Source: Arthrobacter sp. Leaf337
GTDB lineage: Bacteria > Actinomycetota > Actinomycetes > Actinomycetales > Micrococcaceae
Length of the DNA: 64,000 nucleotides
Assembly (NCBI RefSeq): GCF_001423745.1
Contig: NZ_LMPC01000006.1
Coordinates: 36,951-100,950, forward strand
Reading direction: 5' to 3'
Positions 1 to 64,000 of the stretch are shown here, in pieces; the first letter of the stretch is position 1, and each line of letters starts with the position of its first letter. Position numbers and translations under genes: made by a program. The notes beneath the pieces are model-generated. The model did no database searches, was not told where the DNA came from, and saw only the letters and a list, made by a program, of their open reading frames with translations.

Positions 1-435
1 GCGGGCGCGGTGCAGCCAGCCATGCAGGAGCTGGCGGATTCGGAGGGCATCGAGGTGGACTGCCTGGGCGGCCGGCTGCGGAGCCTTTCGCAAAGTTTTG
101 TGGGACCGCTGGCCGAGGCGGCGCTGGAGCGGATGAGCTTCGACCGGGTGTTCCTGGGCGCCGATGCCGTCACCGCCGAGGACGGCATCTGCGAGGCCGA
201 CCACGCCCAGACCCGGCTCAAGGAGCTCATGGCCCGGCGCGGCCGTGAGGTGTACGTCTTGGCAGATTCGTCCAAGCTTGGGCTTCGGCCGTTCCACGCG
301 TGGGCGCGGCTGGCGCTGCCCTGGACGCTGGTGACGGACGACGGCGCCGATCCGACCGAGTTGAACAAGTTCCGGGAGGCCGGGGTTGAGGTTGAGGTGG
401 CTGCTGTGCGCGGCGGACCGGTGGTTGAGCCTTAG
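1..435 (+). CDS. DeoR/GlpR-family regulator, C-terminal part (cut by window edge)
   Basis: The reading frame is open from base 1, so the 5' part lies outside the window. What remains is the sugar-phosphate-sensing C-terminal domain of a DeoR/GlpR repressor, with the family's FLGADAV and LADSSKLG signatures. It is a close paralogue of the regulator at 10505-11371. Bases 20-140 are identical to 10947-11067, and only after that do synonymous differences appear. Its TAG stop overlaps the TAA stop of the convergent clpC remnant. Whether this copy has an N-terminal helix-turn-helix cannot be judged here. Confidence 0.8.
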
Positions 436-2880
436 CTCGCGGCGGGCAGTTCGTCGGGGATCCGAGGTTTGGTATTTCCGATGAAGGTGAACCTGGCGTT
501 GTCGCCTTCGCCGTCCACATCCACCACTACGACGTCGCCCTCGTGTATTTCGCCGAAGAGGATCTTTTCGGAGAGCTGGTTTTCGATTTCGCGCTGGATG
601 GTGCGGCGCAGCGGGCGGGCTCCCATGGCGGGGTCGTAGCCGCGGGTGGCCAGGAGCACCTTGGCGGCGGCGGTGAGCTCGATGCCCATGTTCTTGTCTG
701 CCAGGCGCTTCTCCAGTCGGCCGATCATCAGGTTCACGATCTGGATGATCTCGTTCTGGGTCAGCTGGGGGAAGACCACAACGTCGTCTACGCGGTTGAG
801 GAACTCGGGGCGGAAGTGCTGCTTGAGCTCTTCGGTGACGCGGGCGCGCATCCGGTTGTAGCCGGTTTGCGTGTCCGTGCCTGACTGGAAGCCGGTGGCA
901 ACGCTCTTGGAAATGTCCCGCGTTCCAAGGTTGGTGGTCATGATGATCACGGTGTTCTTGAAGTCCACCACCCGGCCATGGCTATCGGTCAGGCGGCCGT
1001 CTTCCAGAATCTGCAGGAGTGAGTTGAAGAGGTCCGCGTGGGCCTTTTCCACTTCGTCGAACAGGACCACGGAGAACGGACGGCGGCGGACTTTTTCGGT
1101 CAGCTGTCCGCCCTCGTCGTAGCCGACGTAGCCCGGAGGGGCACCGAAGAGGCGCGACACGGTGTGTTTCTCGGAGTATTCGGACATGTCCAGGGTGATC
1201 AATGAGTCTTCTTCGCCGAACAGGAACTCGGCGAGGGCCTTGGCGAGCTCGGTCTTGCCCACGCCGGTGGGGCCCGCGAAGATGAACGAACCGCCGGGAC
1301 GCTTCGGGTCCTTCAGGCCGGCACGGGTGCGGCGGATAGCCCGCGAAACCGACCCAATGGCCTCATTTTGGCCCACGACGCGCTGGTGCAGCTCGTCTTC
1401 CATCTTCAGCAAACGGCTGGATTCTTCCTCGGTCAGCTTGAACACCGGGATGCCGGTGGAATTCGCCAGCACCTCGGCGATCAGTTCCTCATTGACTTCG
1501 GAGATGTCGTCCATGCCGCCCGCCTTCCACCGGCGTTCCTTCTCTCTACGCTGCGCTACGAGCTTCTGCTCCTTGTCGCGCAGGGAAGCGGCGCCCTCGT
1601 AGTCCTGGGCGTCAATCGCGGACTCCTTCGCCGTCCTGACGTCGGCGATCGTCTCAGCCATGGCCTTCAGCTCCGGCGGGGCTGTCATCCGGCGGATGCG
1701 CAGGCGTGCGCCGGCTTCATCAATGAGGTCGATCGCCTTATCCGGCAGGAAGCGGTCCGAGATGTAACGCTCCGAGAGGTTCGCCGCGGCGACCAGCGCG
1801 CCGTCGGTGATGGTCACGCGGTGGTGCGCCTCGTAGCGGTCACGCAGGCCCTTGAGAATCTCGATGGCGTGCGCCACGGAGGGTTCCTTGACCTGGATCG
1901 GCTGGAAGCGGCGCTCCAGCGCGGCATCCTTCTCGATGTGCCTGCGGTAGTCGTCAAGGGTGGTGGCACCGATGGTCTGGAGCTCGCCTCGCGCCAGTAA
2001 CGGCTTCAGGATCGAGGCCGCATCGATCGCACCCTCGGCGGCACCCGCACCCACCAGCGTATGGATCTCGTCAATGAACAAAAGAATGTCCCCGCGGGTG
2101 CGGATCTCCTTGAGGACCTTCTTCAGCCGCTCTTCGAAGTCACCGCGGTACTTTGAGCCGGCCACCACGGAGCCCAGATCCAGGGTATAGATCTGCTTGT
2201 CCCTGAGAGTCTCAGGGACATCGCCACGGACGATCGCCTGGGCGAGTCCTTCGACGACGGCGGTCTTGCCGACACCGGGTTCGCCGATGAGGACGGGGTT
2301 GTTCTTGGTGCGCCGGGAAAGGACGCTTGTTCTCGCGGGCGGCCTGGGTCAGGTTGCGGCCGAACTGGTCCAGGACCACGGAGCCGGCAGGGGTGCCTTC
2401 CGGCCGGCCGGCGCCCTCGCCCGCACCGGTGGTTTCTTTGCCCTGGTAGCTGGAGAGCAGCTGGATGACCTGCTGGCGGACCCGGGTGAGGTCGGCCCCG
2501 AGTTTGACGAGGACCTGGGCGGCAACGCCCTCACCCTCATGGACGAGGCCGAGCAGGATGTGCTCCGTGCCGATGTAGTTGTGGCCCAGTTGCAGGGCTT
2601 CACGGAGTGCGAGCTCCAGCACCTTCTTGGCACGCGGCGTGAAGGGGATGTGGCCGGCCGGGGACGGCTGGCCCGGGCCGAGAATCTCCTGCACCTGCTC
2701 GCGGACGCCTTCGAGCGATATGCCCAGGGACTCCAGAGCTTTGGCGGCAACGCCTTCACCCTCATGGATCAGGCCCAAGAGGATGTGTTCGGTACCGATG
2801 TAATTGTGGTTCAGCGTGCGTGCCTCTTCTTGGGCAAGGACCACGGCGCGTCGGGCCCGGTCCGTAAATCGCTCAAACAT
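432..2880 (-). pseudogene. clpC: clpC, frame-broken Hsp100 unfoldase gene
   Basis: Encodes a ClpC AAA+ unfoldase, the ATPase partner of ClpP, in two frames. The N-terminal piece starts at ATG 2880 (AGGAG ten bases upstream) with [20 protein letters not shown] and carries both Clp-N repeats ([13 protein letters not shown] twice). The second piece holds the rest of D1 ([14 protein letters not shown]), a UVR-like linker and D2 ([27 protein letters not shown]). Near base 2325 the text jumps from ARENK to [10 protein letters not shown]. About 16 residues usual in ClpC are missing and the frame shifts, consistent with loss of about 47 bp. The D1 Walker A (GEPGVGKT) is present but out of frame with the N-domain. 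This could be a true pseudogene, a second copy, or a sequence or assembly error. Confidence 0.85.
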
Positions 2881-3175
2881 TTTCGCCACACTCCTGGCTA
2901 CCGCTTACTCTGATGCTACGTTGCCGGAGGCCCTTATGGGGTGTTCGCCGGAGGCAGGATACAGCGAGCCAGGCTCCGTGACCTTCCAGGCAAGAGGCAA
3001 GTCTGTCGCCGGCTATCCGGCACTTCACGGCGAGCGATTTTCTGCCGCAATAGCAGCCCCTGCAGGACGCAGCGATGGGACGTCCTGGGCCAGCAGGTGT
3101 TCGTCGCCGAGCGCGACGGGCGACGTGCACCGGAACTGGGCCAATGATCTCAAGGTGGTCTACAAGGACCCGGCT
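2881..3175. other. Gene-free region upstream of clpC
   Basis: No coding frame here looks real on either strand. It must hold the clpC promoter. The only clear signal is AGGAG about ten bases before the clpC ATG at 2880. Confidence 0.4.
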
Positions 3176-3343
3176 TCACCGGTGGTCGGTTCCGACGGCG
3201 TAACGGGCAAGTGCTTCCTTGTAGACCGCGGCAATTTCATGGTCGCCCCTGTCGGTGTATTTGGCGATGATGTTCGCGAGGTCGCGTTTGATGACCAAAT
3301 ACGCGTCATACGGTTCACGAGGACGGCGAACGTAATCGTTCAT
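3176..3343 (-). CDS. Small hypothetical protein, 55 aa
   Basis: Starts at ATG 3343, whose ATG overlaps the TGA of the preceding micro-gene (ATGA), so translation is probably coupled. The product is charged and predicted helical (MNDYVRRPREPYDAYLVIKR start). It has no signal peptide or membrane segment, and I do not recognise the family. The reading frame continues upstream, but the ATGA junction and the upstream small gene make the long start unlikely. Function unknown. Confidence 0.5.
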   Translation of the reverse strand: MNDYVRRPREPYDAYLVIKRDLANIIAKYTDRGDHEIAAVYKEALARYAVGTDHR

Positions 3344-3465
3344 GATGTCCCGCCCACTTGCGCCTCTTCGCGCTCCAGCAGATAGCGAAGAAATGCCGCC
3401 TGGTTGTCGATTTCCCGCTGTTTGCGCGGGGAAACCCAACCCAGCAATTCTTTTTCGTTAACCAT
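3340..3465 (-). CDS. Small hypothetical protein, 41 aa
   Basis: Starts at ATG 3465, eight bases after a good AAGGAG ribosome site, and ends in a 4-base overlap with the 55-aa gene. The product begins MVNEKELLGWVSPRKQREID and is highly charged. It has no recognised domain. The strong ribosome site and coupling to a second tiny frame argue that both are real. Function unknown. Confidence 0.5.
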   Translation of the reverse strand: MVNEKELLGWVSPRKQREIDNQAAFLRYLLEREEAQVGGTS

Positions 3466-3637
3466 GATGCTCACTCCTTCCGGTTATGAATTGATGGTCA
3501 TCCCGTCCAGGCAAGATCCGCGAAAGTTTCAGGCAAGATAGGCGAAGGTCTTGTCGGCGGCAGCCTTGGCCCGGCCGAACACGACATTGAGCGGGCACCT
3601 TTCCTCAGTGGAGGCGCCTGTACATCGATCCGTAGGG

Positions 3638-3654
3638 CTTGTCCAACAAACAAG
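3638..3654. promoter_or_regulatory. Candidate operator upstream of the GntR gene
   Basis: CTTGT and ACAAG arms flank a 7-base spacer, about 50 bp before the GntR start. A related palindrome (GTTGT-TAT-ACAAC) sits between the carrier and ribokinase genes at 9007. This would fit autoregulation by the GntR protein, but it is inferred only from two similar sites. Confidence 0.35.
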
Positions 3655-3705
3655 TCACACGTGTCGTACGCTGGAATTCCCGAAGATCACTAAGCGAGGA
3701 ATAAC

Positions 3706-4494
3706 GTGCACGAGGACGCCGCCAGGTTCCTGTCCCAGCCGGTGGAGGCCCAGCCCGGCTCGCCGCTCCGGGTTGCCGTGTACTCCCGGATCGCCGAGGC
3801 CATCCGCAACAGCCTGCTGACGCCCGGCTCGATGCTCCCCACTGAAACGGAACTAGGCGCGGACATGAAAGTCAGCCGCACCGTGGTCCGCGAAGCGCTG
3901 ATGCTACTCGAAGAGGACGGCCTCATCCGGGCCCGCCGCGGCGTCGGCCGGTTCGTCGCCGACACCCTCCCCCGCATCGGCATCGAGCGGATCCGCCCCT
4001 TCGAGGAAGTCCTCGGCGGCCCCGGGCAGCACATCGAAATCAAACGCATCCAGCGGCAGCGGCAGCCCGCCTCCGAATTCGTCGCCCCCGGCGTGGGCGT
4101 CGAGCCCGGAGCCGACTGCTGGTTCTGGGAGTCGGTCCTGATCCGCGACGGTGAAGCCATCGCGCACCTTCAGGAAAACATCTCCGCCGGGCCGGTCAGC
4201 CTCGGCAGCAGTTCCGCTGCCGCCGCGCCGTTGGAAATCGACGACGACGGCGGCAGCTCCCTGCTTGCCGGCCTGAACAACCGCTTCGGCCGGGTCCTCG
4301 GGCCCGGCGAATGCCAGATCAGTCTGAGCCAGGTGGGCCCAAGCCGGGCCAAGCTGCTGGACCTGCGTGCACCTGATCCGGTCCTCGTGCTGACGCAGTA
4401 CGTCAGGCACGCGAACCGGCCCTTCTATCTGGCCAAGTGCCTCATCGCGGCACGCGCCGGACACCTTTCCGTGATGCAGTCACTCCAGTCCTGA
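3706..4494 (+). CDS. GntR-family regulator with UTRA-type effector domain
   Basis: GTG start with GAGGA six bases upstream. Residues about 20-90 form a GntR winged helix (LPTETELGADMKVSRTVVRE then ALMLLEEDGLIRARRG). The remaining 170 residues look like a UTRA ligand-binding domain. Length (262 aa) is normal. A likely target is the nucleoside hydrolase-carrier operon at 6477-8958. An old copy of this gene's last 14 codons lies directly beside that operon at 6408-6456, so regulator and operon were probably once adjacent. Ligand unknown, perhaps a nucleoside or sugar. Confidence 0.85.
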   Translation: MHEDAARFLSQPVEAQPGSPLRVAVYSRIAEAIRNSLLTPGSMLPTETELGADMKVSRTVVREALMLLEEDGLIRARRGVGRFVADTLPRIGIERIRPFEEVLGGPGQHIEIKRIQRQRQPASEFVAPGVGVEPGADCWFWESVLIRDGEAIAHLQENISAGPVSLGSSSAAAAPLEIDDDGGSSLLAGLNNRFGRVLGPGECQISLSQVGPSRAKLLDLRAPDPVLVLTQYVRHANRPFYLAKCLIAARAGHLSVMQSLQS

Positions 4495-4560
4495 CGCGAG
4501 CTAGCCCAAACAACTGCGGGCCGCCCTGAAGCTCTTGATCGACGGAGACCCCCGGATTCC

Positions 4561-4833
4561 TCAGCGGCCATCAGGCAAGCTTGATCTAAGCTCTTCTGCA
4601 CGGGAAGCGAGCGCCTGACGCTGGTCCCGGGTGAGTCTTCTAACCTGCAGGTCGAGGACTGCCCGGCTGCCCAACTCTCCCACACCCAATAGCTGACCCA
4701 CCCGACGCCTTGCCTCGTCCGCGTCCTCTGAATCCTCAATTATCTGGAAGACCTCGTCACGCCGATCCATGGCCTGTACCAGGGCGTCAAGGATCATCAA
4801 TTCCTGCCTTGTCTGCCGCTCATCTTCATCCAT
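4561..4833 (-). CDS. Stand-alone GyrA/ParC coiled-coil-like protein, 90 aa
   Basis: The sequence follows the region of gyrase/topo IV subunit A around the tower and coiled coil. It has a helix with ALVQAMDRRDEVFQIIEDS, then DEARRRVGQLLGV and VLDLQVRRLTRDQRQAL, which match the DEAR..LM..L..DE.QAQAILDMQLRRL pattern of GyrA. It lacks the catalytic tyrosine domain and the C-terminal pinwheel, so it cannot cut DNA. It starts at ATG 4833 with a weak ribosome site. Its role is unknown; it could bind or modulate gyrase. Confidence 0.7.
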   Translation of the reverse strand: MDEDERQTRQELMILDALVQAMDRRDEVFQIIEDSEDADEARRRVGQLLGVGELGSRAVLDLQVRRLTRDQRQALASRAEELRSSLPDGR

Positions 4834-4974
4834 GCGGCGATTCTTGCACGGCGGAAGTCATTAGGGCATGGCGTCCAGTTGAGGATCTTCCACCAGACGG
4901 CTCAGTTGACGCGAGGACGGAGGTTCCCGCGCCATGCTGGTCTATATGCTGGAGACTGACGGAAGGCTGGCGTC

Positions 4975-5538
4975 ATGCGGAAACTGATCTACGGCATGAA
5001 CGTGACCCTGGACGGCTACATCGCCGCGCCCGGCGACGACATTGGCTGGGGCGTGCCGAGCGAGGAATTGTTCCAGTGGTGGCTCGATCAGGAGCTGGCG
5101 ATCGGCCTGTTGCTGTATGGGCGCAAGCTGTGGGAGACCATGAGTTCCCACTGGCCGACCGGCGACCAGCAGCCCAACGCCACCCCGGCGGAGATCGAAT
5201 TCGCGCGGAACTGGCGGGACACGCCGAAGGTGGTGTTCTCCTCGACGATTGACAAGGTCGACTGGAACACCCGCGTGGTCACCGGCGACGCGGTCGAGGA
5301 AATCACCCGACTCAAGGCCGACGACGGCGGCCCGATGAGGGTTGGTGGCGCAACGCTCGCCGGGGCGGCCATGCGGGCCGGGCTGATCGATGAGTACACG
5401 GTCGTGACCCATCCGGTCCTGGTGGGCGGCGGCATGCCGTTCTTCACCGCGCTGGACGGCTGGGTGAACCTGAACCTGATGGAGACGCGGCCGTTTCCCG
5501 GCGGCGTGATCATGACCAGGTACGAGACGAGGCGCTGA
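4975..5538 (+). CDS. RibD C-terminal/dihydrofolate reductase-fold protein
   Basis: 187 aa. It starts MRKLIYGMNVTLDGYIAAPG and contains LLLYGRKLWETM, KVVFSSTID and the glycine-rich VGGATLAGAAMRAGLIDEY. This is the usual order for small DHFR-fold reductases of the RibD C-terminal family (YyaP/YwjB type). ATG 4975 is preceded by GGAAGG at 8 bases. Substrate unknown; probably an NADPH-dependent reductase. It lies in the cassette between the GntR gene and the scar at 6408. Confidence 0.85.
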   Translation: MRKLIYGMNVTLDGYIAAPGDDIGWGVPSEELFQWWLDQELAIGLLLYGRKLWETMSSHWPTGDQQPNATPAEIEFARNWRDTPKVVFSSTIDKVDWNTRVVTGDAVEEITRLKADDGGPMRVGGATLAGAAMRAGLIDEYTVVTHPVLVGGGMPFFTALDGWVNLNLMETRPFPGGVIMTRYETRR

Positions 5539-5615
5539 GCGCGCCTGGTGCTGGCCTTCCCCTCACGACGTAGCGGCCGGTAGCCGGTACGCCACCTCGG
5601 GCGTATGGTTCGTCT

Positions 5616-6401
5616 ATGGATCGGATACGGGCCATCCTTCTTCCCGGCAGTGTGCTCCCCGCCCAGCCTGCGTACGAAGCTCTGATTGACGCCCTGGGCC
5701 GGGATGTAGAGGCTGTCGCCAAAGACTTGGAGCTCTACGCAGACGATGAGCCGCCGCCTGGCTGGAGCCTGGACACCGAGATCGACGGCGTGCTCCGCGA
5801 AGCTGACGCCCGGGGATGGGAGAGGTTCCATCTTGTGGGCTATTCGGGCGGCGGCGCGGCGGCGCTGGCGTTCGCTGCCAAGCATCCCGGACGTCTGCTG
5901 AGCCTGGCGCTGCTGGAGCCTGCTTGGGCCGGGAACTGGGACTGGAGCCCCGCGCACGCGGAGCTCTGGAAGAAGTACGAGCAGCTGGAAGCCCTTCCCC
6001 CGGAGCAGTTCATGCCCGCCTTCATCAGGCTGGGAGTTAAGCCCGACGTCGTGCTTCCACCACCGCCTCCGGGTCCCCCGCCGCCGTGGATGGCAAAGCG
6101 GCCCGCGGGAATCAGGGCGTTCCTGCAGAACTTCAAGAGCTATGACCTGGACAGGGCACGTTTGGCCGCGTTTCCCCAGCCGGTGTTCTTCGCCCTCGGC
6201 GGCTTGAGCAACCCGGACGACTACGGCGAGATCGCCGGCCGGGTGGCAAGGGTCTTCTTCCCGGACTTCCACCTGGAGGTGTTCTCCAAGCGCCACCACT
6301 TCGACCCGCCACACCGGATCGAGCCGGAGCGACTGGCCGAGTTGCTCCGGAAGCACTGGGAGCGGGCGGAAGGCAGGAGTGAGGCATCAACGGGCTCCTG
6401 A
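5616..6401 (+). CDS. Alpha/beta hydrolase
   Basis: 261-aa cytoplasmic alpha/beta-hydrolase fold. The nucleophile elbow is GYSGGG (serine near residue 76), after an N-terminal LLPGSVLPAQ oxyanion-loop segment. The late KRHHFDPP holds the probable catalytic histidine. A proline run (VLPPPPPGPPPPW) forms an unusual linker in the cap region. Substrate unknown. It is the last gene before the GntR scar. Confidence 0.8.
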   Translation: MDRIRAILLPGSVLPAQPAYEALIDALGRDVEAVAKDLELYADDEPPPGWSLDTEIDGVLREADARGWERFHLVGYSGGGAAALAFAAKHPGRLLSLALLEPAWAGNWDWSPAHAELWKKYEQLEALPPEQFMPAFIRLGVKPDVVLPPPPPGPPPPWMAKRPAGIRAFLQNFKSYDLDRARLAAFPQPVFFALGGLSNPDDYGEIAGRVARVFFPDFHLEVFSKRHHFDPPHRIEPERLAELLRKHWERAEGRSEASTGS

Positions 6402-6407
6402 CTTTGC

Positions 6408-6456
6408 GGGCACGCGCCGGGCCCCTCTCCGTAATGCGGTCCATCCAGTTTTGACC
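6408..6456 (+). pseudogene. Remnant of GntR gene 3' end
   Basis: In frame this reads ARAGPLSVMRSIQF then TGA, against ARAGHLSVMQSLQS-stop in the intact gene (4447-4494). Similarity continues into the 3' flank. It is in direct orientation and sits just before the stop of the convergent nucleoside hydrolase gene. The differences are allele-like, so it is probably the recipient's old 3' end. Confidence 0.75.
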
Positions 6457-6476
6457 GGCTCGGCCAACACGACCGC

Positions 6477-7484
6477 TTAGGCGACCGCCGCACCCACGGC
6501 GACCGCCGCCGTCGTACTTTCAGGGAAGGACTGCAGCACCTCCACCAGGTGCGGCGCGAAGTCACCGTCGAGCTCCAGCACCACCCGGCAGCGGGCGCCG
6601 GGCTGCTCCGGGTAGTCCATGTACAGGCCGCGGAGATCGCAGATGGTTTGGCCGCGGCCGGGGCCATCGGTGGTGTCGACGTCGACCGTCACCACCGGGG
6701 CCACCGCCGCACTGACGCCGCCCACCGCGAGGGCCGCGGCGAGGGGGTCGTGCATCGCCGAGCAGGCCCGGCCGAACTGGCTCTCGTAGAAGCGGAAGTA
6801 ATAGCCCAGCATGTCGCCGAGTGCCTGCGGGACCGGATGGCGCGCGGCGAGCAGTTCCTGCCGGTGGCTTTCCTCGAGCACGTTGGACATGGTGACGTCC
6901 AGCGGCACCAGGGTCACGTCCCAATCCGCGGCGAGCACCTCCGCCGCAGCTTCGGGGTCGTTGGCGATGTTGGCCTCGGCCACGGCGGTGATGTTCCCCG
7001 GCGCGAACGCGGCGCCGCCCATGATGGTGATGTCCTGCACCAGGCGCGGCAGCTCGGGGTCCAGGCGCAGCGCTTCAGCGATGTTGGTGAGCGGTCCGAC
7101 GGCCAGGATCCGCAGCTGTCCCGGGTGTTCGTGGGCGAGCCGGACCAGCATCTCGGCGGCGGTTCCGGGCACCAGTTCGGCGTCGGCCGCTTCCAGCGAG
7201 ACTTCGCCGATTCCGTTGGTGCCGTGGACGTGCGGGGCGCCGCCGTGGAAGGAACCAACGAGCGGGTCGTGGGCGCCGAGCGCGACGGGGATGTGGGCGT
7301 GCCCGGCGAGCTGGAGCAGGTCCAGGGTGTTCCGGGCGCCGACGGCGGCACTGACGTTGCCGCTCACGGTCCCGATTCCCCGCACGTCCGCCTGCGGCGA
7401 GGCGAGCAGGTAGGCCAGGGCGAGGGCGTCGTCAATCCCGGTGTCGCAGTCGAGGTAGAACGGGTGGCTGGTGGGCGTGGTCAT
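6477..7484 (-). CDS. Inosine-uridine-preferring nucleoside hydrolase family protein
   Basis: 335 aa, the normal length for IU-nucleoside hydrolases, which split the N-glycosidic bond of nucleosides to base plus ribose. The diagnostic calcium/ribose site DCDTGIDDALAL is at residues 13-24. GPLTNIAEAL, IMGGA and a late MHDPLAAA with the catalytic-site aspartate follow. Cytoplasmic. It is in an operon 52 bp downstream of an MFS carrier and divergent from ribokinase, which would phosphorylate the ribose released. Exact nucleoside preference cannot be read from sequence. Confidence 0.92.
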   Translation of the reverse strand: MTTPTSHPFYLDCDTGIDDALALAYLLASPQADVRGIGTVSGNVSAAVGARNTLDLLQLAGHAHIPVALGAHDPLVGSFHGGAPHVHGTNGIGEVSLEAADAELVPGTAAEMLVRLAHEHPGQLRILAVGPLTNIAEALRLDPELPRLVQDITIMGGAAFAPGNITAVAEANIANDPEAAAEVLAADWDVTLVPLDVTMSNVLEESHRQELLAARHPVPQALGDMLGYYFRFYESQFGRACSAMHDPLAAALAVGGVSAAVAPVVTVDVDTTDGPGRGQTICDLRGLYMDYPEQPGARCRVVLELDGDFAPHLVEVLQSFPESTTAAVAVGAAVA

Positions 7485-7536
7485 GCTGAGTTTCTCGTTT
7501 CGTTGGTGCTGGACGTGCTGATGGACGGGTGTGGGG

Positions 7537-8958
7537 TTAGAGCTTTTCGCCCTTGGGTGCCGCGACGAAGAGGCTGACCAGGAAGGCGGCCGCGGTGATG
7601 GCGACCGAGATCCAGAGGGCTGTGGTGTAGCCGGCGGAGGTGGCCTGGGCGGCGAAGGGTGCCACGAGCACGACGCCGAGGCTCGCGCCGATGCCGAAGG
7701 AGGCGCCGTTGATGCCGGGCAGGGCCGCAGGTGCTTCCTTGGGTGAGAGCAGGACGGAGAGTCCGTTGATGGCGGTGAGGAAGAGGCCGTTGTAGAAGAT
7801 GCCGAGGGCGGCGACGGCGATCAGCACCGCCACCTGGTTGTCGGAGAACGTGGCCGCGGCGATGGCGCAGGCCAGGCTGAGCCCGGTTCCGGCCCGGAGG
7901 GTTTTGATCCAGCCGCGGCGGTCGGCGAGCCAGCCGGCGAGGGGTGCGGCGAAGACGCCGATCAGCGCGGCGGGGGTCAGGAACAGCAGCGCGGAGAGGG
8001 AGGCGCTGAGTCCGAAGCCGTGGTGGGTGTCCTGGCTGAGCAGCACCACGGTGAAGTTGATGATGGCGAAGATGCCGGCGAGGGTCAGGACCGTGGTGGC
8101 GATGACCGGCCAGACCTGGCGGGAGCGCAGGTGGTGGACGGCGATGAGCGGGTTGGTCCGTTTCTTCTCGATCATCCAGAAGGCGGCGAAGGATGCGACG
8201 GTGCCGGCCAGCAGGGCCAGGGTGCTCGGCGCGGTCCAGCCGGCGGCCGAGCCGCCGGAGACGAAGTAGGTGATGAATACCAGGAACACGGACAGGGATC
8301 CAGCGCCCCACCAGTCCATGGCACCGCGCACTCCCTGCGGCCGCCCCTTCGGGACGGTTTTGAGGATGCAGCCGGCGGCGATGGCCGTCAGGACGAGCAC
8401 GACGACGAAGATGGACCGGAAGCCGAGGGTTTCGGCCATGAGGCCGCCAAAGTAGCCGTCAACGCCACCCACTCCCCCGTTGATGGCGGCGATGATGCCC
8501 ACGGAGGTGCCGAAGACGCGGGCCTGCAGGTTTTCGCTGAGCACGATGTAGGCGAGCGCGAAGACGGCGCTGGAGACGCCCTGGAGGAACCTGCCGGCGA
8601 TAAGAATCGGCAGCGTGGGGGCGGCGATGCAGAGGATGGTGCCCACGCCCATGATCCCTAGGACCAGGAGCAGGGCCGTGCGGCGGCCGATGAAGTCGCT
8701 CCAGCGTCCGATGACGGGCCCCGCGATGGCGCCGGCCAGGAAGAACATGGACTGAACGGGGGCTGCGCTGTCGGCACTCAGGCCAAAGGAGGCCGCGATC
8801 TGCGGCAGCGCCGGCGTGACCATGCTGGCGTTGAGCTGGAAGGACAGCACGCCGAGCAGCAGCGTGGAGATCAGCAGTGCCGCGCGGCGCCCGCCGATTT
8901 TTGTGTCATCTGCGACGGCGGCCGGCGGCGACGCCGCGACTGAGGTTGGGGTGTTCAC
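7537..8958 (-). CDS. MFS transporter, probably nucleoside uptake
   Basis: 473-aa, 12-14 segment major-facilitator protein. The loop 2-3 motif GRWSDFIGRRTALL is clear. GTG 8958 was chosen because AAGGAG lies six bases upstream; the ATG two bases earlier is followed at once by a stop. It heads the operon with the nucleoside hydrolase, so nucleoside or ribose uptake is the best guess. The fold resembles drug/metabolite-type 14-TM carriers, so export cannot be excluded. Confidence 0.85.
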   Translation of the reverse strand: MNTPTSVAASPPAAVADDTKIGGRRAALLISTLLLGVLSFQLNASMVTPALPQIAASFGLSADSAAPVQSMFFLAGAIAGPVIGRWSDFIGRRTALLLVLGIMGVGTILCIAAPTLPILIAGRFLQGVSSAVFALAYIVLSENLQARVFGTSVGIIAAINGGVGGVDGYFGGLMAETLGFRSIFVVVLVLTAIAAGCILKTVPKGRPQGVRGAMDWWGAGSLSVFLVFITYFVSGGSAAGWTAPSTLALLAGTVASFAAFWMIEKKRTNPLIAVHHLRSRQVWPVIATTVLTLAGIFAIINFTVVLLSQDTHHGFGLSASLSALLFLTPAALIGVFAAPLAGWLADRRGWIKTLRAGTGLSLACAIAAATFSDNQVAVLIAVAALGIFYNGLFLTAINGLSVLLSPKEAPAALPGINGASFGIGASLGVVLVAPFAAQATSAGYTTALWISVAITAAAFLVSLFVAAPKGEKL

Positions 8959-9006
8959 ATCAAACTCCTTTGTTCTGCAGGGTCGGTTCCTGCCCTTGGG
9001 ATGTGA

Positions 9007-9019
9007 GTTGTTATACAAC
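9007..9019. promoter_or_regulatory. Candidate GntR operator between carrier and ribokinase genes
   Basis: A perfect palindrome, GTTGT-TAT-ACAAC, in the 140-bp divergent promoter region. TTGT...ACAA is typical of GntR-family sites. One repressor here could control both the carrier-hydrolase operon and the ribokinase operon. Confidence 0.5.
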
Positions 9020-9098
9020 CATGTATGACGCACAAGTACAACCGTGCCGTACACTATTTCCTAATCCAGCCGCTTTGGCTTCACCGATAGGACTTTCC

Positions 9099-9971
9099 AT
9101 GAGCACTCGACTTCCTGCCGTCACCGTCGTCGGCAGCATCAACCTCGACATCATCGCGACCGCGGATCGGATTCCCTCCCCGGGTGAGACCGTCGGCGGC
9201 GGCGTCCTCCAGCAGCAGCCAGGTGGCAAGGGAGCCAACCAGGCTGTGGCCGCTGCCCGTTTGGGCGCCAGCTCGAGGATGATCGGGGCGGTGGGCGATG
9301 ACGCCTCCGGCCGCCTGATGCTGGAGTCACTTTCCGAAGCCGGCGTGGACACTGCTGATGTGGCAGTGCTCGACGGCGGCGCGACGGGTACCGCGCTGAT
9401 CGTGGTGGACCGCGACGGCGAAAACCAGATCGTGGTCTGCCCGGGGGCGAACGCCGGATTCTCTTTGGAGGGCGTGGAGTTCTCTGCCGAGGAGACGGTG
9501 CTGTGCCAGCTCGAGGTCGGCCTACCCGTGGTGCTGGAGGCCGCCCGTCGGTCCGCCGGCTTCTTCGTCCTGAACGCCGCCCCGGCCATGGACCTGCCGG
9601 CAGAGTTGCTGGAGCGCTGCGACCTGGTGATCGTCAACGAGACCGAGTACGAGCTGATTCCGGCACTGGCAGAGGCGAAGCTCGTCGCGGTGACGTACGG
9701 GAAGGACGGGTCGGCGATGTTCGAGCGCGGGCGCCGGGTGGCTGAGGCTCCTGCCTCTGTAGTGACGGTGGCGAACACCATCGGGGCGGGCGACGCATTT
9801 TGCTCTGCCCTGGTGCTGGCGCTCCGGGCGAGGATCGACTACTCCACGGCGCTGGCCGTGGCTAACGCCGTGGGAGCGGATGCGGTGGGTGATCCCTCGT
9901 CGCAGCCGGCGCTGGCCCCGCTGGCCGAATACGTTGCCCGCGTAGCAGGAGCCGGGGTTGCTGCGCGGTGA
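9099..9971 (+). CDS. Ribokinase-family (PfkB) sugar kinase
   Basis: 290 aa from ATG 9099 (AGGA seven bases upstream). N-terminal VVGSINLDIIA and PGGKGANQAVAAARLG are the PfkB signature 1 region. The catalytic ANTIGAGDAF motif is near the C-terminus. It probably makes ribose 5-phosphate from ribose released by the divergent nucleoside hydrolase. Slightly shorter than E. coli ribokinase. Its last four bases overlap the acetyltransferase start. Confidence 0.88.
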   Translation: MSTRLPAVTVVGSINLDIIATADRIPSPGETVGGGVLQQQPGGKGANQAVAAARLGASSRMIGAVGDDASGRLMLESLSEAGVDTADVAVLDGGATGTALIVVDRDGENQIVVCPGANAGFSLEGVEFSAEETVLCQLEVGLPVVLEAARRSAGFFVLNAAPAMDLPAELLERCDLVIVNETEYELIPALAEAKLVAVTYGKDGSAMFERGRRVAEAPASVVTVANTIGAGDAFCSALVLALRARIDYSTALAVANAVGADAVGDPSSQPALAPLAEYVARVAGAGVAAR

Positions 9972-10462
9972 ATCTGGTTTTCAGGCCGGCAACGCCCGCC
10001 GATTATTCAGAGGTCCGGAGAATCACCCGCGAGGCGTATCTCCATGCCGGACATTTCACTGCCGACCACCCGTACATGAGCGTGCTGGACAACGTGGAAC
10101 ACCGTGCGGACCACGCTGAGTTGTGGGTCGGCGAAGCCTCCGGCGCGATGGTCGCGGCCGTGACCCTTACCTTCGCGGGGCAGCCGTACAGCGAGATCGC
10201 AGTGGAAAATGAGCTCGAATTCCGGATGCTCGCGGTCGATCCGACCGTTCAGGGCAACGGCGTTGGGCGTGCCGTTGTCCGCCAGGTGATCGAGCACGCC
10301 CAATCGCTGCCCGCTGTCCGGGCAATCAGCATCACGAGCGCGACGTTTATGGAACGGGCACATGTTCTCTACGAATCCCTGGGCTTCGAAAGGGTGCCGG
10401 AGCGGGACTGGCACGTGCCCGGCAAAGATGTGTTGCTCTGGGTGTTCCGGCTGGAGCTGTAA
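9968..10462 (+). CDS. GNAT-family N-acetyltransferase
   Basis: 164 aa, GTG start overlapping the ribokinase stop by four bases, so co-translated. Acetyl-CoA binding region: FRMLAVDPTVQGNGVGRAVV (Q/RxxGxG/A loop as QGNGVG). The C-terminal LYESLGFERVPERDW is typical. Acceptor unknown. Confidence 0.88.
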   Translation: MNLVFRPATPADYSEVRRITREAYLHAGHFTADHPYMSVLDNVEHRADHAELWVGEASGAMVAAVTLTFAGQPYSEIAVENELEFRMLAVDPTVQGNGVGRAVVRQVIEHAQSLPAVRAISITSATFMERAHVLYESLGFERVPERDWHVPGKDVLLWVFRLEL

Positions 10463-10504
10463 AGCCGACTCTCTCGGGTTGAGCCATCGTTACGGTCTTC
10501 TGAA

Positions 10505-11371
10505 ATGTCGAACTACCACTTGGCCGTCACCACCGGCCTGGCCTCCGTGGAGGAACTGTCCGCACGGTTCGAGGTGACGGCCTCCACCATCCGCCGCGAC
10601 CTGGCGCTGCTGAACGGGCAGGGCCGGCTGGCCCGCACCTACGGCGGCGCGATGGCATTGGGCGCGCACCCGGAGGCGTCGCTGCGGCAGCGCACGGGTG
10701 AGGCGTTTGAGCAGAAGCACGCGATCGCCCGCTGGGCGGCGTCCGTGATCCGGCCCGGGGAGAACATCCTGCTCGACGCCGGCTCCACCGTGGGTGCCCT
10801 GGCGCACGAGCTGCGCGGCTTCGAGAAGCTGTCCGTGACGACGCCTGGCATCAACACCATGCAGGAGCTGGCGGATTCGGAGGGCATCGAGGTGGACTGC
10901 CTGGGCGGCCGGCTGCGGAGCCTTTCGCAAAGTTTTGTGGGACCGACCATGCAGGAGCTGGCGGATTCGGAGGGCATCGAGGTGGACTGCCTGGGCGGCC
11001 GGCTGCGGAGCCTTTCGCAAAGTTTTGTGGGACCGCTGGCCGAGGCGGCGCTGGAGCGGATGAGCTTTGACCGCGTGTTCCTGGGCGCCGACGCCGTCAC
11101 CGCCGAGGACGGCATCTGCGAGGCCGACCACGCCCAGACCCGACTCAAGGAACTCATGGCGCGGCGGGGGCGGTCCGTCTATGTTCTCGCTGACTCGCCC
11201 AAACTCGGCCTACGGCCTTTTCATGCGTGGGCGCGGCTGGCGTTGCCGTGGACCCTGGTGACGGACGACGGAGCCGACCCCGGGCAGGTGCGGAAGTTTC
11301 GGGATGCTGGGGTTGCGGTTGAGGTGACTGCGGTTGGGGTGAGCATTCCGGTCAGCTCGGGTCTACCCTGA
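10505..11371 (+). CDS. DeoR/GlpR-family regulator with 30-residue internal duplication
   Basis: 288 aa. The helix-turn-helix region is ASVEELSARFEVTASTIRRD, followed by the effector domain (ILLDAGSTVGALAHEL, FLGADAV, VLADSPKLG). Two oddities are visible. The first helix is shorter than usual, with only about ten residues before LASVEEL. A 90-bp unit is perfectly repeated in tandem and in frame (10856-10945 and 10946-11035), giving two copies of a 30-residue block that starts [10 protein letters not shown]. It may be a damaged or chimeric paralogue. Gene order suggests a link to ribose or nucleoside catabolism. Confidence 0.8.
   Translation: MSNYHLAVTTGLASVEELSARFEVTASTIRRDLALLNGQGRLARTYGGAMALGAHPEASLRQRTGEAFEQKHAIARWAASVIRPGENILLDAGSTVGALAHELRGFEKLSVTTPGINTMQELADSEGIEVDCLGGRLRSLSQSFVGPTMQELADSEGIEVDCLGGRLRSLSQSFVGPLAEAALERMSFDRVFLGADAVTAEDGICEADHAQTRLKELMARRGRSVYVLADSPKLGLRPFHAWARLALPWTLVTDDGADPGQVRKFRDAGVAVEVTAVGVSIPVSSGLP
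10856..11035 (+). repeat. Perfect 2 x 90-bp tandem duplication inside the DeoR gene
   Basis: Unit 1 is 10856-10945 and unit 2 is 10946-11035, identical base for base and multiples of three. One unit also matches the window-start paralogue. Perfect identity in a high-GC coding region indicates a very recent event or an assembly artefact. Confidence 0.95.
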
Positions 11372-11880
11372 CTAACTAAGCGCTTCGAGGCCGTGCTGCG
11401 CCCAATAAGTAAGCTCATCACTTCTCTGACCAAGAGCGGGTAGGGCCCTTTCATCACTGTCACTCGCGCAGGCCTCCAGAATCACTACACAAATAATGCG
11501 CGGATGGTCATAAACGGCTTCCCCTCCAAGACATTCGACTTCCAGAAACGCTATTTCGCGCTGACTTCGGTGCGCTTTAGCGATGCGTCGATCAAACGTA
11601 GGGATTCAACAGCTGCGCCGTCCGCAGCAAACGGCAGAACAAACTATGCACGATGTTCGCCTTCAGCTAGCGTTCACCCACGCCTCCGTGGCGGTAGAGG
11701 CGCTACTTATTTCCGAAGATAGATAGATAGCACTCCGTGCACGCCACGGCAAGGTATGGATCAAGAATAATTGGTCGCGCCCTTGACTCATTTTGTAAGA
11801 CGATTCTCACGTCTGTGATGCAAGATTCGATGTTACGCTCAGCGAGCAATTCGCATCTACACCAGAATTTGGGGGCAAAA
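11372..11880. other. 509-bp region without a recognised gene
   Basis: AT-richer than its neighbours, with no convincing frame or homology to anything in the window. It contains a GATA microrepeat at 11718-11730 and a candidate -35-like TTGACT near 11782. The Excalibur gene's ribosome site (GGGGGC) is at its right end. Confidence 0.4.
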
Positions 11881-12636
11881 ATGAACACATTCTTTCGCCG
11901 CAATGAAGCGCGAAAGCCGGTCAATAGCGGCGTTGACAAGGGCTTCCGGACCTCGCCGCGCTCATGGATTACTCAGAAGCGAGCAGGTTGTGCCGCTGCA
12001 GCTGTCGTCCTAGTCGTGTCAGCCACGGCATGCGGAGGACAATCGGCCGCCTCATCCACAACGCCCCTTGCCAGCGAGTCCGCATCTCCGAGTGCCACTC
12101 CGACACTCAAACCAACTGCGCCGGCATCCTCCGGCTGCGTCACGGAAAACGCGACTGAAAAGTACGCGCCAAAGGTCTTCATCTGCACAAAGAGTGACGC
12201 CGGGAAGTTGCTTTGGATGGAGCAATCAGAATCAAAACGCGTAACTGACGCGCGGGCGGCAGCGGAGGCAGCGGCGAAGGTGGCTGCCGACAAGGCAGCT
12301 CAAGAAGCTGCGGCTAAGGCGGCCCAGGAGCAGGCCGCTGCGGAAACGGCCCGTCAACAGGCTGCGGCCGCGGAGACGGCGCGTCAGCAGCAGGCTGCCG
12401 CCGCGGCAGCTGCGGCGGCAGCCGCGAAAGCCCAGGTGCCCGTGCAGCCTGCCGCCCCGGCGGCTCCGTCCGGATGCGATCCAAACTATGCAGGGGGATG
12501 CGTGCCCGTTGCATCAGACGTAGATTGCGCGGGCGGGAGCGGCAACGGTCCCGCGTACGTTCGCGGACCTGTCACCGTCGTCGGATCCGACATCTATGGT
12601 CTCGACAATGATCGGGACGGCGTGGGTTGCGAGTAG
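11881..12636 (+). CDS. Excalibur-domain cell-envelope protein
   Basis: 251 aa from ATG 11881 (GGGGG about six bases upstream). After a basic N-terminus, a hydrophobic stretch (AAAVVLVVSATAC) anchors or exports the protein. The cysteine is lipobox-like but the -3 residue is Ala, so lipidation is doubtful. A Ser/Thr/Pro region and an Ala/Lys/Gln repeat, probably a rod or wall-spanning helix, follow. The C-terminal calcium-binding Excalibur motif is IYGLDNDRDGVGCE. Relatives lie at 49550 and 50291. Role unknown, envelope-associated. Confidence 0.75.
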   Translation: MNTFFRRNEARKPVNSGVDKGFRTSPRSWITQKRAGCAAAAVVLVVSATACGGQSAASSTTPLASESASPSATPTLKPTAPASSGCVTENATEKYAPKVFICTKSDAGKLLWMEQSESKRVTDARAAAEAAAKVAADKAAQEAAAKAAQEQAAAETARQQAAAAETARQQQAAAAAAAAAAAKAQVPVQPAAPAAPSGCDPNYAGGCVPVASDVDCAGGSGNGPAYVRGPVTVVGSDIYGLDNDRDGVGCE

Positions 12637-12658
12637 TGACCTGCTAGTCCATCGGAAG

Positions 12659-12704
12659 CAGGTCCGTCGCCTATGGCTTCCCAATGCCGTAGGCGACGGG
12701 CCTG
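12659..12704 (+). terminator. Hairpin terminator after the Excalibur gene
   Basis: A 19-bp stem with two G-U type mismatches (CAGGTCCGTCGCCTATGGC pairing with GCCGTAGGCGACGGGCCTG) and an 8-base loop, 22 bp after the stop. There is no strong T-tract, as is common in actinobacteria. Confidence 0.7.
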
Positions 12705-12811
12705 AATAACATCCGTCTGGGAAGTTTGAGCCTTACCCAACCGCGTTTGGGGGCTCTGTTATGCGGCCCGCAACGATGCCCGGGTGCAGTGGTGAGTCTC
12801 AAGGGGAAGAC

Positions 12812-13387
12812 ATGCTGGAACTGAAACGCATCTACTGGAGCCGCCAGGTTCTGCGATTGGCTTATGCGGCTGTGATTTTGTGGTTAGGCGCCTCCGTAGT
12901 CCTGGCGCTCATGCCTAAGACCAACCGAGCGGCCGGCCCGGTGGCCTCGTCGGCCGCCGAGGTACTCCGCGGAATGTTCGACGACGTCCTGGCAGCGCTC
13001 ATGGCACCGGGCCTTTTTGTTATTGTCCTGACAATTACAGCGGCCATCATCGGCGCTCGCGACGTCCGACGCCGCGATCCGGTCCGTCGCTTCACGCGCC
13101 AACAGCGCCGCGATGGCATGGCGCGTGCTGACGGCCAATGTGAGATGGAAGTGGGGTTCCGCCGGCGTTGTTCCCGGCCCGCCGAGCACGGCGACCATTT
13201 CTACCCCTGGTCCAAAGGCGGCTCCACGAGCCTGCAGAATTTCGTCGCCGCCTGCGCGAGGTGCAACCGCGCGAAGAGCGCCAGGATCCCCTCGCCTGGC
13301 CAGCAGGAAAGGATGGAACGACGACGGCGGGAGTACGTCACGCAAGAACGTTCCGTCAGCGTCGGTGAACGGCAGCCGCTCCCCTAG
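12812..13387 (+). CDS. Membrane-anchored HNH endonuclease
   Basis: 191 aa from ATG 12812 (AGGGGA ribosome site). Two predicted membrane segments lie near residues 12-35 and 60-85. A basic linker follows, then a compact HNH domain: C-x4-5-C pair (CEMEVGFRRRC), HGDHFYPWSKGG and CARCNRAKSAR, with zinc cysteines and the His metal site visible. The nuclease domain is probably cytosolic if both termini are inside. Target unknown. It borders the accessory island. Confidence 0.8.
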   Translation: MLELKRIYWSRQVLRLAYAAVILWLGASVVLALMPKTNRAAGPVASSAAEVLRGMFDDVLAALMAPGLFVIVLTITAAIIGARDVRRRDPVRRFTRQQRRDGMARADGQCEMEVGFRRRCSRPAEHGDHFYPWSKGGSTSLQNFVAACARCNRAKSARIPSPGQQERMERRRREYVTQERSVSVGERQPLP

Positions 13388-13535
13388 CCGGCCGTCCATG
13401 CCAAACAAGCCCCTCTTGTCCGCGTTCAGGGATAGGGCCCGACAACTGTTGAATTCTGAGGCAAATTCAAAAGCTCGGCATCATCTCTAACAGTGCCGGG
13501 CCTTCTCGTTTTCCCGCCTGACGCGCTGGTCGCCG

Positions 13536-15266
13536 TTAGGAACCATCCCCCCGAGGAATGAATTTGCGCAGGTATTCGCGGAGTTCTTTATCATGCACGT
13601 AGACGTACGTCCCATTCATGCCCCTCGTCATTAAGACGGCGTAGATATTGGTGATGTATCTGAGCAGGTCATTGTCGGTGTACACCAACCCCAGCTTGGG
13701 ATTGTTCTCCTTACCTTTCTTGTCGTGGTAGCCAACTCGATTAACAACGATAGACTGAGTCCCCGGATCAAAGCGAAGATCAGGCCCGATAATGACGCCT
13801 GCATAGTTTAGATCGTATCCCTGGACTGTATGAATAGAGCCAACCTCCTCTACCGAATTAGTGGAATTAATCCAATCAGTTTGAGTCTTGTTCCAGCGAA
13901 GACGATATCCGTCGATTTCGATGTCAAAAGCATTGGGATCGGTTTTCGTCCTCCATGGCCAAGCAAAGCCTGCGACAAGTCGCGCTAGCTGCACTTCTGA
14001 TTCTCGCCTACGTATGGCGTCGTGCATATCCCTGACATTATCAAAGAATCTAAAATCGTAATTATCAACGGGCGCTTGAACCGGAGGCTTTGATGACAAA
14101 ATTCCACGAATATACTTTATGTAATCCGTTCCGCCCTGGACGCGCATCTGCGAATGCAAACGATAATACTTTTTCTCAGCTTGCGAAGTTAATATGAGGG
14201 AATGAACCAACTCCCTCGGCAGGTCCGCGGGCCTAACGCTCTGTTCGGCATCCACCAGCAAGATCTGGTGCTTGCTGCTCTCACGAACCCAGTCCAGCTG
14301 AGTGATTGAAAGGTCATCTATGCCAAATAAGGCTTCGGTGATCTCGCGATATTTCTTGTTCTGAGGACCGGAGGGCTGGTTTGCGCGTTGGCTAAGCCTG
14401 TGCGCCTCGTCCACTATCAGCAGATCGTAGGGGTCTTCAGAGGGTGAAAGGTCAAACGGGCTCAGGACCATGTCGGGCTGGAGAGAAGGCGTCTTATTGA
14501 AAACCTTTTTGATGGTTGAACGTAACGACTGCTGCGGGACGACTAGGCCAATTTTAAGATCGGCAATGAGATCACGATTTCCTTCTACAAAGTAGTCCGC
14601 AAAAATTGAATCACTATCAAAGTTTTCACCTTCTTGAGAAAGCTGAATGTCTCTCAGCAGTTTCATTAGGTATACTGCAATGATTGTTTTCCCGGTGCCA
14701 GGGTCGCCCTGAATGACGCTTGTACTTGGTTCTCTACGCTCAACATCGTCGAGAAGACCGTCCAAAATGTCTCCAACAGCGCCCGCCTGATCGTGATTAA
14801 GAGCCTTAAATGGTGAAAACTTAAAGAGATCACTGTTTTCAATTTCTGGAATTGAGCGTTCAAACATTCCTTCTGCGCGCAGTTCGTCAAATATTTGGTT
14901 GAAAGAGCTTGTGTACTTATCTCGGTCGTAGTAGTCCGAGTCGCTGATCCCCGCATTTCCATTCAGCACCTGATAGCGGCCCTCGCCAGCGAAGAGCCTA
15001 ATCAGGAATGACTCCAAGTCCAGGCAGGCGGATTTGTGAAAAGTATCATCTATGACAAGGTGCATTCTGTGCAAGCCGCTCTTTTCAGGCGATTTCAAAT
15101 GCTGCCTCATGCGAGAAGATACGCTTCTCGACTCACCTACATACACGTCTCTTGAGTCATTTAGCGTGTATACGACCGGCCAGTTAGTGAAGCGATCGCC
15201 ACTGCGACCCAATAGCTCAATGTCTTGAGGCGAAAAACTCCGTCGTTCAATCCTAAAGCTCGTCAT
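13536..15266 (-). CDS. GIY-YIG nuclease fused to DUF2075 superfamily-1 helicase
   Basis: 576 aa from ATG 15266 (GGAG eight bases upstream). Residues 32-90 form a GIY-YIG-like domain: VYTL, YVGES, Arg53 and the LESFLIRLF segment carrying the expected catalytic Glu. The helicase core has Walker A GDPGTGKT (187-194), Walker B LLIVDEAHRL, a SIHTVQGYDLNYAGV motif and the C-terminal NIYAVLMTRG motif of DUF2075. It overlaps the MazG-like gene upstream by 14 bp, so the two form one translation-coupled unit. Base composition is clearly AT-richer than flanking genes, suggesting transfer. Probable role: nucleic-acid surveillance or phage defence (inferred). Confidence 0.85.
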   Translation of the reverse strand: MTSFRIERRSFSPQDIELLGRSGDRFTNWPVVYTLNDSRDVYVGESRSVSSRMRQHLKSPEKSGLHRMHLVIDDTFHKSACLDLESFLIRLFAGEGRYQVLNGNAGISDSDYYDRDKYTSSFNQIFDELRAEGMFERSIPEIENSDLFKFSPFKALNHDQAGAVGDILDGLLDDVERREPSTSVIQGDPGTGKTIIAVYLMKLLRDIQLSQEGENFDSDSIFADYFVEGNRDLIADLKIGLVVPQQSLRSTIKKVFNKTPSLQPDMVLSPFDLSPSEDPYDLLIVDEAHRLSQRANQPSGPQNKKYREITEALFGIDDLSITQLDWVRESSKHQILLVDAEQSVRPADLPRELVHSLILTSQAEKKYYRLHSQMRVQGGTDYIKYIRGILSSKPPVQAPVDNYDFRFFDNVRDMHDAIRRRESEVQLARLVAGFAWPWRTKTDPNAFDIEIDGYRLRWNKTQTDWINSTNSVEEVGSIHTVQGYDLNYAGVIIGPDLRFDPGTQSIVVNRVGYHDKKGKENNPKLGLVYTDNDLLRYITNIYAVLMTRGMNGTYVYVHDKELREYLRKFIPRGDGS

Positions 15267-15573
15267 ACTTCGAACTCCGCCCACGGGCCTTTTCAACCGG
15301 GTATTTCGTCCGAGTCTCTTTGAGTTTCTCGGTCACGATCGTGTCAGGGTCGAGGCCTAGACGATCGGCCAAGAGGTAAGCATAAGTTAAGACGTCGGCA
15401 AGTTCCGACTGCACCCGCAGTGGATCCGCATCCTCACTCCACTGGAAGCATTCCAAGAGTTCGGCCGCCTCAATTGAGATGGATTTTGCTAAGTTGGAGC
15501 TGCTGTGGAACTGACCCCACTCCCGCTCCGAAACGAACTCGCGAAGCAACTGCACCACAGTTTTGTCAGACAT
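15253..15573 (-). CDS. MazG-like nucleotide pyrophosphohydrolase
   Basis: 106 aa from ATG 15573 (GGTGA five bases upstream). The all-alpha NTP pyrophosphohydrolase signature is present: EAAELLECFQW (helix with ExxE) then ELADVLTYAYLLADRLGLD (ExxD), which bind magnesium. This family hydrolyses (d)NTPs to NMP plus PPi. Pairing with a GIY-YIG/DUF2075 helicase suggests control of nucleotide pools or of a nucleotide signal during infection. A longer upstream frame exists but has poor coding character. Confidence 0.85.
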   Translation of the reverse strand: MSDKTVVQLLREFVSEREWGQFHSSSNLAKSISIEAAELLECFQWSEDADPLRVQSELADVLTYAYLLADRLGLDPDTIVTEKLKETRTKYPVEKARGRSSKYDEL

Positions 15574-15833
15574 TATTTCACCGTAACATGCAGCCAAATG
15601 GAACATGTGCGAACAACCATTTTTGTTCAATCGCTGATAGCAATCCCTAGGGAAAAGTGGCGATCCTCGGTGATTTCCAGCACGGGGAGTCGGTGCCGTA
15701 CCGTCACAACGAGTAGCTTCCAAAGCGCGAAGTGCCATTCCCCGGCTTCGAGCTCTGTGGAATTTGAGAACTTCTGAAGTCCTTTGTGGCCGCTTAGAAG
15801 ACGAAATGAAATTGGCCTGGCTTCAGTACAGGA
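15574..15833. other. Spacer between MazG-like gene and the PLD-helicase gene
   Basis: 260 bp with no supported gene. It must hold the promoter of the MazG-helicase pair, and no clear terminator was seen. Confidence 0.35.
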
Positions 15834-18800
15834 CTACTGCGCCACCGCAGCAGCCGTCGCGTACACGTCAGCTGGCATCGGCCGGTGCAGCTTCCAGGTA
15901 ATCGCAATCGGCTTCTCCCCCGTGTGCTGCACGTAATCCACCTGTCCAAGGCACGTGTAGGGAACAGTCAAGCCGGTCTCGTCGTCCGCCGAATCCCTAG
16001 TGAAGATCAGAATGTTCGAACCATGCGAACCCCGGTCTAGATACCGCCTCCCTGTCGGACTGCCCGGTGACGTCGCATTCTGTGATTCCCAATGGAACAG
16101 TTCCGGGCTGATGGCGTAGTCCTTGTACATCGTGGTCGCCGAGTGCTTCTTGTCATCCTTGTTGAGGGTGACGAAGAAGGCGTCGGTGGATGTTGACTGG
16201 CACCAGGCCACGCCCTCGCGATGCTGCACGTTCTTGCCCAGCTCCAAGGATCCATACTGAAGAGCGGCCAGAACTTCTTCTCGCCGATAAGTCGCGTGCG
16301 ACAGCAGAGGAACGTGCTGCAGCCCCGTTCCGAGCCCCTTGGCAGCGTGCTTGGATGCTACGACTCCAAGCTTCACGATCTGGCGGATCTCGCTGCACAC
16401 AAACTGATATCCGCGCAGATAGTCCAGGCCGGCGTCGTACGTCTGAAAACCGCCGCCGTCGTCCCACAGCGTGAAGAACAGCATCCGGGCGAAAGTCTGC
16501 TCGCGCATTCCGAGCTCCGCGTAGCGGGGCGCACCGGGGCCGACCAGCATCGAGTAGGCCTCGGCGCGTTCCAGGTCGTCCACATGGATGAGAGCAGCCA
16601 TGCGGCCCAGGAGCTTCTTCTCGTCGGCATCCGAGAGCTCCTCGATCCTCCCGCTAAGAGCCGCCTCCAGCGGCGAGAACCCTTCAATCAACCCCGCCTG
16701 TCGAAGGTAGCCGGTCCAGGAATCCCTGGTCGAACGATAGATCGACTTCACGTCGTTCCCGGACTGCTCCAGATAGGCCTCCAGCTCCGTCTCGGCGTAC
16801 GAAGCGATGTCCCGGACCAGCTCCCGCCGGTTTAGCAACTGTGCTCTGATGTTCTTCAGCACCACCTTTTGCGCCACCCGGTCCAGCACGATCTGCGAGC
16901 CCGAGGGCAGATACGGGAACTCATCCTCGACCGCTTTCTCCAACTCCTTGCGCCCGTAGCCGGTGAGTGCCCGGTACCGCAGATCGAAGCGGAATTCTCG
17001 GCGCTGCTGGCCGATGAAGTCCATGACCGTCAGCACTGCCTTGCCCTCGGCACGGCGCAGGCCGCGCCCCAGCTGCTGGAGGAAGATCGTGGCGCTCTGC
17101 GTGGGTCGGAGCAGCAGGATGGTGTCCACCTGCGGCAGGTCCAGGCCTTCGTTGAAGAGGTCGACAGCGAAGATGCAGTTGATCTCCCGAGTGCGGAGCC
17201 GATCCAGCGCCGCAGCGCGGTCGGCGTCGTCGGTGCTCCCGTCGACGGCAACCGAGGCGATGCCGGCGCGGTTGAAGACGTCGGCCATGTAGTGGGCGTG
17301 CTGGACCGAGACGCAGAAGCCGAGGGCGCGCATCTGTTCGGTGCTGGTGACCTTGTCGCGCAGTTCGCGGATCACCTTGGCGGCGCGGGCGTCGTTGCCG
17401 GTGTAGAGGTTGTTCAGCTGCGCGGTGTCATAATTGCCGCGCTTCCATTCCAGCTGGCTCAGGTCGACGTCGTCCGAGACGCCGAAGTAGTGGAACGGCA
17501 CCAGGAGGTCGGCGTCCAGGGCGTCCCAGAGGCGCAGTTCGCTGGCGGTGCGACCGTCGAAGAACTGCTTGGCGACGTCGACGCCGTCGCCGCGTTCCGG
17601 CGTCGCGGTCAGTCCGAGGAGCTGCTGCGGCTGCAGGTGGTCCAGCAGCCGGCGGTAGGTGGGCGCCATGGCGTGGTGGAATTCATCGATGACCACGACG
17701 TCGAAGAAGTCCGCCTCCAGCTGTTCGATGCCCAGTGAGGACAACGACTGGACAGAAGCGAAGATGTGCTTCCAACGCTGAGGTTTGTGCTCTCCGACGT
17801 AGAGTTCGCCGAAGGCGCCGTCCTGCATGACGTCACGGTAGGTGCGCATCGCCTGTTTCAGGATTTCCTGCCGGTGGGCGACGAAGAGCAGCTTCAGATC
17901 GCGGCCGGCAGCCTCGCACAGGCGCTTGTAGTCCAGGGCAGAAATGACGGTCTTGCCGGTGCCGGTGGCCGCGACCACGAGGTTGTGGTCGAAGCCCTTG
18001 AGACGCTCGGCTTCCAAATCTTCGAGCATCTCCTCCTGGTGGAGGAACGGCTGGACTTCGAGCCCGGTGGCCGCGCCCGGGACTGCCGTGCGCCGGCCGC
18101 CGTTGCGCTCTAATGCTGCGTCCAGCTTTTCGCCGTCGCGGTCCGGGTCGTAGCTTTGGAAGGCTCGCTGCTCCCAGTAGCTGTCAAAGGTGACCTCGAA
18201 CTTCTGCAGCAGCGTAGGTGTGCCGACCGAGCTGAGCCGTACGTTCCACTCGAGGCCGTCCAGCAGGGCCGCCTGGCTGAGGTTGGAACTGCCGACGTAG
18301 GCGGTGTCAAAGCCGGAATTACGGCGGAACAACCAGGCCTTGGCGTGCAGGCGCGTTGCCTGGGTTTCGTAGTTGATCTTCACTTCGGCGCCATAGCGGT
18401 TGACGAGCTCGTCGATGGCGCGGCGTTCAGTGGCGCCCATGTACGTGGTAGTAAGGACTCTCAGCCGGGCTCCCCGCTCCTTGAGTTCTTCAAGGGCCGG
18501 CTGGAGAAGGCGGAGTCCGGTCCAGCGGACGAAAGCACAGAGCAAGTCGACCGTGTTGGCAGATTCAATCTCGGCCCGAAGCTCGGCTGCGAGGTTTGGA
18601 TCGTCCTTGCTGTTGGTGAGTAGCGCGGAATCACTAAGTTTGGTTGTGGGGCGGCGCAGTTGTCGGCGCTTTAGGGTATCCGGACGGTGGAGTGACTGGA
18701 GTTGGGTGGGGCCGGGTGCGATTCGGTCGCTATGATTCAGCTCTTGTAAAAGACGGTTTGCTAGAGCGACCCTGTCTGCTGGCTTGGCTGTGGCGAGGGC

Positions 18801-19046
18801 CCTGCGAACGGCGTCGGCGACGTAGCGAGAGAGGATGTCTGGGGTGTCTTCATCTTCTATGTCCTGGAAGATCGGCCGCGCTTCCAAGTCGGTGGTCAGT
18901 AGATTGCCAAGTACATCGGTGTTGAGAAGTTCATACAATCCTTCGGGCAGCCGATCCGCTGCTCCTCCCCCAATGAATTTAGTCACTGCGTCAGGGTATG
19001 GGGCAGAACCGACATCCGCCAGTCTTGGCCCAGAATGTCCGGGCAT
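15834..19046 (-). CDS. PLD-type nuclease / DEAD-like helicase / DUF3427 protein
   Basis: About 1070 aa. An N-terminal region is followed by a phospholipase-D-like domain with HAKAWLFRR and GSSNLSQAALL (one HxK half-site). Then comes a superfamily-2 helicase with Walker A ATGTGKT, VVIDEFHHA, GLTATPERGDG, and motif VI QQLGRGLRRAEGK. The C-terminal 450 residues match the DUF3427 region of such helicases. The start is uncertain: ATG 19046 is the first ATG in a plausible place but has no good ribosome site. GC content is near chromosomal, unlike its neighbours. Likely DNA repair or defence; mechanism unknown. Confidence 0.8.
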   Translation of the reverse strand: MPGHSGPRLADVGSAPYPDAVTKFIGGGAADRLPEGLYELLNTDVLGNLLTTDLEARPIFQDIEDEDTPDILSRYVADAVRRALATAKPADRVALANRLLQELNHSDRIAPGPTQLQSLHRPDTLKRRQLRRPTTKLSDSALLTNSKDDPNLAAELRAEIESANTVDLLCAFVRWTGLRLLQPALEELKERGARLRVLTTTYMGATERRAIDELVNRYGAEVKINYETQATRLHAKAWLFRRNSGFDTAYVGSSNLSQAALLDGLEWNVRLSSVGTPTLLQKFEVTFDSYWEQRAFQSYDPDRDGEKLDAALERNGGRRTAVPGAATGLEVQPFLHQEEMLEDLEAERLKGFDHNLVVAATGTGKTVISALDYKRLCEAAGRDLKLLFVAHRQEILKQAMRTYRDVMQDGAFGELYVGEHKPQRWKHIFASVQSLSSLGIEQLEADFFDVVVIDEFHHAMAPTYRRLLDHLQPQQLLGLTATPERGDGVDVAKQFFDGRTASELRLWDALDADLLVPFHYFGVSDDVDLSQLEWKRGNYDTAQLNNLYTGNDARAAKVIRELRDKVTSTEQMRALGFCVSVQHAHYMADVFNRAGIASVAVDGSTDDADRAAALDRLRTREINCIFAVDLFNEGLDLPQVDTILLLRPTQSATIFLQQLGRGLRRAEGKAVLTVMDFIGQQRREFRFDLRYRALTGYGRKELEKAVEDEFPYLPSGSQIVLDRVAQKVVLKNIRAQLLNRRELVRDIASYAETELEAYLEQSGNDVKSIYRSTRDSWTGYLRQAGLIEGFSPLEAALSGRIEELSDADEKKLLGRMAALIHVDDLERAEAYSMLVGPGAPRYAELGMREQTFARMLFFTLWDDGGGFQTYDAGLDYLRGYQFVCSEIRQIVKLGVVASKHAAKGLGTGLQHVPLLSHATYRREEVLAALQYGSLELGKNVQHREGVAWCQSTSTDAFFVTLNKDDKKHSATTMYKDYAISPELFHWESQNATSPGSPTGRRYLDRGSHGSNILIFTRDSADDETGLTVPYTCLGQVDYVQHTGEKPIAITWKLHRPMPADVYATAAAVAQ

Positions 19047-19354
19047 GTCTATATGGTCGTCGACGGTGGGCGCTCTGAGCTGCTGAGCGCGGTCACCGCG
19101 AGGGGCGCACAGGTTCGCCACCTTCCTCCAAGGGCCGACGTTAGTGCGACCTACCACCGTCGCGGACCACCCTTATCCCGAACGAGTGTCTAGACCGAGA
19201 GGACGTCGCGCTAGTTGAACCGGCGACCTGTCGTCTCCTGCGAAATCCGTCCCCCAAAGCACCACCGCCACGACCGGGCACTAGTCCGCGGGGCCATCCA
19301 GAAGCTCGTTCGCATCGGAAACGGCAACCGAACACGGCACGAGGTAATAGGATT
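19047..19354. other. 308-bp gap without a recognised gene
   Basis: No convincing coding frame. A 17-base piece at 19214-19230 resembles the variable-loop/T-arm half of a tRNA on the minus strand but has no partner stem. Confidence 0.4.
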
Positions 19355-20311
19355 TCAGCAAAGAAGGGCGTACTCGACCTCGAATAGATGCACGCGTGAT
19401 AGACCACTTGACGTTTCAGTGGCGTAGCTCGCCGAACCCGGAAACAAGATGGAAGTAGGCGTGTCGGCGCATTCCGCTAAGTAATATAGAGCAAACCCTA
19501 AGACCTGGGTCTTTGGTCCCACAGGGCTGAGGTAGATATTGCGCGTGGGACTACCGGAGCGAATCCTCGTAATCTGTTGACTGAGAATCTCAGCGGTGGT
19601 GTAAGGATCATCCGCTGGGGCGTATAGTGCCGTCTTGTGGCTGCCATAGTTGTGTATTGATTCTCTCGCCTCGGCAACTCTGAGCTGACTCTCTTGATAC
19701 ATATGTGGCTGAAGACCTGGCAACCCAAACAAGACAAAATGTTCAGCCGAACGCTGGTATTCCGCCACTGCTCTAATTAGACGAGAGTCGTATCCAGCCC
19801 CAATAATGAGTGCATCAGTTGCATCAAGATTAGGCTCATGAATTCCCTCGAAGCCAGGGATCGATTCAACGGGATAAAGCGCACCGGTTGAGAAGGTCGT
19901 GCGGAATCCTGCCGAATAGGTAAATGGATCCGAATAGATGTAGGTAACGGTTTCGAACCCAAGTTCACGGAATAGAAATGCCATCGTAAGAACGAACGGA
20001 CGGAGAAGTCCCGTGATATCCACTCCAACCGTGATGGTTCGGTCTTCTTCAGACAAACCAATGTCCCGTATGATTCGACGCAAGGCATCCAGCGGTATTT
20101 CGTCTTTAGCCACTCGAAAGACCGCACAGTCGTCACCTTCTAAGGGGTTCAGATCACCGTACTCAGGATGAATGATCCAGATCTTCCTGGCCGCACGGAC
20201 GTCAGTAAAAACCCTGTTTACGCGTTCTGATTCATTGTATGCAGACAGAAATACATCAAAATTCACCGCGCTACTAATCTCATTCGGCAAAAGCACGCGA
20301 CGCCGTAGCAT
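19355..20311 (-). CDS. Rossmann-like protein, third gene of the PRTase-ATPase operon
   Basis: 318 aa from ATG 20311, 7 bp after the ATPase stop. A longer frame beginning with TTG inside the ATPase gene is less likely. I do not recognise a named family. The pattern of hydrophobic strands with small loops (FDVFLSAYNESERVNRVF, IWIIHPEYGD, ITVGVDITGLLRP, DALIIGAGYDSRLI) suggests an alpha/beta Rossmann-like nucleotide-binding or sensor fold. There is no membrane segment. It may be the sensor or effector of the operon. AT-rich composition matches the two upstream genes. Confidence 0.65.
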   Translation of the reverse strand: MLRRRVLLPNEISSAVNFDVFLSAYNESERVNRVFTDVRAARKIWIIHPEYGDLNPLEGDDCAVFRVAKDEIPLDALRRIIRDIGLSEEDRTITVGVDITGLLRPFVLTMAFLFRELGFETVTYIYSDPFTYSAGFRTTFSTGALYPVESIPGFEGIHEPNLDATDALIIGAGYDSRLIRAVAEYQRSAEHFVLFGLPGLQPHMYQESQLRVAEARESIHNYGSHKTALYAPADDPYTTAEILSQQITRIRSGSPTRNIYLSPVGPKTQVLGFALYYLAECADTPTSILFPGSASYATETSSGLSRVHLFEVEYALLC

Positions 20312-20318
20312 CGAATAG

Positions 20319-22307
20319 TCAGTCGAGGTCAAAAAGCGCCTCCATTGTGTGCGAGTAAGCGCCAAAGGGGGCAATTAATGATGCGAGTCGCTTTTCAACT
20401 ATTGTTGAATAGTTTTCTTCAGTTGAGCCGACTGCAAAGAATGCATCAATTTCGTCTGACTTGAAAGCGATAGTGCCCTTTCTTCGCGTGGGAAGTCCAT
20501 AAAGCGGCGCGATCATTGGGTGAAGCTGGTATTTCTTATGCCGCGAGCCAGAGTCTCTCGCTATACGCCCACCCGGTACTTCCAAAAGGAGCCCGTGGGT
20601 CGTGGCTGCCTCCAGACAGTCGCGAGCCGAACGGGATACGTTATGAAGGTCTGTAGAGAAAGCAACAGCTCCTGGCTCAGCAGGTTTGTCCGAGTACCTA
20701 TACCTGTTCATGAATGTCCCAAGCCTTCGTATTGCGATCTCACACTGGTCCCCCATCGGACCCACGGGCAGGGAGTCGACGCTGTACCAGTTTGCTGCGT
20801 CAAGTACCGCTTTGGTTTGAACGTCGATGGAGATGGCTTGACCTGCCTGGAAGGGTCGCCCCCCAGAAAAACTGTCCCGCCGGTACACGTGCTTCAAGAC
20901 AACTAGAAAACTTCGAGGAAGGTACGTCGACATCTCGATGAACTGTTCAAATCCGTAATAGGGGAGCGCCTCCGAGGCTTCGGCGTGGACCTGAGCAATC
21001 ATGTCGGACCGCCAACGCTTGAGATACTCCTCAGACTCCTTTGAGGATCTCCCAGACAGAAGATCCCGCCTTAGCCTTATCGCACCCGCGAGCGTCGTCG
21101 AGTCCAACTTCCGAGCCCGGCTCCAATCTTGGTAGAACCGCAAGATTGACAGCTTCTCAACCAAAGGTGAATTGGCGCAGGAGATTTCCGCGGAGAATTC
21201 ATGCGCCAACTCACTATTGCCTGTGGCCTTCGTGACGCTATTCACTAGCCGCGCCAGATGAGGACGTTCTTCTGGGGAGTACTTCTTCAATATCGAAAGC
21301 AGGGGACGATGCGCTAGCGCTTCAGCATCCCACTTCTCGAACGCCTTTTGAAGCCTTGCTTCATCCCAATTTTGGTTCTCCAAATTGAGGCGACCCTTCA
21401 CGAGTGAAACGCAAAAATTAGAGTATGCCGCGTTACGAGCCCGGTAGGCCTCCTCCAATTCAATCCACTCGTACTCGCTGCCCCTTTTATTTTCCTCGTC
21501 GGCGCTCAACGTTAACTGTGTGCGAACACCCCAGGCGCGCGATCCGACAAGGAACGTTACGGGGAGTTGCTTCTCACGGATGAGCGTGTTTACGTACATC
21601 TGTTGATCAATATTGAGGTTCTCATATTCGTCTATCAAGAACGTAATGACCACATTCTCCAGGCCGGTCAGTGACTGAGATACCGCCCGGGCCACTCCGA
21701 AAATCATTTCGCCAGGATTTGAGGTAATTTCAACCTGAATTTCCCCCTTGACTGCAGCATTGTTAACCTGCACGTCGACGGATCTCCTCAACTTGGCAAC
21801 CAAGGCAAGCATGCCTGGAATATCAGTAACAGGCACCGAATTGGATAAAGTTGATCCTTCAATTACCTGAGATACCGCTCCGGAGAAGATTTGCTCGGCA
21901 TGCTTGTCCCAACACGCATCTCGAGATTGAATATCGGCAAGAACGTGCAGCAACTGCTCCGTCACCCATAGATCCATGTAGTAACTGAAGACGCCTTGCC
22001 ACACTTCCTTGCTGAGGCCTCGCCCGCTGAATCGACTCCCGCTGAGTCCGGAGCATCGGAAATAGACGCCCACATAACCGTCGGCCATGATCTGCTGGAG
22101 GACCGACGAGCCACGTTCGCGCTGAAGTGAGTAGGAAAGATGACGCATCAAATGTGTACGGCCACCACCCTTTCCTCCAACGAGAAACTGGGTCATAGGA
22201 CTCTTTGGGTTGGCAACGCTTCCGGTCGGCCAAGGAACGAACGTCTCAGCGATCTGCGCGTCGGTAAAGTCGACAGCCTTCGTTACTTCAAAGGGGTTTG
22301 ATTCCAT
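20319..22307 (-). CDS. P-loop ATPase with C-terminal winged helix (ORC/CDC6-like)
   Basis: 662 aa, ATG 22307, only 2 bp after the PRTase stop. N-terminal P-loop FLVGGKGGGRTHLMRHLSY (residues 41-59), where the usual Walker A lysine is Arg50. Walker B VVITFLIDEYENL is near residue 225, with a sensor-1-like VTFLVGSRAWG after it. A helical middle follows. The C-terminal part looks like a winged helix (CLEAATTHGLLLEVPGG then HKKYQLHPMIAPLYGLP). This AAA plus winged-helix layout resembles ORC/CDC6-type conflict ATPases. Its likely role is the switch between sensor and effector (inferred). Confidence 0.75.
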   Translation of the reverse strand: MESNPFEVTKAVDFTDAQIAETFVPWPTGSVANPKSPMTQFLVGGKGGGRTHLMRHLSYSLQRERGSSVLQQIMADGYVGVYFRCSGLSGSRFSGRGLSKEVWQGVFSYYMDLWVTEQLLHVLADIQSRDACWDKHAEQIFSGAVSQVIEGSTLSNSVPVTDIPGMLALVAKLRRSVDVQVNNAAVKGEIQVEITSNPGEMIFGVARAVSQSLTGLENVVITFLIDEYENLNIDQQMYVNTLIREKQLPVTFLVGSRAWGVRTQLTLSADEENKRGSEYEWIELEEAYRARNAAYSNFCVSLVKGRLNLENQNWDEARLQKAFEKWDAEALAHRPLLSILKKYSPEERPHLARLVNSVTKATGNSELAHEFSAEISCANSPLVEKLSILRFYQDWSRARKLDSTTLAGAIRLRRDLLSGRSSKESEEYLKRWRSDMIAQVHAEASEALPYYGFEQFIEMSTYLPRSFLVVLKHVYRRDSFSGGRPFQAGQAISIDVQTKAVLDAANWYSVDSLPVGPMGDQCEIAIRRLGTFMNRYRYSDKPAEPGAVAFSTDLHNVSRSARDCLEAATTHGLLLEVPGGRIARDSGSRHKKYQLHPMIAPLYGLPTRRKGTIAFKSDEIDAFFAVGSTEENYSTIVEKRLASLIAPFGAYSHTMEALFDLD

Positions 22308-22309
22308 GT

Positions 22310-23269
22310 TTATACCTTCTGATAGCGCGGAAAGAGCGCCTGCCAGTGCGGTCCAAGCTCATCCATCCAAAAAATTGGCAAGGTGTTGTTCGGTATATTG
22401 TGGTGAAAGCCGAGTAACATCTGGCCGTTCCTGTATCCCAGCCCATGCCCCGTTAGGACTTTCTCACCATAATGTCTAGCGAATGTCTCCAAATCATCAA
22501 GGGAAATATCATTCGCTAGATTCGCCAGTAAGCGCGAGGTTCCAGAGAAAGCGGACTCGGACTCATCTAAGATATGGACTGCATTCACCTCGTCAAAAAG
22601 ACCATTTCGCGCAACATCCAATCCTCCTTGTTTCGCGAAAAGAACATAATAATGAATTGAAAGGTCGCGGCCCTCATGGTTCGCCGCTTCACGATATTTC
22701 GATAGTATTTTTTCGGAGTACTCAAGCGCCTGTTTGCCAGAACCTAGAACGTCGTCAATGAATATCAGTCGATCAAGGTCAGGAATATCAATTGCGGGAA
22801 CATCTTGTCTTGGTGCTGCCCGCAGAACTTCATGCTGATGCACAAACAAGTTTTTCGGAAGCCTGTTTTCTTGACGAAAATAGTAAAGCAGATGGGCGCC
22901 GCTTTCAGAGGGGTTGCCCATTCCAAGAAACCGAGTGCGAGCCCGGGCCAATTGAAAGGCTGCGTTTACGTCATTGGCATCTGTTGTTCCGCCCCTGTCG
23001 GTGCGAATTGACTGAATTAGTGGATACCGGAAAAGATCACGGTATAGTGAGCGAAGCATCACTCGCAGCTCGCGATCCCCAAAATAAGTAAAGTGTGCAA
23101 GAAGGACTATTGCAAAAATTCGCTCACGTTGGACAGAAAAAACATCTCCGCTGAAATTCGCTAACCAGGCTTCAATGTCGGGGCGATGGATACGGTTTTC
23201 CCAAACACCTTCACTCAAAATCATGATTCGGTCTAGAAGGTCGTCCTCAAAGCTATTGTGGCCGGTCAT
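22310..23269 (-). CDS. Phosphoribosyltransferase-like protein heading a three-gene operon
   Basis: 319 aa from ATG 23269 (GGGGGA nine bases upstream). The classical type I PRTase PRPP loop is clear at residues 168-180: RLIFIDDVLGSGKQAL, with the DD pair at 172-173. An N-terminal helical region (to about 110) is unlike purine or pyrimidine PRTases. The C-terminal 100 residues include a GHGLGYRNGQMLLGFHHNIP hood-like motif. There is no housekeeping salvage context, since the next genes are an ATPase and an unknown. It may use PRPP to modify a nucleotide, base or target during a conflict response. This is inference. Confidence 0.75.
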   Translation of the reverse strand: MTGHNSFEDDLLDRIMILSEGVWENRIHRPDIEAWLANFSGDVFSVQRERIFAIVLLAHFTYFGDRELRVMLRSLYRDLFRYPLIQSIRTDRGGTTDANDVNAAFQLARARTRFLGMGNPSESGAHLLYYFRQENRLPKNLFVHQHEVLRAAPRQDVPAIDIPDLDRLIFIDDVLGSGKQALEYSEKILSKYREAANHEGRDLSIHYYVLFAKQGGLDVARNGLFDEVNAVHILDESESAFSGTSRLLANLANDISLDDLETFARHYGEKVLTGHGLGYRNGQMLLGFHHNIPNNTLPIFWMDELGPHWQALFPRYQKV

Positions 23270-23420
23270 ACTTCATCGTCCCCCGTGCAAATGTTCTCAA
23301 TGCCCAACGTCCCTCAAAAAAGCTTCATGCCCGGCTACTGACGCGAGACCGCGCTCATGAAGCAATGCGTGAACATGTTCGCAGTCTTATGGCAGCATCA
23401 CGCTCTCGAACGTTCGCCGA

Positions 23421-23757
23421 CTATGGAACATCGTTGACCCAGGGAATGTCCGCTCGGTTTGTTCGGATGCGAAGTCCCAATCGACTCATCGTATCTCCCC
23501 ATGACCCGGGTTTTCCCAATCGCGCCGAGCGTGTCATCGCATAAGTTGTATCCGATGCCCATGGCCCCCGTAGAGGTTGCTCGATGGGGAAAAACGCCGG
23601 TGCTGCCAGCACCACGGTCCTGACGGCTCCGATCCAGAGCACGGGAAGGCGCCCAATCCGGTGGCCGAAAGACCCGGTCAGCTGGATGCACAACGCCATG
23701 GCCACAAGGACTGGAGTGGTCAGCAGCGTCCCCTCGATCGCGTCATACCCTTTTGGT
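23421..23757 (-). pseudogene. Decayed fragment of an MHS-family transporter gene
   Basis: The minus strand reads LCIQLTGSFGHRIGRLPVLW followed by IGAVRTVVLAAPAF. This matches the MHS carrier at 59496-61010 (LCIPLTGHLSDRIGRRPVLW then IGAVSTVVLAIPAF). Downstream it jumps, with a frame change, to GAMGIGYNLCDDTLGAIG (GAMGIAYNFAVAIFGG in the intact gene), so about 55 codons are missing. No start, no stop, no full domain. Confidence 0.75.
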
Positions 23758-23828
23758 GCTCACTTTGTAAGTGAGCGGATAGGACGTGGAGGGCTACGCC
23801 ACGGTGTTGACGGCCGCAACAAAGCGGA

Positions 23829-23977
23829 CGACGGCGGCGCGGACCGTGGGCAGGTGGCCCGCCTACTCGCCGGGCCAAGCGGCCGCTGATCCTCGCCGAC
23901 CGCGGTGCGCACCTCGCCGGTGCCAGCCCGGAGCTCCGCAAACTCGCCGACCGGCTGGGCGCGCTAACCGCCGGAAC
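23829..23977 (+). pseudogene. Decayed fragment of a ThDP-enzyme gene
   Basis: About 150 bp is highly similar to the middle of the intact ThDP enzyme at roughly 29691-29840 (AQVARLLAGAKRPLILAGRG region) in the same orientation. At least one base is lost near 23876, which breaks the frame, and there are scattered substitutions. It directly abuts the protease gene's upstream region. Confidence 0.8.
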
Positions 23978-24045
23978 AAGTGTCGCTTGTATTCCGGCGA
24001 CGGCGTCGGTATAAAACGGGACCGGATATCAGATACGGTCAACAG

Positions 24046-24759
24046 GTGAACTTCGATAACACCGCAATCCCGCTTTCGGCGATCCGGCCCAACGGCGACA
24101 ATGCAATGGTCGGTACTGGCTTCATTGTTCAGATTGGCGGGGAGACCTACTTGACCACGGTTGCGCACCTGGCAACGGGCGCCACTGACCAATTCGATGA
24201 TTGGCCCAATTGGTCAAGTGAAATAAACATCCAAGACGGGGAAAAGAATATTTTGGCACAAGTCCCGCTTTTCGATGGTGACCGTGGCGAGGGTCGAGTT
24301 CCACTTTTCAAGTATGGCCGCACTACGAGTGAACCCCGGCAGCTTCTTGACCTAATCCTGGTTCCCTTGTCGGCTGATTATCTGCACGCGGCCAGCTCCA
24401 AGGTGTTCCTGCTCCCACCCCCTATTCCAGCCGCTGCCCAGGTAGGAGATAAGGCCGTCATCGTTGGCTGTCGCAACTGGCCCCGAATTACCACTGAAAG
24501 CTATAGCCTCGCAGGTTCTTCGTCTGATCAGGTGGTGATTCATATCGATCCCCCTTCTCGAGTGGGAGAGTCCGGTGGTCCTCTACTCACCCCGGCTGGC
24601 GGTTTGCTAGGCATCAACTATGGCGACGGCAACGCCTATGCACCAGGGATGGGCCTTGTCTTGAATGCTGCCTGTATCGATTGGCTCCATACGGCCAAGA
24701 ACGGCTACATCGAAGGAATTAATTACGGGAATCATCAACCATCCTGCGTAACCCCCTGA
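24046..24759 (+). CDS. Trypsin-like serine protease, cytoplasmic
   Basis: 237 aa from GTG 24046; an earlier in-frame GTG (23980) would run back into the ThDP-gene fragment. Chymotrypsin-fold triad: His41 in YLTTVAHLA, Asp102 in LDLILVPL, Ser176 in RVGESGGPLL. GTGFIVQIGG is the usual first-barrel start. There is no signal peptide or membrane segment, so it acts inside the cell. That suits a regulatory or suicide protease more than a secreted enzyme. Moderate GC, inside the accessory island. Its partner, if any, is not obvious. Confidence 0.75.
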   Translation: MNFDNTAIPLSAIRPNGDNAMVGTGFIVQIGGETYLTTVAHLATGATDQFDDWPNWSSEINIQDGEKNILAQVPLFDGDRGEGRVPLFKYGRTTSEPRQLLDLILVPLSADYLHAASSKVFLLPPPIPAAAQVGDKAVIVGCRNWPRITTESYSLAGSSSDQVVIHIDPPSRVGESGGPLLTPAGGLLGINYGDGNAYAPGMGLVLNAACIDWLHTAKNGYIEGINYGNHQPSCVTP

Positions 24760-24924
24760 GGGGAATCTCAGTACATTCTGGAAAGATTGAGACCGTTGGC
24801 GTTTCAGGCAACCATGGCGGGGGCGCGTTAAGTGACGAAGGTTCAAACTGCGGCGAGTAGATATTCGGTGCCTCGCCCCTTCGGGACGCGATGGTCAATT
24901 TGTCGCCGCCGGAGTCCTTCAAGT

Positions 24925-25701
24925 TTATTTCAATTCAAAGGGTGGAACCCCAAGATCTGCCATCCTCGCGCCAATGTCATTGAGCGGTTCCTCAAAATAA
25001 TGAGTAAGCCCTGAGATTACTCCGAAAGCCCCCGCAGCGACCCAAAGCAGCGATGGGAGAAGGACATCATTTCGCGTCTCAGTGGGGCGGGGCTCATGAT
25101 ACAGACTCATGCCAAAGGCATCAGCATTCACAGCGAGATATGGGGCGGCGCTCGACATAGTCGGATGACTGACTTGGGTTTCGCGCAGCCAATACTGGTA
25201 GATCCCGGCAAACTCGCCAGGATTAGTTTCGACAACGTTAGCTAGGGCCTTATAGGTGTCTAGATATTTATATTCATCGCTTGCCTCGGCCATCAATTCC
25301 TGGATATCTCGAATTTGGGCCGGAGCTAGCGCCCATCCTCTTTCCGCTGCCTCCATCGTTTTCTCAAGGCTCCATTTCTGCATCCGAAGAAGCGCTTCCA
25401 CAAAAACGTGCGGCTCAAGAGCGGCACCCCAGCTAAGCCTAATCGCGTGCTCTATAACAGATCGGACGAGAGGGCTCGACTCAACTCCGTAGTTGGCCCC
25501 TTCGAGCAGGAGCACAGCGCTAGAGGATCTTATTATTCTCATGAGTTATCCCCACGCAACGGCTACTGATCGCGCCTCCGCCTGGTCTTTTCGGGTCCAG
25601 TCGCCGACTGGCCGCTGAGGCGGGGATGGTGTATTTTCCACCAGTTCCATCAAGTCCTCAGTCACACTCGCCCAGCTGTCCTGCGCTTTATGGCCAGTCA
25701 T
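24925..25701 (-). pseudogene. DUF5677-like gene split by an in-frame TAA
   Basis: Two frames lie in register. A 51-codon piece from ATG 25701 (MTGHKAQDSWASVTEDLMEL) ends in TAA at 25546. After a single CTC codon a 205-codon piece begins with ATG 25542. Joined they give about 258 residues, a plausible full protein with a helical segment like SSPLVRSVIEHAIRLSW of DUF5677-type proteins. Either a nonsense mutation or two separate products; a GGGGA seven bases before the second ATG could allow reinitiation. Function unknown. Confidence 0.65.
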
Positions 25702-25810
25702 AGCCCTATTGTCTCGCAACGCTGTGGACTTAGCCCTGACAACTGCCCCAAATCAGGAAGGGGTCCTGCCGTTTACCTCGGGCGGCGAAGGCGCGTACAA
25801 AGCGAGGGGA

Positions 25811-25830
25811 CGTCCGGCCAAAACCGGACG
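25811..25830 (-). terminator. Hairpin downstream of the permease gene
   Basis: A 7-bp perfect stem (CGTCCGG/CCGGACG) with a 6-base loop, 44 bp beyond the permease stop. There is no T-tract, so termination is only likely. Confidence 0.45.
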
Positions 25831-25873
25831 CGCCCTCCATTCACGCCCTCACGAAGGGTTCAACGTCTCCGAT

Positions 25874-27286
25874 TCAGTCGACCATCACCGGCTGCTTGGC
25901 ACCGTCCGAAGACTCAACAACCGGCGAAACCTTCCCCGACCGGTGGTGGAGCCAGTTCGCCACCGCCAAAAGCGCCACGAGTGCGAACGTGCTCAGGAGC
26001 TGCGGACGGGAATCCTCGCCGATGAAGCCCACCGTGAAGATCGCGGCGAGGATGACCAGACCAAACACCGTGAGCCACGGGAAGCCGGGCATCCGCAGGG
26101 GAAGTTCCGTTCCCTCGCGGTCGGCGCGGAGGCGCAGCGCGAGCTGAGCCAGCAGCGCGGACGTCCACACCAGCAGGCAGGTCGAGCCCACGATATTGAG
26201 CAGGACGGGAAGGACCTTTTCTGGGAAAGCCAGCTCCAGCACAACTGTGACTACACCGAAGGCGACGCTGGCCAGGACTGCGACAACCGGAACCCGGGCC
26301 TTGGACACGGAGGCAAGCAGGCGCGGCGCTTCACCGCGCTCAGCAAGGGAGTACGCCATCCGGGAAGCACCGTAGAGGTTGGCGTTGAGTGCGGAGAGCA
26401 GCGCTGCGACGGCCACAAGGGTGATGGCGGTGGCCGCACCGGGCATGCCGGCCGCATCCAGCACCGCTGCGAACGGGCTCTTCAGCCCCGCCGAACCCAC
26501 GGGAACCACTGCCGCGATCACGAAGATCGCACCGATGTAGAACACCAGGATGCGCCACAGCACCGTCCGGACTGCCTTCTTCACGCTGCGGGCCGGCTCT
26601 GCGGTTTCAGCTGCAGCCACGGACACGATCTCGGTGCCGCCGAACGCGAATGCCACCACGAACAGGGCCGTGGCAATGCCGGCAAAACCGCTGGGTGCGA
26701 ACCCGGCACCCGTGAAGTTGGACAGGCCCGGCGACTGGACGCCCGGCAGCCAGCCGAAGAGCAGGGCCGCGCCCACCAGGAGGAACCCGACAATGGCCGC
26801 CACCTTGAGCAGCGCAAACCAGAACTCGAACTCGCCGAAGTTCTTCACACTGGTGAGGTTCACGGCGGTGAGCACCACGATGAAAACGAAGGCCATCAGC
26901 CACACCGGCAGGGCCGGGAAGATGGTGGCCAGCAGGCCTGCCGCACCGAGCGCCTCGGCCGCGATGACCACCACCAGCTGCAGCCACCACAGCCAGCCCA
27001 CGGTGGCACCGGCCACCGGCCCATAGGCCTTGGCGGTGTAGACGGAGAAGGCGCCGCTGTCCGGGTTGGCGGCGGCCATCTCGCCGAGGGCCCACATCAC
27101 CAGGATGATGAGCGTGCCTGCCACGAGGTAGGAGATCAGCACGGCCGGGCCGGCAGCCTGGATGCCCGCGCCGGAGCCGATGAACAGGCCGGCGCCGATG
27201 GCGCTTCCCAGGCCCATCATGGTGAGCTGGCGGGGTTTAAGGGCCGCGCCGAGGGCGCGGGCAGACGTCTTTGTCTGTTGTTCCAT
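25874..27286 (-). CDS. APC-family amino acid permease
   Basis: 470 aa from ATG 27286 (AGAGGAA upstream). It opens with the amino acid-polyamine-organocation signature LTMMGLGSAIGAGLFIGSG and has about 12 membrane segments. Inner-membrane importer, resembling the GABA/aromatic permease group. It is 52 bp downstream of an aminotransferase gene and probably in one operon with it. Lrp/AsnC control from the divergent gene is likely. Substrate probably an amino acid handled by the aminotransferase. Confidence 0.88.
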   Translation of the reverse strand: MEQQTKTSARALGAALKPRQLTMMGLGSAIGAGLFIGSGAGIQAAGPAVLISYLVAGTLIILVMWALGEMAAANPDSGAFSVYTAKAYGPVAGATVGWLWWLQLVVVIAAEALGAAGLLATIFPALPVWLMAFVFIVVLTAVNLTSVKNFGEFEFWFALLKVAAIVGFLLVGAALLFGWLPGVQSPGLSNFTGAGFAPSGFAGIATALFVVAFAFGGTEIVSVAAAETAEPARSVKKAVRTVLWRILVFYIGAIFVIAAVVPVGSAGLKSPFAAVLDAAGMPGAATAITLVAVAALLSALNANLYGASRMAYSLAERGEAPRLLASVSKARVPVVAVLASVAFGVVTVVLELAFPEKVLPVLLNIVGSTCLLVWTSALLAQLALRLRADREGTELPLRMPGFPWLTVFGLVILAAIFTVGFIGEDSRPQLLSTFALVALLAVANWLHHRSGKVSPVVESSDGAKQPVMVD

Positions 27287-27338
27287 GGGAATTCCTCTGG
27301 TTGTAGGTGGAACGGGTTGGTAAAGGGTCAGTCGGTTG

Positions 27339-28436
27339 TCAGGCTGTGTGGGCTTCGAGGAGCCGGAGCACGCGGTCGTTGGAGGCGCGATCGGCAACGG
27401 TGATCCGCACGCCGTCGCCCTGATACGCCCGGACCAGGATGCCGGCGGCGTCGAACGCGTCCACCAGCCTCGCCCGGAGGTGGTCATCGGCCCGGATCCA
27501 CAGGAAATTGCCCTGGCTCGGCTGCAGTTTCCAGTCCTGGGCTTCGAGCTGCGCGGCCATTCGGGCGCGCTCCTGCCTGACGGCGGCGACCCGGGCTTCC
27601 ATCTCCTCCCCCGCGTCCAGCGACGCGATGGCCGCCTTCTGGGCCAGCGCGCTCACGGAGAAGGGAAGGGCGGTGCGGCGCAGTCCCTCGGCGATGGCCG
27701 GCGCAGCCACGGCGTAGCCGACGCGCAGGCCGGCGAGTCCGTAGGCCTTGGAGAAGGTGCGCAGGACGCAGACGTTCGGGTACTGGCGGTAGAGCGCCAG
27801 GGAATCGGGGCCGCTGCCCGCCTCGGCGTACTCCACGTAGGCCTCGTCGATCACCACGAGGATGTCGGAACGGACGGATTGCAGGAACGCCACGATGCGC
27901 TCGTGGCTGATCGGCACGCCGGTGGGGTTGTTGGGGGTGCAGAGCAGGATCACCTTGGTGCGGTCGGTAACGGCCGCGGCCATGGCGTCGAGGTCGTGGC
28001 CTTCAGCGTCGTCCAGCGGGATGCAGACCGGCCGGGCGCCTGCCAGCTCAACCAGGATGGGGTACGCCTCGAAGGAACGCCACGCGAAGATCACTTCATC
28101 GCCGGCGTCGCACAGTCCGGTGATGATCTGCTGGAGCACGCCCACACTGCCGGGTCCCACCGCGACCTCCCCGGCGGTGACGCCCAGGTGCCGGGCGAGC
28201 CGTTCGCGGAGTTCGACGGCGGCACTGTCCGGGTAGCGGTTCATGGTGCCGGCCGCTTCGGCCACCGCAGCCGCGGCAGCAGGCAGCGGACTGTAGTGGC
28301 TTTCGTTGCTTGCAAGGGCTGCGATGTCCACGCCGGCGCCGCGCCGTCCCGGGACATAGGGCGGAAGTCCGGCCACAGCGCCACGAAGGGTGGGAAGCGC
28401 GGTGTCCGGGGCAGTCAGGAGTTGATCACGGGTCAT
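27339..28436 (-). CDS. HisC-like aromatic amino acid aminotransferase
   Basis: 365-aa fold-type I PLP enzyme of the histidinol-phosphate/aromatic aminotransferase group. Seen: LASNESHYSP, LCTPNNPTGVPIS, DEAYVEYA, and the PLP lysine in TFSKAYGLAGLRVGY. Location beside an amino-acid permease and a Lrp regulator, not in a his operon, favours an aromatic aminotransferase role. A phenylpyruvate or indolepyruvate product could feed the ThDP enzyme nearby. Confidence 0.88.
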   Translation of the reverse strand: MTRDQLLTAPDTALPTLRGAVAGLPPYVPGRRGAGVDIAALASNESHYSPLPAAAAAVAEAAGTMNRYPDSAAVELRERLARHLGVTAGEVAVGPGSVGVLQQIITGLCDAGDEVIFAWRSFEAYPILVELAGARPVCIPLDDAEGHDLDAMAAAVTDRTKVILLCTPNNPTGVPISHERIVAFLQSVRSDILVVIDEAYVEYAEAGSGPDSLALYRQYPNVCVLRTFSKAYGLAGLRVGYAVAAPAIAEGLRRTALPFSVSALAQKAAIASLDAGEEMEARVAAVRQERARMAAQLEAQDWKLQPSQGNFLWIRADDHLRARLVDAFDAAGILVRAYQGDGVRITVADRASNDRVLRLLEAHTA

Positions 28437-28529
28437 GAGGACCGATCATGGTTGTGACCCGGCACACAATGCAAGATACCCTCAACCCATTGGGACTTCT
28501 GCTCAACTTCTAGTGACTGCGGTGAAAAT

Positions 28530-29033
28530 ATGACCACCCCGACCCCTCGCACCCTGGATTCCCTCGACGGCAGGATCATCCTGGCCCTCGACAAGGATCC
28601 GGAAGCCAGCGCCTTGGCACTCTCCCGCACGCTCGGCGTCGCACGGAACACGGTCCACGCCCGGCTGGCGCGGCTCGAGCGCAGCGGCGCCCTCCGCTCC
28701 TTCAGCCGCAGGCTGGATCCCGCCGCGCTGGGCTATGACCTGATGGCCTTCCTCTCGCTGTCCATCAGCCAGACCCGGACAGGAGCAGTTGAGGACGGCC
28801 TGGCCGCGATCCCGGAAGTCATCGAGGTGCACGCCACCACCGGGGACGCGGACCTCATGGCTAAGGTGGTGGCCCGCAGTACGGCCGACCTCTACCGGAT
28901 CACCAACGAGATCCTGGAGATCGAGGGCATACAGCGGACCAGCACCGCCATTTCCGTGCTGGAACTCATGCCCCCTCGGTACGACGGCCTCCTGGCCCGG
29001 CTCTCCGAGCAGGAATCCCGCCCTTCCAACTAG
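28530..29033 (+). CDS. Lrp/AsnC-family regulator
   Basis: 167 aa. N-terminal helix-turn-helix (ALALSRTLGVARNTVHARLA then RLERSGALRSF) and C-terminal RAM/AsnC ligand domain (VIEVHATTGDADLMAKVVAR). Divergent from the aminotransferase-permease operon and upstream of the ThDP enzyme, so it probably controls both in response to an amino acid. Confidence 0.9.
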   Translation: MTTPTPRTLDSLDGRIILALDKDPEASALALSRTLGVARNTVHARLARLERSGALRSFSRRLDPAALGYDLMAFLSLSISQTRTGAVEDGLAAIPEVIEVHATTGDADLMAKVVARSTADLYRITNEILEIEGIQRTSTAISVLELMPPRYDGLLARLSEQESRPSN

Positions 29034-29153
29034 CTGCGGGTGATGCACGCCACAGGTGGGCAAATTTTCACTTGTACCGGCGTTCTCCTGCCAAATGTCC
29101 CAACCAAGTTCGACTCTCTTGCCTATCCGTGACTTAGCCCACAAGATTCCTGC

Positions 29154-30812
29154 ATGACTACTCTTACCGTCTCCGGCCGCGTGGCGCAGGTTCTCAGCAG
29201 CTACCTCACCGATCTCTTCGGTGTCATGGGCAACGGAAACGTCTACTTCCTCGACGCCGCGGAGAAGCTGGGCCTCCGCTTCTCCCCCGTCCGGCACGAG
29301 GGCGCCGCCATCGCCGCGGCCGACGCCTACTACCGTGCGTCGGGACGCCTCGCCGCGGGCACCACCACCTACGGCCCCGGCTACACCAACGCGCTCACCG
29401 CCCTGGCCGAGGCAGTCCAGGCGCAGATCCCGGTGGTGCTGGTCACCGGGGATGCTCCGAGCACCGGCGCCCGGCCCCAGGACGTGGACCAGGCGGCCAT
29501 CGCCGCAGGCCTCGGCGCGGCCACATTCACCGTCACCCGCGACGCCGCGGGCTCCATCACCCGGCAGGCAGTGGAGTACGCACTCACCACGCGAACCGCC
29601 GTCGTGATTGCCATTCCCTACGACCTCGCGGCACTCGAGGCGGCAGATGAAGAGCTTCCGGCGCCGTTGGCACCCCAGGTAACGGACGACGGCGGCGCCG
29701 GCCTTGGTCAGGTGGCCCGCCTGCTCGCCGGGGCCAAGCGGCCGCTCATCCTCGCCGGCCGCGGTGCGCACCTCGCCGGTGCCGGCCCGGAGCTCCGCGA
29801 GCTTGCCGACCGGCTGGGCGCGCTGACCGCCGGAACCGCCCTGGCGCTCAACCTGCTCCAGGGCGACGGGTACCTCGGCGTCGCGGGCGGCTTCGGCACA
29901 GACACCGCGGCCGGGCTCATGGGCGAAGCGGATGTGGTCCTCGTGGCCGGGGCCAGCCTGAGCCCCTTCACCCTGCGGTTCGGGCACCTGCTCGGCCCGG
30001 ACAGCACTGTCATCCAGATCGACTCCGCCCTGCAGCCCACGCACCCGCGGGTGGACCTGTTCGTCAGCGCCGACGCCAAGTCCGCCGCCGGACGCATCCT
30101 CCAACTGCTGGACGGTGAGGCTTCAGCAGAAGCGTGGCGGGCGGAAGCCCGCAAGCGTCTGACCGAAGGACCGGCCCACCACCCCGGCTCCGACAAGACC
30201 GCGGACGGCCGGCTGGACCCTCGTTCCCTTGCCATCGCGTTGGATAACGTGCTGCCGGAGCGCCGCACGGTGGTCCAGGACGGCGGGCACTTCCTCGGCT
30301 GGGCCCCCATGTACTGGAACATCCCGCGACCGCAGGACCTGGTCATGGTGGGCACGGCCTTCCAGACCATCGGGCTGGGCCTTGCCAGCGCCGTCGGGGC
30401 AGCCCGTGCGGTGGAGGACGGCCGCACCCTGGTGCTGGCCTCCGGCGACGGCGGTTTCCTGATGGGCCTGTCCGACCTCGAGTCACTGATTGGCGCGGCG
30501 AGCAGCGCCGTCGTCGTCATCTTCAACGATGCCGCCTACGGAGCGGAGATCCACCAGTACGGTTCCAAGGGCCTCACCGAAAAGCCGATGCTGATCCCCG
30601 AAGTGGACTTCAGCGGCGTCGCCCGCGCTTTGGGGGCTCAGTCCGCGATCATCCGTTCACTGGCGGACCTTTCAGCCGTTCAGGACTGGATTGTCGCCGG
30701 CGCCAAGGGAACCTTCGTGGCCGACTGCCGGATCACGTCGAGCGTGCGTGCCCCGTGGATGAGCGAGTGGATGAATGCCAAGCAGGCCGCGAAGGCGGCG
30801 GTGGCGGGCTAG
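29154..30812 (+). CDS. Thiamine diphosphate-dependent enzyme, acetolactate synthase-like
   Basis: 552 aa with the three ThDP-enzyme domains: N-terminal PYR (SPVRHEGAAIAAADAYYRAS with the conserved Glu, and GPGYTNALTALAEA), a central Rossmann-type domain (AKRPLILAGRGAHLAGAG), and C-terminal PP with the metal/ThDP motif GDGGFLMGLSDLESL...FNDAAYG. There is no small subunit gene beside it, so it is not a standard biosynthetic acetolactate synthase. A 2-oxo-acid decarboxylase or lyase role linked to amino-acid breakdown is plausible. Its TAG stop overlaps the stop of the methyltransferase remnant. Confidence 0.88.
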   Translation: MTTLTVSGRVAQVLSSYLTDLFGVMGNGNVYFLDAAEKLGLRFSPVRHEGAAIAAADAYYRASGRLAAGTTTYGPGYTNALTALAEAVQAQIPVVLVTGDAPSTGARPQDVDQAAIAAGLGAATFTVTRDAAGSITRQAVEYALTTRTAVVIAIPYDLAALEAADEELPAPLAPQVTDDGGAGLGQVARLLAGAKRPLILAGRGAHLAGAGPELRELADRLGALTAGTALALNLLQGDGYLGVAGGFGTDTAAGLMGEADVVLVAGASLSPFTLRFGHLLGPDSTVIQIDSALQPTHPRVDLFVSADAKSAAGRILQLLDGEASAEAWRAEARKRLTEGPAHHPGSDKTADGRLDPRSLAIALDNVLPERRTVVQDGGHFLGWAPMYWNIPRPQDLVMVGTAFQTIGLGLASAVGAARAVEDGRTLVLASGDGGFLMGLSDLESLIGAASSAVVVIFNDAAYGAEIHQYGSKGLTEKPMLIPEVDFSGVARALGAQSAIIRSLADLSAVQDWIVAGAKGTFVADCRITSSVRAPWMSEWMNAKQAAKAAVAG

Positions 30813-30850
30813 CGGCGGACAAGCCGCCACAGCGACGTGACCTCGGCCGC
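30809..30850 (-). pseudogene. Remnant of methyltransferase gene 3' end
   Basis: The minus strand reads AAEVTSLWRLVRR then TAG, against AAEVTSLWRLVPR-stop in the intact gene. Bases 30819-30850 match 32842-32873 with one mismatch, in direct orientation. Its stop shares a CTAG palindrome with the ThDP enzyme stop. Confidence 0.8.
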
Positions 30851-30869
30851 CGTCGAACGCAAAATAGGG

Positions 30870-30911
30870 GAAGCCCCACCAGCAATGCTGAAGGGGCTTC
30901 GACTGTTTTGA
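30870..30911 (+). terminator. Rho-independent terminator after the ThDP enzyme gene
   Basis: GAAGCCCC pairs with GGGGCTTC around a 15-base loop that can itself pair (AGCAATGCT), followed by a short T-run (GACTGTTTTG). Confidence 0.75.
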
Positions 30912-31165
30912 TTCCGTTATGACGAACATCATCTCCCGAACTAGCGGGAATCCTGATTCTTCCTGCCTCGTCATCGGCAGACCACGTGGATCAGATCCAC
31001 AGTGTGTTCCAGGGTTCCCTGTTGTTCGTTCCCGCCCTTCTTTCGAAGAACGTATTAACAGTGTTACGCCTAGTTCTCCGGAGGCGCAAGAGCCAATCTT
31101 CCCGGGGATTCCGGCGTTCCAAACGTTGCCCGCCGGCCATCCCGGAGCAGCAACGTCCGGGAGAT
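30912..31165. other. Gene-free region with two palindromes
   Basis: No supported gene. It contains GTGGATC-A-GATCCAC at 30986-31000 and TAACA-G-TGTTA at 31056-31066, both of operator type, the second like TetR sites. No regulator or promoter-proximal gene matches them here, so this may be leftover control DNA. Confidence 0.45.
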
Positions 31166-31621
31166 TCACGCCTTGCGGTGAACCACCAGGACAGGACACT
31201 GAGCGTGGGTGACAACCTGGGTGGAGACCGAGCCCAGGTGCAAACCCGGAAAGCCCCCATGACCCCGGGATCCGACGACAATAAGATCCGCGTCCTTGGC
31301 AGCGTCCAGAATTGCCGAAGCCGGTGATGGCGTGTCGACGAGTTCTCCAGCCGCGGCCACGCCTCCGTCTGCGGCGGTCTTCAGTGCCTCACCCTGGCGT
31401 GCCCGTGCGACTTGCTCCGGGGACTCTTCGGCCGCAATCTCACCTGCCGCCGTTTCAAGGACGGCGGGATACCACGCCATCGGGGGCTTATTCCAGGCTG
31501 TGACCAGGCGGAGCTGGCCATTGCGTTGCCGGGCCTCATCCATGGCCCAGCCCAGTGCAGCCCGCGAATATTCGGAACCGTCAACACCGACAACAATCAA
31601 GAATGAACCGGTACTGGTCAT
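31166..31621 (-). CDS. Universal stress protein (UspA family)
   Basis: 151-aa single-domain Usp: N-terminal FLIVVGVDGSEYSRAALGWA and the C-terminal ATP-binding motif GSRGHGGFPGLHLGS (G-2x-G-9x-GS), so an ATP-binding type. Cytoplasmic. Lies with the divergent lipid kinase in a cassette bounded by the methyltransferase 3' end and its scar. Confidence 0.92.
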   Translation of the reverse strand: MTSTGSFLIVVGVDGSEYSRAALGWAMDEARQRNGQLRLVTAWNKPPMAWYPAVLETAAGEIAAEESPEQVARARQGEALKTAADGGVAAAGELVDTPSPASAILDAAKDADLIVVGSRGHGGFPGLHLGSVSTQVVTHAQCPVLVVHRKA

Positions 31622-31842
31622 CTGCCTTTCCTTTCACTGCCGCGCCGAACCGTGCCGCGCCGAGTCTTATCCTGTGAGCGTGCGGGGTTCGGTTCCAGCT
31701 GTCATGGTTCCATCGGACGCTCATGCCGGCGTCGGGGGTAGAGTCCAAGGTCCCCGGCGTCGCGGGCCGAGCGACCACGGCTCAGCGCCTCGGAGGTATC
31801 TCCCGCCGGCGCCATAGGAAACCCACAGGTCCGCGCCCTAAC

Positions 31843-32808
31843 ATGGCCCTCATGAAAGCTGCCCGGGACGCCCGCTCTGCCGCCGTCGTCATCAACGCCG
31901 GATCACGCAGGGGAGCTGCACACGAACTTGCCGTGGACACGATGCGGAAAGCAGGCGTGCCCATCTCCGCCGTGCATCACGTGCTGTCCGGCGGCGAGCT
32001 GGCCGGGACGCTTGACCGGGTGCTCACGGACGGGCACGACCTGGTGGTTGTCGGCGGCGGCGACGGGACCGTGTCCTACGCCGCCGGCCGGGTTGCCGGC
32101 ACCAACGTTGTGCTCGGCGTTCTTCCGCTGGGCACCGCCAACGACTTCGCCCGCACGCTGGAGATACCGAACAACCTGGCCGAGGCGTGCGCCACCGTCG
32201 CCGAAGGAAAAGTGGTGGACATCGACCTCGGCCGGGCCAACGGCGAGCCGTTCCTCAACGTCGCGTCCGTGGGCCTGTCCGTGGCTGTGACAGAGGCTCT
32301 GAGCCCCCGCCTGAAGCGGTACATCGGGCCGCTGGCGTACAGCCTCGCCACGCTTCGGGCCTATGCCCGGCACAAGCCGTTCCGGGCCCGCCTCGAATTC
32401 CCCGAAGGTGACCACGAGCCGATGGAACTGGACAACCTGCTTCAGGTGGCGGTCGGTAACGGCCGACACTACGGCGGCGGCAACACGGTCTCCCCCACCG
32501 CAGGGATCGATGACCACCTCCTGGACATCTACGCCATCCTGGCGGGTCCGCTCCGGGAGCATGTGAGCATCGCGCGGCTACTCAAGGACGGCAGCTTCAT
32601 CGAACACGACAAGGTGTACCACCTGACAAGCCGGCACGTCCGGCTGGTCACCGACCCGCCACTGCCGGTGAACCTTGACGGCGAGATCGCCACCACCACG
32701 CCCGCCGACTTCACCGTCCAGCGCAACGCCGTCCATGTGGTGGTGCCACAGAGCAGCACCAGCGCGCTGTTCGACGGACCGGGCGCCGCGGGCGGGCCGC
32801 CGTCGTAA
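31843..32808 (+). CDS. Diacylglycerol/lipid kinase (YegS/DagK-like)
   Basis: 321 aa from ATG 31843. DAGK catalytic domain with VVINAGSRRG, the nucleotide site LVVVGGGDGTVSYAA and GVLPLGTANDFART. The beta-rich C-terminal half carries VAVGNGRHYGGGNTVSP. Predicted peripheral membrane enzyme phosphorylating a lipid. The stop codon lies in the loop of the terminator hairpin, so the last codons form its left arm. Confidence 0.88.
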   Translation: MALMKAARDARSAAVVINAGSRRGAAHELAVDTMRKAGVPISAVHHVLSGGELAGTLDRVLTDGHDLVVVGGGDGTVSYAAGRVAGTNVVLGVLPLGTANDFARTLEIPNNLAEACATVAEGKVVDIDLGRANGEPFLNVASVGLSVAVTEALSPRLKRYIGPLAYSLATLRAYARHKPFRARLEFPEGDHEPMELDNLLQVAVGNGRHYGGGNTVSPTAGIDDHLLDIYAILAGPLREHVSIARLLKDGSFIEHDKVYHLTSRHVRLVTDPPLPVNLDGEIATTTPADFTVQRNAVHVVVPQSSTSALFDGPGAAGGPPS

Positions 32809-32821
32809 TTCCCGACGGCGG
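32797..32821 (+). terminator. Terminator hairpin overlapping the lipid kinase stop
   Basis: CCGCCGTCG pairs with CGACGGCGG around loop TAATTCC; the TAA is the kinase stop. The core stem and loop are identical to the hairpin at 48212-48240. Confidence 0.7.
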
Positions 32822-32831
32822 AACGTTGTGT

Positions 32832-33950
32832 CTATCGGGGAACAAGCCGCCACAGGGACGTGACCTCGGCCGCGCGCGCCTCGAACAGTGGATCGTCCCG
32901 GTCCGACGCCTTCGGATGCGTTGGCTTAGTGTCCAGCCGCTCCGTCACCTTCAGCCCGGCCGCCTCGATGGCGGCCAGCAGATCCCCACGCGACCGCAGG
33001 CCAAGGTGCTCGGCCAGGTCGGAGAGGACCAGCCAGCCCTCCCCGCCCGGCTCAAGATGGTCGGAGAGTTCGTTCAGGAAGCGGAACAGCATCCGGCTCC
33101 CGGGGTCGTAGACTGCGCTGTCCAGGCTGGAATGCGGCGTGGCCGGAATCCAGGGCGGGTTGCACACGATCAGCGGCGCCCGTCCGGGCGGGAACATGTC
33201 GGTCAGGACGGCCTCAGCACGGTCCTGGACACCGAGGTTCCGGAAATTCTCAACGGCACAGGCGATGGCACGCGGTTCATTGTCGGTCGCCACCACGCGG
33301 CGGACGCCCCGGCGCGCGAGGACGGCAGCGAGCACCCCGGTGCCTGTTCCGACGTCGAACGCCAACGTGTCAGACGGAAGCGCAGCGGAGGCCACGAGAT
33401 CCACATACTCACTCCGGGTGGGGAAGAACGTGCCGTAGTGCGGGTGGATGCGGCCCTGCAGGGCATCGACGTGGACGCCATTCCGCCGCCACTCGTGGGC
33501 GCCAATGGCCCCGACAAGCTCATGCAGGGACACAACGGAATTTTCGCCGATATCACCGTACGCTTCGGCGGCGGCCTCCCGGATGTCCGGTGCGCGGCGC
33601 AGCGGCACCACCGGGCCCGGATCAAGCGGAATCAGCAGCAGGCCGAGAATGCGTGCACGGTGCGAGCGGGACTGGCGGTGCCGATAGAACTTTTCGGCCG
33701 GAGTTGCTGCGATCCTCTTTCCGGCGCCGACCCGGCGGTCCATGGCGTTGAGGATCTGCCGTGCGTTGTGGAAGTCCCCGTGCCAGAGCATCGCGATCCC
33801 CTGTGACGCCATCCGGTTCGCCTCATCGGCCGTGAGGGAGTCGGAGACCACTTCGACGCGCGTCGGCGCCGGCCTGCCGTTCGCGGAACGCCAGCGCGCG
33901 GTCATGCTCTCACCGGCCTCGGCCCAGGTCACGACGGCGGGATCGTCCAC
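32832..33950 (-). CDS. Class I SAM-dependent methyltransferase (HemK/RlmG-like)
   Basis: 372 aa from GTG 33950; ATG 33905 is an alternative. A 140-residue N-terminal region precedes a Rossmann methyltransferase domain: SAM motif AFDVGTGTGVLAAVLARRG, acidic ATDNE, and the catalytic NPPW in LIVCNPPWIP, which marks N-methylation of an amide or base. Probably methylates an rRNA base or a glutamine; substrate unclear. An older allele of its 3' end survives at 30809-30850. Confidence 0.85.
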   Translation of the reverse strand: MDDPAVVTWAEAGESMTARWRSANGRPAPTRVEVVSDSLTADEANRMASQGIAMLWHGDFHNARQILNAMDRRVGAGKRIAATPAEKFYRHRQSRSHRARILGLLLIPLDPGPVVPLRRAPDIREAAAEAYGDIGENSVVSLHELVGAIGAHEWRRNGVHVDALQGRIHPHYGTFFPTRSEYVDLVASAALPSDTLAFDVGTGTGVLAAVLARRGVRRVVATDNEPRAIACAVENFRNLGVQDRAEAVLTDMFPPGRAPLIVCNPPWIPATPHSSLDSAVYDPGSRMLFRFLNELSDHLEPGGEGWLVLSDLAEHLGLRSRGDLLAAIEAAGLKVTERLDTKPTHPKASDRDDPLFEARAAEVTSLWRLVPR

Positions 33951-34174
33951 CGCGGCCGTGCGCGCGGGTTCGAGGACCGACGTCGGGATTCCCGCGGAAG
34001 CTGGTGTGCCAGTGATGATAAGAGGTCCGTTCCAAGCGTCAGGGGAGCCGATCGGCGACTGACGATTGCGGCGGTGATTCCACGACGTCCAAGGCCACGG
34101 CCCAAGATTCCGGCCGTCATCCGGCCACGAACTGAGCTTGGTCGATGGCCACTTGGGCCCTTCAACCTACATTG

Positions 34175-34747
34175 TCAGGATACAGGTGTGCCGTGGCCGC
34201 TACCCTCCGCTGCAGAGATCTGCCGCTTGACCTGCTCAAGCTCATCTTCGAGCAGGTCAACTTTGGTACGGTATTTTTCGAATTCCGCCGCCCGGCGCCT
34301 GGCCATGGCGAAACTGATGACCGCGGCGAGAACGGCAAGCGGGAACGAGAGCAGCAGGGCCCAGCCGGACACGGCAAGGAAGTCCAGGGCTACGGGAAGC
34401 GCCTGCTTGAATGCCAGGAAATCGTTCACCCCACCGACCATTCCCTGCAGGGCGGAGTCCAGGGGGCCAAAGTACTGCCCCACGATAGGCGTCTCGGAAA
34501 ACGACGGAGCGCTCAACGGCGGTTCTCCCCCCGCCGACCAGCGCGAATCACGGAAGGTGTTCAGGACGTAGATCCCGGCACCCGCATTGAGGGCCGCGAA
34601 GAGCAGGACGGCACCAAGCGCAGTCCAATGGAGTCTGCGCCAACGCCAGAGGCCGGCCACAAGTGCGAAGACGGCGGCCGCAATCCAAGAAAAGGTGCGA
34701 AGTTCGTCGCGGCTCAGGCCGACCAGCAGATCCAAGGTATTCCCCAC
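34175..34747 (-). CDS. Hypothetical membrane protein with C-terminal coiled coil
   Basis: 190 aa from GTG 34747. Predicted membrane segments near residues 18-35, 42-60 and 120-145. A charged helix (KYRTKVDLLEDELEQVKRQI) then looks like a short coiled coil on the cytoplasmic side. No known domain recognised. An inverted repeat (GACCTGCTC...GAGCAGGTC) lies within the coding sequence near 34228-34259. Confidence 0.65.
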   Translation of the reverse strand: MGNTLDLLVGLSRDELRTFSWIAAAVFALVAGLWRWRRLHWTALGAVLLFAALNAGAGIYVLNTFRDSRWSAGGEPPLSAPSFSETPIVGQYFGPLDSALQGMVGGVNDFLAFKQALPVALDFLAVSGWALLLSFPLAVLAAVISFAMARRRAAEFEKYRTKVDLLEDELEQVKRQISAAEGSGHGTPVS

Positions 34748-34981
34748 CCTTTGCAGTTGATGCTTGTTGTGGTCCCAAGCAATGCCTGTTCAGGTCCCAA
34801 GGGAGCCTATACCAGCCACCCCGGGGCATGCGACGGTACTCACGGGCGCAGGGCAAGGCCGTTCGGCCCTATCAACCTGCGGTAACCGGGCCAAAGCTTT
34901 AAATAGAAAGGCGCTGGGGCGGACGCCTGCGGGCCCCTGCACCGAGCCTTGCCAGACCGCGGGCACTGAGGACATCCGGAC

Positions 34982-35668
34982 ATGTCAATCGACAAGCACC
35001 GGCTCCCGGTGCGCGGGTGGGCCGCGACGCAGGAAAGCCAGCGCCGTGACGTCACTCGCAAGGCCCTTCTCGCCGCAGGGGCGCTGTCTTCGCTGCTCTA
35101 CGTGGTTGCCACAGACGTCGTGGCCGCGTCTACGTGGGACGGATACCGCCGCACCGAACAAATGGTGAGCGAACTCTTCGCCGTCGGCTCCCCCGGCCGG
35201 GACGTCCTGGTGCCCTTCACGTGGCTTTACACGGTGCTGTTTACCGTGTTCGGGGTGGGCGTTTGGAACTCCGTACGCGGCAACCGCGCCCTGCGCATCG
35301 GCGGCGGCCTGCTCATCGCGTACGGGCTGTGGAACATCATGGGCGCCCTCTACCCGCTGACGCTGGGGGACGATGCTTCCATTCCCATGCATATCCTCGC
35401 CACCAACGTCCAGCTCGCCCTTATGGTTACGGCAATGTGCTTCGTGGCTGCGGGGTTCCACGGCCGGATGCGTGTGTATTCGATCGCCTCTCTCGCGGCT
35501 TCCGCGGTGATGGGCGTAGTGGCGTTCATGGCGGCCCCGGGACCGAACCTCGTGCTGGGCATCGGCGAGCGGATCAGCATTGGAGCGTTCCTGCTCTGGG
35601 TGGCTGTCCTGGCGGTCGCCCTATGGAAACGTACGACGGCGATGGACAGTAAGGGGGCACCGTCATGA
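34982..35668 (+). CDS. DUF998 integral membrane protein
   Basis: 228 aa with about six membrane segments and the DUF998 look (LSSLLYVVATDVVAA, RRTEQMVSELFAVGSPGRD, LWNIMGALYPLT). Its TGA overlaps the ATG of the PEP-utilising enzyme by four bases, so the two are co-translated. Role unknown. Confidence 0.85.
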   Translation: MSIDKHRLPVRGWAATQESQRRDVTRKALLAAGALSSLLYVVATDVVAASTWDGYRRTEQMVSELFAVGSPGRDVLVPFTWLYTVLFTVFGVGVWNSVRGNRALRIGGGLLIAYGLWNIMGALYPLTLGDDASIPMHILATNVQLALMVTAMCFVAAGFHGRMRVYSIASLAASAVMGVVAFMAAPGPNLVLGIGERISIGAFLLWVAVLAVALWKRTTAMDSKGAPS

Positions 35669-38313
35669 CATACGTCAAGGACCTGGCCGACGTGGGCCGG
35701 AGTGACATCCCCGAAGCGGGCGGAAAGGCCGTGGGCCTCGGCGGCATCATCCACGCCGGGCTTCCGGTTCCGCCAGGGTTTGTGCTCACCACGGGCGCGT
35801 ACTCGGAATTCGTCGCCGCCAACAACCTGGGGCAGGCCATCCAGGAACTGGCCGCCCTGCCGCCCCAGACCTCGCCGCAGGACTACGAACATGCCTCGGC
35901 GCTGATCCGTACCCTCTTCAGTAAAGGCGCCATGCCCTCCGGCATCGAAGCCGAACTCACCGCCGCCTGCGCACGCCTGGGCGGCGCGGATACCGCCGTG
36001 TCGGTCCGCTCCTCCGCCACCGCCGAGGACCTCGCATCGGCCAGCTTCGCCGGCCAGCAGGAAACCTACCTGAACGTCAGCGGTGTGGACGCCGTCACCA
36101 CCGCCGTCATCAACTGCTGGGCCTCCCTCTGGACGGCGCGCGCCATGGCCTACCGCGCCCGCGAAGGCGTGCTGCCCGGCGGGGTGCGCCTCGCCGTCGT
36201 GATCCAGCAGATGGTGGAGGCCGAGGCAGCCGGGGTGATGTTCACCGCCAACCCCTCGAACGGCCGCCGCGACCAGACGGTGATCAGCGCCGCGTGGGGC
36301 CTGGGCGAGGCCGTGGTCAGCGGCCAAGTCACCACCGATGACCTGACAGTGGACCCCACAACGGGGAGAGTCCTGTCCCGCCAGACAGCCGACAAGGAAG
36401 TGATGACTGTAGCCACGGAGAACGGAACGGCCGAGGAAAAGGTGCCGGAAGCCCGCCGTCGTGCGCCCGCCCTGGACGACGCCGCGGCAGCCGAGCTGGC
36501 GGGGTACGGCCGGCGGATCGCGGACCACTTCGGGGCGCCGCAGGACATCGAATGGGCCCGGGCCCGCGGCACCTTTTTCCTGCTCCAGTCCCGGCCCATC
36601 ACGGCACTCCCCGAACCAGCGGCGGACGTCCCCGCGGAATGGCCCGTGCCCTATCCCAAGGGGCTCTACTTCCGGGCGAGCATCGTGGAGCAGATGCCGG
36701 ACCCGCTGTCCCCGCTCTTCGCCGACCTCATCGACGGCTCGGTGTCACGCTCGCTATCGGGCCTGATGAACACTGCGCTGGGACCGAATTCCCTCCGCGA
36801 GGGCGACGTCCGCTTCCCCACCGTCAACGGCTACGCCTATTACTACTACCGCACCTGGCCCATGCTGCGGATGACGGGCAGGACGGTCCCGGCGCTGGGC
36901 GCACTGTTCCGCGGCAAGGCGCACATGGGCATCGCGGGCTGGCGCGACTATTCGCACCCGCGCTACGAGCGCATCATCAAGGACTGGTCAGTGAAACCGC
37001 CAACAGAGCTCGACGGCGGCCAGCTGCTGGCGGGGGCGCAGGCCCTCCTAGACGCCGGTACCGTCTACTACACCGCCGTGCAGTCCATCATCCCGCTCGC
37101 CGACATGAGCGAACTCTCCTTCCGGGCCTTCTACAAGGGCGTCCGGCGCGACGGCGATCCCCCGGCCCAGGCCTTCCTCCTCGGCTTCGACAGCGAACCC
37201 ATCCGGGCGGAAAAGTCGCTCTACGACCTGGCCGGATGGGCGCGCAGCGACCCGTCGCTGGTGTCCGCTCTGTTGGAATGTACGACTGCAGAACTCGCCG
37301 AGTGCCTGCGCACCGGTTCGGCGCCGGCAGGGGTGGACGACGTGCTGTGGCAGGAATGGCGCTTCACCTTCCGGGAGCATCTGGCCCTGTACGGCCACGC
37401 GGTCTACAACCTGGACTTCGCCACCCCCGTCCCGGCCGACGATCCGTCCGCGCAGCTGGAGACGGTGCGGTTCTACCTGCGCGGGCAGGGCACCGACCCG
37501 CATGAGCGGCAGCGGCAGCTCACGGAACGGCGTGGGGAGCTGATGAGCGAGATGGCCGCCCGCCTGGGGCCACGCCGCCGGGCCCTGTTCTTCCGCCTGC
37601 TGAAGTGGGCACAGGAAACGGCGCCGGTCCGCGAGGACGCGCTGGCCGACGTGGGGCTGGCCTGGCCGCTGCTGCGGCGGATGCTGCTGGAACTCGGACG
37701 GCGGCTGGTGTCCTCGGGCGTGATCGCCGCGCCTGACGACGTGTTCTGGCTGCGGTTCCAGGAGTTGCAGAGCGCGGTGGAGTTCGGGCTGGCAGAGACG
37801 GACGCCGGCGTTTCCCTGGCCGGCGCGTCCCGTCCCGTGCGGGCCGCCGCCGTCGAGAAGCGCAGGATGCTGTGGCGAGGGCAGGCAAAGGCCGTGGCCC
37901 CGCAGATGCTGCCGCAGAAACCGTGGATGGAGAAGGCCTTCGGCTCCATGATGCCGGCCGGCCCGCAGCACCAGCCCGGCGACGTAATCAAGGGCGCGGG
38001 CGCGAGCTCCGGCCGCGTGACAGCCACCGCGCGCGTCCTGCGGGGCCCCGAGGATTTCGGCCGGATGCAGCCCGGCGAGGTGCTGGTGGCCCGCATGACC
38101 ACTCCGGCGTGGCCGCTTTTCGCGATGGCGTCCGCGGTGGTGACGGACGTGGGCGGCCCGCTGAGCCACAGCTCCATCGTGGCCCGCGAGTACGGCATCC
38201 CGGCGGTCCTGGGCACCGGGGTTGCAACCCAGCGGCTGGCGGGCGGCCAACAGGCCACCGTTGATGGCGACGCCGGCACCGTCACCATCGTGGCCGCTGC
38301 GGCTGATGCCTGA
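35665..38313 (+). CDS. PEP-synthase/rifampicin phosphotransferase-like enzyme
   Basis: 882 aa. N-terminal ATP-grasp domain (GGKAVGLGGIIHAGLPVPPG, VSVRSSATAEDLASASFAGQ, then QQETYLNV; FLLQSRPITAL ends it at about 315). A long central region follows. The C-terminal phosphohistidine swivel domain has GGPLSHSSIVAREYGIPAVL, with the catalytic His near residue 835. There is no separate PEP-binding TIM barrel after the swivel domain. That, with the length, matches rifampicin phosphotransferase (ATP + rifampicin to phospho-rifampicin + AMP + Pi) better than PEP synthase. Actual substrate untested. Confidence 0.8.
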   Translation: MTYVKDLADVGRSDIPEAGGKAVGLGGIIHAGLPVPPGFVLTTGAYSEFVAANNLGQAIQELAALPPQTSPQDYEHASALIRTLFSKGAMPSGIEAELTAACARLGGADTAVSVRSSATAEDLASASFAGQQETYLNVSGVDAVTTAVINCWASLWTARAMAYRAREGVLPGGVRLAVVIQQMVEAEAAGVMFTANPSNGRRDQTVISAAWGLGEAVVSGQVTTDDLTVDPTTGRVLSRQTADKEVMTVATENGTAEEKVPEARRRAPALDDAAAAELAGYGRRIADHFGAPQDIEWARARGTFFLLQSRPITALPEPAADVPAEWPVPYPKGLYFRASIVEQMPDPLSPLFADLIDGSVSRSLSGLMNTALGPNSLREGDVRFPTVNGYAYYYYRTWPMLRMTGRTVPALGALFRGKAHMGIAGWRDYSHPRYERIIKDWSVKPPTELDGGQLLAGAQALLDAGTVYYTAVQSIIPLADMSELSFRAFYKGVRRDGDPPAQAFLLGFDSEPIRAEKSLYDLAGWARSDPSLVSALLECTTAELAECLRTGSAPAGVDDVLWQEWRFTFREHLALYGHAVYNLDFATPVPADDPSAQLETVRFYLRGQGTDPHERQRQLTERRGELMSEMAARLGPRRRALFFRLLKWAQETAPVREDALADVGLAWPLLRRMLLELGRRLVSSGVIAAPDDVFWLRFQELQSAVEFGLAETDAGVSLAGASRPVRAAAVEKRRMLWRGQAKAVAPQMLPQKPWMEKAFGSMMPAGPQHQPGDVIKGAGASSGRVTATARVLRGPEDFGRMQPGEVLVARMTTPAWPLFAMASAVVTDVGGPLSHSSIVAREYGIPAVLGTGVATQRLAGGQQATVDGDAGTVTIVAAAADA

Positions 38314-38354
38314 CGCACGACGGCGGCACCCAACCCGGGTGCCGCCGTCGTGCG
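38314..38354. terminator. Perfect bidirectional terminator hairpin
   Basis: An 18-bp perfect stem with a 5-base loop (AACCC), between the convergent PEP-utilising and TerC genes; the left arm starts directly after the TGA. GC-rich, no T-tract. Confidence 0.8.
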
Positions 38355-38379
38355 TTCTGCCTGCGTAGCCGTCCGCCGG

Positions 38380-39429
38380 CTAGCGCGGGGCTCCCGCCGT
38401 CGTATCCGAGCCCTTGCCCGCGCGGACATCGGCATCACCGTGGGCCGCATGTCCGCTGTCGCCGCGCCCGCCGCCGCGCGTCTTTGCCAGGCTGGCCACC
38501 GTAGCCACCAGGATGGTCGCCGCGATGAAGAGCAGTGAGAACCAGATGGGGATCTCCGGTACCCACAGGAGCGGCTGGCCGCCGTTGATGAAGGAGAGCT
38601 CGTTGACGTGCAGGGCGTGGAAGACCAGCTTCACGCCGATGAACGCCAGGATGACGGCCAGGCCCTGGGCGAGGTACACCAGGCGTTCCAGCAGCCCGCC
38701 GATGAGGAAGAACAGCTGCCGCAGGCCCATGAGGGCGAAGGCGTTGGCGGTGAAGACGATGTAGGCCTCGCTGGTCAGGCCGTAGATCGCGGGAATCGAA
38801 TCGACGGCGAAGATCAGGTCCACGAAGCCGATGGCGATGATGGTGAGCAACATCGGGGTCACGAAGCGCTTGCCGTCCTGCTCCACGGTAAGCCGGTCCC
38901 GGTGGTAGTCCGGGGTGACAGGCAGGACGCGGCGCACCAGCTTCATGAACCGGCCGTCAGCCGGGTTGGAGTCGTGGCCACCGAAGGCCTGCCGGTACGC
39001 GAGGAAGAGCAGCAGCGCGCCGAAGACGTAGAACACCCAGGAGAAGTTTTCGATCAGTGCGGCCCCGACGGCGATGAACCCGCCGCGAAGGATGAGGGCG
39101 ATGATGATGCCCACCATCAGCACCTTCTGCTGGTACTTCTTGGGAACGGCGAACCCTGTCATCACGATGAGGAAGACGAACAGGTTGTCCACGGACAGCG
39201 CTTTTTCGGTGAGGTAGCCGGCGAAGTACTCGCCGCCGAAGGTCCAGCCGGAGACCATTCCGATCCCGACGCCGAACACCAGCGCGAGTCCGATGTAGAA
39301 GGCCGACCAGCGCGCCGACTCGCCGATGGACGGTTCGTGCGGTTTGCGGACGTGGGCGAAGAACTCGTAAACGAAGAACAGGATCGTCACGGCAATGGTG
39401 ATAATCCAGACGAGGGGTGTGACCTGCAT
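38380..39429 (-). CDS. TerC-family membrane protein (Mn exporter-like)
   Basis: 349 aa from ATG 39429. Seven to nine membrane segments with the two TerC acidic motifs: YLTEKALSVDNLFVFLIVMT and GFVDLIFAVDSIPAIYG, whose acidic residues bind metal. Alx/TerC relatives export manganese. The C-terminal tail is charged and Gly/His-rich. An upstream yybP-ykoY riboswitch supports Mn(II)-induced expression. Inner membrane. Confidence 0.9.
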   Translation of the reverse strand: MQVTPLVWIITIAVTILFFVYEFFAHVRKPHEPSIGESARWSAFYIGLALVFGVGIGMVSGWTFGGEYFAGYLTEKALSVDNLFVFLIVMTGFAVPKKYQQKVLMVGIIIALILRGGFIAVGAALIENFSWVFYVFGALLLFLAYRQAFGGHDSNPADGRFMKLVRRVLPVTPDYHRDRLTVEQDGKRFVTPMLLTIIAIGFVDLIFAVDSIPAIYGLTSEAYIVFTANAFALMGLRQLFFLIGGLLERLVYLAQGLAVILAFIGVKLVFHALHVNELSFINGGQPLLWVPEIPIWFSLLFIAATILVATVASLAKTRGGGRGDSGHAAHGDADVRAGKGSDTTAGAPR

Positions 39430-39461
39430 GGCGGGTACTCCAAAGGGTAGGCGTTGACATG

Positions 39462-39565
39462 TACGCCAAGGTCTCCTCCGCCCGGTGGAACCGGAGCCGG
39501 TGGCCCGGGATGCATCGCTGCATCCGTATTGACGGGCCACTCACAGACGGGAGTACTCCCCTTGA
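39462..39565 (-). ncRNA. yybP-ykoY manganese riboswitch
   Basis: The minus strand 5' leader of the TerC gene carries the family's conserved pieces in order: AAGGGGAGTA, GTCAATACGG, a GC-rich middle helix with CCGGGCCACCGG, and GGAGACCTTGGCG close to the gene. It lies 33-136 bases before the ATG. Known members bind Mn(II) and turn on Mn exporters such as TerC/Alx homologues. Confidence 0.85.
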
Positions 39566-39585
39566 TGGGTTAAATCGTAACTGAT

Positions 39586-39634
39586 CAACGGGCGACGACG
39601 GCGGCCGGTTCCGGATGCCGCCGTCGCCCGTTGA
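39586..39634 (-). terminator. Terminator hairpin after the DUF1295 gene
   Basis: The 17-base arm GCCGCCGTCGCCCGTTG pairs with CAACGGGCGACGACGGCGGC, which has a 3-base bulge, 18 bp beyond the stop. It separates the membrane-protein gene from the TerC leader. Confidence 0.65.
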
Positions 39635-39651
39635 CCCTGCGGGGAAGAACC

Positions 39652-40521
39652 CTACTTGAGCTTCGGCACCAGCACCGGCGTGTCCCGCTTGTACGCCTCA
39701 TAGTCCGCCTGGCCGCCCCACGTTTTGTCCGCCTTCTTCTCCAGCGGCGGCACGCCGCTGCCCTTGGTGAGCAGCAGGATGACGAACACCGGGGAGACCA
39801 GGGCCGCCCACTGCCAGCCCTGCAGCACGGGCAGCGCGATGATGGCCACTCCGAGCCACAGGGTGATCTCGCCGAAGTAGTTGGGGTGGCGGGACTTCGA
39901 CCACAGGCCGGTGCTGATGAAGCGGCCCTTGTTGGCGGGGTTGTTCTTGAAGCGGGTCTTCTGGAGGTCCGCCACGGTTTCGATGGTGATACCCGCGGCC
40001 CACACCAGCAGGCCAAGCCAGAAGAACCAGTCCAGGCCCACCTTCCGGTCCGATGTGATGGCCACCCACACGAGCGCCGCGGTGAGCACCACCCACAGGC
40101 CCTGGATGGTCCACGTGTTCAGGAAGCGGGCGAAGTCCGGCTTGAGCTCATCAAAGCGGTCGTCCTTGCCGTGCCTGCTGATCCGCATGAACAGGAAGCT
40201 GCCCAGCCGCGCGGCCCACAGCACCACCATGGCCGCCAGCAGCATGCCGCGGGCATCGACGCCCGGCGACGCGAGCACCAGGAACACCGTGATGGAGATG
40301 TACGTCAGGGCGCCGGTGAGGTCGTAGAACTTCTCCGTCTGCGCCTTGTAGGACGGAATGAACACCAACCACTGGATCACAAACGCGGCGGCAACACCCA
40401 GCGCAAACACCGGCAGTCCCCCCACCGTGGACCCGCCCTGACTTCCGGCGAGCCCGATAAGCACCGCCACCGCCACTGCGGCAGCGGTGCTGATGATCGC
40501 CTTGCGGCTCTTCTCGTTCAC
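39652..40521 (-). CDS. DUF1295/isoprenylcysteine-methyltransferase-like membrane protein
   Basis: 289 aa from GTG 40521 (AAAGGA nine bases upstream). About seven membrane segments and a C-terminal steroid-5-alpha-reductase/ICMT-like signature (GLWSKSRHPNYFGEITLWLG then PVFVILLLTKGSGVPPLEKK). It may use SAM or NADPH; the substrate is unknown. Monocistronic. Confidence 0.85.
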   Translation of the reverse strand: MNEKSRKAIISTAAAVAVAVLIGLAGSQGGSTVGGLPVFALGVAAAFVIQWLVFIPSYKAQTEKFYDLTGALTYISITVFLVLASPGVDARGMLLAAMVVLWAARLGSFLFMRISRHGKDDRFDELKPDFARFLNTWTIQGLWVVLTAALVWVAITSDRKVGLDWFFWLGLLVWAAGITIETVADLQKTRFKNNPANKGRFISTGLWSKSRHPNYFGEITLWLGVAIIALPVLQGWQWAALVSPVFVILLLTKGSGVPPLEKKADKTWGGQADYEAYKRDTPVLVPKLK

Positions 40522-40617
40522 AGACAGATTCCTTTCCCGTGGTCCGCTAAGCGTTCGGAGCGGGCACGGGGTTGTATGGGTGGAATCCGCCGGCACTCCC
40601 CCACAGTGCCCGGCAAC

Positions 40618-41697
40618 CTACGCCGGCGAGTGCACAGCCACCGATGCCCGTTCAACGGCGGGGCACATGATCTTCACCGCGGCGTCGGTGGAGGCCTCGT
40701 CAAGGCCCAGCAGCATGCGGACTCCCGCCGCTCCGAGTTCGTAATGGGGCAGGGACACTGTGGACAGCGGAGGCCGAAGATGGGCGGCGATAACTTCCTG
40801 GTTGTCAAAACCCACAACAGCCATGTCATCCGGAATGGAGAGCCCGTTTTCCCGCAGGCCGTCGTACAGTCCCATGGCCATCCGGTCGTTGTAGCAGTAC
40901 ACAGCGGCGACGTTGCGCTTGAGCAACTCTTCGGTGGCGCCGTATCCGCCTTCCTGGTCCGGATAGGCTTCCAGCACCAACTCCGGGTCGAACGGAATGC
41001 CGGCAGCCTGCAGCGCATCCTTGTAACCCTGGAGCCGTCCGTCCCTGGCGGGCGCGGGGGTGGTGGCGTTGATGAAGGCGATGCGCCGGTGGCCGCCACG
41101 GAGCAGGATTTCCGTCGCGGACCGTCCGCCTTGCTCTTCGTCGGGCACAACAGCACGGGCAGCGCCGGGCTCCGGCGAGAAGCAGTTGACCAGGACGAAG
41201 TCCGCCTCGCGCAGTGTTTCCGGCACGGCAGTGGGACGGTGGAACCATGTCGAGTACAGGATGCCGCGCACCTTGTACTCCAGCATCATGGCGATCGCAT
41301 CCGTTTCCAGATCGCGGTTACCCTCGGTGTTGGCGATCAGCAGCGCATAGCCGTGTTTCCAGGCTTCGTCCTGCGCCCCATGGATGATCTGACCCGCGAA
41401 CGGCGTCGTCGCCACACCATCGGCCACGAGCCCGATGAACCGTGAGGTGCCGCTGACCAGCGTCTTCGCCATGGCGTTGGGGCGGTACCCGAGCTGCCGG
41501 ATCGCATCCTTGACGCGCTGGCGCGTCTGCTCTGCAATGCGGGCGTTCTTCTTCTTGTTGATCACAAGAGACACCGTGGCAGTGGACACACCGGCTGCTT
41601 CAGCAACTTCGCGGAGAGTCACCGGCTGGGCACGGCTTTTACTCACAGGAACGTCGGGGGTGGCCGCGTTGCCTGAGTCTTTCTCCTGCGAAATCAT
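40618..41697 (-). CDS. LacI-family repressor of the fructan locus
   Basis: 359 aa from ATG 41697, chosen for the GGAGG five bases upstream. N-terminal LacI helix-turn-helix VTLREVAEAAGVSTATVSLV, then a periplasmic-binding-protein-like sensor domain. Last gene of the operon with GH32 and the ABC importer. Three operator-like sites lie in the divergent promoter at 46406-46546, and it probably represses both directions. Confidence 0.88.
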   Translation of the reverse strand: MISQEKDSGNAATPDVPVSKSRAQPVTLREVAEAAGVSTATVSLVINKKKNARIAEQTRQRVKDAIRQLGYRPNAMAKTLVSGTSRFIGLVADGVATTPFAGQIIHGAQDEAWKHGYALLIANTEGNRDLETDAIAMMLEYKVRGILYSTWFHRPTAVPETLREADFVLVNCFSPEPGAARAVVPDEEQGGRSATEILLRGGHRRIAFINATTPAPARDGRLQGYKDALQAAGIPFDPELVLEAYPDQEGGYGATEELLKRNVAAVYCYNDRMAMGLYDGLRENGLSIPDDMAVVGFDNQEVIAAHLRPPLSTVSLPHYELGAAGVRMLLGLDEASTDAAVKIMCPAVERASVAVHSPA

Positions 41698-41735
41698 CTG
41701 TCCTCCATCAGGAGTATATCCATCTGCCATGGCCG

Positions 41736-42641
41736 TCATCCCTTCGTCGCACCGCTTTCCAAGCCTTGGATCATGGCCTTGTTGAGTACAAGGAAGACCA
41801 GGAGCAGGGGTGTGATGGTGACGCACACAGCAGCGAAGGTGGCAGTCCAATCCACCTTGCCCATGGCACCGATGTAGTTCTGCAGGCCCAAGGGGATTGT
41901 CTTCAGATCCTCGGAGAGGACGAACGTGTTGGCGAAGATGAAGTCATTCCAGATGAAGATGCTATTGACCAGCACCACGGTGACCACTGTATTCAGCGAC
42001 AGCGGCAGCGTAATCAGTCCGAAGATCCGGTACGGGCCGGCGCCGTCAAGGGAGGCGGCTTCGTAGGTTTCGCGCGGGATGTACTCGAAGAACGAGGAGA
42101 ACAGGTAGATGGACATGGGCAGCGCGAAGCCGGCCAGGGGGATGATCATCGACTGGTAGGTGTCCAGCAGGTTCACCGTTGAGTAGTCGATGAACAGCGG
42201 AACCAGGGCGATCTGGACGGGAACGATGATTCCGATCAGGAACAGCCCGCGGACAAACTTGCTCAGGCGGAAACCAAGGACCTGGATGGCGTAGGCGGCC
42301 ATCATGCCAAACAGGACGATCAGGACGTTGGCACCCATGGTGACGATGAAGCTGTTCAGGATGTTCCTGCCAAGATCGCCCGTTTCGAACGCCCGCGCGT
42401 AGTTCTCCCACGTCAGCGAGCTCGGCAGTGCGAACGGGTCACCGGTGGCGAAGTCGTGCTCGGTGCGCAGGCTGGTCAGGAACAGCCAGGCGAGAGGGTA
42501 GACCTGAACGATCACGATCAGCATGATCAGCACCCGCGACAGGGTCCGGTACAGGCTGGGCTTCCGGCGCCGCCTGGTGATGGCGGGCTTTGGGGGAACG
42601 ACGGCGGTGGGTGGAGTAGCCGGGGCCGTTTGGGTGATCAT
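41736..42641 (-). CDS. Sugar ABC transporter permease (MalG type)
   Basis: 301 aa from ATG 42641, overlapping the previous permease stop by four bases (ATGA). Six membrane segments and the EAA loop YEAASLDGAGPYRIFGLITL that contacts the ATPase. No ATPase gene is present here, so a shared MsiK-type ATPase encoded elsewhere is likely. Confidence 0.9.
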   Translation of the reverse strand: MITQTAPATPPTAVVPPKPAITRRRRKPSLYRTLSRVLIMLIVIVQVYPLAWLFLTSLRTEHDFATGDPFALPSSLTWENYARAFETGDLGRNILNSFIVTMGANVLIVLFGMMAAYAIQVLGFRLSKFVRGLFLIGIIVPVQIALVPLFIDYSTVNLLDTYQSMIIPLAGFALPMSIYLFSSFFEYIPRETYEAASLDGAGPYRIFGLITLPLSLNTVVTVVLVNSIFIWNDFIFANTFVLSEDLKTIPLGLQNYIGAMGKVDWTATFAAVCVTITPLLLVFLVLNKAMIQGLESGATKG

Positions 42642-43519
42642 GAGTCTGCCTTCCGCTTGAGCATGAACAGGATGAGGCCGACGGCGACCAGGCACTCGAT
42701 CACGATGAACACGGAGATGGTGCTGGCGTACCCGAAGTCGGTACTGGTGAACGCTGTTTTGTACATATACGTGGTGAGCAGTTCAGAGGACTGGCCCGGG
42801 CCGCCGTTGGTCATGAGGTAGGGGATGTCGAAGCCGCGCAGGCCGTAGGTGGTGGCCATGATGGTCGTCGTGATCCACACCGGCCGGATGTACGGGAACC
42901 GGATCTTCGTGAAGAGCGTCCACTTTGAGGCGCCGTCCAACACCGCAGCTTCCTCCAGTTCCTTGGGAACGGCGATCAGTGCGGCGTAGATGATGAGCAT
43001 GTACAGCCCGGTGAACCGCCAGCCCTCGGGAGCGGAGACCGCAGCGAGCACCGTGTTGACGTCGGACAGCCACGCGCGTTCGAAGCTGCCGAGCCCGATC
43101 CAATGCAGCAGCTGGTTGAGCAGTCCAACGGGGTCGATGGAGTAGATGCGCACGAAGAGGAACGCGATCGCCACCGTGGAGATCACGGCGGGCAGCAGGT
43201 ACAGGGTCTTGATGAGCTCCCGTCCCCGGCGCAGGGACGTGAGCAGGCTGGCTACGGCCAGGGCGCCGCCGAGCTGCAGGACCAGGCAGATGGCCAGGTA
43301 CAGGAGCGCGTTGAAGAACGAGCGCCAGAAGATGTCGTCGGCGGTAAGCATCCGGACGTAGTTATCCAGCCCGACGAACTCCATGTCGCTGATGCCGTTC
43401 CAGGAGAAGAAGCTGAGGAACAACGACTGAAGAATCGGGAAGAGTACCGCTGCGCAGTAGAGCAGCAAGGGTGGAAGCAGGAAAACCAGGACTGAGGTCC
43501 TTGACCTGTTGGGAAGCAT
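42638..43519 (-). CDS. Sugar ABC transporter permease (MalF/UgpA type)
   Basis: 293 aa, six membrane segments, EAA loop EEAAVLDGASKWTLFTKIRF. ATG 43519 follows AAAGG by seven bases. Forms the importer with the downstream permease and the lipoprotein upstream. Confidence 0.9.
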   Translation of the reverse strand: MLPNRSRTSVLVFLLPPLLLYCAAVLFPILQSLFLSFFSWNGISDMEFVGLDNYVRMLTADDIFWRSFFNALLYLAICLVLQLGGALAVASLLTSLRRGRELIKTLYLLPAVISTVAIAFLFVRIYSIDPVGLLNQLLHWIGLGSFERAWLSDVNTVLAAVSAPEGWRFTGLYMLIIYAALIAVPKELEEAAVLDGASKWTLFTKIRFPYIRPVWITTTIMATTYGLRGFDIPYLMTNGGPGQSSELLTTYMYKTAFTSTDFGYASTISVFIVIECLVAVGLILFMLKRKADS

Positions 43520-43534
43520 GGCTGGGCCTTTCGG

Positions 43535-43558
43535 GCGGGGGACCTTCCGGTCCCCCGC
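43535..43558 (-). terminator. Intercistronic hairpin after the binding-protein gene
   Basis: A perfect 10-bp GC stem (GCGGGGGACC/GGTCCCCCGC) with TTCC loop, between binding protein and permease genes, without a T-tract. It probably stabilises the binding-protein mRNA end or gives partial termination, so that this protein is made in excess. Confidence 0.65.
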
Positions 43559-43567
43559 CGCTGCGGT

Positions 43568-44905
43568 TTACTTGAAGAACTTGGGGGCGTTCTGCTTGAT
43601 GGTGCTGTCCATGGTGCTGGTGAATTGCTCAGGCGTGATGTTGCCCTGCACCAGGAGCACGAGTTCCTGCTGGAGCCTGCCGTTGGTGGTGGGGTCCAGT
43701 TGGGTGTCCCACGGCATGGCCTGCTTTGCCCCGAGGGTGTCCGCCGTTTCCAGCGCCTTCTTGTACAGCGGGGTGGCGTTGGCCGGGACCGTCGTCTGCA
43801 CGTTGGTGGTGGGTGAGAGTGCACCGGTGGCCGCGTACTCGGCCGGGTACTTCGCCAGGGCAAACTTCAGGAAGTCGCTCACCAGCGGATCGTAGGTCTT
43901 GGAGTTGACCGCCATTCCGATGCCGGACGGGGAGACGAACTCGTTGGCCGACGTCACTGAACCGTCTGTGGTTGGCAGGGTGAAGAAGTCGATGTCGTCC
44001 CGGACTGCGGAGTTCAGTTTGTCGGTAGCCAGGCTTGGCAGCTCCCACGTGCCGATGTTGTACATCGCCGCCTGGCCGGACGTGAACTGGTTCTGCGCGT
44101 CGGAGTACCCCTGGGCGGAGAAGCCATCCTGGAAGCACTTGGCCTTGCCGAGCCCGGCCATCCATTCAACGGTTTTCTGCCCGGCGGGATCGGCGAACGT
44201 CGCCTCGCCCTTCTTCAGCTTCTGGACGAACTCCGGACCGGCTTCCCGGAACGGCTGATAGGCCACGTAGCGTTCCAGCGGCCACTGGTCCTGGCCGTCA
44301 ATGGCGATCGGCGTGATCCCCGCGTTGCGCAGCGCCGTGCACATTGCCGGGAGGTCGTCGAGGGACTTCGGCGCCGTGACGCCGGCCTTTTCCAGCAGTG
44401 CCTTGTTGTACCAGAAATATTCCAGCTCGAACTGGAACGGGATCATGTACAAGGACCCGTCGTCAAAGCGCTGGTAGTCCAGGGCCCCGGGCCGGTAGTC
44501 ATCGTAGATGTCCAGTGATTTCAGGAGCTTCTCGGCGTCGACCATTTTGCCCTGCTTTGCCAGCTGCTGGGCGAAGGGCGTGGCGTCCGTGTCGAAGAGC
44601 TCCGGGAGTTTGTTGGCCGCAGCCAGGGTCTCCAGCTTCTGAATGTAGGAGGGGCGGTCCGGGGTGGTAATGAGGTTCAGTGCGAAGCCCGGGTGGTCCT
44701 TGGCATAGTCGTCAGCGAGCTTCTTCATGATGTTGATGACTGCCCCGTCGGCGGGACGTGACAGCAGCCACGAAATTTCACGGGGTTTGATCTCCCCGGT
44801 GGGGCTGACGTTGGCCGGGTCGCTGGAGGCTCCTACGCCGGCGCAGGCTGACAAAGCCAGGGCTGCGGCGGCTGCGACGGCGGCAGCACGGAGTAGTTTT
44901 TTCAT
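43568..44905 (-). CDS. Sugar ABC transporter substrate-binding lipoprotein
   Basis: 445 aa. Signal peptide ending in lipobox LSAC, so lipid-anchored outside the membrane. Family 1 solute-binding fold with SYIQKLETLAAANKLPELFD and WYNKALLEKAGVTAPKSLDD. The context of two GH32 enzymes points to fructans or sucrose-type oligosaccharides as ligand. Confidence 0.92.
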   Translation of the reverse strand: MKKLLRAAAVAAAAALALSACAGVGASSDPANVSPTGEIKPREISWLLSRPADGAVINIMKKLADDYAKDHPGFALNLITTPDRPSYIQKLETLAAANKLPELFDTDATPFAQQLAKQGKMVDAEKLLKSLDIYDDYRPGALDYQRFDDGSLYMIPFQFELEYFWYNKALLEKAGVTAPKSLDDLPAMCTALRNAGITPIAIDGQDQWPLERYVAYQPFREAGPEFVQKLKKGEATFADPAGQKTVEWMAGLGKAKCFQDGFSAQGYSDAQNQFTSGQAAMYNIGTWELPSLATDKLNSAVRDDIDFFTLPTTDGSVTSANEFVSPSGIGMAVNSKTYDPLVSDFLKFALAKYPAEYAATGALSPTTNVQTTVPANATPLYKKALETADTLGAKQAMPWDTQLDPTTNGRLQQELVLLVQGNITPEQFTSTMDSTIKQNAPKFFK

Positions 44906-44950
44906 TGCGGCAATCTCCCTTGATTGGAACAGAGGTTGGGGTGGGGATGG

Positions 44951-46387
44951 TCAGTTGTCGGTGCGCTGGCGTATTTCAAGCTCGGTGACGGTGATGGATC
45001 CTTCGCCGGCGAAAAGCCCGATCCGTCCCGTAGGCAGGTCGTAGATCCGGGTGCTCAGCGCCACCTGCCGGTCGACGACGGCGACGCACAGGTCGCCGTC
45101 GACGATGACCTCCAGGGTGTGCTGGCCGGGGCTGAGATCACAGGGGCGCTCCAGTTCAATATCGAACGGAACGTCTCCGGACACGTGCCATTGGGCGTCT
45201 CCGGTGATGGCCCGGGGCCAGCGGTCGAAGACGAGCCGGCCACGTTTCGGTTCCAGGCGCAGAACGTACGAGTGGTCCCCGTCCTGGCTGGAGCGCAACA
45301 GCAGCCCGCATTCGGTGGTGTCGGGTGCGATGTCCAGCACAGCCTTGGCATAGAACTGGCTGGGCAGTTCTTCCTCGGATACGACGGCGGTGTACCCGTC
45401 CGGCACGTCCAGCCGTGTGGGCAGCGCGCTCGTCAGTGAAACGGCGACGTCGTCCCAGAAGCTGTCCACGAGTTCGTCAGCGAAGCCGAACGCGAGTGTC
45501 CCGTCCGGGTTTTGGCGGGCTTCCAGGACGGACATGGTGCCGGCCCACTGCCAGGGTCCGTCGTCGGCATTGCCTTCCTTGCTGGCGATCCAGCCGAAGA
45601 AGAAGCGTCGGCCGTCGCGTTCGGCAGTCTTTGAGGCGTAGAAAGCCCGGCCGTCGATGCTGTCCAGGTCCGGGACGGTCCACGGCCCTTCGGGGCTCTT
45701 GGCCATGCGGTACCGCGTGGTAAACGATTCGGAGAACTCGGAGTAGACCATGTACCACCAGCCGCCCCAGGAGAAGACGTCCGGGCATTCATGCGTGATG
45801 TACCGGCGCGGATCCCAGAACGGTTCCGAGTACTCCCAGGTCATCAGGTCGGTGGAGAGGCACTGGGCGATGACGCCGCGGCGCCGTTCCGGTCCGGTGG
45901 AGTGCCGGGCCGCCAGCAGCATCCTCCACCGGCCGCGGCTTTCATCCCGGAACACGAAGGGATCACGCCAGTCCCCGGACTCGAAGCCATCGGGAGCGCC
46001 GAAGGTGAGTTCGGGATGCTTGGTCCAGGTCTGCATTCCGTCGGTGCTCGTGGCGTGCATGACCAGCTGGAGGGGTGCACCGTCCGCTCCCAGGTTGCGC
46101 GGGTTTTGCCCGGTGTAGAACAGGTGGTGGATGCCGGTTTCGTCGACGACGACGCTGCCCGTGTAGGCATTGAAGTCCAGGTCGTCCTCGGCGCCGTGCT
46201 GCAGGGCAACGCCGTGGTCCTCGAACTGCGTGAGGTCCTTGGTGGTGACGAGGTTCCATGACGTGCCGGGTTTCGGGTCCGAGCGTACTTCGTGGAGGTA
46301 GAAGAGCCAGAACTCTCCGTCCTTCTCGAAGGGGATGAGGTCACCAACCCATCCATCGGTGGGCTGGAAGAAGACTGAGCGTTTCAT
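44951..46387 (-). CDS. GH32 family beta-fructosidase, intracellular
   Basis: 478 aa, no signal peptide. Five-blade propeller with the conserved RDP motif (DWRDPFVFRDE) and ECPDVF acid/base motif, then a C-terminal beta-sandwich. The usual N-terminal WMNDPNG motif is replaced by TDGWVGDLIPF, as in divergent GH32 members. It probably hydrolyses imported fructo-oligosaccharide. First gene of the importer operon. Confidence 0.85.
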   Translation of the reverse strand: MKRSVFFQPTDGWVGDLIPFEKDGEFWLFYLHEVRSDPKPGTSWNLVTTKDLTQFEDHGVALQHGAEDDLDFNAYTGSVVVDETGIHHLFYTGQNPRNLGADGAPLQLVMHATSTDGMQTWTKHPELTFGAPDGFESGDWRDPFVFRDESRGRWRMLLAARHSTGPERRRGVIAQCLSTDLMTWEYSEPFWDPRRYITHECPDVFSWGGWWYMVYSEFSESFTTRYRMAKSPEGPWTVPDLDSIDGRAFYASKTAERDGRRFFFGWIASKEGNADDGPWQWAGTMSVLEARQNPDGTLAFGFADELVDSFWDDVAVSLTSALPTRLDVPDGYTAVVSEEELPSQFYAKAVLDIAPDTTECGLLLRSSQDGDHSYVLRLEPKRGRLVFDRWPRAITGDAQWHVSGDVPFDIELERPCDLSPGQHTLEVIVDGDLCVAVVDRQVALSTRIYDLPTGRIGLFAGEGSITVTELEIRQRTDN

Positions 46388-46405
46388 CTGCGCTGATGTC
46401 CATTC

Positions 46406-46423
46406 TGCTAAAGCGTTTGATCA
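46406..46423. promoter_or_regulatory. LacI-type operator 1
   Basis: TGCTAAAGCGTTTGATCA, an 18-bp imperfect palindrome 18 bp upstream of the GH32 ATG at 46387. Confidence 0.7.
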
Positions 46424-46450
46424 CCATGAACTTAGCGGCATTACTCGTGA

Positions 46451-46468
46451 TGATCAAGCGTTTTAGCA
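46451..46468. promoter_or_regulatory. LacI-type operator 2
   Basis: TGATCAAGCGTTTTAGCA, almost the reverse complement of operator 1, differing in the core; centres are 45 bp apart, close to four helical turns. Confidence 0.7.
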
Positions 46469-46528
46469 ATGTTTATTTTTTCGTCCAGCGGCAACCCGCT
46501 TCGCTCCGGGCCAGCCCCGAACTCATTT

Positions 46529-46546
46529 TGATTAAACGCTTGACCA
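46529..46546. promoter_or_regulatory. LacI-type operator 3
   Basis: TGATTAAACGCTTGACCA, placed 75 bp before the secreted GH32 start, 78 bp from operator 2. Confidence 0.65.
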
Positions 46547-46620
46547 CCATCTGCGAATCGCACTATCGTCTGCGTAGCCGGTAAGAGTCCGCGCCCCTCA
46601 ACGTTGAGAGGAACCACCTG

Positions 46621-48180
46621 ATGACGCACCACATTTCACGACGCTCTGCCCTGCACGGCGCAGGCATCGGAGCCCTTACGCTTTTCGCCGGCAGCGCCGT
46701 CCCCGCTGCAGCGCACGCCCGGTCATCCCTGCGGGCCGTCTTTCATATGACTCCCCCGTCCGGCTGGCTGTGCGACCCGCAGCGCCCCGTCTATGCCAAC
46801 GGCGCCCACCAGCTCTACTACCTGCACTCCGGGCAGAATAACGGCCCGGGCGGATGGGACCATGCGACCACCAGCGATGGCGTGTCGTTCACCCACCAGG
46901 GCGTGGTGATGCCCTTGCAACCCGATTTCCCGGTGTGGTCCGGATCCGCCGTCGTCGACGCCGCCAACACCGCCGGCTTCGGCGCGGGAACGGTGATCGC
47001 ACTCGCAACGCAGCCCACCGGCGGTATCCGCAAGTACCAGGAGCAGTACCTCTACTGGTCCACCGACGGCGGCTACACCTTCACGGCCCTCCCCGACCCG
47101 GTGATCTTCAACCCCGACGGCCGCACGGCCACCACACCCGCAGAGATCGAAAACGCAGAGTGGTTCCGCGACCCCAAAATCCACTGGGATGCGGTACGCA
47201 CCGAATGGTTGTGCGTGATCGGCCGGGCGCGCTACGCGGCGTTCTACACCTCGCCGAACCTGCGGGACTGGCAGTGGAAATCCAACTTCGACTACCCGAA
47301 CCATGCCCTCGGCGGGATCGAGTGCCCCGATTTGTTCGAGATGACCGCCGGCGACGGTACACGGCATTGGGTGCTCGGCGCGAGCATGGATGCCTACAGT
47401 GTGGGCCTGCCGATGACTTATGCGTATTGGACGGGCACCTGGAACGGCACGGCGTTCATAGCCGGCAACCTCACACCGCAGTGGCTCGACTGGGGCTGGG
47501 ACTGGTACGCCGCCGTGACGTGGCCGTCGGTCCAGGCGCCGGAAACAAAGCGCCTCGCAATCGCCTGGATGAACAACTGGAAGTACGCGGCCCGCGACGT
47601 GCCCACCGATGCGTCCGACGGGTACAACGGGCAGAACTCGATCGTGCGGGAACTGCGGCTGGAGCGCCAATCCGGCGGCTGGTACAGCTTGCTCAGCACC
47701 CCAGTCGAAGCGCTTTCAGGCTACGTCACCGCGACCACCACACTCCCAAACCGGACGGTCAACGGCAGCTCCGTGCTGCCGTGGAGCGGGCGCGCCTACG
47801 AGCTCGAACTCGACATCTCCTGGGACGCGGCTGCGAACGTCGGGGTCTCGGTGGGCCGCTCCCCAGACGGCCTGCGCCACACGAACGTTGGCAAGTACGG
47901 CGGCGAGCTGTACGTCGACCGCGCACCCTCGGACCAGAGCGGCTACGCACTCGCGCCTTACACCCGTGCCGCCGCGCCTATCGACGCCAACGCGCGATCG
48001 GTGCACCTGCGCATCTTCGTCGACACACAGAGCGTCGAAGTGTTCGTGAACGGCGGTCACACGGTGCTCTCACAGCAAGTTCATTTCGCCGACGGCGACA
48101 CCGGCATCTCGTTCTACGCCGACGGCGGCCCGGCCAGCTTCACCGGCATTACGATCCGCGAGTTCGGCAGCCCCATTTAG
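46621..48180 (+). CDS. Tat-exported GH32 levanase-like enzyme
   Basis: 519 aa. N-terminal twin-arginine signal (SRRSALHGAG then a hydrophobic stretch to AAAHA). GH32 core with WLCDPQRPVYANG in the WMNDPNG position, WFRDPKIHWD (RDP) and ECPDLFEM (acid/base Glu). The C-terminal sandwich follows. Secreted, probably degrades levan or inulin to fragments for the divergent importer operon. The start is ATG 46621. Confidence 0.88.
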   Translation: MTHHISRRSALHGAGIGALTLFAGSAVPAAAHARSSLRAVFHMTPPSGWLCDPQRPVYANGAHQLYYLHSGQNNGPGGWDHATTSDGVSFTHQGVVMPLQPDFPVWSGSAVVDAANTAGFGAGTVIALATQPTGGIRKYQEQYLYWSTDGGYTFTALPDPVIFNPDGRTATTPAEIENAEWFRDPKIHWDAVRTEWLCVIGRARYAAFYTSPNLRDWQWKSNFDYPNHALGGIECPDLFEMTAGDGTRHWVLGASMDAYSVGLPMTYAYWTGTWNGTAFIAGNLTPQWLDWGWDWYAAVTWPSVQAPETKRLAIAWMNNWKYAARDVPTDASDGYNGQNSIVRELRLERQSGGWYSLLSTPVEALSGYVTATTTLPNRTVNGSSVLPWSGRAYELELDISWDAAANVGVSVGRSPDGLRHTNVGKYGGELYVDRAPSDQSGYALAPYTRAAAPIDANARSVHLRIFVDTQSVEVFVNGGHTVLSQQVHFADGDTGISFYADGGPASFTGITIREFGSPI

Positions 48181-48211
48181 CTGCTTAGCTCGGGCCCGTG
48201 GCAAAGCAGCT

Positions 48212-48240
48212 CACCGCCGTCGTAATTCCCGACGGCGGTG
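48212..48240. terminator. Terminator hairpin shared in sequence with 32797
   Basis: CACCGCCGTCG pairs with CGACGGCGGTG around loop TAATTCC. It lies between convergent genes and likely serves both. Confidence 0.75.
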
Positions 48241-48254
48241 CGCTGCCGGGGTGA

Positions 48255-48428
48255 CTATCCGTGGGTGATCGCGGCACCCATCAGGCCGAAAAGCGCCCCG
48301 GCCGCCAGGGCAACGAGGGCACGTTTCCGGGTGGGATACAGCCAGCGCACGGCGAACACGGCCACCGCCAGGATGACGCCGTTGACGACGCTGAGGATGA
48401 CCGCGATCCATTCGGACCCGGTGGCCAC
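48255..48428 (-). CDS. Small membrane protein, about 57 aa
   Basis: Two predicted membrane helices (WIAVILSVVNGVILAVAVFA and ALVALAAGALFGLMGAAI) separated by a basic turn. The GTG at 48428 gives a compact protein; the frame stays open to a GTG at 48500 but that part is not typical coding. Function unknown. Confidence 0.5.
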   Translation of the reverse strand: MATGSEWIAVILSVVNGVILAVAVFAVRWLYPTRKRALVALAAGALFGLMGAAITHG

Positions 48429-48519
48429 CCCGAAGCCTCCGCCGCTGCAAGCGTTGCCGGCACTTTGATGGTTGCACGCTAACTGCTCTTCAGGAAGCAC
48501 TCGCCCCTAAGATGAGGCC

Positions 48520-49413
48520 ATGGACATCGAGGACACGCTCTGGACGGTTTTGGGCGCCGGGCTGGTTCTGCTGATGCTCGTCGACGTCTTTCGCACGCTC
48601 CTTTACCCGCATGGTTCCGGTCCTCTGGGCCGGGCGATCATGCGCGGATTCTGGCTTGTCTCGAGAAAACTGCGGGGCCGGGGCTCCTTCATCGCAGCAC
48701 CCTTGGCGATGGCTGCAGTCATTGGCACCTGGGCGGCCTTGGCGGCCATCGGGTGGGCCCTGCTTTACCTGCCCCATCTAACCGACGGGTTTGTTTACGG
48801 AGCCGGGGTTCCGCTCCGGGCCGACTTTGCCGAAGCCCTCTACATCTCCCTGGTCACGCTTTCCACCGTGGGGTTCGGCGACATCGTGGCAGCGCATCCG
48901 GTGCTAAGGCTGGTTGTTGCCCTCCAAGCCGTCACCGGTTTCGGCTTGCTGACAGCAACGGTCACCTGGATCCTGCAGACGTTCCCGGCCCTGAACCGCC
49001 GCCGGGCACTTGCCCACCAGCTGACCCTGTTCCGGGAGGCCGCAGGTCCGGCAGGTGTGCTGGCACTGGATCCCGGTCACGCAGCCGGGCTGCTGGAGTC
49101 AATTGCCGGAAACGTGGCTTCGGTGAGCATAGACCTGCTCGCGTTCCATGAAACCTACTACTTCCGTGAAATCGAGCAGCGCGGCTCCTTACCCGCCACG
49201 GTGGCCTACGCCCAGGAGCTGGCATCCCAGGCCCAGAGCAGCGAGAGCCCTGAACTCCAGTTCGCCGGACGGATGCTCCACGCGGCCCTGGATGGACTCG
49301 CCGACGTCCTTCGCGGCAAATTCGGCCATGCAGGAACCACGTCCTCCGATGTGTTCGACAGCTACGAGCTGCACCACCGGCACGTGCGGCGTGGGGAGCC
49401 GGACACGAAGTAG
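48520..49413 (+). CDS. Two-TM potassium channel-like protein
   Basis: 297 aa. Four hydrophobic segments; the last two flank a pore loop with selectivity filter STVGFGD (TVGFG). This is the Ion_trans_2 layout. The 140-residue C-terminal helical part has no RCK domain signature. Probably a K+ channel in the inner membrane; gating unknown. Confidence 0.88.
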   Translation: MDIEDTLWTVLGAGLVLLMLVDVFRTLLYPHGSGPLGRAIMRGFWLVSRKLRGRGSFIAAPLAMAAVIGTWAALAAIGWALLYLPHLTDGFVYGAGVPLRADFAEALYISLVTLSTVGFGDIVAAHPVLRLVVALQAVTGFGLLTATVTWILQTFPALNRRRALAHQLTLFREAAGPAGVLALDPGHAAGLLESIAGNVASVSIDLLAFHETYYFREIEQRGSLPATVAYAQELASQAQSSESPELQFAGRMLHAALDGLADVLRGKFGHAGTTSSDVFDSYELHHRHVRRGEPDTK

Positions 49414-49495
49414 CGGCACGGTGCCGAGTGTCGTCAACGGCGACCCTCAGCGCGGTTTCGACAGGCCAGCCACCGAACGGCGTCGAAAACACTGA

Positions 49496-49535
49496 AAAGC
49501 CACGGATACCTCCGGAAGAAGGTATCCGCGGCTTT
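49496..49535 (-). terminator. Terminator of the PASTA/Excalibur gene
   Basis: A 15-bp stem with one mismatch (AAAGCC-A-CGGATACC / GGTATCCG-C-GGCTTT) and a 10-base loop. On the minus strand it is followed by a T-rich stretch (TTTTCAGTGTTTTC), 15 bp after the stop. Confidence 0.8.
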
Positions 49536-49549
49536 CACAGCGCCTGAAC

Positions 49550-50245
49550 CTATTTCTCGCAGGCAACGCCGTCGCGATCGCGGTCAAGGCTGGTGCTGTA
49601 GCCAGGCTGCCCGGCATACAACGGCGCTGCTCCTGCTGCTTTGACTGCGGTGCAGTTGGCGTAGTAGGCGGTGCCCGGCACCGGGGCGACCGGCGCAGGT
49701 GCGGGCGCAGCGGGAGCAACCGGCGCAGGTGCCGGTGCCTGCGGGACGACCGGCTGCGCCGCCGCTTGTTCGGCGGCCGCCTTCGCTGCAGCAGCATCCG
49801 CTGCAGCCTTGTCCGACGCCGCCTTATCCGCTGCAGCCTTGTCCGACGCAACCTTGTCCGCAGCAGCTTTTTCCGCCGCAGCCTTCTCAGCGGCCGCCTT
49901 GTCCGCGGCGGCCTTTTCCGCCGCCTCCTTTTCGAGGTTCTTGACGCCGAGGTGAACGGTGGAGTCCTTCGCCACCTTCGTGCCCTCCGTTGGGTCTTGG
50001 GACGTCACCTGCCAGTTCTTCTTGGACATGATCATTTTGCCGTCCACGGTGTCCTCCGCCTTGACCTTGAGCCCTAGGTCTTCCAGTTGATCCGTGGCTT
50101 TATCCAGGGTCAGGCCCATCACGCCTGGAACCGTGACAGCGTCTGAGACGTCTGCAACGGCGGTTGCGGACGATGCCGCCTGCTTGCCACCGCATCCGGT
50201 CAGCATGAGCCCGGTCAGCACAACAAGTGCCAGTGTCTTCTTCAT
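49550..50245 (-). CDS. PASTA and Excalibur domain lipoprotein
   Basis: 231 aa. Lipoprotein signal with lipobox LTGC. One PASTA-like domain (VTVPGVMGLTLDKATDQLED to about residue 100). An Ala/Lys/Asp heptad-like repeat follows, then an Ala-Pro linker and a C-terminal Excalibur calcium-binding motif (YYANCTAVKAAGAAPLYAG, DRDRDGVACE). Envelope-bound; PASTA suggests peptidoglycan contact. Adjacent to another Excalibur protein sharing its tail. Confidence 0.88.
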   Translation of the reverse strand: MKKTLALVVLTGLMLTGCGGKQAASSATAVADVSDAVTVPGVMGLTLDKATDQLEDLGLKVKAEDTVDGKMIMSKKNWQVTSQDPTEGTKVAKDSTVHLGVKNLEKEAAEKAAADKAAAEKAAAEKAAADKVASDKAAADKAASDKAAADAAAAKAAAEQAAAQPVVPQAPAPAPVAPAAPAPAPVAPVPGTAYYANCTAVKAAGAAPLYAGQPGYSTSLDRDRDGVACEK

Positions 50246-50290
50246 TTTTCCCCCTTGGAAAGTTTGAAACTGTGGAGTGATGGAGCTGGT

Positions 50291-51688
50291 CTAGCTTTCG
50301 CAGGCAATGCCGTCGGAATCGCGGTCCAGCGCAGGGCGGTAGCCCGCTGACCCGGCATAAAGCGGCGCGGCACCTGCGGCTTTCACCGCAGCGCAGTTGG
50401 CGTAGTACGCGGCAGCCGGAGCCGGCGCAACAGGAACCGGGACTACTGGCGCGGGAGCAACAGGAGCCGGTGCCGGGACAACGACAGCCGGAGCGGGCGC
50501 TGCCGGGGCCGGCACCGCCACAAACGGGGCGGGCGCAACGGCGGCAGGCGCAGGTGCCGGAGCTGCGGCCACTGGCGCCTTCTCGTTTGTCGGCGCGAGC
50601 TGGCCCGAGCAGTCGGCTAGGATCCTCGCCATGGCATCATGCTCCGCCTGGGTAACCCACAGGCTGTAGGTTGCCTTCACGGAGATCTGGCGGGCAACGT
50701 ATTCGCAGCGGAAGGCCTTGTTCGGCGGCAGCCAGGTGGCGGCGTCGCCGTCGCCCTTTTTCATGTTCGTGGGACCGTCCGTCGCCTGCAGATTCAGCGG
50801 ATCATTGGCGAACGCTGTCCGCTGTTCCGTGGTCAGCTGCTGGGCGCCCTTCTGCCAGGCGTCACTCAGGGCCACAACATGGTCGATCTGCACGGCGCTG
50901 CTGGTGGCACTCCCCCGCAGGAACTTGATGCTCGTGCCCGTGTACGGGTCCGCCAGCGTCCCGGACTGCACCTTGCAGGGCACGCTGTTGGTGTACGTGA
51001 TGCCCGTAAGGTCGCGCTTGAGGATGTCATTCCGGGTGTCGCAGCCGTTGCGGTCAACGTCCGCCCAGGCCTGCCCGAACAGTGCGCGGTCATAGCCCGT
51101 CTTCGGCGCCCTGCCCTTGATGGGAAGGGCGGCCAGCAGGTCGATCGCCTTGGTGGCGAAGGCAGGCTGCGTCTTCGGAGCCGTGACGCTGGCGCCCTGC
51201 GCCAACAGGTATGGGCTGTCAGGGTCCAGCGGAGCGCCCGTCTCCTGGGCGGTGGGAGCGGACGACGGCGTCACCGTGGCTTTCGCTGTCGGGCTCCCAG
51301 TTGCTGTGGCTGACGAGGCATTGCTCTCAGATGAGGCGGCCTCCAGCTCCCCTGTGGAAGTCCGCGGCACCGCGACGGCACCGGCGATAAACAGTGCAAA
51401 CGAGAGGGCAAGCGCAACGGCACCCGCCTTCCGCTTGGCCGGGAGCCGCGCCCAGGACCGGCGGCCGGTCGCCAGGACGTAGAGGCCGGTAAGCCCGGCA
51501 GAGATGGCTAGGAAGATCAGCGCTCCCCCAAGCCCGCTGCTGAACGACCCGATGAGCATGAACAGGGCCGTGAGCCCGCTGACTACGAAAGTGGAAACGC
51601 GCGGCTTGCGCGGCGGCCTCGGGCCGGGGCCCGCGCTGGTAGGTGCCGGACCGAAAAGGGTCTCGTAATTCGACAATATTGCCCCCAT
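50291..51688 (-). CDS. DUF1524-type HNH nuclease with Excalibur tail
   Basis: 465 aa. Two to three N-terminal membrane helices, a Ser/Thr linker, then a DUF1524/GmrSD-C-like HNH nuclease (VQIDHVVALSDAWQKGAQQL, FANDPLNLQATDG, KGDGDAATWLPP with the His/Asn metal site). An Ala-Pro linker and Excalibur motif (DRDSDGIACES) end it. The topology puts the nuclease outside the membrane, so it could degrade extracellular DNA. The start ATG 51688 lies 5 bp from a terminator-like hairpin and has no clear ribosome site. Confidence 0.85.
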   Translation of the reverse strand: MGAILSNYETLFGPAPTSAGPGPRPPRKPRVSTFVVSGLTALFMLIGSFSSGLGGALIFLAISAGLTGLYVLATGRRSWARLPAKRKAGAVALALSFALFIAGAVAVPRTSTGELEAASSESNASSATATGSPTAKATVTPSSAPTAQETGAPLDPDSPYLLAQGASVTAPKTQPAFATKAIDLLAALPIKGRAPKTGYDRALFGQAWADVDRNGCDTRNDILKRDLTGITYTNSVPCKVQSGTLADPYTGTSIKFLRGSATSSAVQIDHVVALSDAWQKGAQQLTTEQRTAFANDPLNLQATDGPTNMKKGDGDAATWLPPNKAFRCEYVARQISVKATYSLWVTQAEHDAMARILADCSGQLAPTNEKAPVAAAPAPAPAAVAPAPFVAVPAPAAPAPAVVVPAPAPVAPAPVVPVPVAPAPAAAYYANCAAVKAAGAAPLYAGSAGYRPALDRDSDGIACES

Positions 51689-51693
51689 AAATA

Positions 51694-51721
51694 AAGGCCC
51701 GGCAATAGCCGGGCCTTTTTT
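51694..51721 (+). terminator. Strong terminator facing the + strand
   Basis: AAGGCCCGGC / GCCGGGCCTT, 10-bp stem, AATA loop, then six T on the + strand. No + gene ends just upstream, and the hairpin sits right before the start codon of the minus-strand HNH gene. Confidence 0.75.
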
Positions 51722-51970
51722 CTTAAGCCGAAATGCTTACTCCTGAGGATCGTATTTCCCCGTTGTCCGGCACACCGGGAATCTGCGGAGATCTTCGCCC
51801 AACCTTGATGGAGCCTTGAGCTAATCCCAAGGATGTTTGTAACATTCGGGTTTTCGGTGATCCAGAGTGTAGCTACGGCAGCCCCAGCCAGCGGGGCCCT
51901 CGCCGCGTTATGCTGGCACCCTCGGCTGAAGACGCCCGGCCGCCGGATCGCACCCCACGGAGCTGCCATC

Positions 51971-53695
51971 ATGACCGAGGCCCCTGCCCCCGCAATCCCC
52001 ACTGACACTTTCCCGGGCACTGATACCACCCCGGATCCCGACGCCGGCCTCCGCCGGCTCGCGGCAGACACCTTCGGACTCCCGCGCCTCCGCGCCGGCC
52101 AGCTGGCCGGAATGCGCGCCCTCACTGCCGGCCGGGACGTCCTCGCCGTGATGCCCACCGGCTACGGCAAGTCCGCCATCTACCAGGTGGCCGCCCTCCA
52201 ACTGCACCGAAACAGCCCAGGGCGCGGTCCCGCCGTCGTGGTTTCCCCGCTCATCGCCCTGCAGGAGGACCAGCTGGACGGCCTGCTGGAAACGCTCGGC
52301 GGGAAGGCCGCCGTCGCCATCAACTCCGGCCACAGCGATGCCCAAATCAACGATGCCTGGAAAGCCGCAGAGAACGGCGACGCCGACTTCGTCTTCCTCG
52401 CCCCCGAACAGCTCGCCAAGACCGAAACCGTCGAGCGGCTCGCGGCCCTGGACGTCCCGCTGTTCGTGGTGGACGAGGCACACTGCGTTTCCTCCTGGGG
52501 CCACGACTTCCGCCCCGACTACCTGCGCCTCGGCGAGGTCCGCGAGCAGCTGGGCAACCCGCCCGTGGTCGGCCTCACCGCCACCGCCTCTCCCCCGGTG
52601 CGCGACGAAATCCAGCAGCGCCTGCGCATGAAAGACCCCTTGGTCCTGGTGCACGGCTTCGACCGGCCCAACATCCGGCTGGAGGTCATCCGCCACCACA
52701 AAGACAAGGACAAGCGCCGAGCCGTGATCACGCAGGTGGCCGAACTCAAGGGCCCCGGACTCCTGTATGCCGCCACCCGCAAGGACACCGAGGCCTACGC
52801 CGCCAAACTCACCGCCCTGGGCCTGCGCGCCGAGGCGTACCACGCCGGCCGGAAACAGAGCGAGCGGGACCGCGTGCACGAGCAGTTCCTCGACGACGGG
52901 CTCGACGTCGTTGTAGCCACCACCGCCTTCGGCATGGGCATCGACAAACCCAATGTCCGCTTCGTCATCCACGCCGACATTCCCGATTCGCTGGACAGCT
53001 ACTACCAGGAGATCGGCCGCTCCGGGCGAGACGGGCAAGAGGCCGCCGCCGTCCTCCACTACCGCTCCGAGGACCTGGGCCTGCGCACATTCTTCGGCAC
53101 CCACACCCCGGACGAGGAATCGCTCATGACCGTCCTCGAAGCACTCCGCGCCGCCGGCGGGCCGGTCAAGCAGAAGGCCCTCGCGGAGCAGACCGGATTC
53201 TCCCCGAGGAGGCTCACCGGAGTGCTGAACCAGCTGCAGGAAACCCGCGCCGTCCGCACCGGCAAGCGCGGCGTCCGGCTGGACGCGGGCGCCAAGCTGC
53301 CCGCGGTGGTGGAACGCGCCGTCGAACATGCGGAAGCACGCCAGCGGGTGGACCGCTCCCGCATCGAGATGATGCGCGCCTACGCCGAGACCGACGCCTG
53401 CCGGCGCCAGTTCCTGCTGGGCTACTTCGGCGAGGACCTCCCTGAGCCGTGCGGCAACTGCGATACCTGCAGCGACGGCTCCGCCTACGCAGAGGATTAC
53501 GACGACGCCGCCGCGGCCGCCGCGGGCGGTGACCCTTTTCCGCTCCAGGCCTCAGCTGTGCATAAGGAATGGGGGCCGGGCCTGGTGATGCGGCATGAGG
53601 AGGACACGATCACGGTACTGTTCGAGCAGGAGGGCTACAAAACGCTGTCCCGCCAGGCCGTGACGGACGGGAAGCTGCTGACGCTGGCGACGTGA
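51971..53695 (+). CDS. recQ: RecQ-family ATP-dependent DNA helicase
   Basis: 574 aa from ATG 51971. Walker A MPTGYGKSAIYQ, DEAHCVSSWGHDFRPDY, GLTATA, motif VI EIGRSGRDGQ, then zinc cysteines CRRQFLLGYFGE...CGNCDTC and a short winged-helix-like part. There is no HRDC domain; the end is a small beta-type tail (HKEWGPGLVMRHEEDTITVL). 3'-5' unwinding in repair is expected. A deleted copy of its 3' end lies at 61170-61251. Confidence 0.92.
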   Translation: MTEAPAPAIPTDTFPGTDTTPDPDAGLRRLAADTFGLPRLRAGQLAGMRALTAGRDVLAVMPTGYGKSAIYQVAALQLHRNSPGRGPAVVVSPLIALQEDQLDGLLETLGGKAAVAINSGHSDAQINDAWKAAENGDADFVFLAPEQLAKTETVERLAALDVPLFVVDEAHCVSSWGHDFRPDYLRLGEVREQLGNPPVVGLTATASPPVRDEIQQRLRMKDPLVLVHGFDRPNIRLEVIRHHKDKDKRRAVITQVAELKGPGLLYAATRKDTEAYAAKLTALGLRAEAYHAGRKQSERDRVHEQFLDDGLDVVVATTAFGMGIDKPNVRFVIHADIPDSLDSYYQEIGRSGRDGQEAAAVLHYRSEDLGLRTFFGTHTPDEESLMTVLEALRAAGGPVKQKALAEQTGFSPRRLTGVLNQLQETRAVRTGKRGVRLDAGAKLPAVVERAVEHAEARQRVDRSRIEMMRAYAETDACRRQFLLGYFGEDLPEPCGNCDTCSDGSAYAEDYDDAAAAAAGGDPFPLQASAVHKEWGPGLVMRHEEDTITVLFEQEGYKTLSRQAVTDGKLLTLAT

Positions 53696-53737
53696 CGGGG
53701 CCGGTCAGATATAGGCGCTGTTCGGTAGGGTCGGATC

Positions 53738-55048
53738 ATGGACAGCGTCACCTTGGTCAATTTCCTGTTGGTCCTCTTTTTTGTGCTGCTGGGCGGCGTC
53801 TTTGCCGGTACCGAGATGGCGCTAGTGTCCCTGCGCGAGAGCCAGGTGCGCCAGATCGAAAAGTCGGGGAAAGGCGGGGCCCGGACCGCCGAACTGGCCC
53901 GGAACCCCAACCGGTTCCTGTCCACTGTCCAGATCGGCGTGACCCTGTCCGGCTTCTTCTCCGCCGCCTACGGGGCGTCCACCATTGCGCCCGATGTCGA
54001 GCCCATCCTGGAAGGCGCGGGCTTCGGCGCCGCTGCCCAACCGGCGGCCTTCATCGGCATGACGCTGCTGGTGGCCTACCTTTCCCTGGTGCTGGGCGAA
54101 CTGGTGCCCAAGCGGCTGGCCATGCAGAGCGCCGTCGGCTTCACGAAGGTCCTCGCCCCGCCGCTGATCGTCCTCTCACAGATCATGCGCCCGGTCATCT
54201 GGCTGCTGTCCGCGTCCACCGATGCACTGGTGCGGCTGTTCGGCGGTGATCCCCACGCCAAACAGGAAAGCGTCAGCTCCGAGGAACTCTGGGACATGGT
54301 GGCGGAGAGCGACATGCTGGAAGAACACAGCCGCAACATCCTGAGCGACGTCTTCGGCGCCGGGGACCGCACGCTGCAGGAGGTCATGCGCCCCCGCACC
54401 GAGGTGACCTTCATCGACGGCACCATGACTATTGCGGACGCACGCAGCATGGTGCGGGACGGCCCGTTTTCACGTTTTCCCGTCATCGGCCGGACTCCGG
54501 ACGACGTCCTCGGCTTCGTCCACATCCGTGACCTGATGCCCCGCGACGTCGATTTTGACCGGGGCCTGGTGAAGGACATCGTCCGCGAGATCCTCCCGCT
54601 TCCCGGGACGAACAGGGTGCTGCCCACCCTGTCCCGGATGCGCCGGCTTGGCCATCACATAGCGCTGGTAGTGGACGAGTACGGCGGCACGGACGGCATC
54701 GTCACCCTGGAGGACCTGGTGGAGGAACTGGTGGGCGAAATCTACGACGAGTACGACACCGGCGCCGACCACGAGGACCGCGTCACCCTGGCCGACGGTT
54801 CCCTCGACGTCGACGGCGGCCTGATTCTCCAGGAATTCGCGACGGCGTCCGGCATCGCCCTCCCGGAAGGACACTACGAGACGGTGGCCGGGTTCGTGAT
54901 CGACCGACTGGGCCGGCTGCCGCGGGTTGGGGACCGGGTGGAGGTGCCGGGCCACGTGCTGACGGTCCTGGCGATGGACCGGCTCCGCATCGCGAGGATC
55001 AGGGTGACGCCGGCGGACGGGAAGACAGTTGGGCTGTCCTCGGACTAG
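53738..55048 (+). CDS. CNNM/CorC-HlyC family transporter
   Basis: 436 aa. CNNM membrane domain (FFVLLGGVFAGTEMALVSLR; QIGVTLSGFFSAAYGAST), two CBS domains (VMRPRTEVTFIDG onward; GFVHIRDLMPR) and a C-terminal CorC_HlyC domain (LVVDEYGGTDGIVTLEDLVE). Probably Mg2+/Co2+ export or efflux control in the inner membrane. Its TAG shares a CTAG with the convergent formate dehydrogenase stop. Confidence 0.92.
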   Translation: MDSVTLVNFLLVLFFVLLGGVFAGTEMALVSLRESQVRQIEKSGKGGARTAELARNPNRFLSTVQIGVTLSGFFSAAYGASTIAPDVEPILEGAGFGAAAQPAAFIGMTLLVAYLSLVLGELVPKRLAMQSAVGFTKVLAPPLIVLSQIMRPVIWLLSASTDALVRLFGGDPHAKQESVSSEELWDMVAESDMLEEHSRNILSDVFGAGDRTLQEVMRPRTEVTFIDGTMTIADARSMVRDGPFSRFPVIGRTPDDVLGFVHIRDLMPRDVDFDRGLVKDIVREILPLPGTNRVLPTLSRMRRLGHHIALVVDEYGGTDGIVTLEDLVEELVGEIYDEYDTGADHEDRVTLADGSLDVDGGLILQEFATASGIALPEGHYETVAGFVIDRLGRLPRVGDRVEVPGHVLTVLAMDRLRIARIRVTPADGKTVGLSSD

Positions 55049-57738
55049 TGACCGCCTGCCGTGTGGACGCCGTCAGCGGCTCCGGACAGGCGGACCGCAG
55101 TCAGCTTGTATTCGGGGCACCCCGTGACCTCATCCTCCACCGGGGAGGTGAGACCGTTGACCGCGGCACCAGGGAAGTGGAAGCCAGCGAAGACCTGGCC
55201 CGGTTCCACCTCGTCCGTGATCCTGGCCTGCAGGATGGCCGTCCCGTGCCGGCTGCCCAACCGGACCAAGTCGCCGTCGTGCAGTCCCAGTGCAGCAGCG
55301 TCCCCGCGTTCGACGTCGACCGTCTCCCGGGCGAGCAGGCGCAGGTTGTCGGTGCGGCGGGTCATACTGCCGGAATTGTAGTGCTCTGCCCGCCGCCCGG
55401 TGATCAGCAAAAACGGGAAGTCCGCGTCGCATTGCTCGCCCGGAGGTAGGTAGGGCCTGGCCGCCAGGTGCGCCAGGCCGTCCGGCGTGGCGAAGCGGTC
55501 CTGGTAAAGGCGTGGCGTCCCGGGGGAATCGACGGATCCGCACGGCCAGTGCAGCGGCCCCTCCCGGTCCAGGCGCGGGTGCGAGATACCACCAAAAAGC
55601 GGCGCCAGCGCTGCGCATTCCGCCATAGCCTCCGCCGGTGTGGCGCACCCAAGGTCTGCCCCCATCCGGGCCGCGACGGCGTGCAGCACCGCGAAGTCGG
55701 TGCGGACACCGGCAGGGGGCGCCACCGCCTCCCGGACCCGCTGGAAGCGCCGGTCGAAATTGACGAACGTGCCGTCCTTTTCCAGCCACGCTGCCACCGG
55801 GAAGACGACGTCCGCGGCGGCGGCCGTCGCGGAGAGGAACAAATCGTTGCAGATCACCAGCGGGCAGGCCGCCAGTGCCGCCCGCACCGACGTGCTGTCC
55901 GGGTCGGTGGTGAGCACATCCTCGCCGATGACCCACAGCGCCTTCAATGTCCCGCCGCGGGCGGCCGCAAACATCTGCGGGATGCGGAGCCCGGGCAGCG
56001 GCGGCACATCGGCCCGCCAGGCCTCGGTGCACCGGGCACGCGCTGCAGGGTCCAGGACCTTCTGGTACCCGGGCAGCAGGTCGGGCAGCGCCCCCATGTC
56101 CGAGGCGCCCTGGACGTTGTTCTGCCCGCGCAGCGGGTTCACCCCTCCGCCGGTGCCCGGCCCGACGGCGCCGCGCAGGAGTGCCAGGTTGGACAAGGTC
56201 CGGACACCGTCCGTGCCGTGCCGGTGTTCGGTCACGCCGAGGCCATAGAAAATGGCCGGCGCCAGTGCCTGCCCGTACACGACGGCGGCCCGCACCAGAT
56301 CGTCTGCCGGGACACCGGAGATCCCGGCTACGCGCTCCGGCGGGTAGTCCCCGAGCAGCCCCAGCAGCTCCCCGTAGCCGCTGGTGTGCGCGTCAAGGAA
56401 GGCCTCGTCCACCAGCCCCTCCCGGGCCAGGACGTGCGCCAGGCCGTTGAACACAGCCACGTTGGTTCCCGGCCGGGGCCTAAGGTGGACGTCCGCGTGC
56501 CGGGCCAGCGAGGTTAGCCGGGGATCAACCACCACCAGGCGGGCGCCGTCCATGACCCGCTGGAAGATGCGGGAGCCCACCACCGGGTGGGCGGCCGTCG
56601 GGTTCGCGCCGACCAGGAGGATCGCGTCACACCGGTCCAGGTCGTCGAACGGGTTCGTCCCGCCGCCCAGGCCGAACGTGGCGGCCAGACCGGCCGCGGA
56701 GGGGGCATGGCAGAGCCGGGAGCAGTTGTCCACATTGTTGGTCCCCATGACGGCCCGGGCGAACTTCTGGGCCAGGTAGTTCTCCTCATTGGTGGCCCGG
56801 GCCGAGGAGATCACGGCGAATCCGTCCGGGTCCGCGTCCCGGATCCCGGTAAGCCTTGCGGCCACATACCCGGCGGCCTCGTCCCAGGTGGCCCGGGCGA
56901 GCGTCCCGTTCCGGCGGATCAGCGGGGTTGTCAGGCGTTCGGCGGAACCGAGGAACCCGTGGGCAAACCGTCCCTTGACACAGGCGTGTCCACGGTTCAC
57001 CGAGCCCTCACCGGCGGGCCGGATGGTCATGATCTCGTTGTCGCGGGTGGAGACCTCGAGGCTGCAGCCGACGCCGCAGTAGCCGCACGTGGTTAGGGTC
57101 TGCCGTTCGATCGGCAGCAGATTCAGCAGCCCGGGTTCAGACAGTGCCCCGGTGGGGCAGGTGTCCACGCACGCCCCGCATGAGACGCAATCGGATTCCA
57201 CCCAGGGACCGCCCGTCCCGGGCGCCACCACCGTCCCGGCTCCGCGGCCCACCAGCGTGAGGGCGAACGTGCCCTGGATTTCCGCGCAGGCGCGCACGCA
57301 CCGCCCGCAGGCAATACAAAGATCTCGGTCGAGCTTGACGTACGGATGGGAGTGGTCAACGCCGCGCTCCGGCGGCAGGACGGAACCAGCGGTGGCAGCC
57401 ACCCCGTACTCTGCGCATTGCCTGGCCAGTTCGCTGCGGTCGGCCGGAACATCCAGCGCCCGGGCCGGCAGCCCCGCGACGATGGCCTGCAGGGCATCAC
57501 GCCGGATCTCCCGGGACGTCTCAACGCCGATGCGCAGCCCGTCCTCGGCCGGGGTGCTGCAGGCGGCGGCGGGGCCCCGGCCGGAAATGTCCACCAGGCA
57601 CGTCCGGCAGGAGGCCACGGTGCTGAGCCGGTCGTCATGGCACAACGTTGGAAGGGCCAGGCCGGCCGCCCGCACGGCCTCGAGCAGTGTGGCTCCGGCC
57701 GGGACCTCGACCTCGCGGCCGTCAACCAGGAGCTTCAT
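55045..57738 (-). CDS. Formate dehydrogenase alpha subunit, Cys-type molybdopterin enzyme
   Basis: 897 aa from ATG 57738, overlapping the beta gene stop by four bases. N-terminal 2Fe-2S (Cys33, 44, 47, 60), two 4Fe-4S ferredoxin sites (CIACGRCVRAC; CVSCGACVDTC), a 4Fe-4S near the cofactor (Cys218, 221, 225, 253), then the bis-MGD domain. The residue that is selenocysteine in E. coli FdhF is Cys343 (NCSRLCHAPS). C-terminal molydopterin-binding domain present. With the NuoEF-like partner it should oxidise formate to CO2 with NAD+. Confidence 0.92.
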   Translation of the reverse strand: MKLLVDGREVEVPAGATLLEAVRAAGLALPTLCHDDRLSTVASCRTCLVDISGRGPAAACSTPAEDGLRIGVETSREIRRDALQAIVAGLPARALDVPADRSELARQCAEYGVAATAGSVLPPERGVDHSHPYVKLDRDLCIACGRCVRACAEIQGTFALTLVGRGAGTVVAPGTGGPWVESDCVSCGACVDTCPTGALSEPGLLNLLPIERQTLTTCGYCGVGCSLEVSTRDNEIMTIRPAGEGSVNRGHACVKGRFAHGFLGSAERLTTPLIRRNGTLARATWDEAAGYVAARLTGIRDADPDGFAVISSARATNEENYLAQKFARAVMGTNNVDNCSRLCHAPSAAGLAATFGLGGGTNPFDDLDRCDAILLVGANPTAAHPVVGSRIFQRVMDGARLVVVDPRLTSLARHADVHLRPRPGTNVAVFNGLAHVLAREGLVDEAFLDAHTSGYGELLGLLGDYPPERVAGISGVPADDLVRAAVVYGQALAPAIFYGLGVTEHRHGTDGVRTLSNLALLRGAVGPGTGGGVNPLRGQNNVQGASDMGALPDLLPGYQKVLDPAARARCTEAWRADVPPLPGLRIPQMFAAARGGTLKALWVIGEDVLTTDPDSTSVRAALAACPLVICNDLFLSATAAAADVVFPVAAWLEKDGTFVNFDRRFQRVREAVAPPAGVRTDFAVLHAVAARMGADLGCATPAEAMAECAALAPLFGGISHPRLDREGPLHWPCGSVDSPGTPRLYQDRFATPDGLAHLAARPYLPPGEQCDADFPFLLITGRRAEHYNSGSMTRRTDNLRLLARETVDVERGDAAALGLHDGDLVRLGSRHGTAILQARITDEVEPGQVFAGFHFPGAAVNGLTSPVEDEVTGCPEYKLTAVRLSGAADGVHTAGGH

Positions 57739-59420
57739 GGCGTCCACCCCGCCAGCCCGTACACACGGGCGAGGCTCTGCACCGCCGCCGGCACCCGCCG
57801 GCCGAAGGCGCACAGGCTGCCCGCCGCCATGGTGCGCAGCACCTCGCCGCGCTCACGACTGACGGCAGGGCCATCCGGCCGCTCCGCCAGGCCACGGCCG
57901 CGCCACGACCCTACCCGGCAGGGCGAGCACTGTCCGCAACTCTCTTCCGCGGCGAAGTCCCACAGGTTCTGCAGCACCTGCCCGCCCGTGAGCCTGTCAT
58001 CGAAGGCGACGATCCCTGCGTGGCCGAGGGCGGCCCCGTGCTTGGACAGCGCATCATCACTGAGCGGGATGTCGAGGTCTTCGGGGCCGAGGAAGCCGCC
58101 CAGGGGCCCGCCGATTTGAAGGGCCCGCAGTGTCGCCCCGTCGCGAAGCCCGCCCCCGAGGTCATCGACGATCCGCCGGACCGGCGTGCCGATCTCCACC
58201 TCGTAGGCGCCGGGCCGACGGAACCTCTCCGACAGGCACGCGAGCACGGTGCCGGCCTCGTCCGCGGTGCCCAAGGCGGCGTACGCTGCTCCCCCATGCT
58301 GCACGATCCACGGAACAGCACTCAGCGTTTCCACGTTGTTGACCACAGTAGGCCGGCCGTGGAGTCCCCGGCCGGTGGGGAACGGCGGCCTGGAACGCAC
58401 GACGCCGCGCAGTCCCGCGAGCCCGTTCAGCAGGGCCGTTTCCTCACCGGAGACGTAAGAGCCTGCACCTTCAACCACGTGCAGGCCCAGGCTGAAACCA
58501 CTGCCCGCCGCGTCCGGGCCGAGATGCCCGGCAGTGCGCGCCTGGGCCACGGCTTCCCGCAGCCGGGCGGCCGCGCGAGGATACTCCGAGCGGACAAACA
58601 CGATGCCGGTGGCCGCACCGACGGCGAAGCAGGCCAGGGCCAGGCCCTCAAGCACGCGGTGCGGGTCCTCCTCCATGAGCAGCCGGTCGGCATAGGACCC
58701 GGGGTCCCCCTCGTCACCGTTGGCCACCACCACCCGGGGGGCAGGGTGCTCAAGCGCGGCCCGCCATTTCGCGGCGGCACGGAAACCTGCCCCGCCCCGC
58801 CCTCGCAGTTGCGCGGCCTCGACTTCGGCCAGAACGTCCTCGGGGTTTGCCGAGGCAGCGACGCCGGGCCATACCGACCACGGCTGCGAGCCTCCGAGTA
58901 GCCCGGCGGTCACCACAGGGACTCCGGTGTCGCAGGCCACCGGGATGGGCGGAGACGTCCGCGGGGCGGATCCACCCAGTTGTGCTGCCAGGCCGGGCCC
59001 GGCCAGCGCGTCGACGCCGTCCAGTGCTGCGGGACCGGAGAAGCAGTAGCCCAGGCAGCGCACTGCCTGGAGCGAGACGGAGCCGTCCTCGCTCCGGCTC
59101 CCGGCGTGCACTCCGAGTGCCGCCTCTACCTCCGCGACGTGCGTTCCAGCGGTGGCGGCGAAGCAGGCTGCCGCTGCGCAGACCCGGACGTGGCGGGCTC
59201 CGCGGGTCGCGGTGAAGTCGGCGAAGAAGGTTGCCGGACCTTCGACCGCTGCCGCGGGCAGGCCCAGCGTGCGGGCAATGTCAGCGGGGGCGGCACGCGA
59301 GGAACGCAGCGCGTCCGGAACGTCGCCGATCGGCCGGTCGAAGCGTCTGGCATACCGGAGGAACGGATCGTCATTGCTCCGGTCCCGCCGGCCCTGAGGT
59401 TCGGCGCTGGGTTCCTGCAT
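57735..59420 (-). CDS. NAD-linked formate dehydrogenase beta subunit, NuoE-NuoF fusion
   Basis: 561 aa. N-terminal NuoE-like thioredoxin fold with 2Fe-2S cysteines (VCAAAACFA; RCLGYCFSGP). The NuoF-like part has NADH site LRGRGGAGFRAAAKW, FMN site GDEGDPGSYADR, ESCGQCSPCRVG 4Fe-4S and a later cysteine in GSLCAFG. Carries electrons from the alpha subunit to NAD+. Cytoplasmic. No FdhD or NuoG-type extra gene is adjacent. Confidence 0.92.
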   Translation of the reverse strand: MQEPSAEPQGRRDRSNDDPFLRYARRFDRPIGDVPDALRSSRAAPADIARTLGLPAAAVEGPATFFADFTATRGARHVRVCAAAACFAATAGTHVAEVEAALGVHAGSRSEDGSVSLQAVRCLGYCFSGPAALDGVDALAGPGLAAQLGGSAPRTSPPIPVACDTGVPVVTAGLLGGSQPWSVWPGVAASANPEDVLAEVEAAQLRGRGGAGFRAAAKWRAALEHPAPRVVVANGDEGDPGSYADRLLMEEDPHRVLEGLALACFAVGAATGIVFVRSEYPRAAARLREAVAQARTAGHLGPDAAGSGFSLGLHVVEGAGSYVSGEETALLNGLAGLRGVVRSRPPFPTGRGLHGRPTVVNNVETLSAVPWIVQHGGAAYAALGTADEAGTVLACLSERFRRPGAYEVEIGTPVRRIVDDLGGGLRDGATLRALQIGGPLGGFLGPEDLDIPLSDDALSKHGAALGHAGIVAFDDRLTGGQVLQNLWDFAAEESCGQCSPCRVGSWRGRGLAERPDGPAVSRERGEVLRTMAAGSLCAFGRRVPAAVQSLARVYGLAGWTP

Positions 59421-59495
59421 GCGTCCAACCCTCGCCTGAGCGGCCCGTGCGGGGAAGAGTCGAAAGTCCCCGCATGGCCAAATAATCCCCTCAGC

Positions 59496-61010
59496 TCAAC
59501 CGCCCGGCGTCGTTCCCGTGTGGCCCGCGTGCGACGCCCGCGCAGCCTCGTAGCTGCTGTCAAAAGGCAAAGTGTCCATGTCCAGCAGCGGGTTCTCGTC
59601 CTGGGTGGCCACCAGCTCGCGGGCTGCCTCGTCCGAGTCCACGCTGGGCATCGACCCGGGCAGGTGCCGGCGGGCGGATTCCGGCAGGAAGTAGATGGTG
59701 ACCACGGCGATCGCCGAGGTGGCCATCAGGTAGTAGGCGGGCATCATGTCATTGCCGGTCGCCTGGATGAGGGAGGCAATGATGAACGGGGTGGTGCCGC
59801 CGAAGATGGCGACAGCGAAGTTGTAGGCGATGCCCATGGCCCCGTAACGGTGGGCCGTCGGGAACAGTGCCGGCAAGGCAGACGCGAGGTTGGCCACGTA
59901 GAACGTGACGGGGAAGGCCACCAGGGCCAGGCCCGCGAAGGTGGCCGGGACGGTTCCCACCGCGATCAGGCTGAACGCGGGGATGGCCAGGACCACGGTG
60001 CTGACCGCGCCGATCCACAGCACGGGGCGGCGTCCGATCCTGTCCGAAAGATGGCCGGTGAGCGGGATGCACAGCGACATGACCACCAGGACAGGGATGG
60101 TGAGCAGCGTTCCGTGGATCTCGTCGTACCCCTTGTTGCTGGTCAGGTACGTCGGCATGTAGGAGGTGAGTGCGTAGCCCACCGTATTGGCGGCCGCCAC
60201 GAGGATCATGGCCAGCACGATCCTGCGCCAGTAGGCCCTGAAAATTCCTGCCGGGCCCATGGCGCCGAGCACCTCCCCCGTCTCAGGGTGCCGGGCTGAT
60301 TCCTGTTCCGCTTCCAGGGTTGCCTGGAAGACGGGTGATTCCTCGATCTTCATCCGGAAGTAGATCGCCACAATGCCGAGCGGCCCGGCAATCAGGAAGG
60401 GAATGCGCCAGCCCCAATCCTCCATCTGGTCCTGGCCCAGGGTCAGCTGCAGGACCGAGACCAGCGCCGCTCCCAGGGCAAAGCCCAGGTAGCTGCCCAT
60501 GTCCAGGAAACTGGCGAAGAAACCGCGGCGCTTGTCCGGGGAATGCTCACACACGAACGTGGTGGCTCCGGAGTACTCGCCGCCGGTGGAGAAGCCCTGC
60601 ACCAGTTTGGTGACCACCAGCAGGACGGCGGCCCAGATTCCCAGCACCGCGTAGCCCGGGAGGAGGCCGACGGCGAACGTCGCGGCCGCCATCAGCATCA
60701 GGGTCATGGCCAGCACCTTCTGGCGGCCAATCTTGTCACCCAGCCAGCCAAAGAAGACGCCGCCCAGGGGCCGGGCAATAAACGTGGCACCGAAGGTACC
60801 CAGCAGGAAAAGGTTCTGCACGGCCTTGTCCGCTTCGGGCAGGAACACCGGGCCCATGGTGGTGATCAGATAACCGAACACCCCGACGTCGTACCACTCC
60901 ATGGTGTTGCCGACGATGGTGCCGCCCAGCGCCTTCCTCAGGGTGGGATGGTGAACGACATTGACGTCCGTGACGCGGAGGCGGCGCTTCTTCGGGCGTT
61001 GAACGGTCAT
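59496..61010 (-). CDS. MHS-family (ProP-like) MFS transporter
   Basis: 504 aa from ATG 61010. 12 membrane segments with MHS signatures: GGTIVGNTMEWYDVGVFGYL, GWLGDKIGRQKVL, VQGFSTGGEYSGATTF. Proton-coupled importer of organic acid or osmolyte. A decayed relative lies at 23421-23757. Placement downstream of formate dehydrogenase suggests organic-acid uptake, not proven. Confidence 0.9.
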   Translation of the reverse strand: MTVQRPKKRRLRVTDVNVVHHPTLRKALGGTIVGNTMEWYDVGVFGYLITTMGPVFLPEADKAVQNLFLLGTFGATFIARPLGGVFFGWLGDKIGRQKVLAMTLMLMAAATFAVGLLPGYAVLGIWAAVLLVVTKLVQGFSTGGEYSGATTFVCEHSPDKRRGFFASFLDMGSYLGFALGAALVSVLQLTLGQDQMEDWGWRIPFLIAGPLGIVAIYFRMKIEESPVFQATLEAEQESARHPETGEVLGAMGPAGIFRAYWRRIVLAMILVAAANTVGYALTSYMPTYLTSNKGYDEIHGTLLTIPVLVVMSLCIPLTGHLSDRIGRRPVLWIGAVSTVVLAIPAFSLIAVGTVPATFAGLALVAFPVTFYVANLASALPALFPTAHRYGAMGIAYNFAVAIFGGTTPFIIASLIQATGNDMMPAYYLMATSAIAVVTIYFLPESARRHLPGSMPSVDSDEAARELVATQDENPLLDMDTLPFDSSYEAARASHAGHTGTTPGG

Positions 61011-61169
61011 AGCTGCGGCCCTTCCACCAAACGGCCAAACCCAGGTGCCCGGCAAGCGTGCCGAACTGTCGAGAGGAGCCACTGCGGCTCACGTGCGGTG
61101 CTCCGACCATTTTCCCACCGCTGCCCGCCCTCCTCAATGACCCGCGCACGTTATCTAGATGATGCTCGG

Positions 61170-61251
61170 CTACGCAGAGGATTACGACGACGCCGCATGA
61201 GGAGGACACGATCACGGTGCTGTTCGAGCAGGAAGGCTACAAAACGCTGTC
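61170..61251 (+). pseudogene. Remnant of recQ 3' end with internal deletion
   Basis: 61170-61196 matches recQ 53485-53511, and 61197-61251 matches 53595-53649 with two substitutions; 83 bp between them is absent. Direct orientation. The homology ends inside the stop codon of the convergent ABC ATPase gene. Confidence 0.9.
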
Positions 61252-62017
61252 AGAGGACCTTGGACAGGAACGCCTTGGTCCTTTCATGCTGTGGATCGCT
61301 GAGGACCTGCCGGGGCGGCCCGGCCTCCACCACCACGCCTTCATCCATGAAGACCAGGGTGTCCGCCACTTCCCGGGCGAACCCCATCTCGTGGGTCACC
61401 ACGATCATGGTCATGCCGCTCTTGGCCAGTTCCTTCATGACGTCCAGCACCTCGCCCACCAGTTCCGGGTCCAGGGCACTGGTGGGCTCATCGAAGAGCA
61501 TCAGCTTCGGGTCCATGGCCAGTGCGCGGGCGATGGCCACGCGCTGCTGTTGCCCGCCGGACAGGTGCGCCGGATAGGCATCGCCCTTGTCCGCCAGTCC
61601 CACGCGCTCCAGCAGTTCCTTGGCCCGCGCGGTGGCTTTAGCCTTGGAAATGCCTTTGACCCGCATGGGGGCCAGAATGATGTTCTCCACCGCGGTCAGG
61701 TGCGGAAACAGGTTGAACCGCTGGAACACCATCCCGATTTCCTGGCGCTGGAAGGCTGCTTCCTTGAGCTTCAGTTCGTAGAGCTTGTCCCCCTTCTGGC
61801 GGTAGCCAACCAGCTGGCCGTCCACCGAGAGCCGGCCGCCGTCAACCCGTTCCAGATGGTTGATGCAGCGCAGGAACGTCGACTTGCCCGAACCGCTGGG
61901 TCCCACCATGCAGAGAACCTCCCCCGGATTGACCTTGAGGTTGATTCCGCGCAGCACCCTGTTGGTGCCGAAATTCTTGGAGACCTTCTCCGCGAGCACC
62001 ATCGGCGCGTCCGTCAT
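61250..62017 (-). CDS. Polar amino acid ABC transporter ATPase (GlnQ-like)
   Basis: 255 aa. Walker [13 protein letters not shown], signature [15 protein letters not shown], Walker [14 protein letters not shown], and the family's [13 protein letters not shown]. Overlaps the permease stop by four bases. The TGA stop uses the first two bases of the recQ remnant. Confidence 0.93.
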
Positions 62018-63078
62018 CCTTTTCCTCCAAAGTCATTGCCGAGCGGCCCGCCGGGAACGCCGGGGCCGCCGGGAAGCGCGGCAGGTGCCGGTTCCGGCGT
62101 CGTGCCTTCCTTGCCCGTCCTGGCGCGTCCGGTTCCCCGCGAGAACCGCTTTTCAATGAAGTGCTGGCCCACCATCAGCACTGAGGTGAAGAGCAGATAC
62201 CAGAGCGACGCCACAATCAGCAGCGGCACAGGCGTGAACGTCACGGCGGAGATACCGCGGGACACCCCGTAGAGGTCAACGCTCAACGGGATCGCCGCCA
62301 CCAGCGAGGTGGTCTTGAGCATCGAGATCACCTCGTTGCCGGTGGGCGGAATGATGATCTTCATGGCCTGCGGAACCACCACATACCGCATGGTCTGCCC
62401 CCAGGACATGGCCAGCGCCGTCGACGCCTCCGCCTGCCCCTCGTCCACTGACAGCAGCCCGGCCCGCACAATCTCGGACATGTAGGCGGCCTCGTTGAGG
62501 GCCAAACCGATCACCGCGGTGATGAAGAGGTTGGTGAACACCTCATTCGGGATGGTGACCCACGGGTCCATGAACGGGATGCCCAGCGTGAATACCGGAT
62601 AGATGAGCGCCACGATGCCCCAGAACACCAGCTGCACGTACACCGGGGTTCCGCGGAAAATCCAGATGTACAGCCAGGCGATGCTCTTCAGCACAGGGTT
62701 GGGCGAAAGCCGCATGATGGCCAGCAGCAGCCCGATCACGATCGCGCCGATCATCGCGTAGATGGTCAGCCACAGCGTGACCCACGCAGCCTGGCTGATC
62801 CGGCGGTCGAAGATGTACTTGCCCACGTCCGCCCAGCCGTAGTCCGGGCGCTGGGCGGCATCCAGCACAAAGACTGCCAGCCCGATGATGAGGAGCACCG
62901 CCACCACATTCCGCCAGGGGTGGCGCAGCGGGATGGCCACGATCGCTTCCGGCGGCGCGCCGTCGTCGTCCCCTGCCCTGCCGGCCCGCGGCTTCCTGAC
63001 GGGATCCGGCTTCCTGCCGGGGTCCCCATTCCTGGCGGGGTCCGCCTCAATCATCCGGCCGGATTCCGGCTCGCTCAT
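62014..63078 (-). CDS. Polar amino acid ABC transporter permease
   Basis: 354 aa. His/Glu/Gln permease type with about five or six membrane segments and [20 protein letters not shown] as EAA-like loop. Both ends carry long low-complexity tails, N-terminal with repeated DPxRKP units and C-terminal Pro/Gly-rich, beyond the usual 230-aa core. Only one permease, so it acts as homodimer. Confidence 0.9.
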
Positions 63079-63084
63079 GCTGTA

Positions 63085-63987
63085 TCACCCCTTGGCTGCC
63101 ACGTTGAGGTCCGCCGTTTTGATTCCGCCGGCTTCCACTCCCCACTTGGACAGGATCTTGGTGTAGGTGCCGTCGTCGATCAGCGTCTGCAGCGCCTTCT
63201 GGAGGGCCGGCGTAAATTCGCTGCCCTTGGCCACGGGGATGCCGTACGGCGCCACTTCGAACGCGTCGCCGGCGGTCTGCAGCTTGTCCTTGGTCTTGGA
63301 GATCGCGTAGAGGGTAACGGGCGAATCGGCGCTCATGGCATCCACCTGTCCCACCACCAGGGCGTTGGTAGCCTGGTCCTGCGCGTCGTACTTGAAGATG
63401 GTGATGGCCGGCTTGCCGGCGTCGGTGCAGGCCTTCGACTTGGCGGGCACCTCGTGGGTGTCCTCATACGTGGTTGCCTGGACGGCCACCTTGAGCCCGC
63501 AGGCGTTGTTGGGGTCCACGGTCTTGCCCTTCGGGGCGGCCCACTGGATGCCGGCGGAGTAGTAGTTCACGAAATCCACCTGCTTTTCGCGTTCCAGCGT
63601 GTCCGTGAAGGAGGACATGCCCATGTCATCCTTCCCCGCGCGCACGGCGGGAAGGATGTTGTCGAAGGTGCCGATGTCGAAGTTGACCTTCAGGCCCATT
63701 ACCTGGCCCAGGGCGTTGGTGAGGTCCACGGACCACCCTGCCGGCGCTCCGTTATCGTCCTTGAACTCGTTGGGCGGGTAGTTGTTGGCCATGCCGACGT
63801 TGAGCACGCCGGCGTTCTTGATCTTCTCCGGCAGCATCGCGGCAACGGAATCATTCTTTTTCACGTCGACGGCGTCAGCGGTGCCGGATGCGCCGCCGGT
63901 GGCGGGTGGTGCGCTGTTGTCGACGCAGCCGGAGAGTGTGAGCGCCGTGGCTATGGTGAGGACGGGAAGGAGGTATCGGGTGCGCAT
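63085..63987 (-). CDS. Amino acid ABC transporter substrate-binding lipoprotein
   Basis: 300 aa. Lipobox LSGC. Family 3 binding protein (VLNVGMANNYPPNEFKDDNG, GWSVDLTNALGQVMGLKVNF, GIPVAKGSEFTPALQKALQ). Six bp before the permease start, so same operon. The ligand is a polar amino acid, not resolvable further. Confidence 0.92.
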   Translation of the reverse strand: MRTRYLLPVLTIATALTLSGCVDNSAPPATGGASGTADAVDVKKNDSVAAMLPEKIKNAGVLNVGMANNYPPNEFKDDNGAPAGWSVDLTNALGQVMGLKVNFDIGTFDNILPAVRAGKDDMGMSSFTDTLEREKQVDFVNYYSAGIQWAAPKGKTVDPNNACGLKVAVQATTYEDTHEVPAKSKACTDAGKPAITIFKYDAQDQATNALVVGQVDAMSADSPVTLYAISKTKDKLQTAGDAFEVAPYGIPVAKGSEFTPALQKALQTLIDDGTYTKILSKWGVEAGGIKTADLNVAAKG

Positions 63988-64000
63988 GGTTTCCTTAGCT

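Follow-up and report, generated by a model that had tools for sequence, protein, structure and literature searches.

Several described systems resemble parts of the locus reported here. The type IV restriction enzyme SauUSI (mREase_IV in PADLOC) cuts 5mC and 5hmC DNA, and a single polypeptide suffices for this (PMC3874153). Human dCTP pyrophosphatase 1 (DCTPP1, also RS21-C6) favours dCTP and 5-methyl-dCTP and also hydrolyses the canonical nucleotide; eight residues of its pocket have been named, among them His38, which is said to contact cytosine (PMC4491611). Schlafen proteins of group III, such as human SLFN11 and SLFN14, combine a helicase with an RNase core. MazG is among the predicted, unvalidated defence domains of the DefensePredictor candidates (PMC13092281, 2026); the main text of that paper mentions neither GIY-YIG nor DUF2075 nor Schlafen.

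We describe a pair of genes from Arthrobacter sp. Leaf337 that encode a MazG-like protein and a GIY-YIG nuclease/helicase, and that probably constitute an uncharacterised phage-defence unit. The pair is not part of SauUSI, for which one polypeptide is enough (PMC3874153), and a SauUSI-like gene lies next to it. Its MazG differs from DCTPP1 in the replacement of His38, mostly by Leu, Ile or Val, and in being coupled to a nuclease-helicase; the latter resembles the Schlafens in its helicase, by PF09848 and by structural match, and differs from them in carrying a GIY-YIG nuclease where they have the RNase core. PADLOC-DB 2.0.0 (2023) holds no model for the pair MazG and gave partial matches only for the nuclease-helicase. 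The open-access literature searched yielded no description of a mazG gene paired with a GIY-YIG/helicase gene, nothing on DUF2075 in phage defence or on bacterial Schlafen proteins with GIY-YIG, and nothing relevant joining SauUSI and Nudix.

The locus and its two proteins

The window, that is, the whole analysed stretch of 64,000 nucleotides (contig NZ_LMPC01000006.1), contains the features listed in Table 1. Both genes of the original prediction proved to be real and to lie on the minus strand where it had placed them, with Pfam matches to PF12643 for the MazG-like protein (E 8e-22) and to PF09848 'SLFN-g3_helicase' for the nuclease-helicase (E 4e-68), and the overlap that it had read between them is exact. 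It had overlooked the SauUSI-like gene, which adjoins the MazG-like gene on the same strand inside an AT-rich island. Its description of the pair as AT-rich holds in that the nuclease-helicase gene (48.2% GC) and the MazG-like gene (53.9%) are lower in GC than the flanks (65.3% and 66.6%); however, the low-GC stretch is not confined to the pair and runs to about 25.7 kb, forming an island of ~12 kb (55.2% GC from 13536 to 25700). The module of CARF6, ORC-CDC6-like ATPase and PRTase-CE in the same island is probably a separate system.

Table 1. Coordinates of the features in the window
Feature	Position	Strand	Details
MazG-like NTP pyrophosphohydrolase gene (predicted)	15253..15573	-	ATG at 15573, stop 15253-15255, 106 aa
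GIY-YIG nuclease/Schlafen-group-3 SF1 helicase gene (predicted)	13536..15266	-	ATG at 15266, stop at 13536, 576 aa
GIY-YIG domain	14955..15182	-	residues about 29-104 of the nuclease-helicase
SF1 helicase domain	13590..14720	-	residues about 183-559; Walker A G187-K193, DEAH 286-289
Coding overlap of mazG and nuclease-helicase	15253..15266	-	exactly 14 bp, read directly
SauUSI-like type IV restriction enzyme gene (predicted)	15834..19157	-	PLD nuclease, ResIII helicase, DUF3427
CARF6 / ORC-CDC6-like ATPase / PRTase-CE module	19355..23269	-	island neighbour

The 14-bp overlap is not due to chance, because it recurs as possible in 72 of the 98 non-redundant pair loci with a MazG, where a start codon allows it (ATG in 71); a 4-bp overlap is possible in 7 further loci, and neither class in 19. 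Such an arrangement would couple the translation of mazG to that of the nuclease-helicase.

The MazG-like protein has PDB relatives at E about 1e-15, namely the pyrophosphatase 4qgp and the RS21-C6 structures 2a3q and 6sqw, and is by homology an all-alpha NTP pyrophosphohydrolase of the DCTPP1/RS21-C6 type. Seven of the eight DCTPP1 pocket and metal-site residues (W47, E63, E66, W73, E95, D98 and Y102) are kept in 96-98 of 98 pair MazGs. The eighth, H38, is retained in none: L takes its place in 73, I in 19, V in 4 and F in 1, and the remaining sequence has a gap there. The pair MazG would thus act like DCTPP1 and hydrolyse dCTP, by preference 5-modified dCTP. No PADLOC-DB 2.0.0 family matched the MazG-like gene at E 0.01.

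For the second gene, the prediction of a GIY-YIG/DUF2075 helicase stands; PF09848 is the former DUF2075. In an alignment of 49 sequences the GIY-YIG residues Y33, Y42, G44, R52, H56 and E85 are invariant and N102 is kept in at least 90%, all seven being presumably of catalytic type. Pfam did not match the GIY-YIG profile PF01541 in the window protein itself, and matched it at the same place in a plasmid-borne homologue (L006, E 4e-6) and in one from a viral contig (L116, E 1e-6). The Walker A and DEAH motifs of the helicase are likewise invariant; GIY-YIG, helicase and MazG alike have thus kept their predicted active-site-type residues in the sequences aligned. An AlphaFold2 model of the protein (mean pLDDT 89.4) had its best structural match in UvrD (Z 21.2, rmsd 3.9, 316 residues aligned) and also matched the helicases of human SLFN11 (Z 18.8, rmsd 3.8, 274 residues aligned) and SLFN14 (Z 17.9), a comparison that bears on the helicase part and barely probes the GIY-YIG part. 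The Schlafen RNase core gave no Pfam match at E 0.01, the GIY-YIG region occupying its place, and a PDB sequence search with the protein returned no match at the same limit. Weak local likeness to the PADLOC families AbiO, PDC-S14 and Nhi (best match of each E 5e-9 to 4e-7) spans only 97-146 residues of 586 and concerns the nuclease-helicase; none was found to the MazG.

Spread and genomic neighbourhood

Among 149 genomes of the family, 27 have a PF09848 match above 200 bits (matches below 30 bits, mostly other helicases by frame length, were ignored), 27 a PF12643 match of at least 44 bits, and 26 have both. Of the 27 genomes in which PF09848 is matched strongly, 26 thus also have PF12643, vs 1 of the 122 others (Fisher 9e-27), the exceptions being G122 with the helicase only and G038 with MazG only. 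The two genes are adjacent in 25 of the 26 genomes that carry both; in G082 the nuclease gene is split between two contigs, with MazG and ~88 N-terminal residues of the nuclease at the end of one and the remainder of the protein at the end of the other. A collection with one genome per GTDB species contained at least 589 relatives of the nuclease-helicase (589 of the first 595 pattern matches), and the best 80 were examined further. In 74 of these 80 the gene immediately upstream is MazG, a biased estimate given that the loci were picked by nuclease similarity. L071 has its MazG 1.1 kb upstream, L090 has it downstream, L053, L060 and L091 have none, and L107 ends at a contig edge.

Hosts of the best 80 loci are mostly Actinomycetes. 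Other titles name Clostridiales, Lachnospiraceae, Bacilli, Firestonebacteria, Nomurabacteria and Fimbriimonadales, in MAGs or uncultured isolates for which binning errors are possible. Relatives of the nuclease-helicase occur in 40 plasmid records, six of which were inspected: the plasmid of a Lactiplantibacillus isolate (L006) has a MazG, and the divergent GIY-YIG/helicase proteins on Firmicutes plasmids (L002-L005, L007) have none nearby. A scan of viral contigs gave 21 pattern matches, among which a single relative was confirmed (L116); here a GH25 lysin and a phage integrase flank the pair, which suggests a prophage, and the gene order is reversed relative to the window, again with an overlap of 14 bp. 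The co-occurrence of the two families, proposed as a check by the original prediction, is thus borne out in family genomes and GTDB-species loci alike, and the pair is conserved, as far as homology searches indicate, across distant taxa and not only among close relatives.

The neighbours of the pair were surveyed in 106 non-redundant loci (7 of 113 having been dropped as near-duplicates), 64 of which have 8.5 kb of sequence on both sides. SauUSI is the commonest specific neighbour, found in 13 of the 106 loci and at no more than 0.8 kb in 11 of these 13; no SauUSI was found within 8.5 kb in the other 93, a count to be read with the 64 loci of full length in mind. The cluster originally listed 15 loci, from which L048 (no DUF3427 match) and the member in L060 (a helicase with sigma-70 domains) were removed; DUF3427 was profile-checked in the window, in L006 and in the family genomes, and the other assignments rest on BLAST, with L088 and L108 cut by contig ends. 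Relative to the pair, SauUSI is found upstream in the same orientation (window, L006, L020, L077), downstream (L011, L052, L089) or divergently (L070, L095), and the neighbourhood was seen in Actinomycetes, in Clostridia-titled contigs and on the Lactiplantibacillus plasmid. In the Clostridia-titled loci L108 and L109 a SauUSI-like helicase is followed by Nudix and then, after other genes in the case of L109, by MazG and GIY-YIG/helicase. Further neighbours in the 106 loci are Nudix (8), GmrSD (5) and C5 methyltransferase (4), the latter two clusters Pfam-checked in one representative each, and some unrelated housekeeping clusters are of similar size; SRA-like neighbours also occur. The largest cluster (17 loci, ABC-type ATPases by eye) was set aside as a general superfamily. 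Many pairs sit amid ordinary genes.

After removal of the SauUSI and Nudix clusters, the nearest other neighbours matched 192 PADLOC models (125 genes, out of 188 picked) vs 12 in controls (114 genes from 18 of 20 random regions); these counts are of models matched, not proteins, and in both sets genes were called by a longest-ORF rule that admits false ORFs. Pfam assigned GmrSD_C to 4 neighbours, GmrSD_N to 3 and Mrr_cat to 2, as well as housekeeping domains (e.g. ADH_zinc_N, 3). The pair thus recurs beside SauUSI and other predicted restriction genes. Narrow conservation or a lack of defence enrichment would, by the original prediction, have spoken against its reading, and neither was found.

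Co-localisation with SauUSI was also assessed in genomes that carry both. The distance is at most 6 kb in 5 of 12 such family genomes, with 0.06 expected, and by match coordinates at most 10 kb in 6 of 18 genomes of the order outside the family, with 0.14 expected; both expectations assume random placement, and general clustering in defence islands would also raise the counts. At the genome level the two are not associated in the family (SauUSI in 12/26 pair genomes vs 43/123 others, p 0.37) and are associated in the order sample (18/45 vs 67/~316, p 0.008).

The SauUSI-like gene of the window matches PADLOC mREase_IV with 1120 bits and Pfam PLDc_2, ResIII, Helicase_C and DUF3427, the same PLD, helicase and DUF3427 layout as in SauUSI. 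Its start is uncertain, as homologues align from residue 62 (about 18974). DUF3427 is matched at profile positions 101-277 of 280, and the gene belongs to a subgroup with short DUF3427. Of the 55 family DUF3427 loci, 40 were inspected directly and 5 by way of pair loci or the window. Where DUF3427 is full, the start of SauUSI is overlapped by a Nudix gene in 10 of 10 loci inspected (L011, L117-L125; the Nudix gene of L123 is cut by a contig end, and an eleventh locus, G054, stands outside the count). For the short, window-type genes, no partner proved widely conserved in the loci inspected. Mycobacterial MutT2 and the CTP pyrophosphohydrolase of E. coli are among the PDB relatives of the Nudix protein in L006. 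Enzymes of these types are reported to act on 5-methyl-dCTP, and MutT2 also on canonical dNTPs (PMC10742078, PMC5389931, PMC3744803). None of three Nudix proteins scanned reached a curated NCBIfam cut-off, and a substrate of the 5-methyl-dCTP type for the SauUSI-linked Nudix is a guess. Nudix was also considered as a general companion of SRA-type enzymes. It stands in operon order in one SRA-type locus (L072) and convergently in another (L071). L177 and L178, the two homologues found among the 149 family genomes, have no Nudix in the short stretch covered, so that a general association is not supported.

C5 methyltransferases in carrier genomes

Genomes whose nuclease cuts 5mC DNA are expected to avoid C5 methyltransferases (PF00145), and carriers were compared with other genomes in this respect. 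E-value limits in the family and the order sample were 1e-3 and 1e-8 for DUF3427, and 1e-10 and 1e-20 for PF00145. The figure of 361 genomes outside the family was derived from the rows listed and could be an overestimate, and the statistics ignore kinship among species. SauUSI carriers show the avoidance, with a C5 methyltransferase in 13/55 vs 45/94 others in the family (p 0.005) and in 20/85 vs 149/~276 in the rest of the order (p 9e-7). The short-DUF3427 subgroup follows the same trend (14/55, p 6e-4, rest of the order); carriers of both subgroups avoid these enzymes.

Pair carriers in the family do not (11/26 vs 47/123, p 0.83). Those without SauUSI even deviate in the opposite direction (9/14 vs 49/135, p 0.049, one of several tests), and in the order sample they do not differ from the rest (14/27 vs 155/~334, p 0.69). 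In the latter sample a MazG match of at least 54 bits stood for the pair, a proxy without a helicase criterion; all pair-proxy genomes together show a weak avoidance (15/45, p 0.057; 19/58, p 0.022, when 13 genomes with weaker MazG matches of 39-52 bits are added), which, in the set of 45, vanishes when SauUSI carriers are left out. Because carriers without SauUSI do not avoid C5 methyltransferases (9/14 and 14/27), the GIY-YIG/helicase was rejected as a candidate 5mC-dependent nuclease, and restriction of 5mC DNA is probably not what the pair does. Its targets may bear other modifications, or modification may play no part in its action.

Possible functions of the pair

A role of the pair in defence is likely, judging from its conservation and gene neighbourhood. 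We tentatively favour, as quite possible, a horizontally spread, translationally coupled two-gene unit in which MazG would remove (modified) dCTP and the nuclease-helicase would attack phage nucleic acid. MazG would hydrolyse (5-modified) dCTP made or released during infection, and the GIY-YIG/SF1 helicase would move along phage nucleic acid, most likely DNA, and cut it; the phage would be met at two levels, by a lowered supply of (modified) dCTP and by a broken genome. The lowered (modified) dCTP supply would in addition prevent modified cytosine from entering the host chromosome. In genomes that also encode SauUSI or some other modification-dependent enzyme, these layers of defence would complement each other. 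Of the two-part reading in the original prediction, nucleotide clearance is the better guess, because those enzymes of its DCTPP1 type that have been studied prefer dCTP and 5-methyl-dCTP; signal clearance found no support. The replaced H38, the relatives that lack MazG and the C5 methyltransferase close by in 4 of 106 pair loci are observations that run against the favoured model, as are the 93 of 106 pair loci with no SauUSI found nearby, the missing genome-level association with SauUSI in the family sample and the lack of C5-methyltransferase avoidance in pair carriers without SauUSI.

The MazG could instead be a sensor or gate that binds a phage-made or abnormal nucleotide and releases or restrains a toxic nuclease-helicase, in the manner of a regulatory subunit or antidote. 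In Kongming, a HAM1-type pyrophosphatase homologue reportedly senses dITP, which would be a precedent, and the conserved coding overlap, retained in the reversed-order copy on the viral contig, suggests matched production of the two proteins. The catalytic-type residues of MazG are essentially invariant, however, which a pure sensor could dispense with, and relatives of the nuclease without MazG exist; we consider this role rather unlikely. Defences that deplete nucleotides, such as dCTP deaminase and dGTPase, are known, and the pair might similarly starve the phage, with MazG degrading the canonical dCTP pool upon infection and the nuclease-helicase as trigger or second blow. That DCTPP1 hydrolyses canonical dCTP, too, agrees with this (PMC4491611), but a constitutive dCTPase would need a control step, of which none is visible, and the company of type IV restriction enzymes points to modified cytosine, which makes starvation of this kind unlikely.

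An attack on RNA, in which the Schlafen-group helicase and GIY-YIG would cut tRNA or mRNA and halt translation in the infected cell, is suggested by PF09848 and by the helicase domains of SLFN11 and SLFN14 among the best structural matches, yet the top match is UvrD, a DNA helicase (Z 21.2), and the RNase domain of the Schlafens was not found by Pfam; we regard it as improbable. That the pair serves DNA repair, as a nuclease-helicase with its own nucleotide-pool cleaner and without any defence role, is very improbable: MazG and Nudix proteins are known pool cleaners, but the patchy spread (26 of 149 family genomes), atypical GC, copies on a viral contig and on plasmids, and defence genes as neighbours all speak against it.

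The favoured model, a defence unit of a dCTP-removing MazG and a nuclease-helicase, has a broader form, which we hold to be rather unlikely: pool cleaning may be built into prokaryotic restriction, with defence nuclease-helicases paired with their own pyrophosphohydrolase that destroys modified dCTP. Nudix would serve SauUSI, and the DCTPP1-type MazG would serve the GIY-YIG/Schlafen helicase; phages with modified DNA would be starved, and salvaged modified cytosine would be kept off the host chromosome, so that self-cleavage is avoided. The lack of C5-methyltransferase avoidance in carriers without SauUSI lowers the self-protection part of this reading for the pair where SauUSI is absent.

If the favoured model is true, a widespread Schlafen-type helicase protein and the bacterial enzymes of the DCTPP1 type would each gain a function, and dNTP housecleaning would be tied to restriction. 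The model would also be relevant to the question of how cells that cleave DNA with modified cytosine spare themselves when modified nucleotides are recycled. Since the helicase family is common to the human antiviral Schlafens, the helicase may in addition shed light on how this branch of human immunity arose.

Neighbourhood of the pair

The families named in the gene row that begins with CARF6 (see table) point to a defence module of the nucleotide-signalling type. In the locus of a close relative (L036), the pair of MazG-like and GIY-YIG/helicase genes is likewise flanked by a gene that, by eye, resembles the HNH ORF of the window, and upstream of MazG the next larger gene there encodes a HEPN/RES protein, where the window has the SauUSI-like restriction gene. 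A DeoR-family regulator ORF (window 10505-11371) contains an in-frame tandem duplication at 10856-11035, with 2.0 copies of a 90-bp unit that match at 100%; it doubles 30 residues of the protein.

Features in the window and in loci of other genomes
Feature	Position	Remark
HNH endonuclease-domain ORF	window 12761-13387	convergent with the pair
CARF6 protein, ORC-CDC6-like ATPase and PRTase-CE protein, consecutive genes	window 19355-23269	same island as the pair
Trypsin-like peptidase ORF	window 23980-24759	low-GC island, far end
ORF with weak DUF5677 match, below cut-off	window 24925-25542	low-GC island, far end
MazG-like gene, solitary	L034:9885-10274	
Protein with SRA-like N-terminal part	L071:7209-8114	adjoins Nudix gene
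Protein with SRA-like N-terminal part	L072:8405-9373	adjoins Nudix gene

Related genes in other loci

A GIY-YIG/helicase gene was looked for in the L034 locus and was not found. By eye, the MazG-like gene of this locus resembles human DCTPP1 even more closely, and an ORF judged GmrS-like by eye lies ~4.6 kb from it. A single open frame in L060 (7231-9645) combines a ResIII/Helicase_C helicase with sigma-70 regions 1.2, 2 and 4, and is possibly a genuine odd fusion.

Of the two SRA-like proteins, only that of L071 matched PF02182 (E 0.0013, below cut-off); a PD-ExK-like motif was seen by eye in the C-terminal part of both. These proteins may represent another modification-dependent nuclease.
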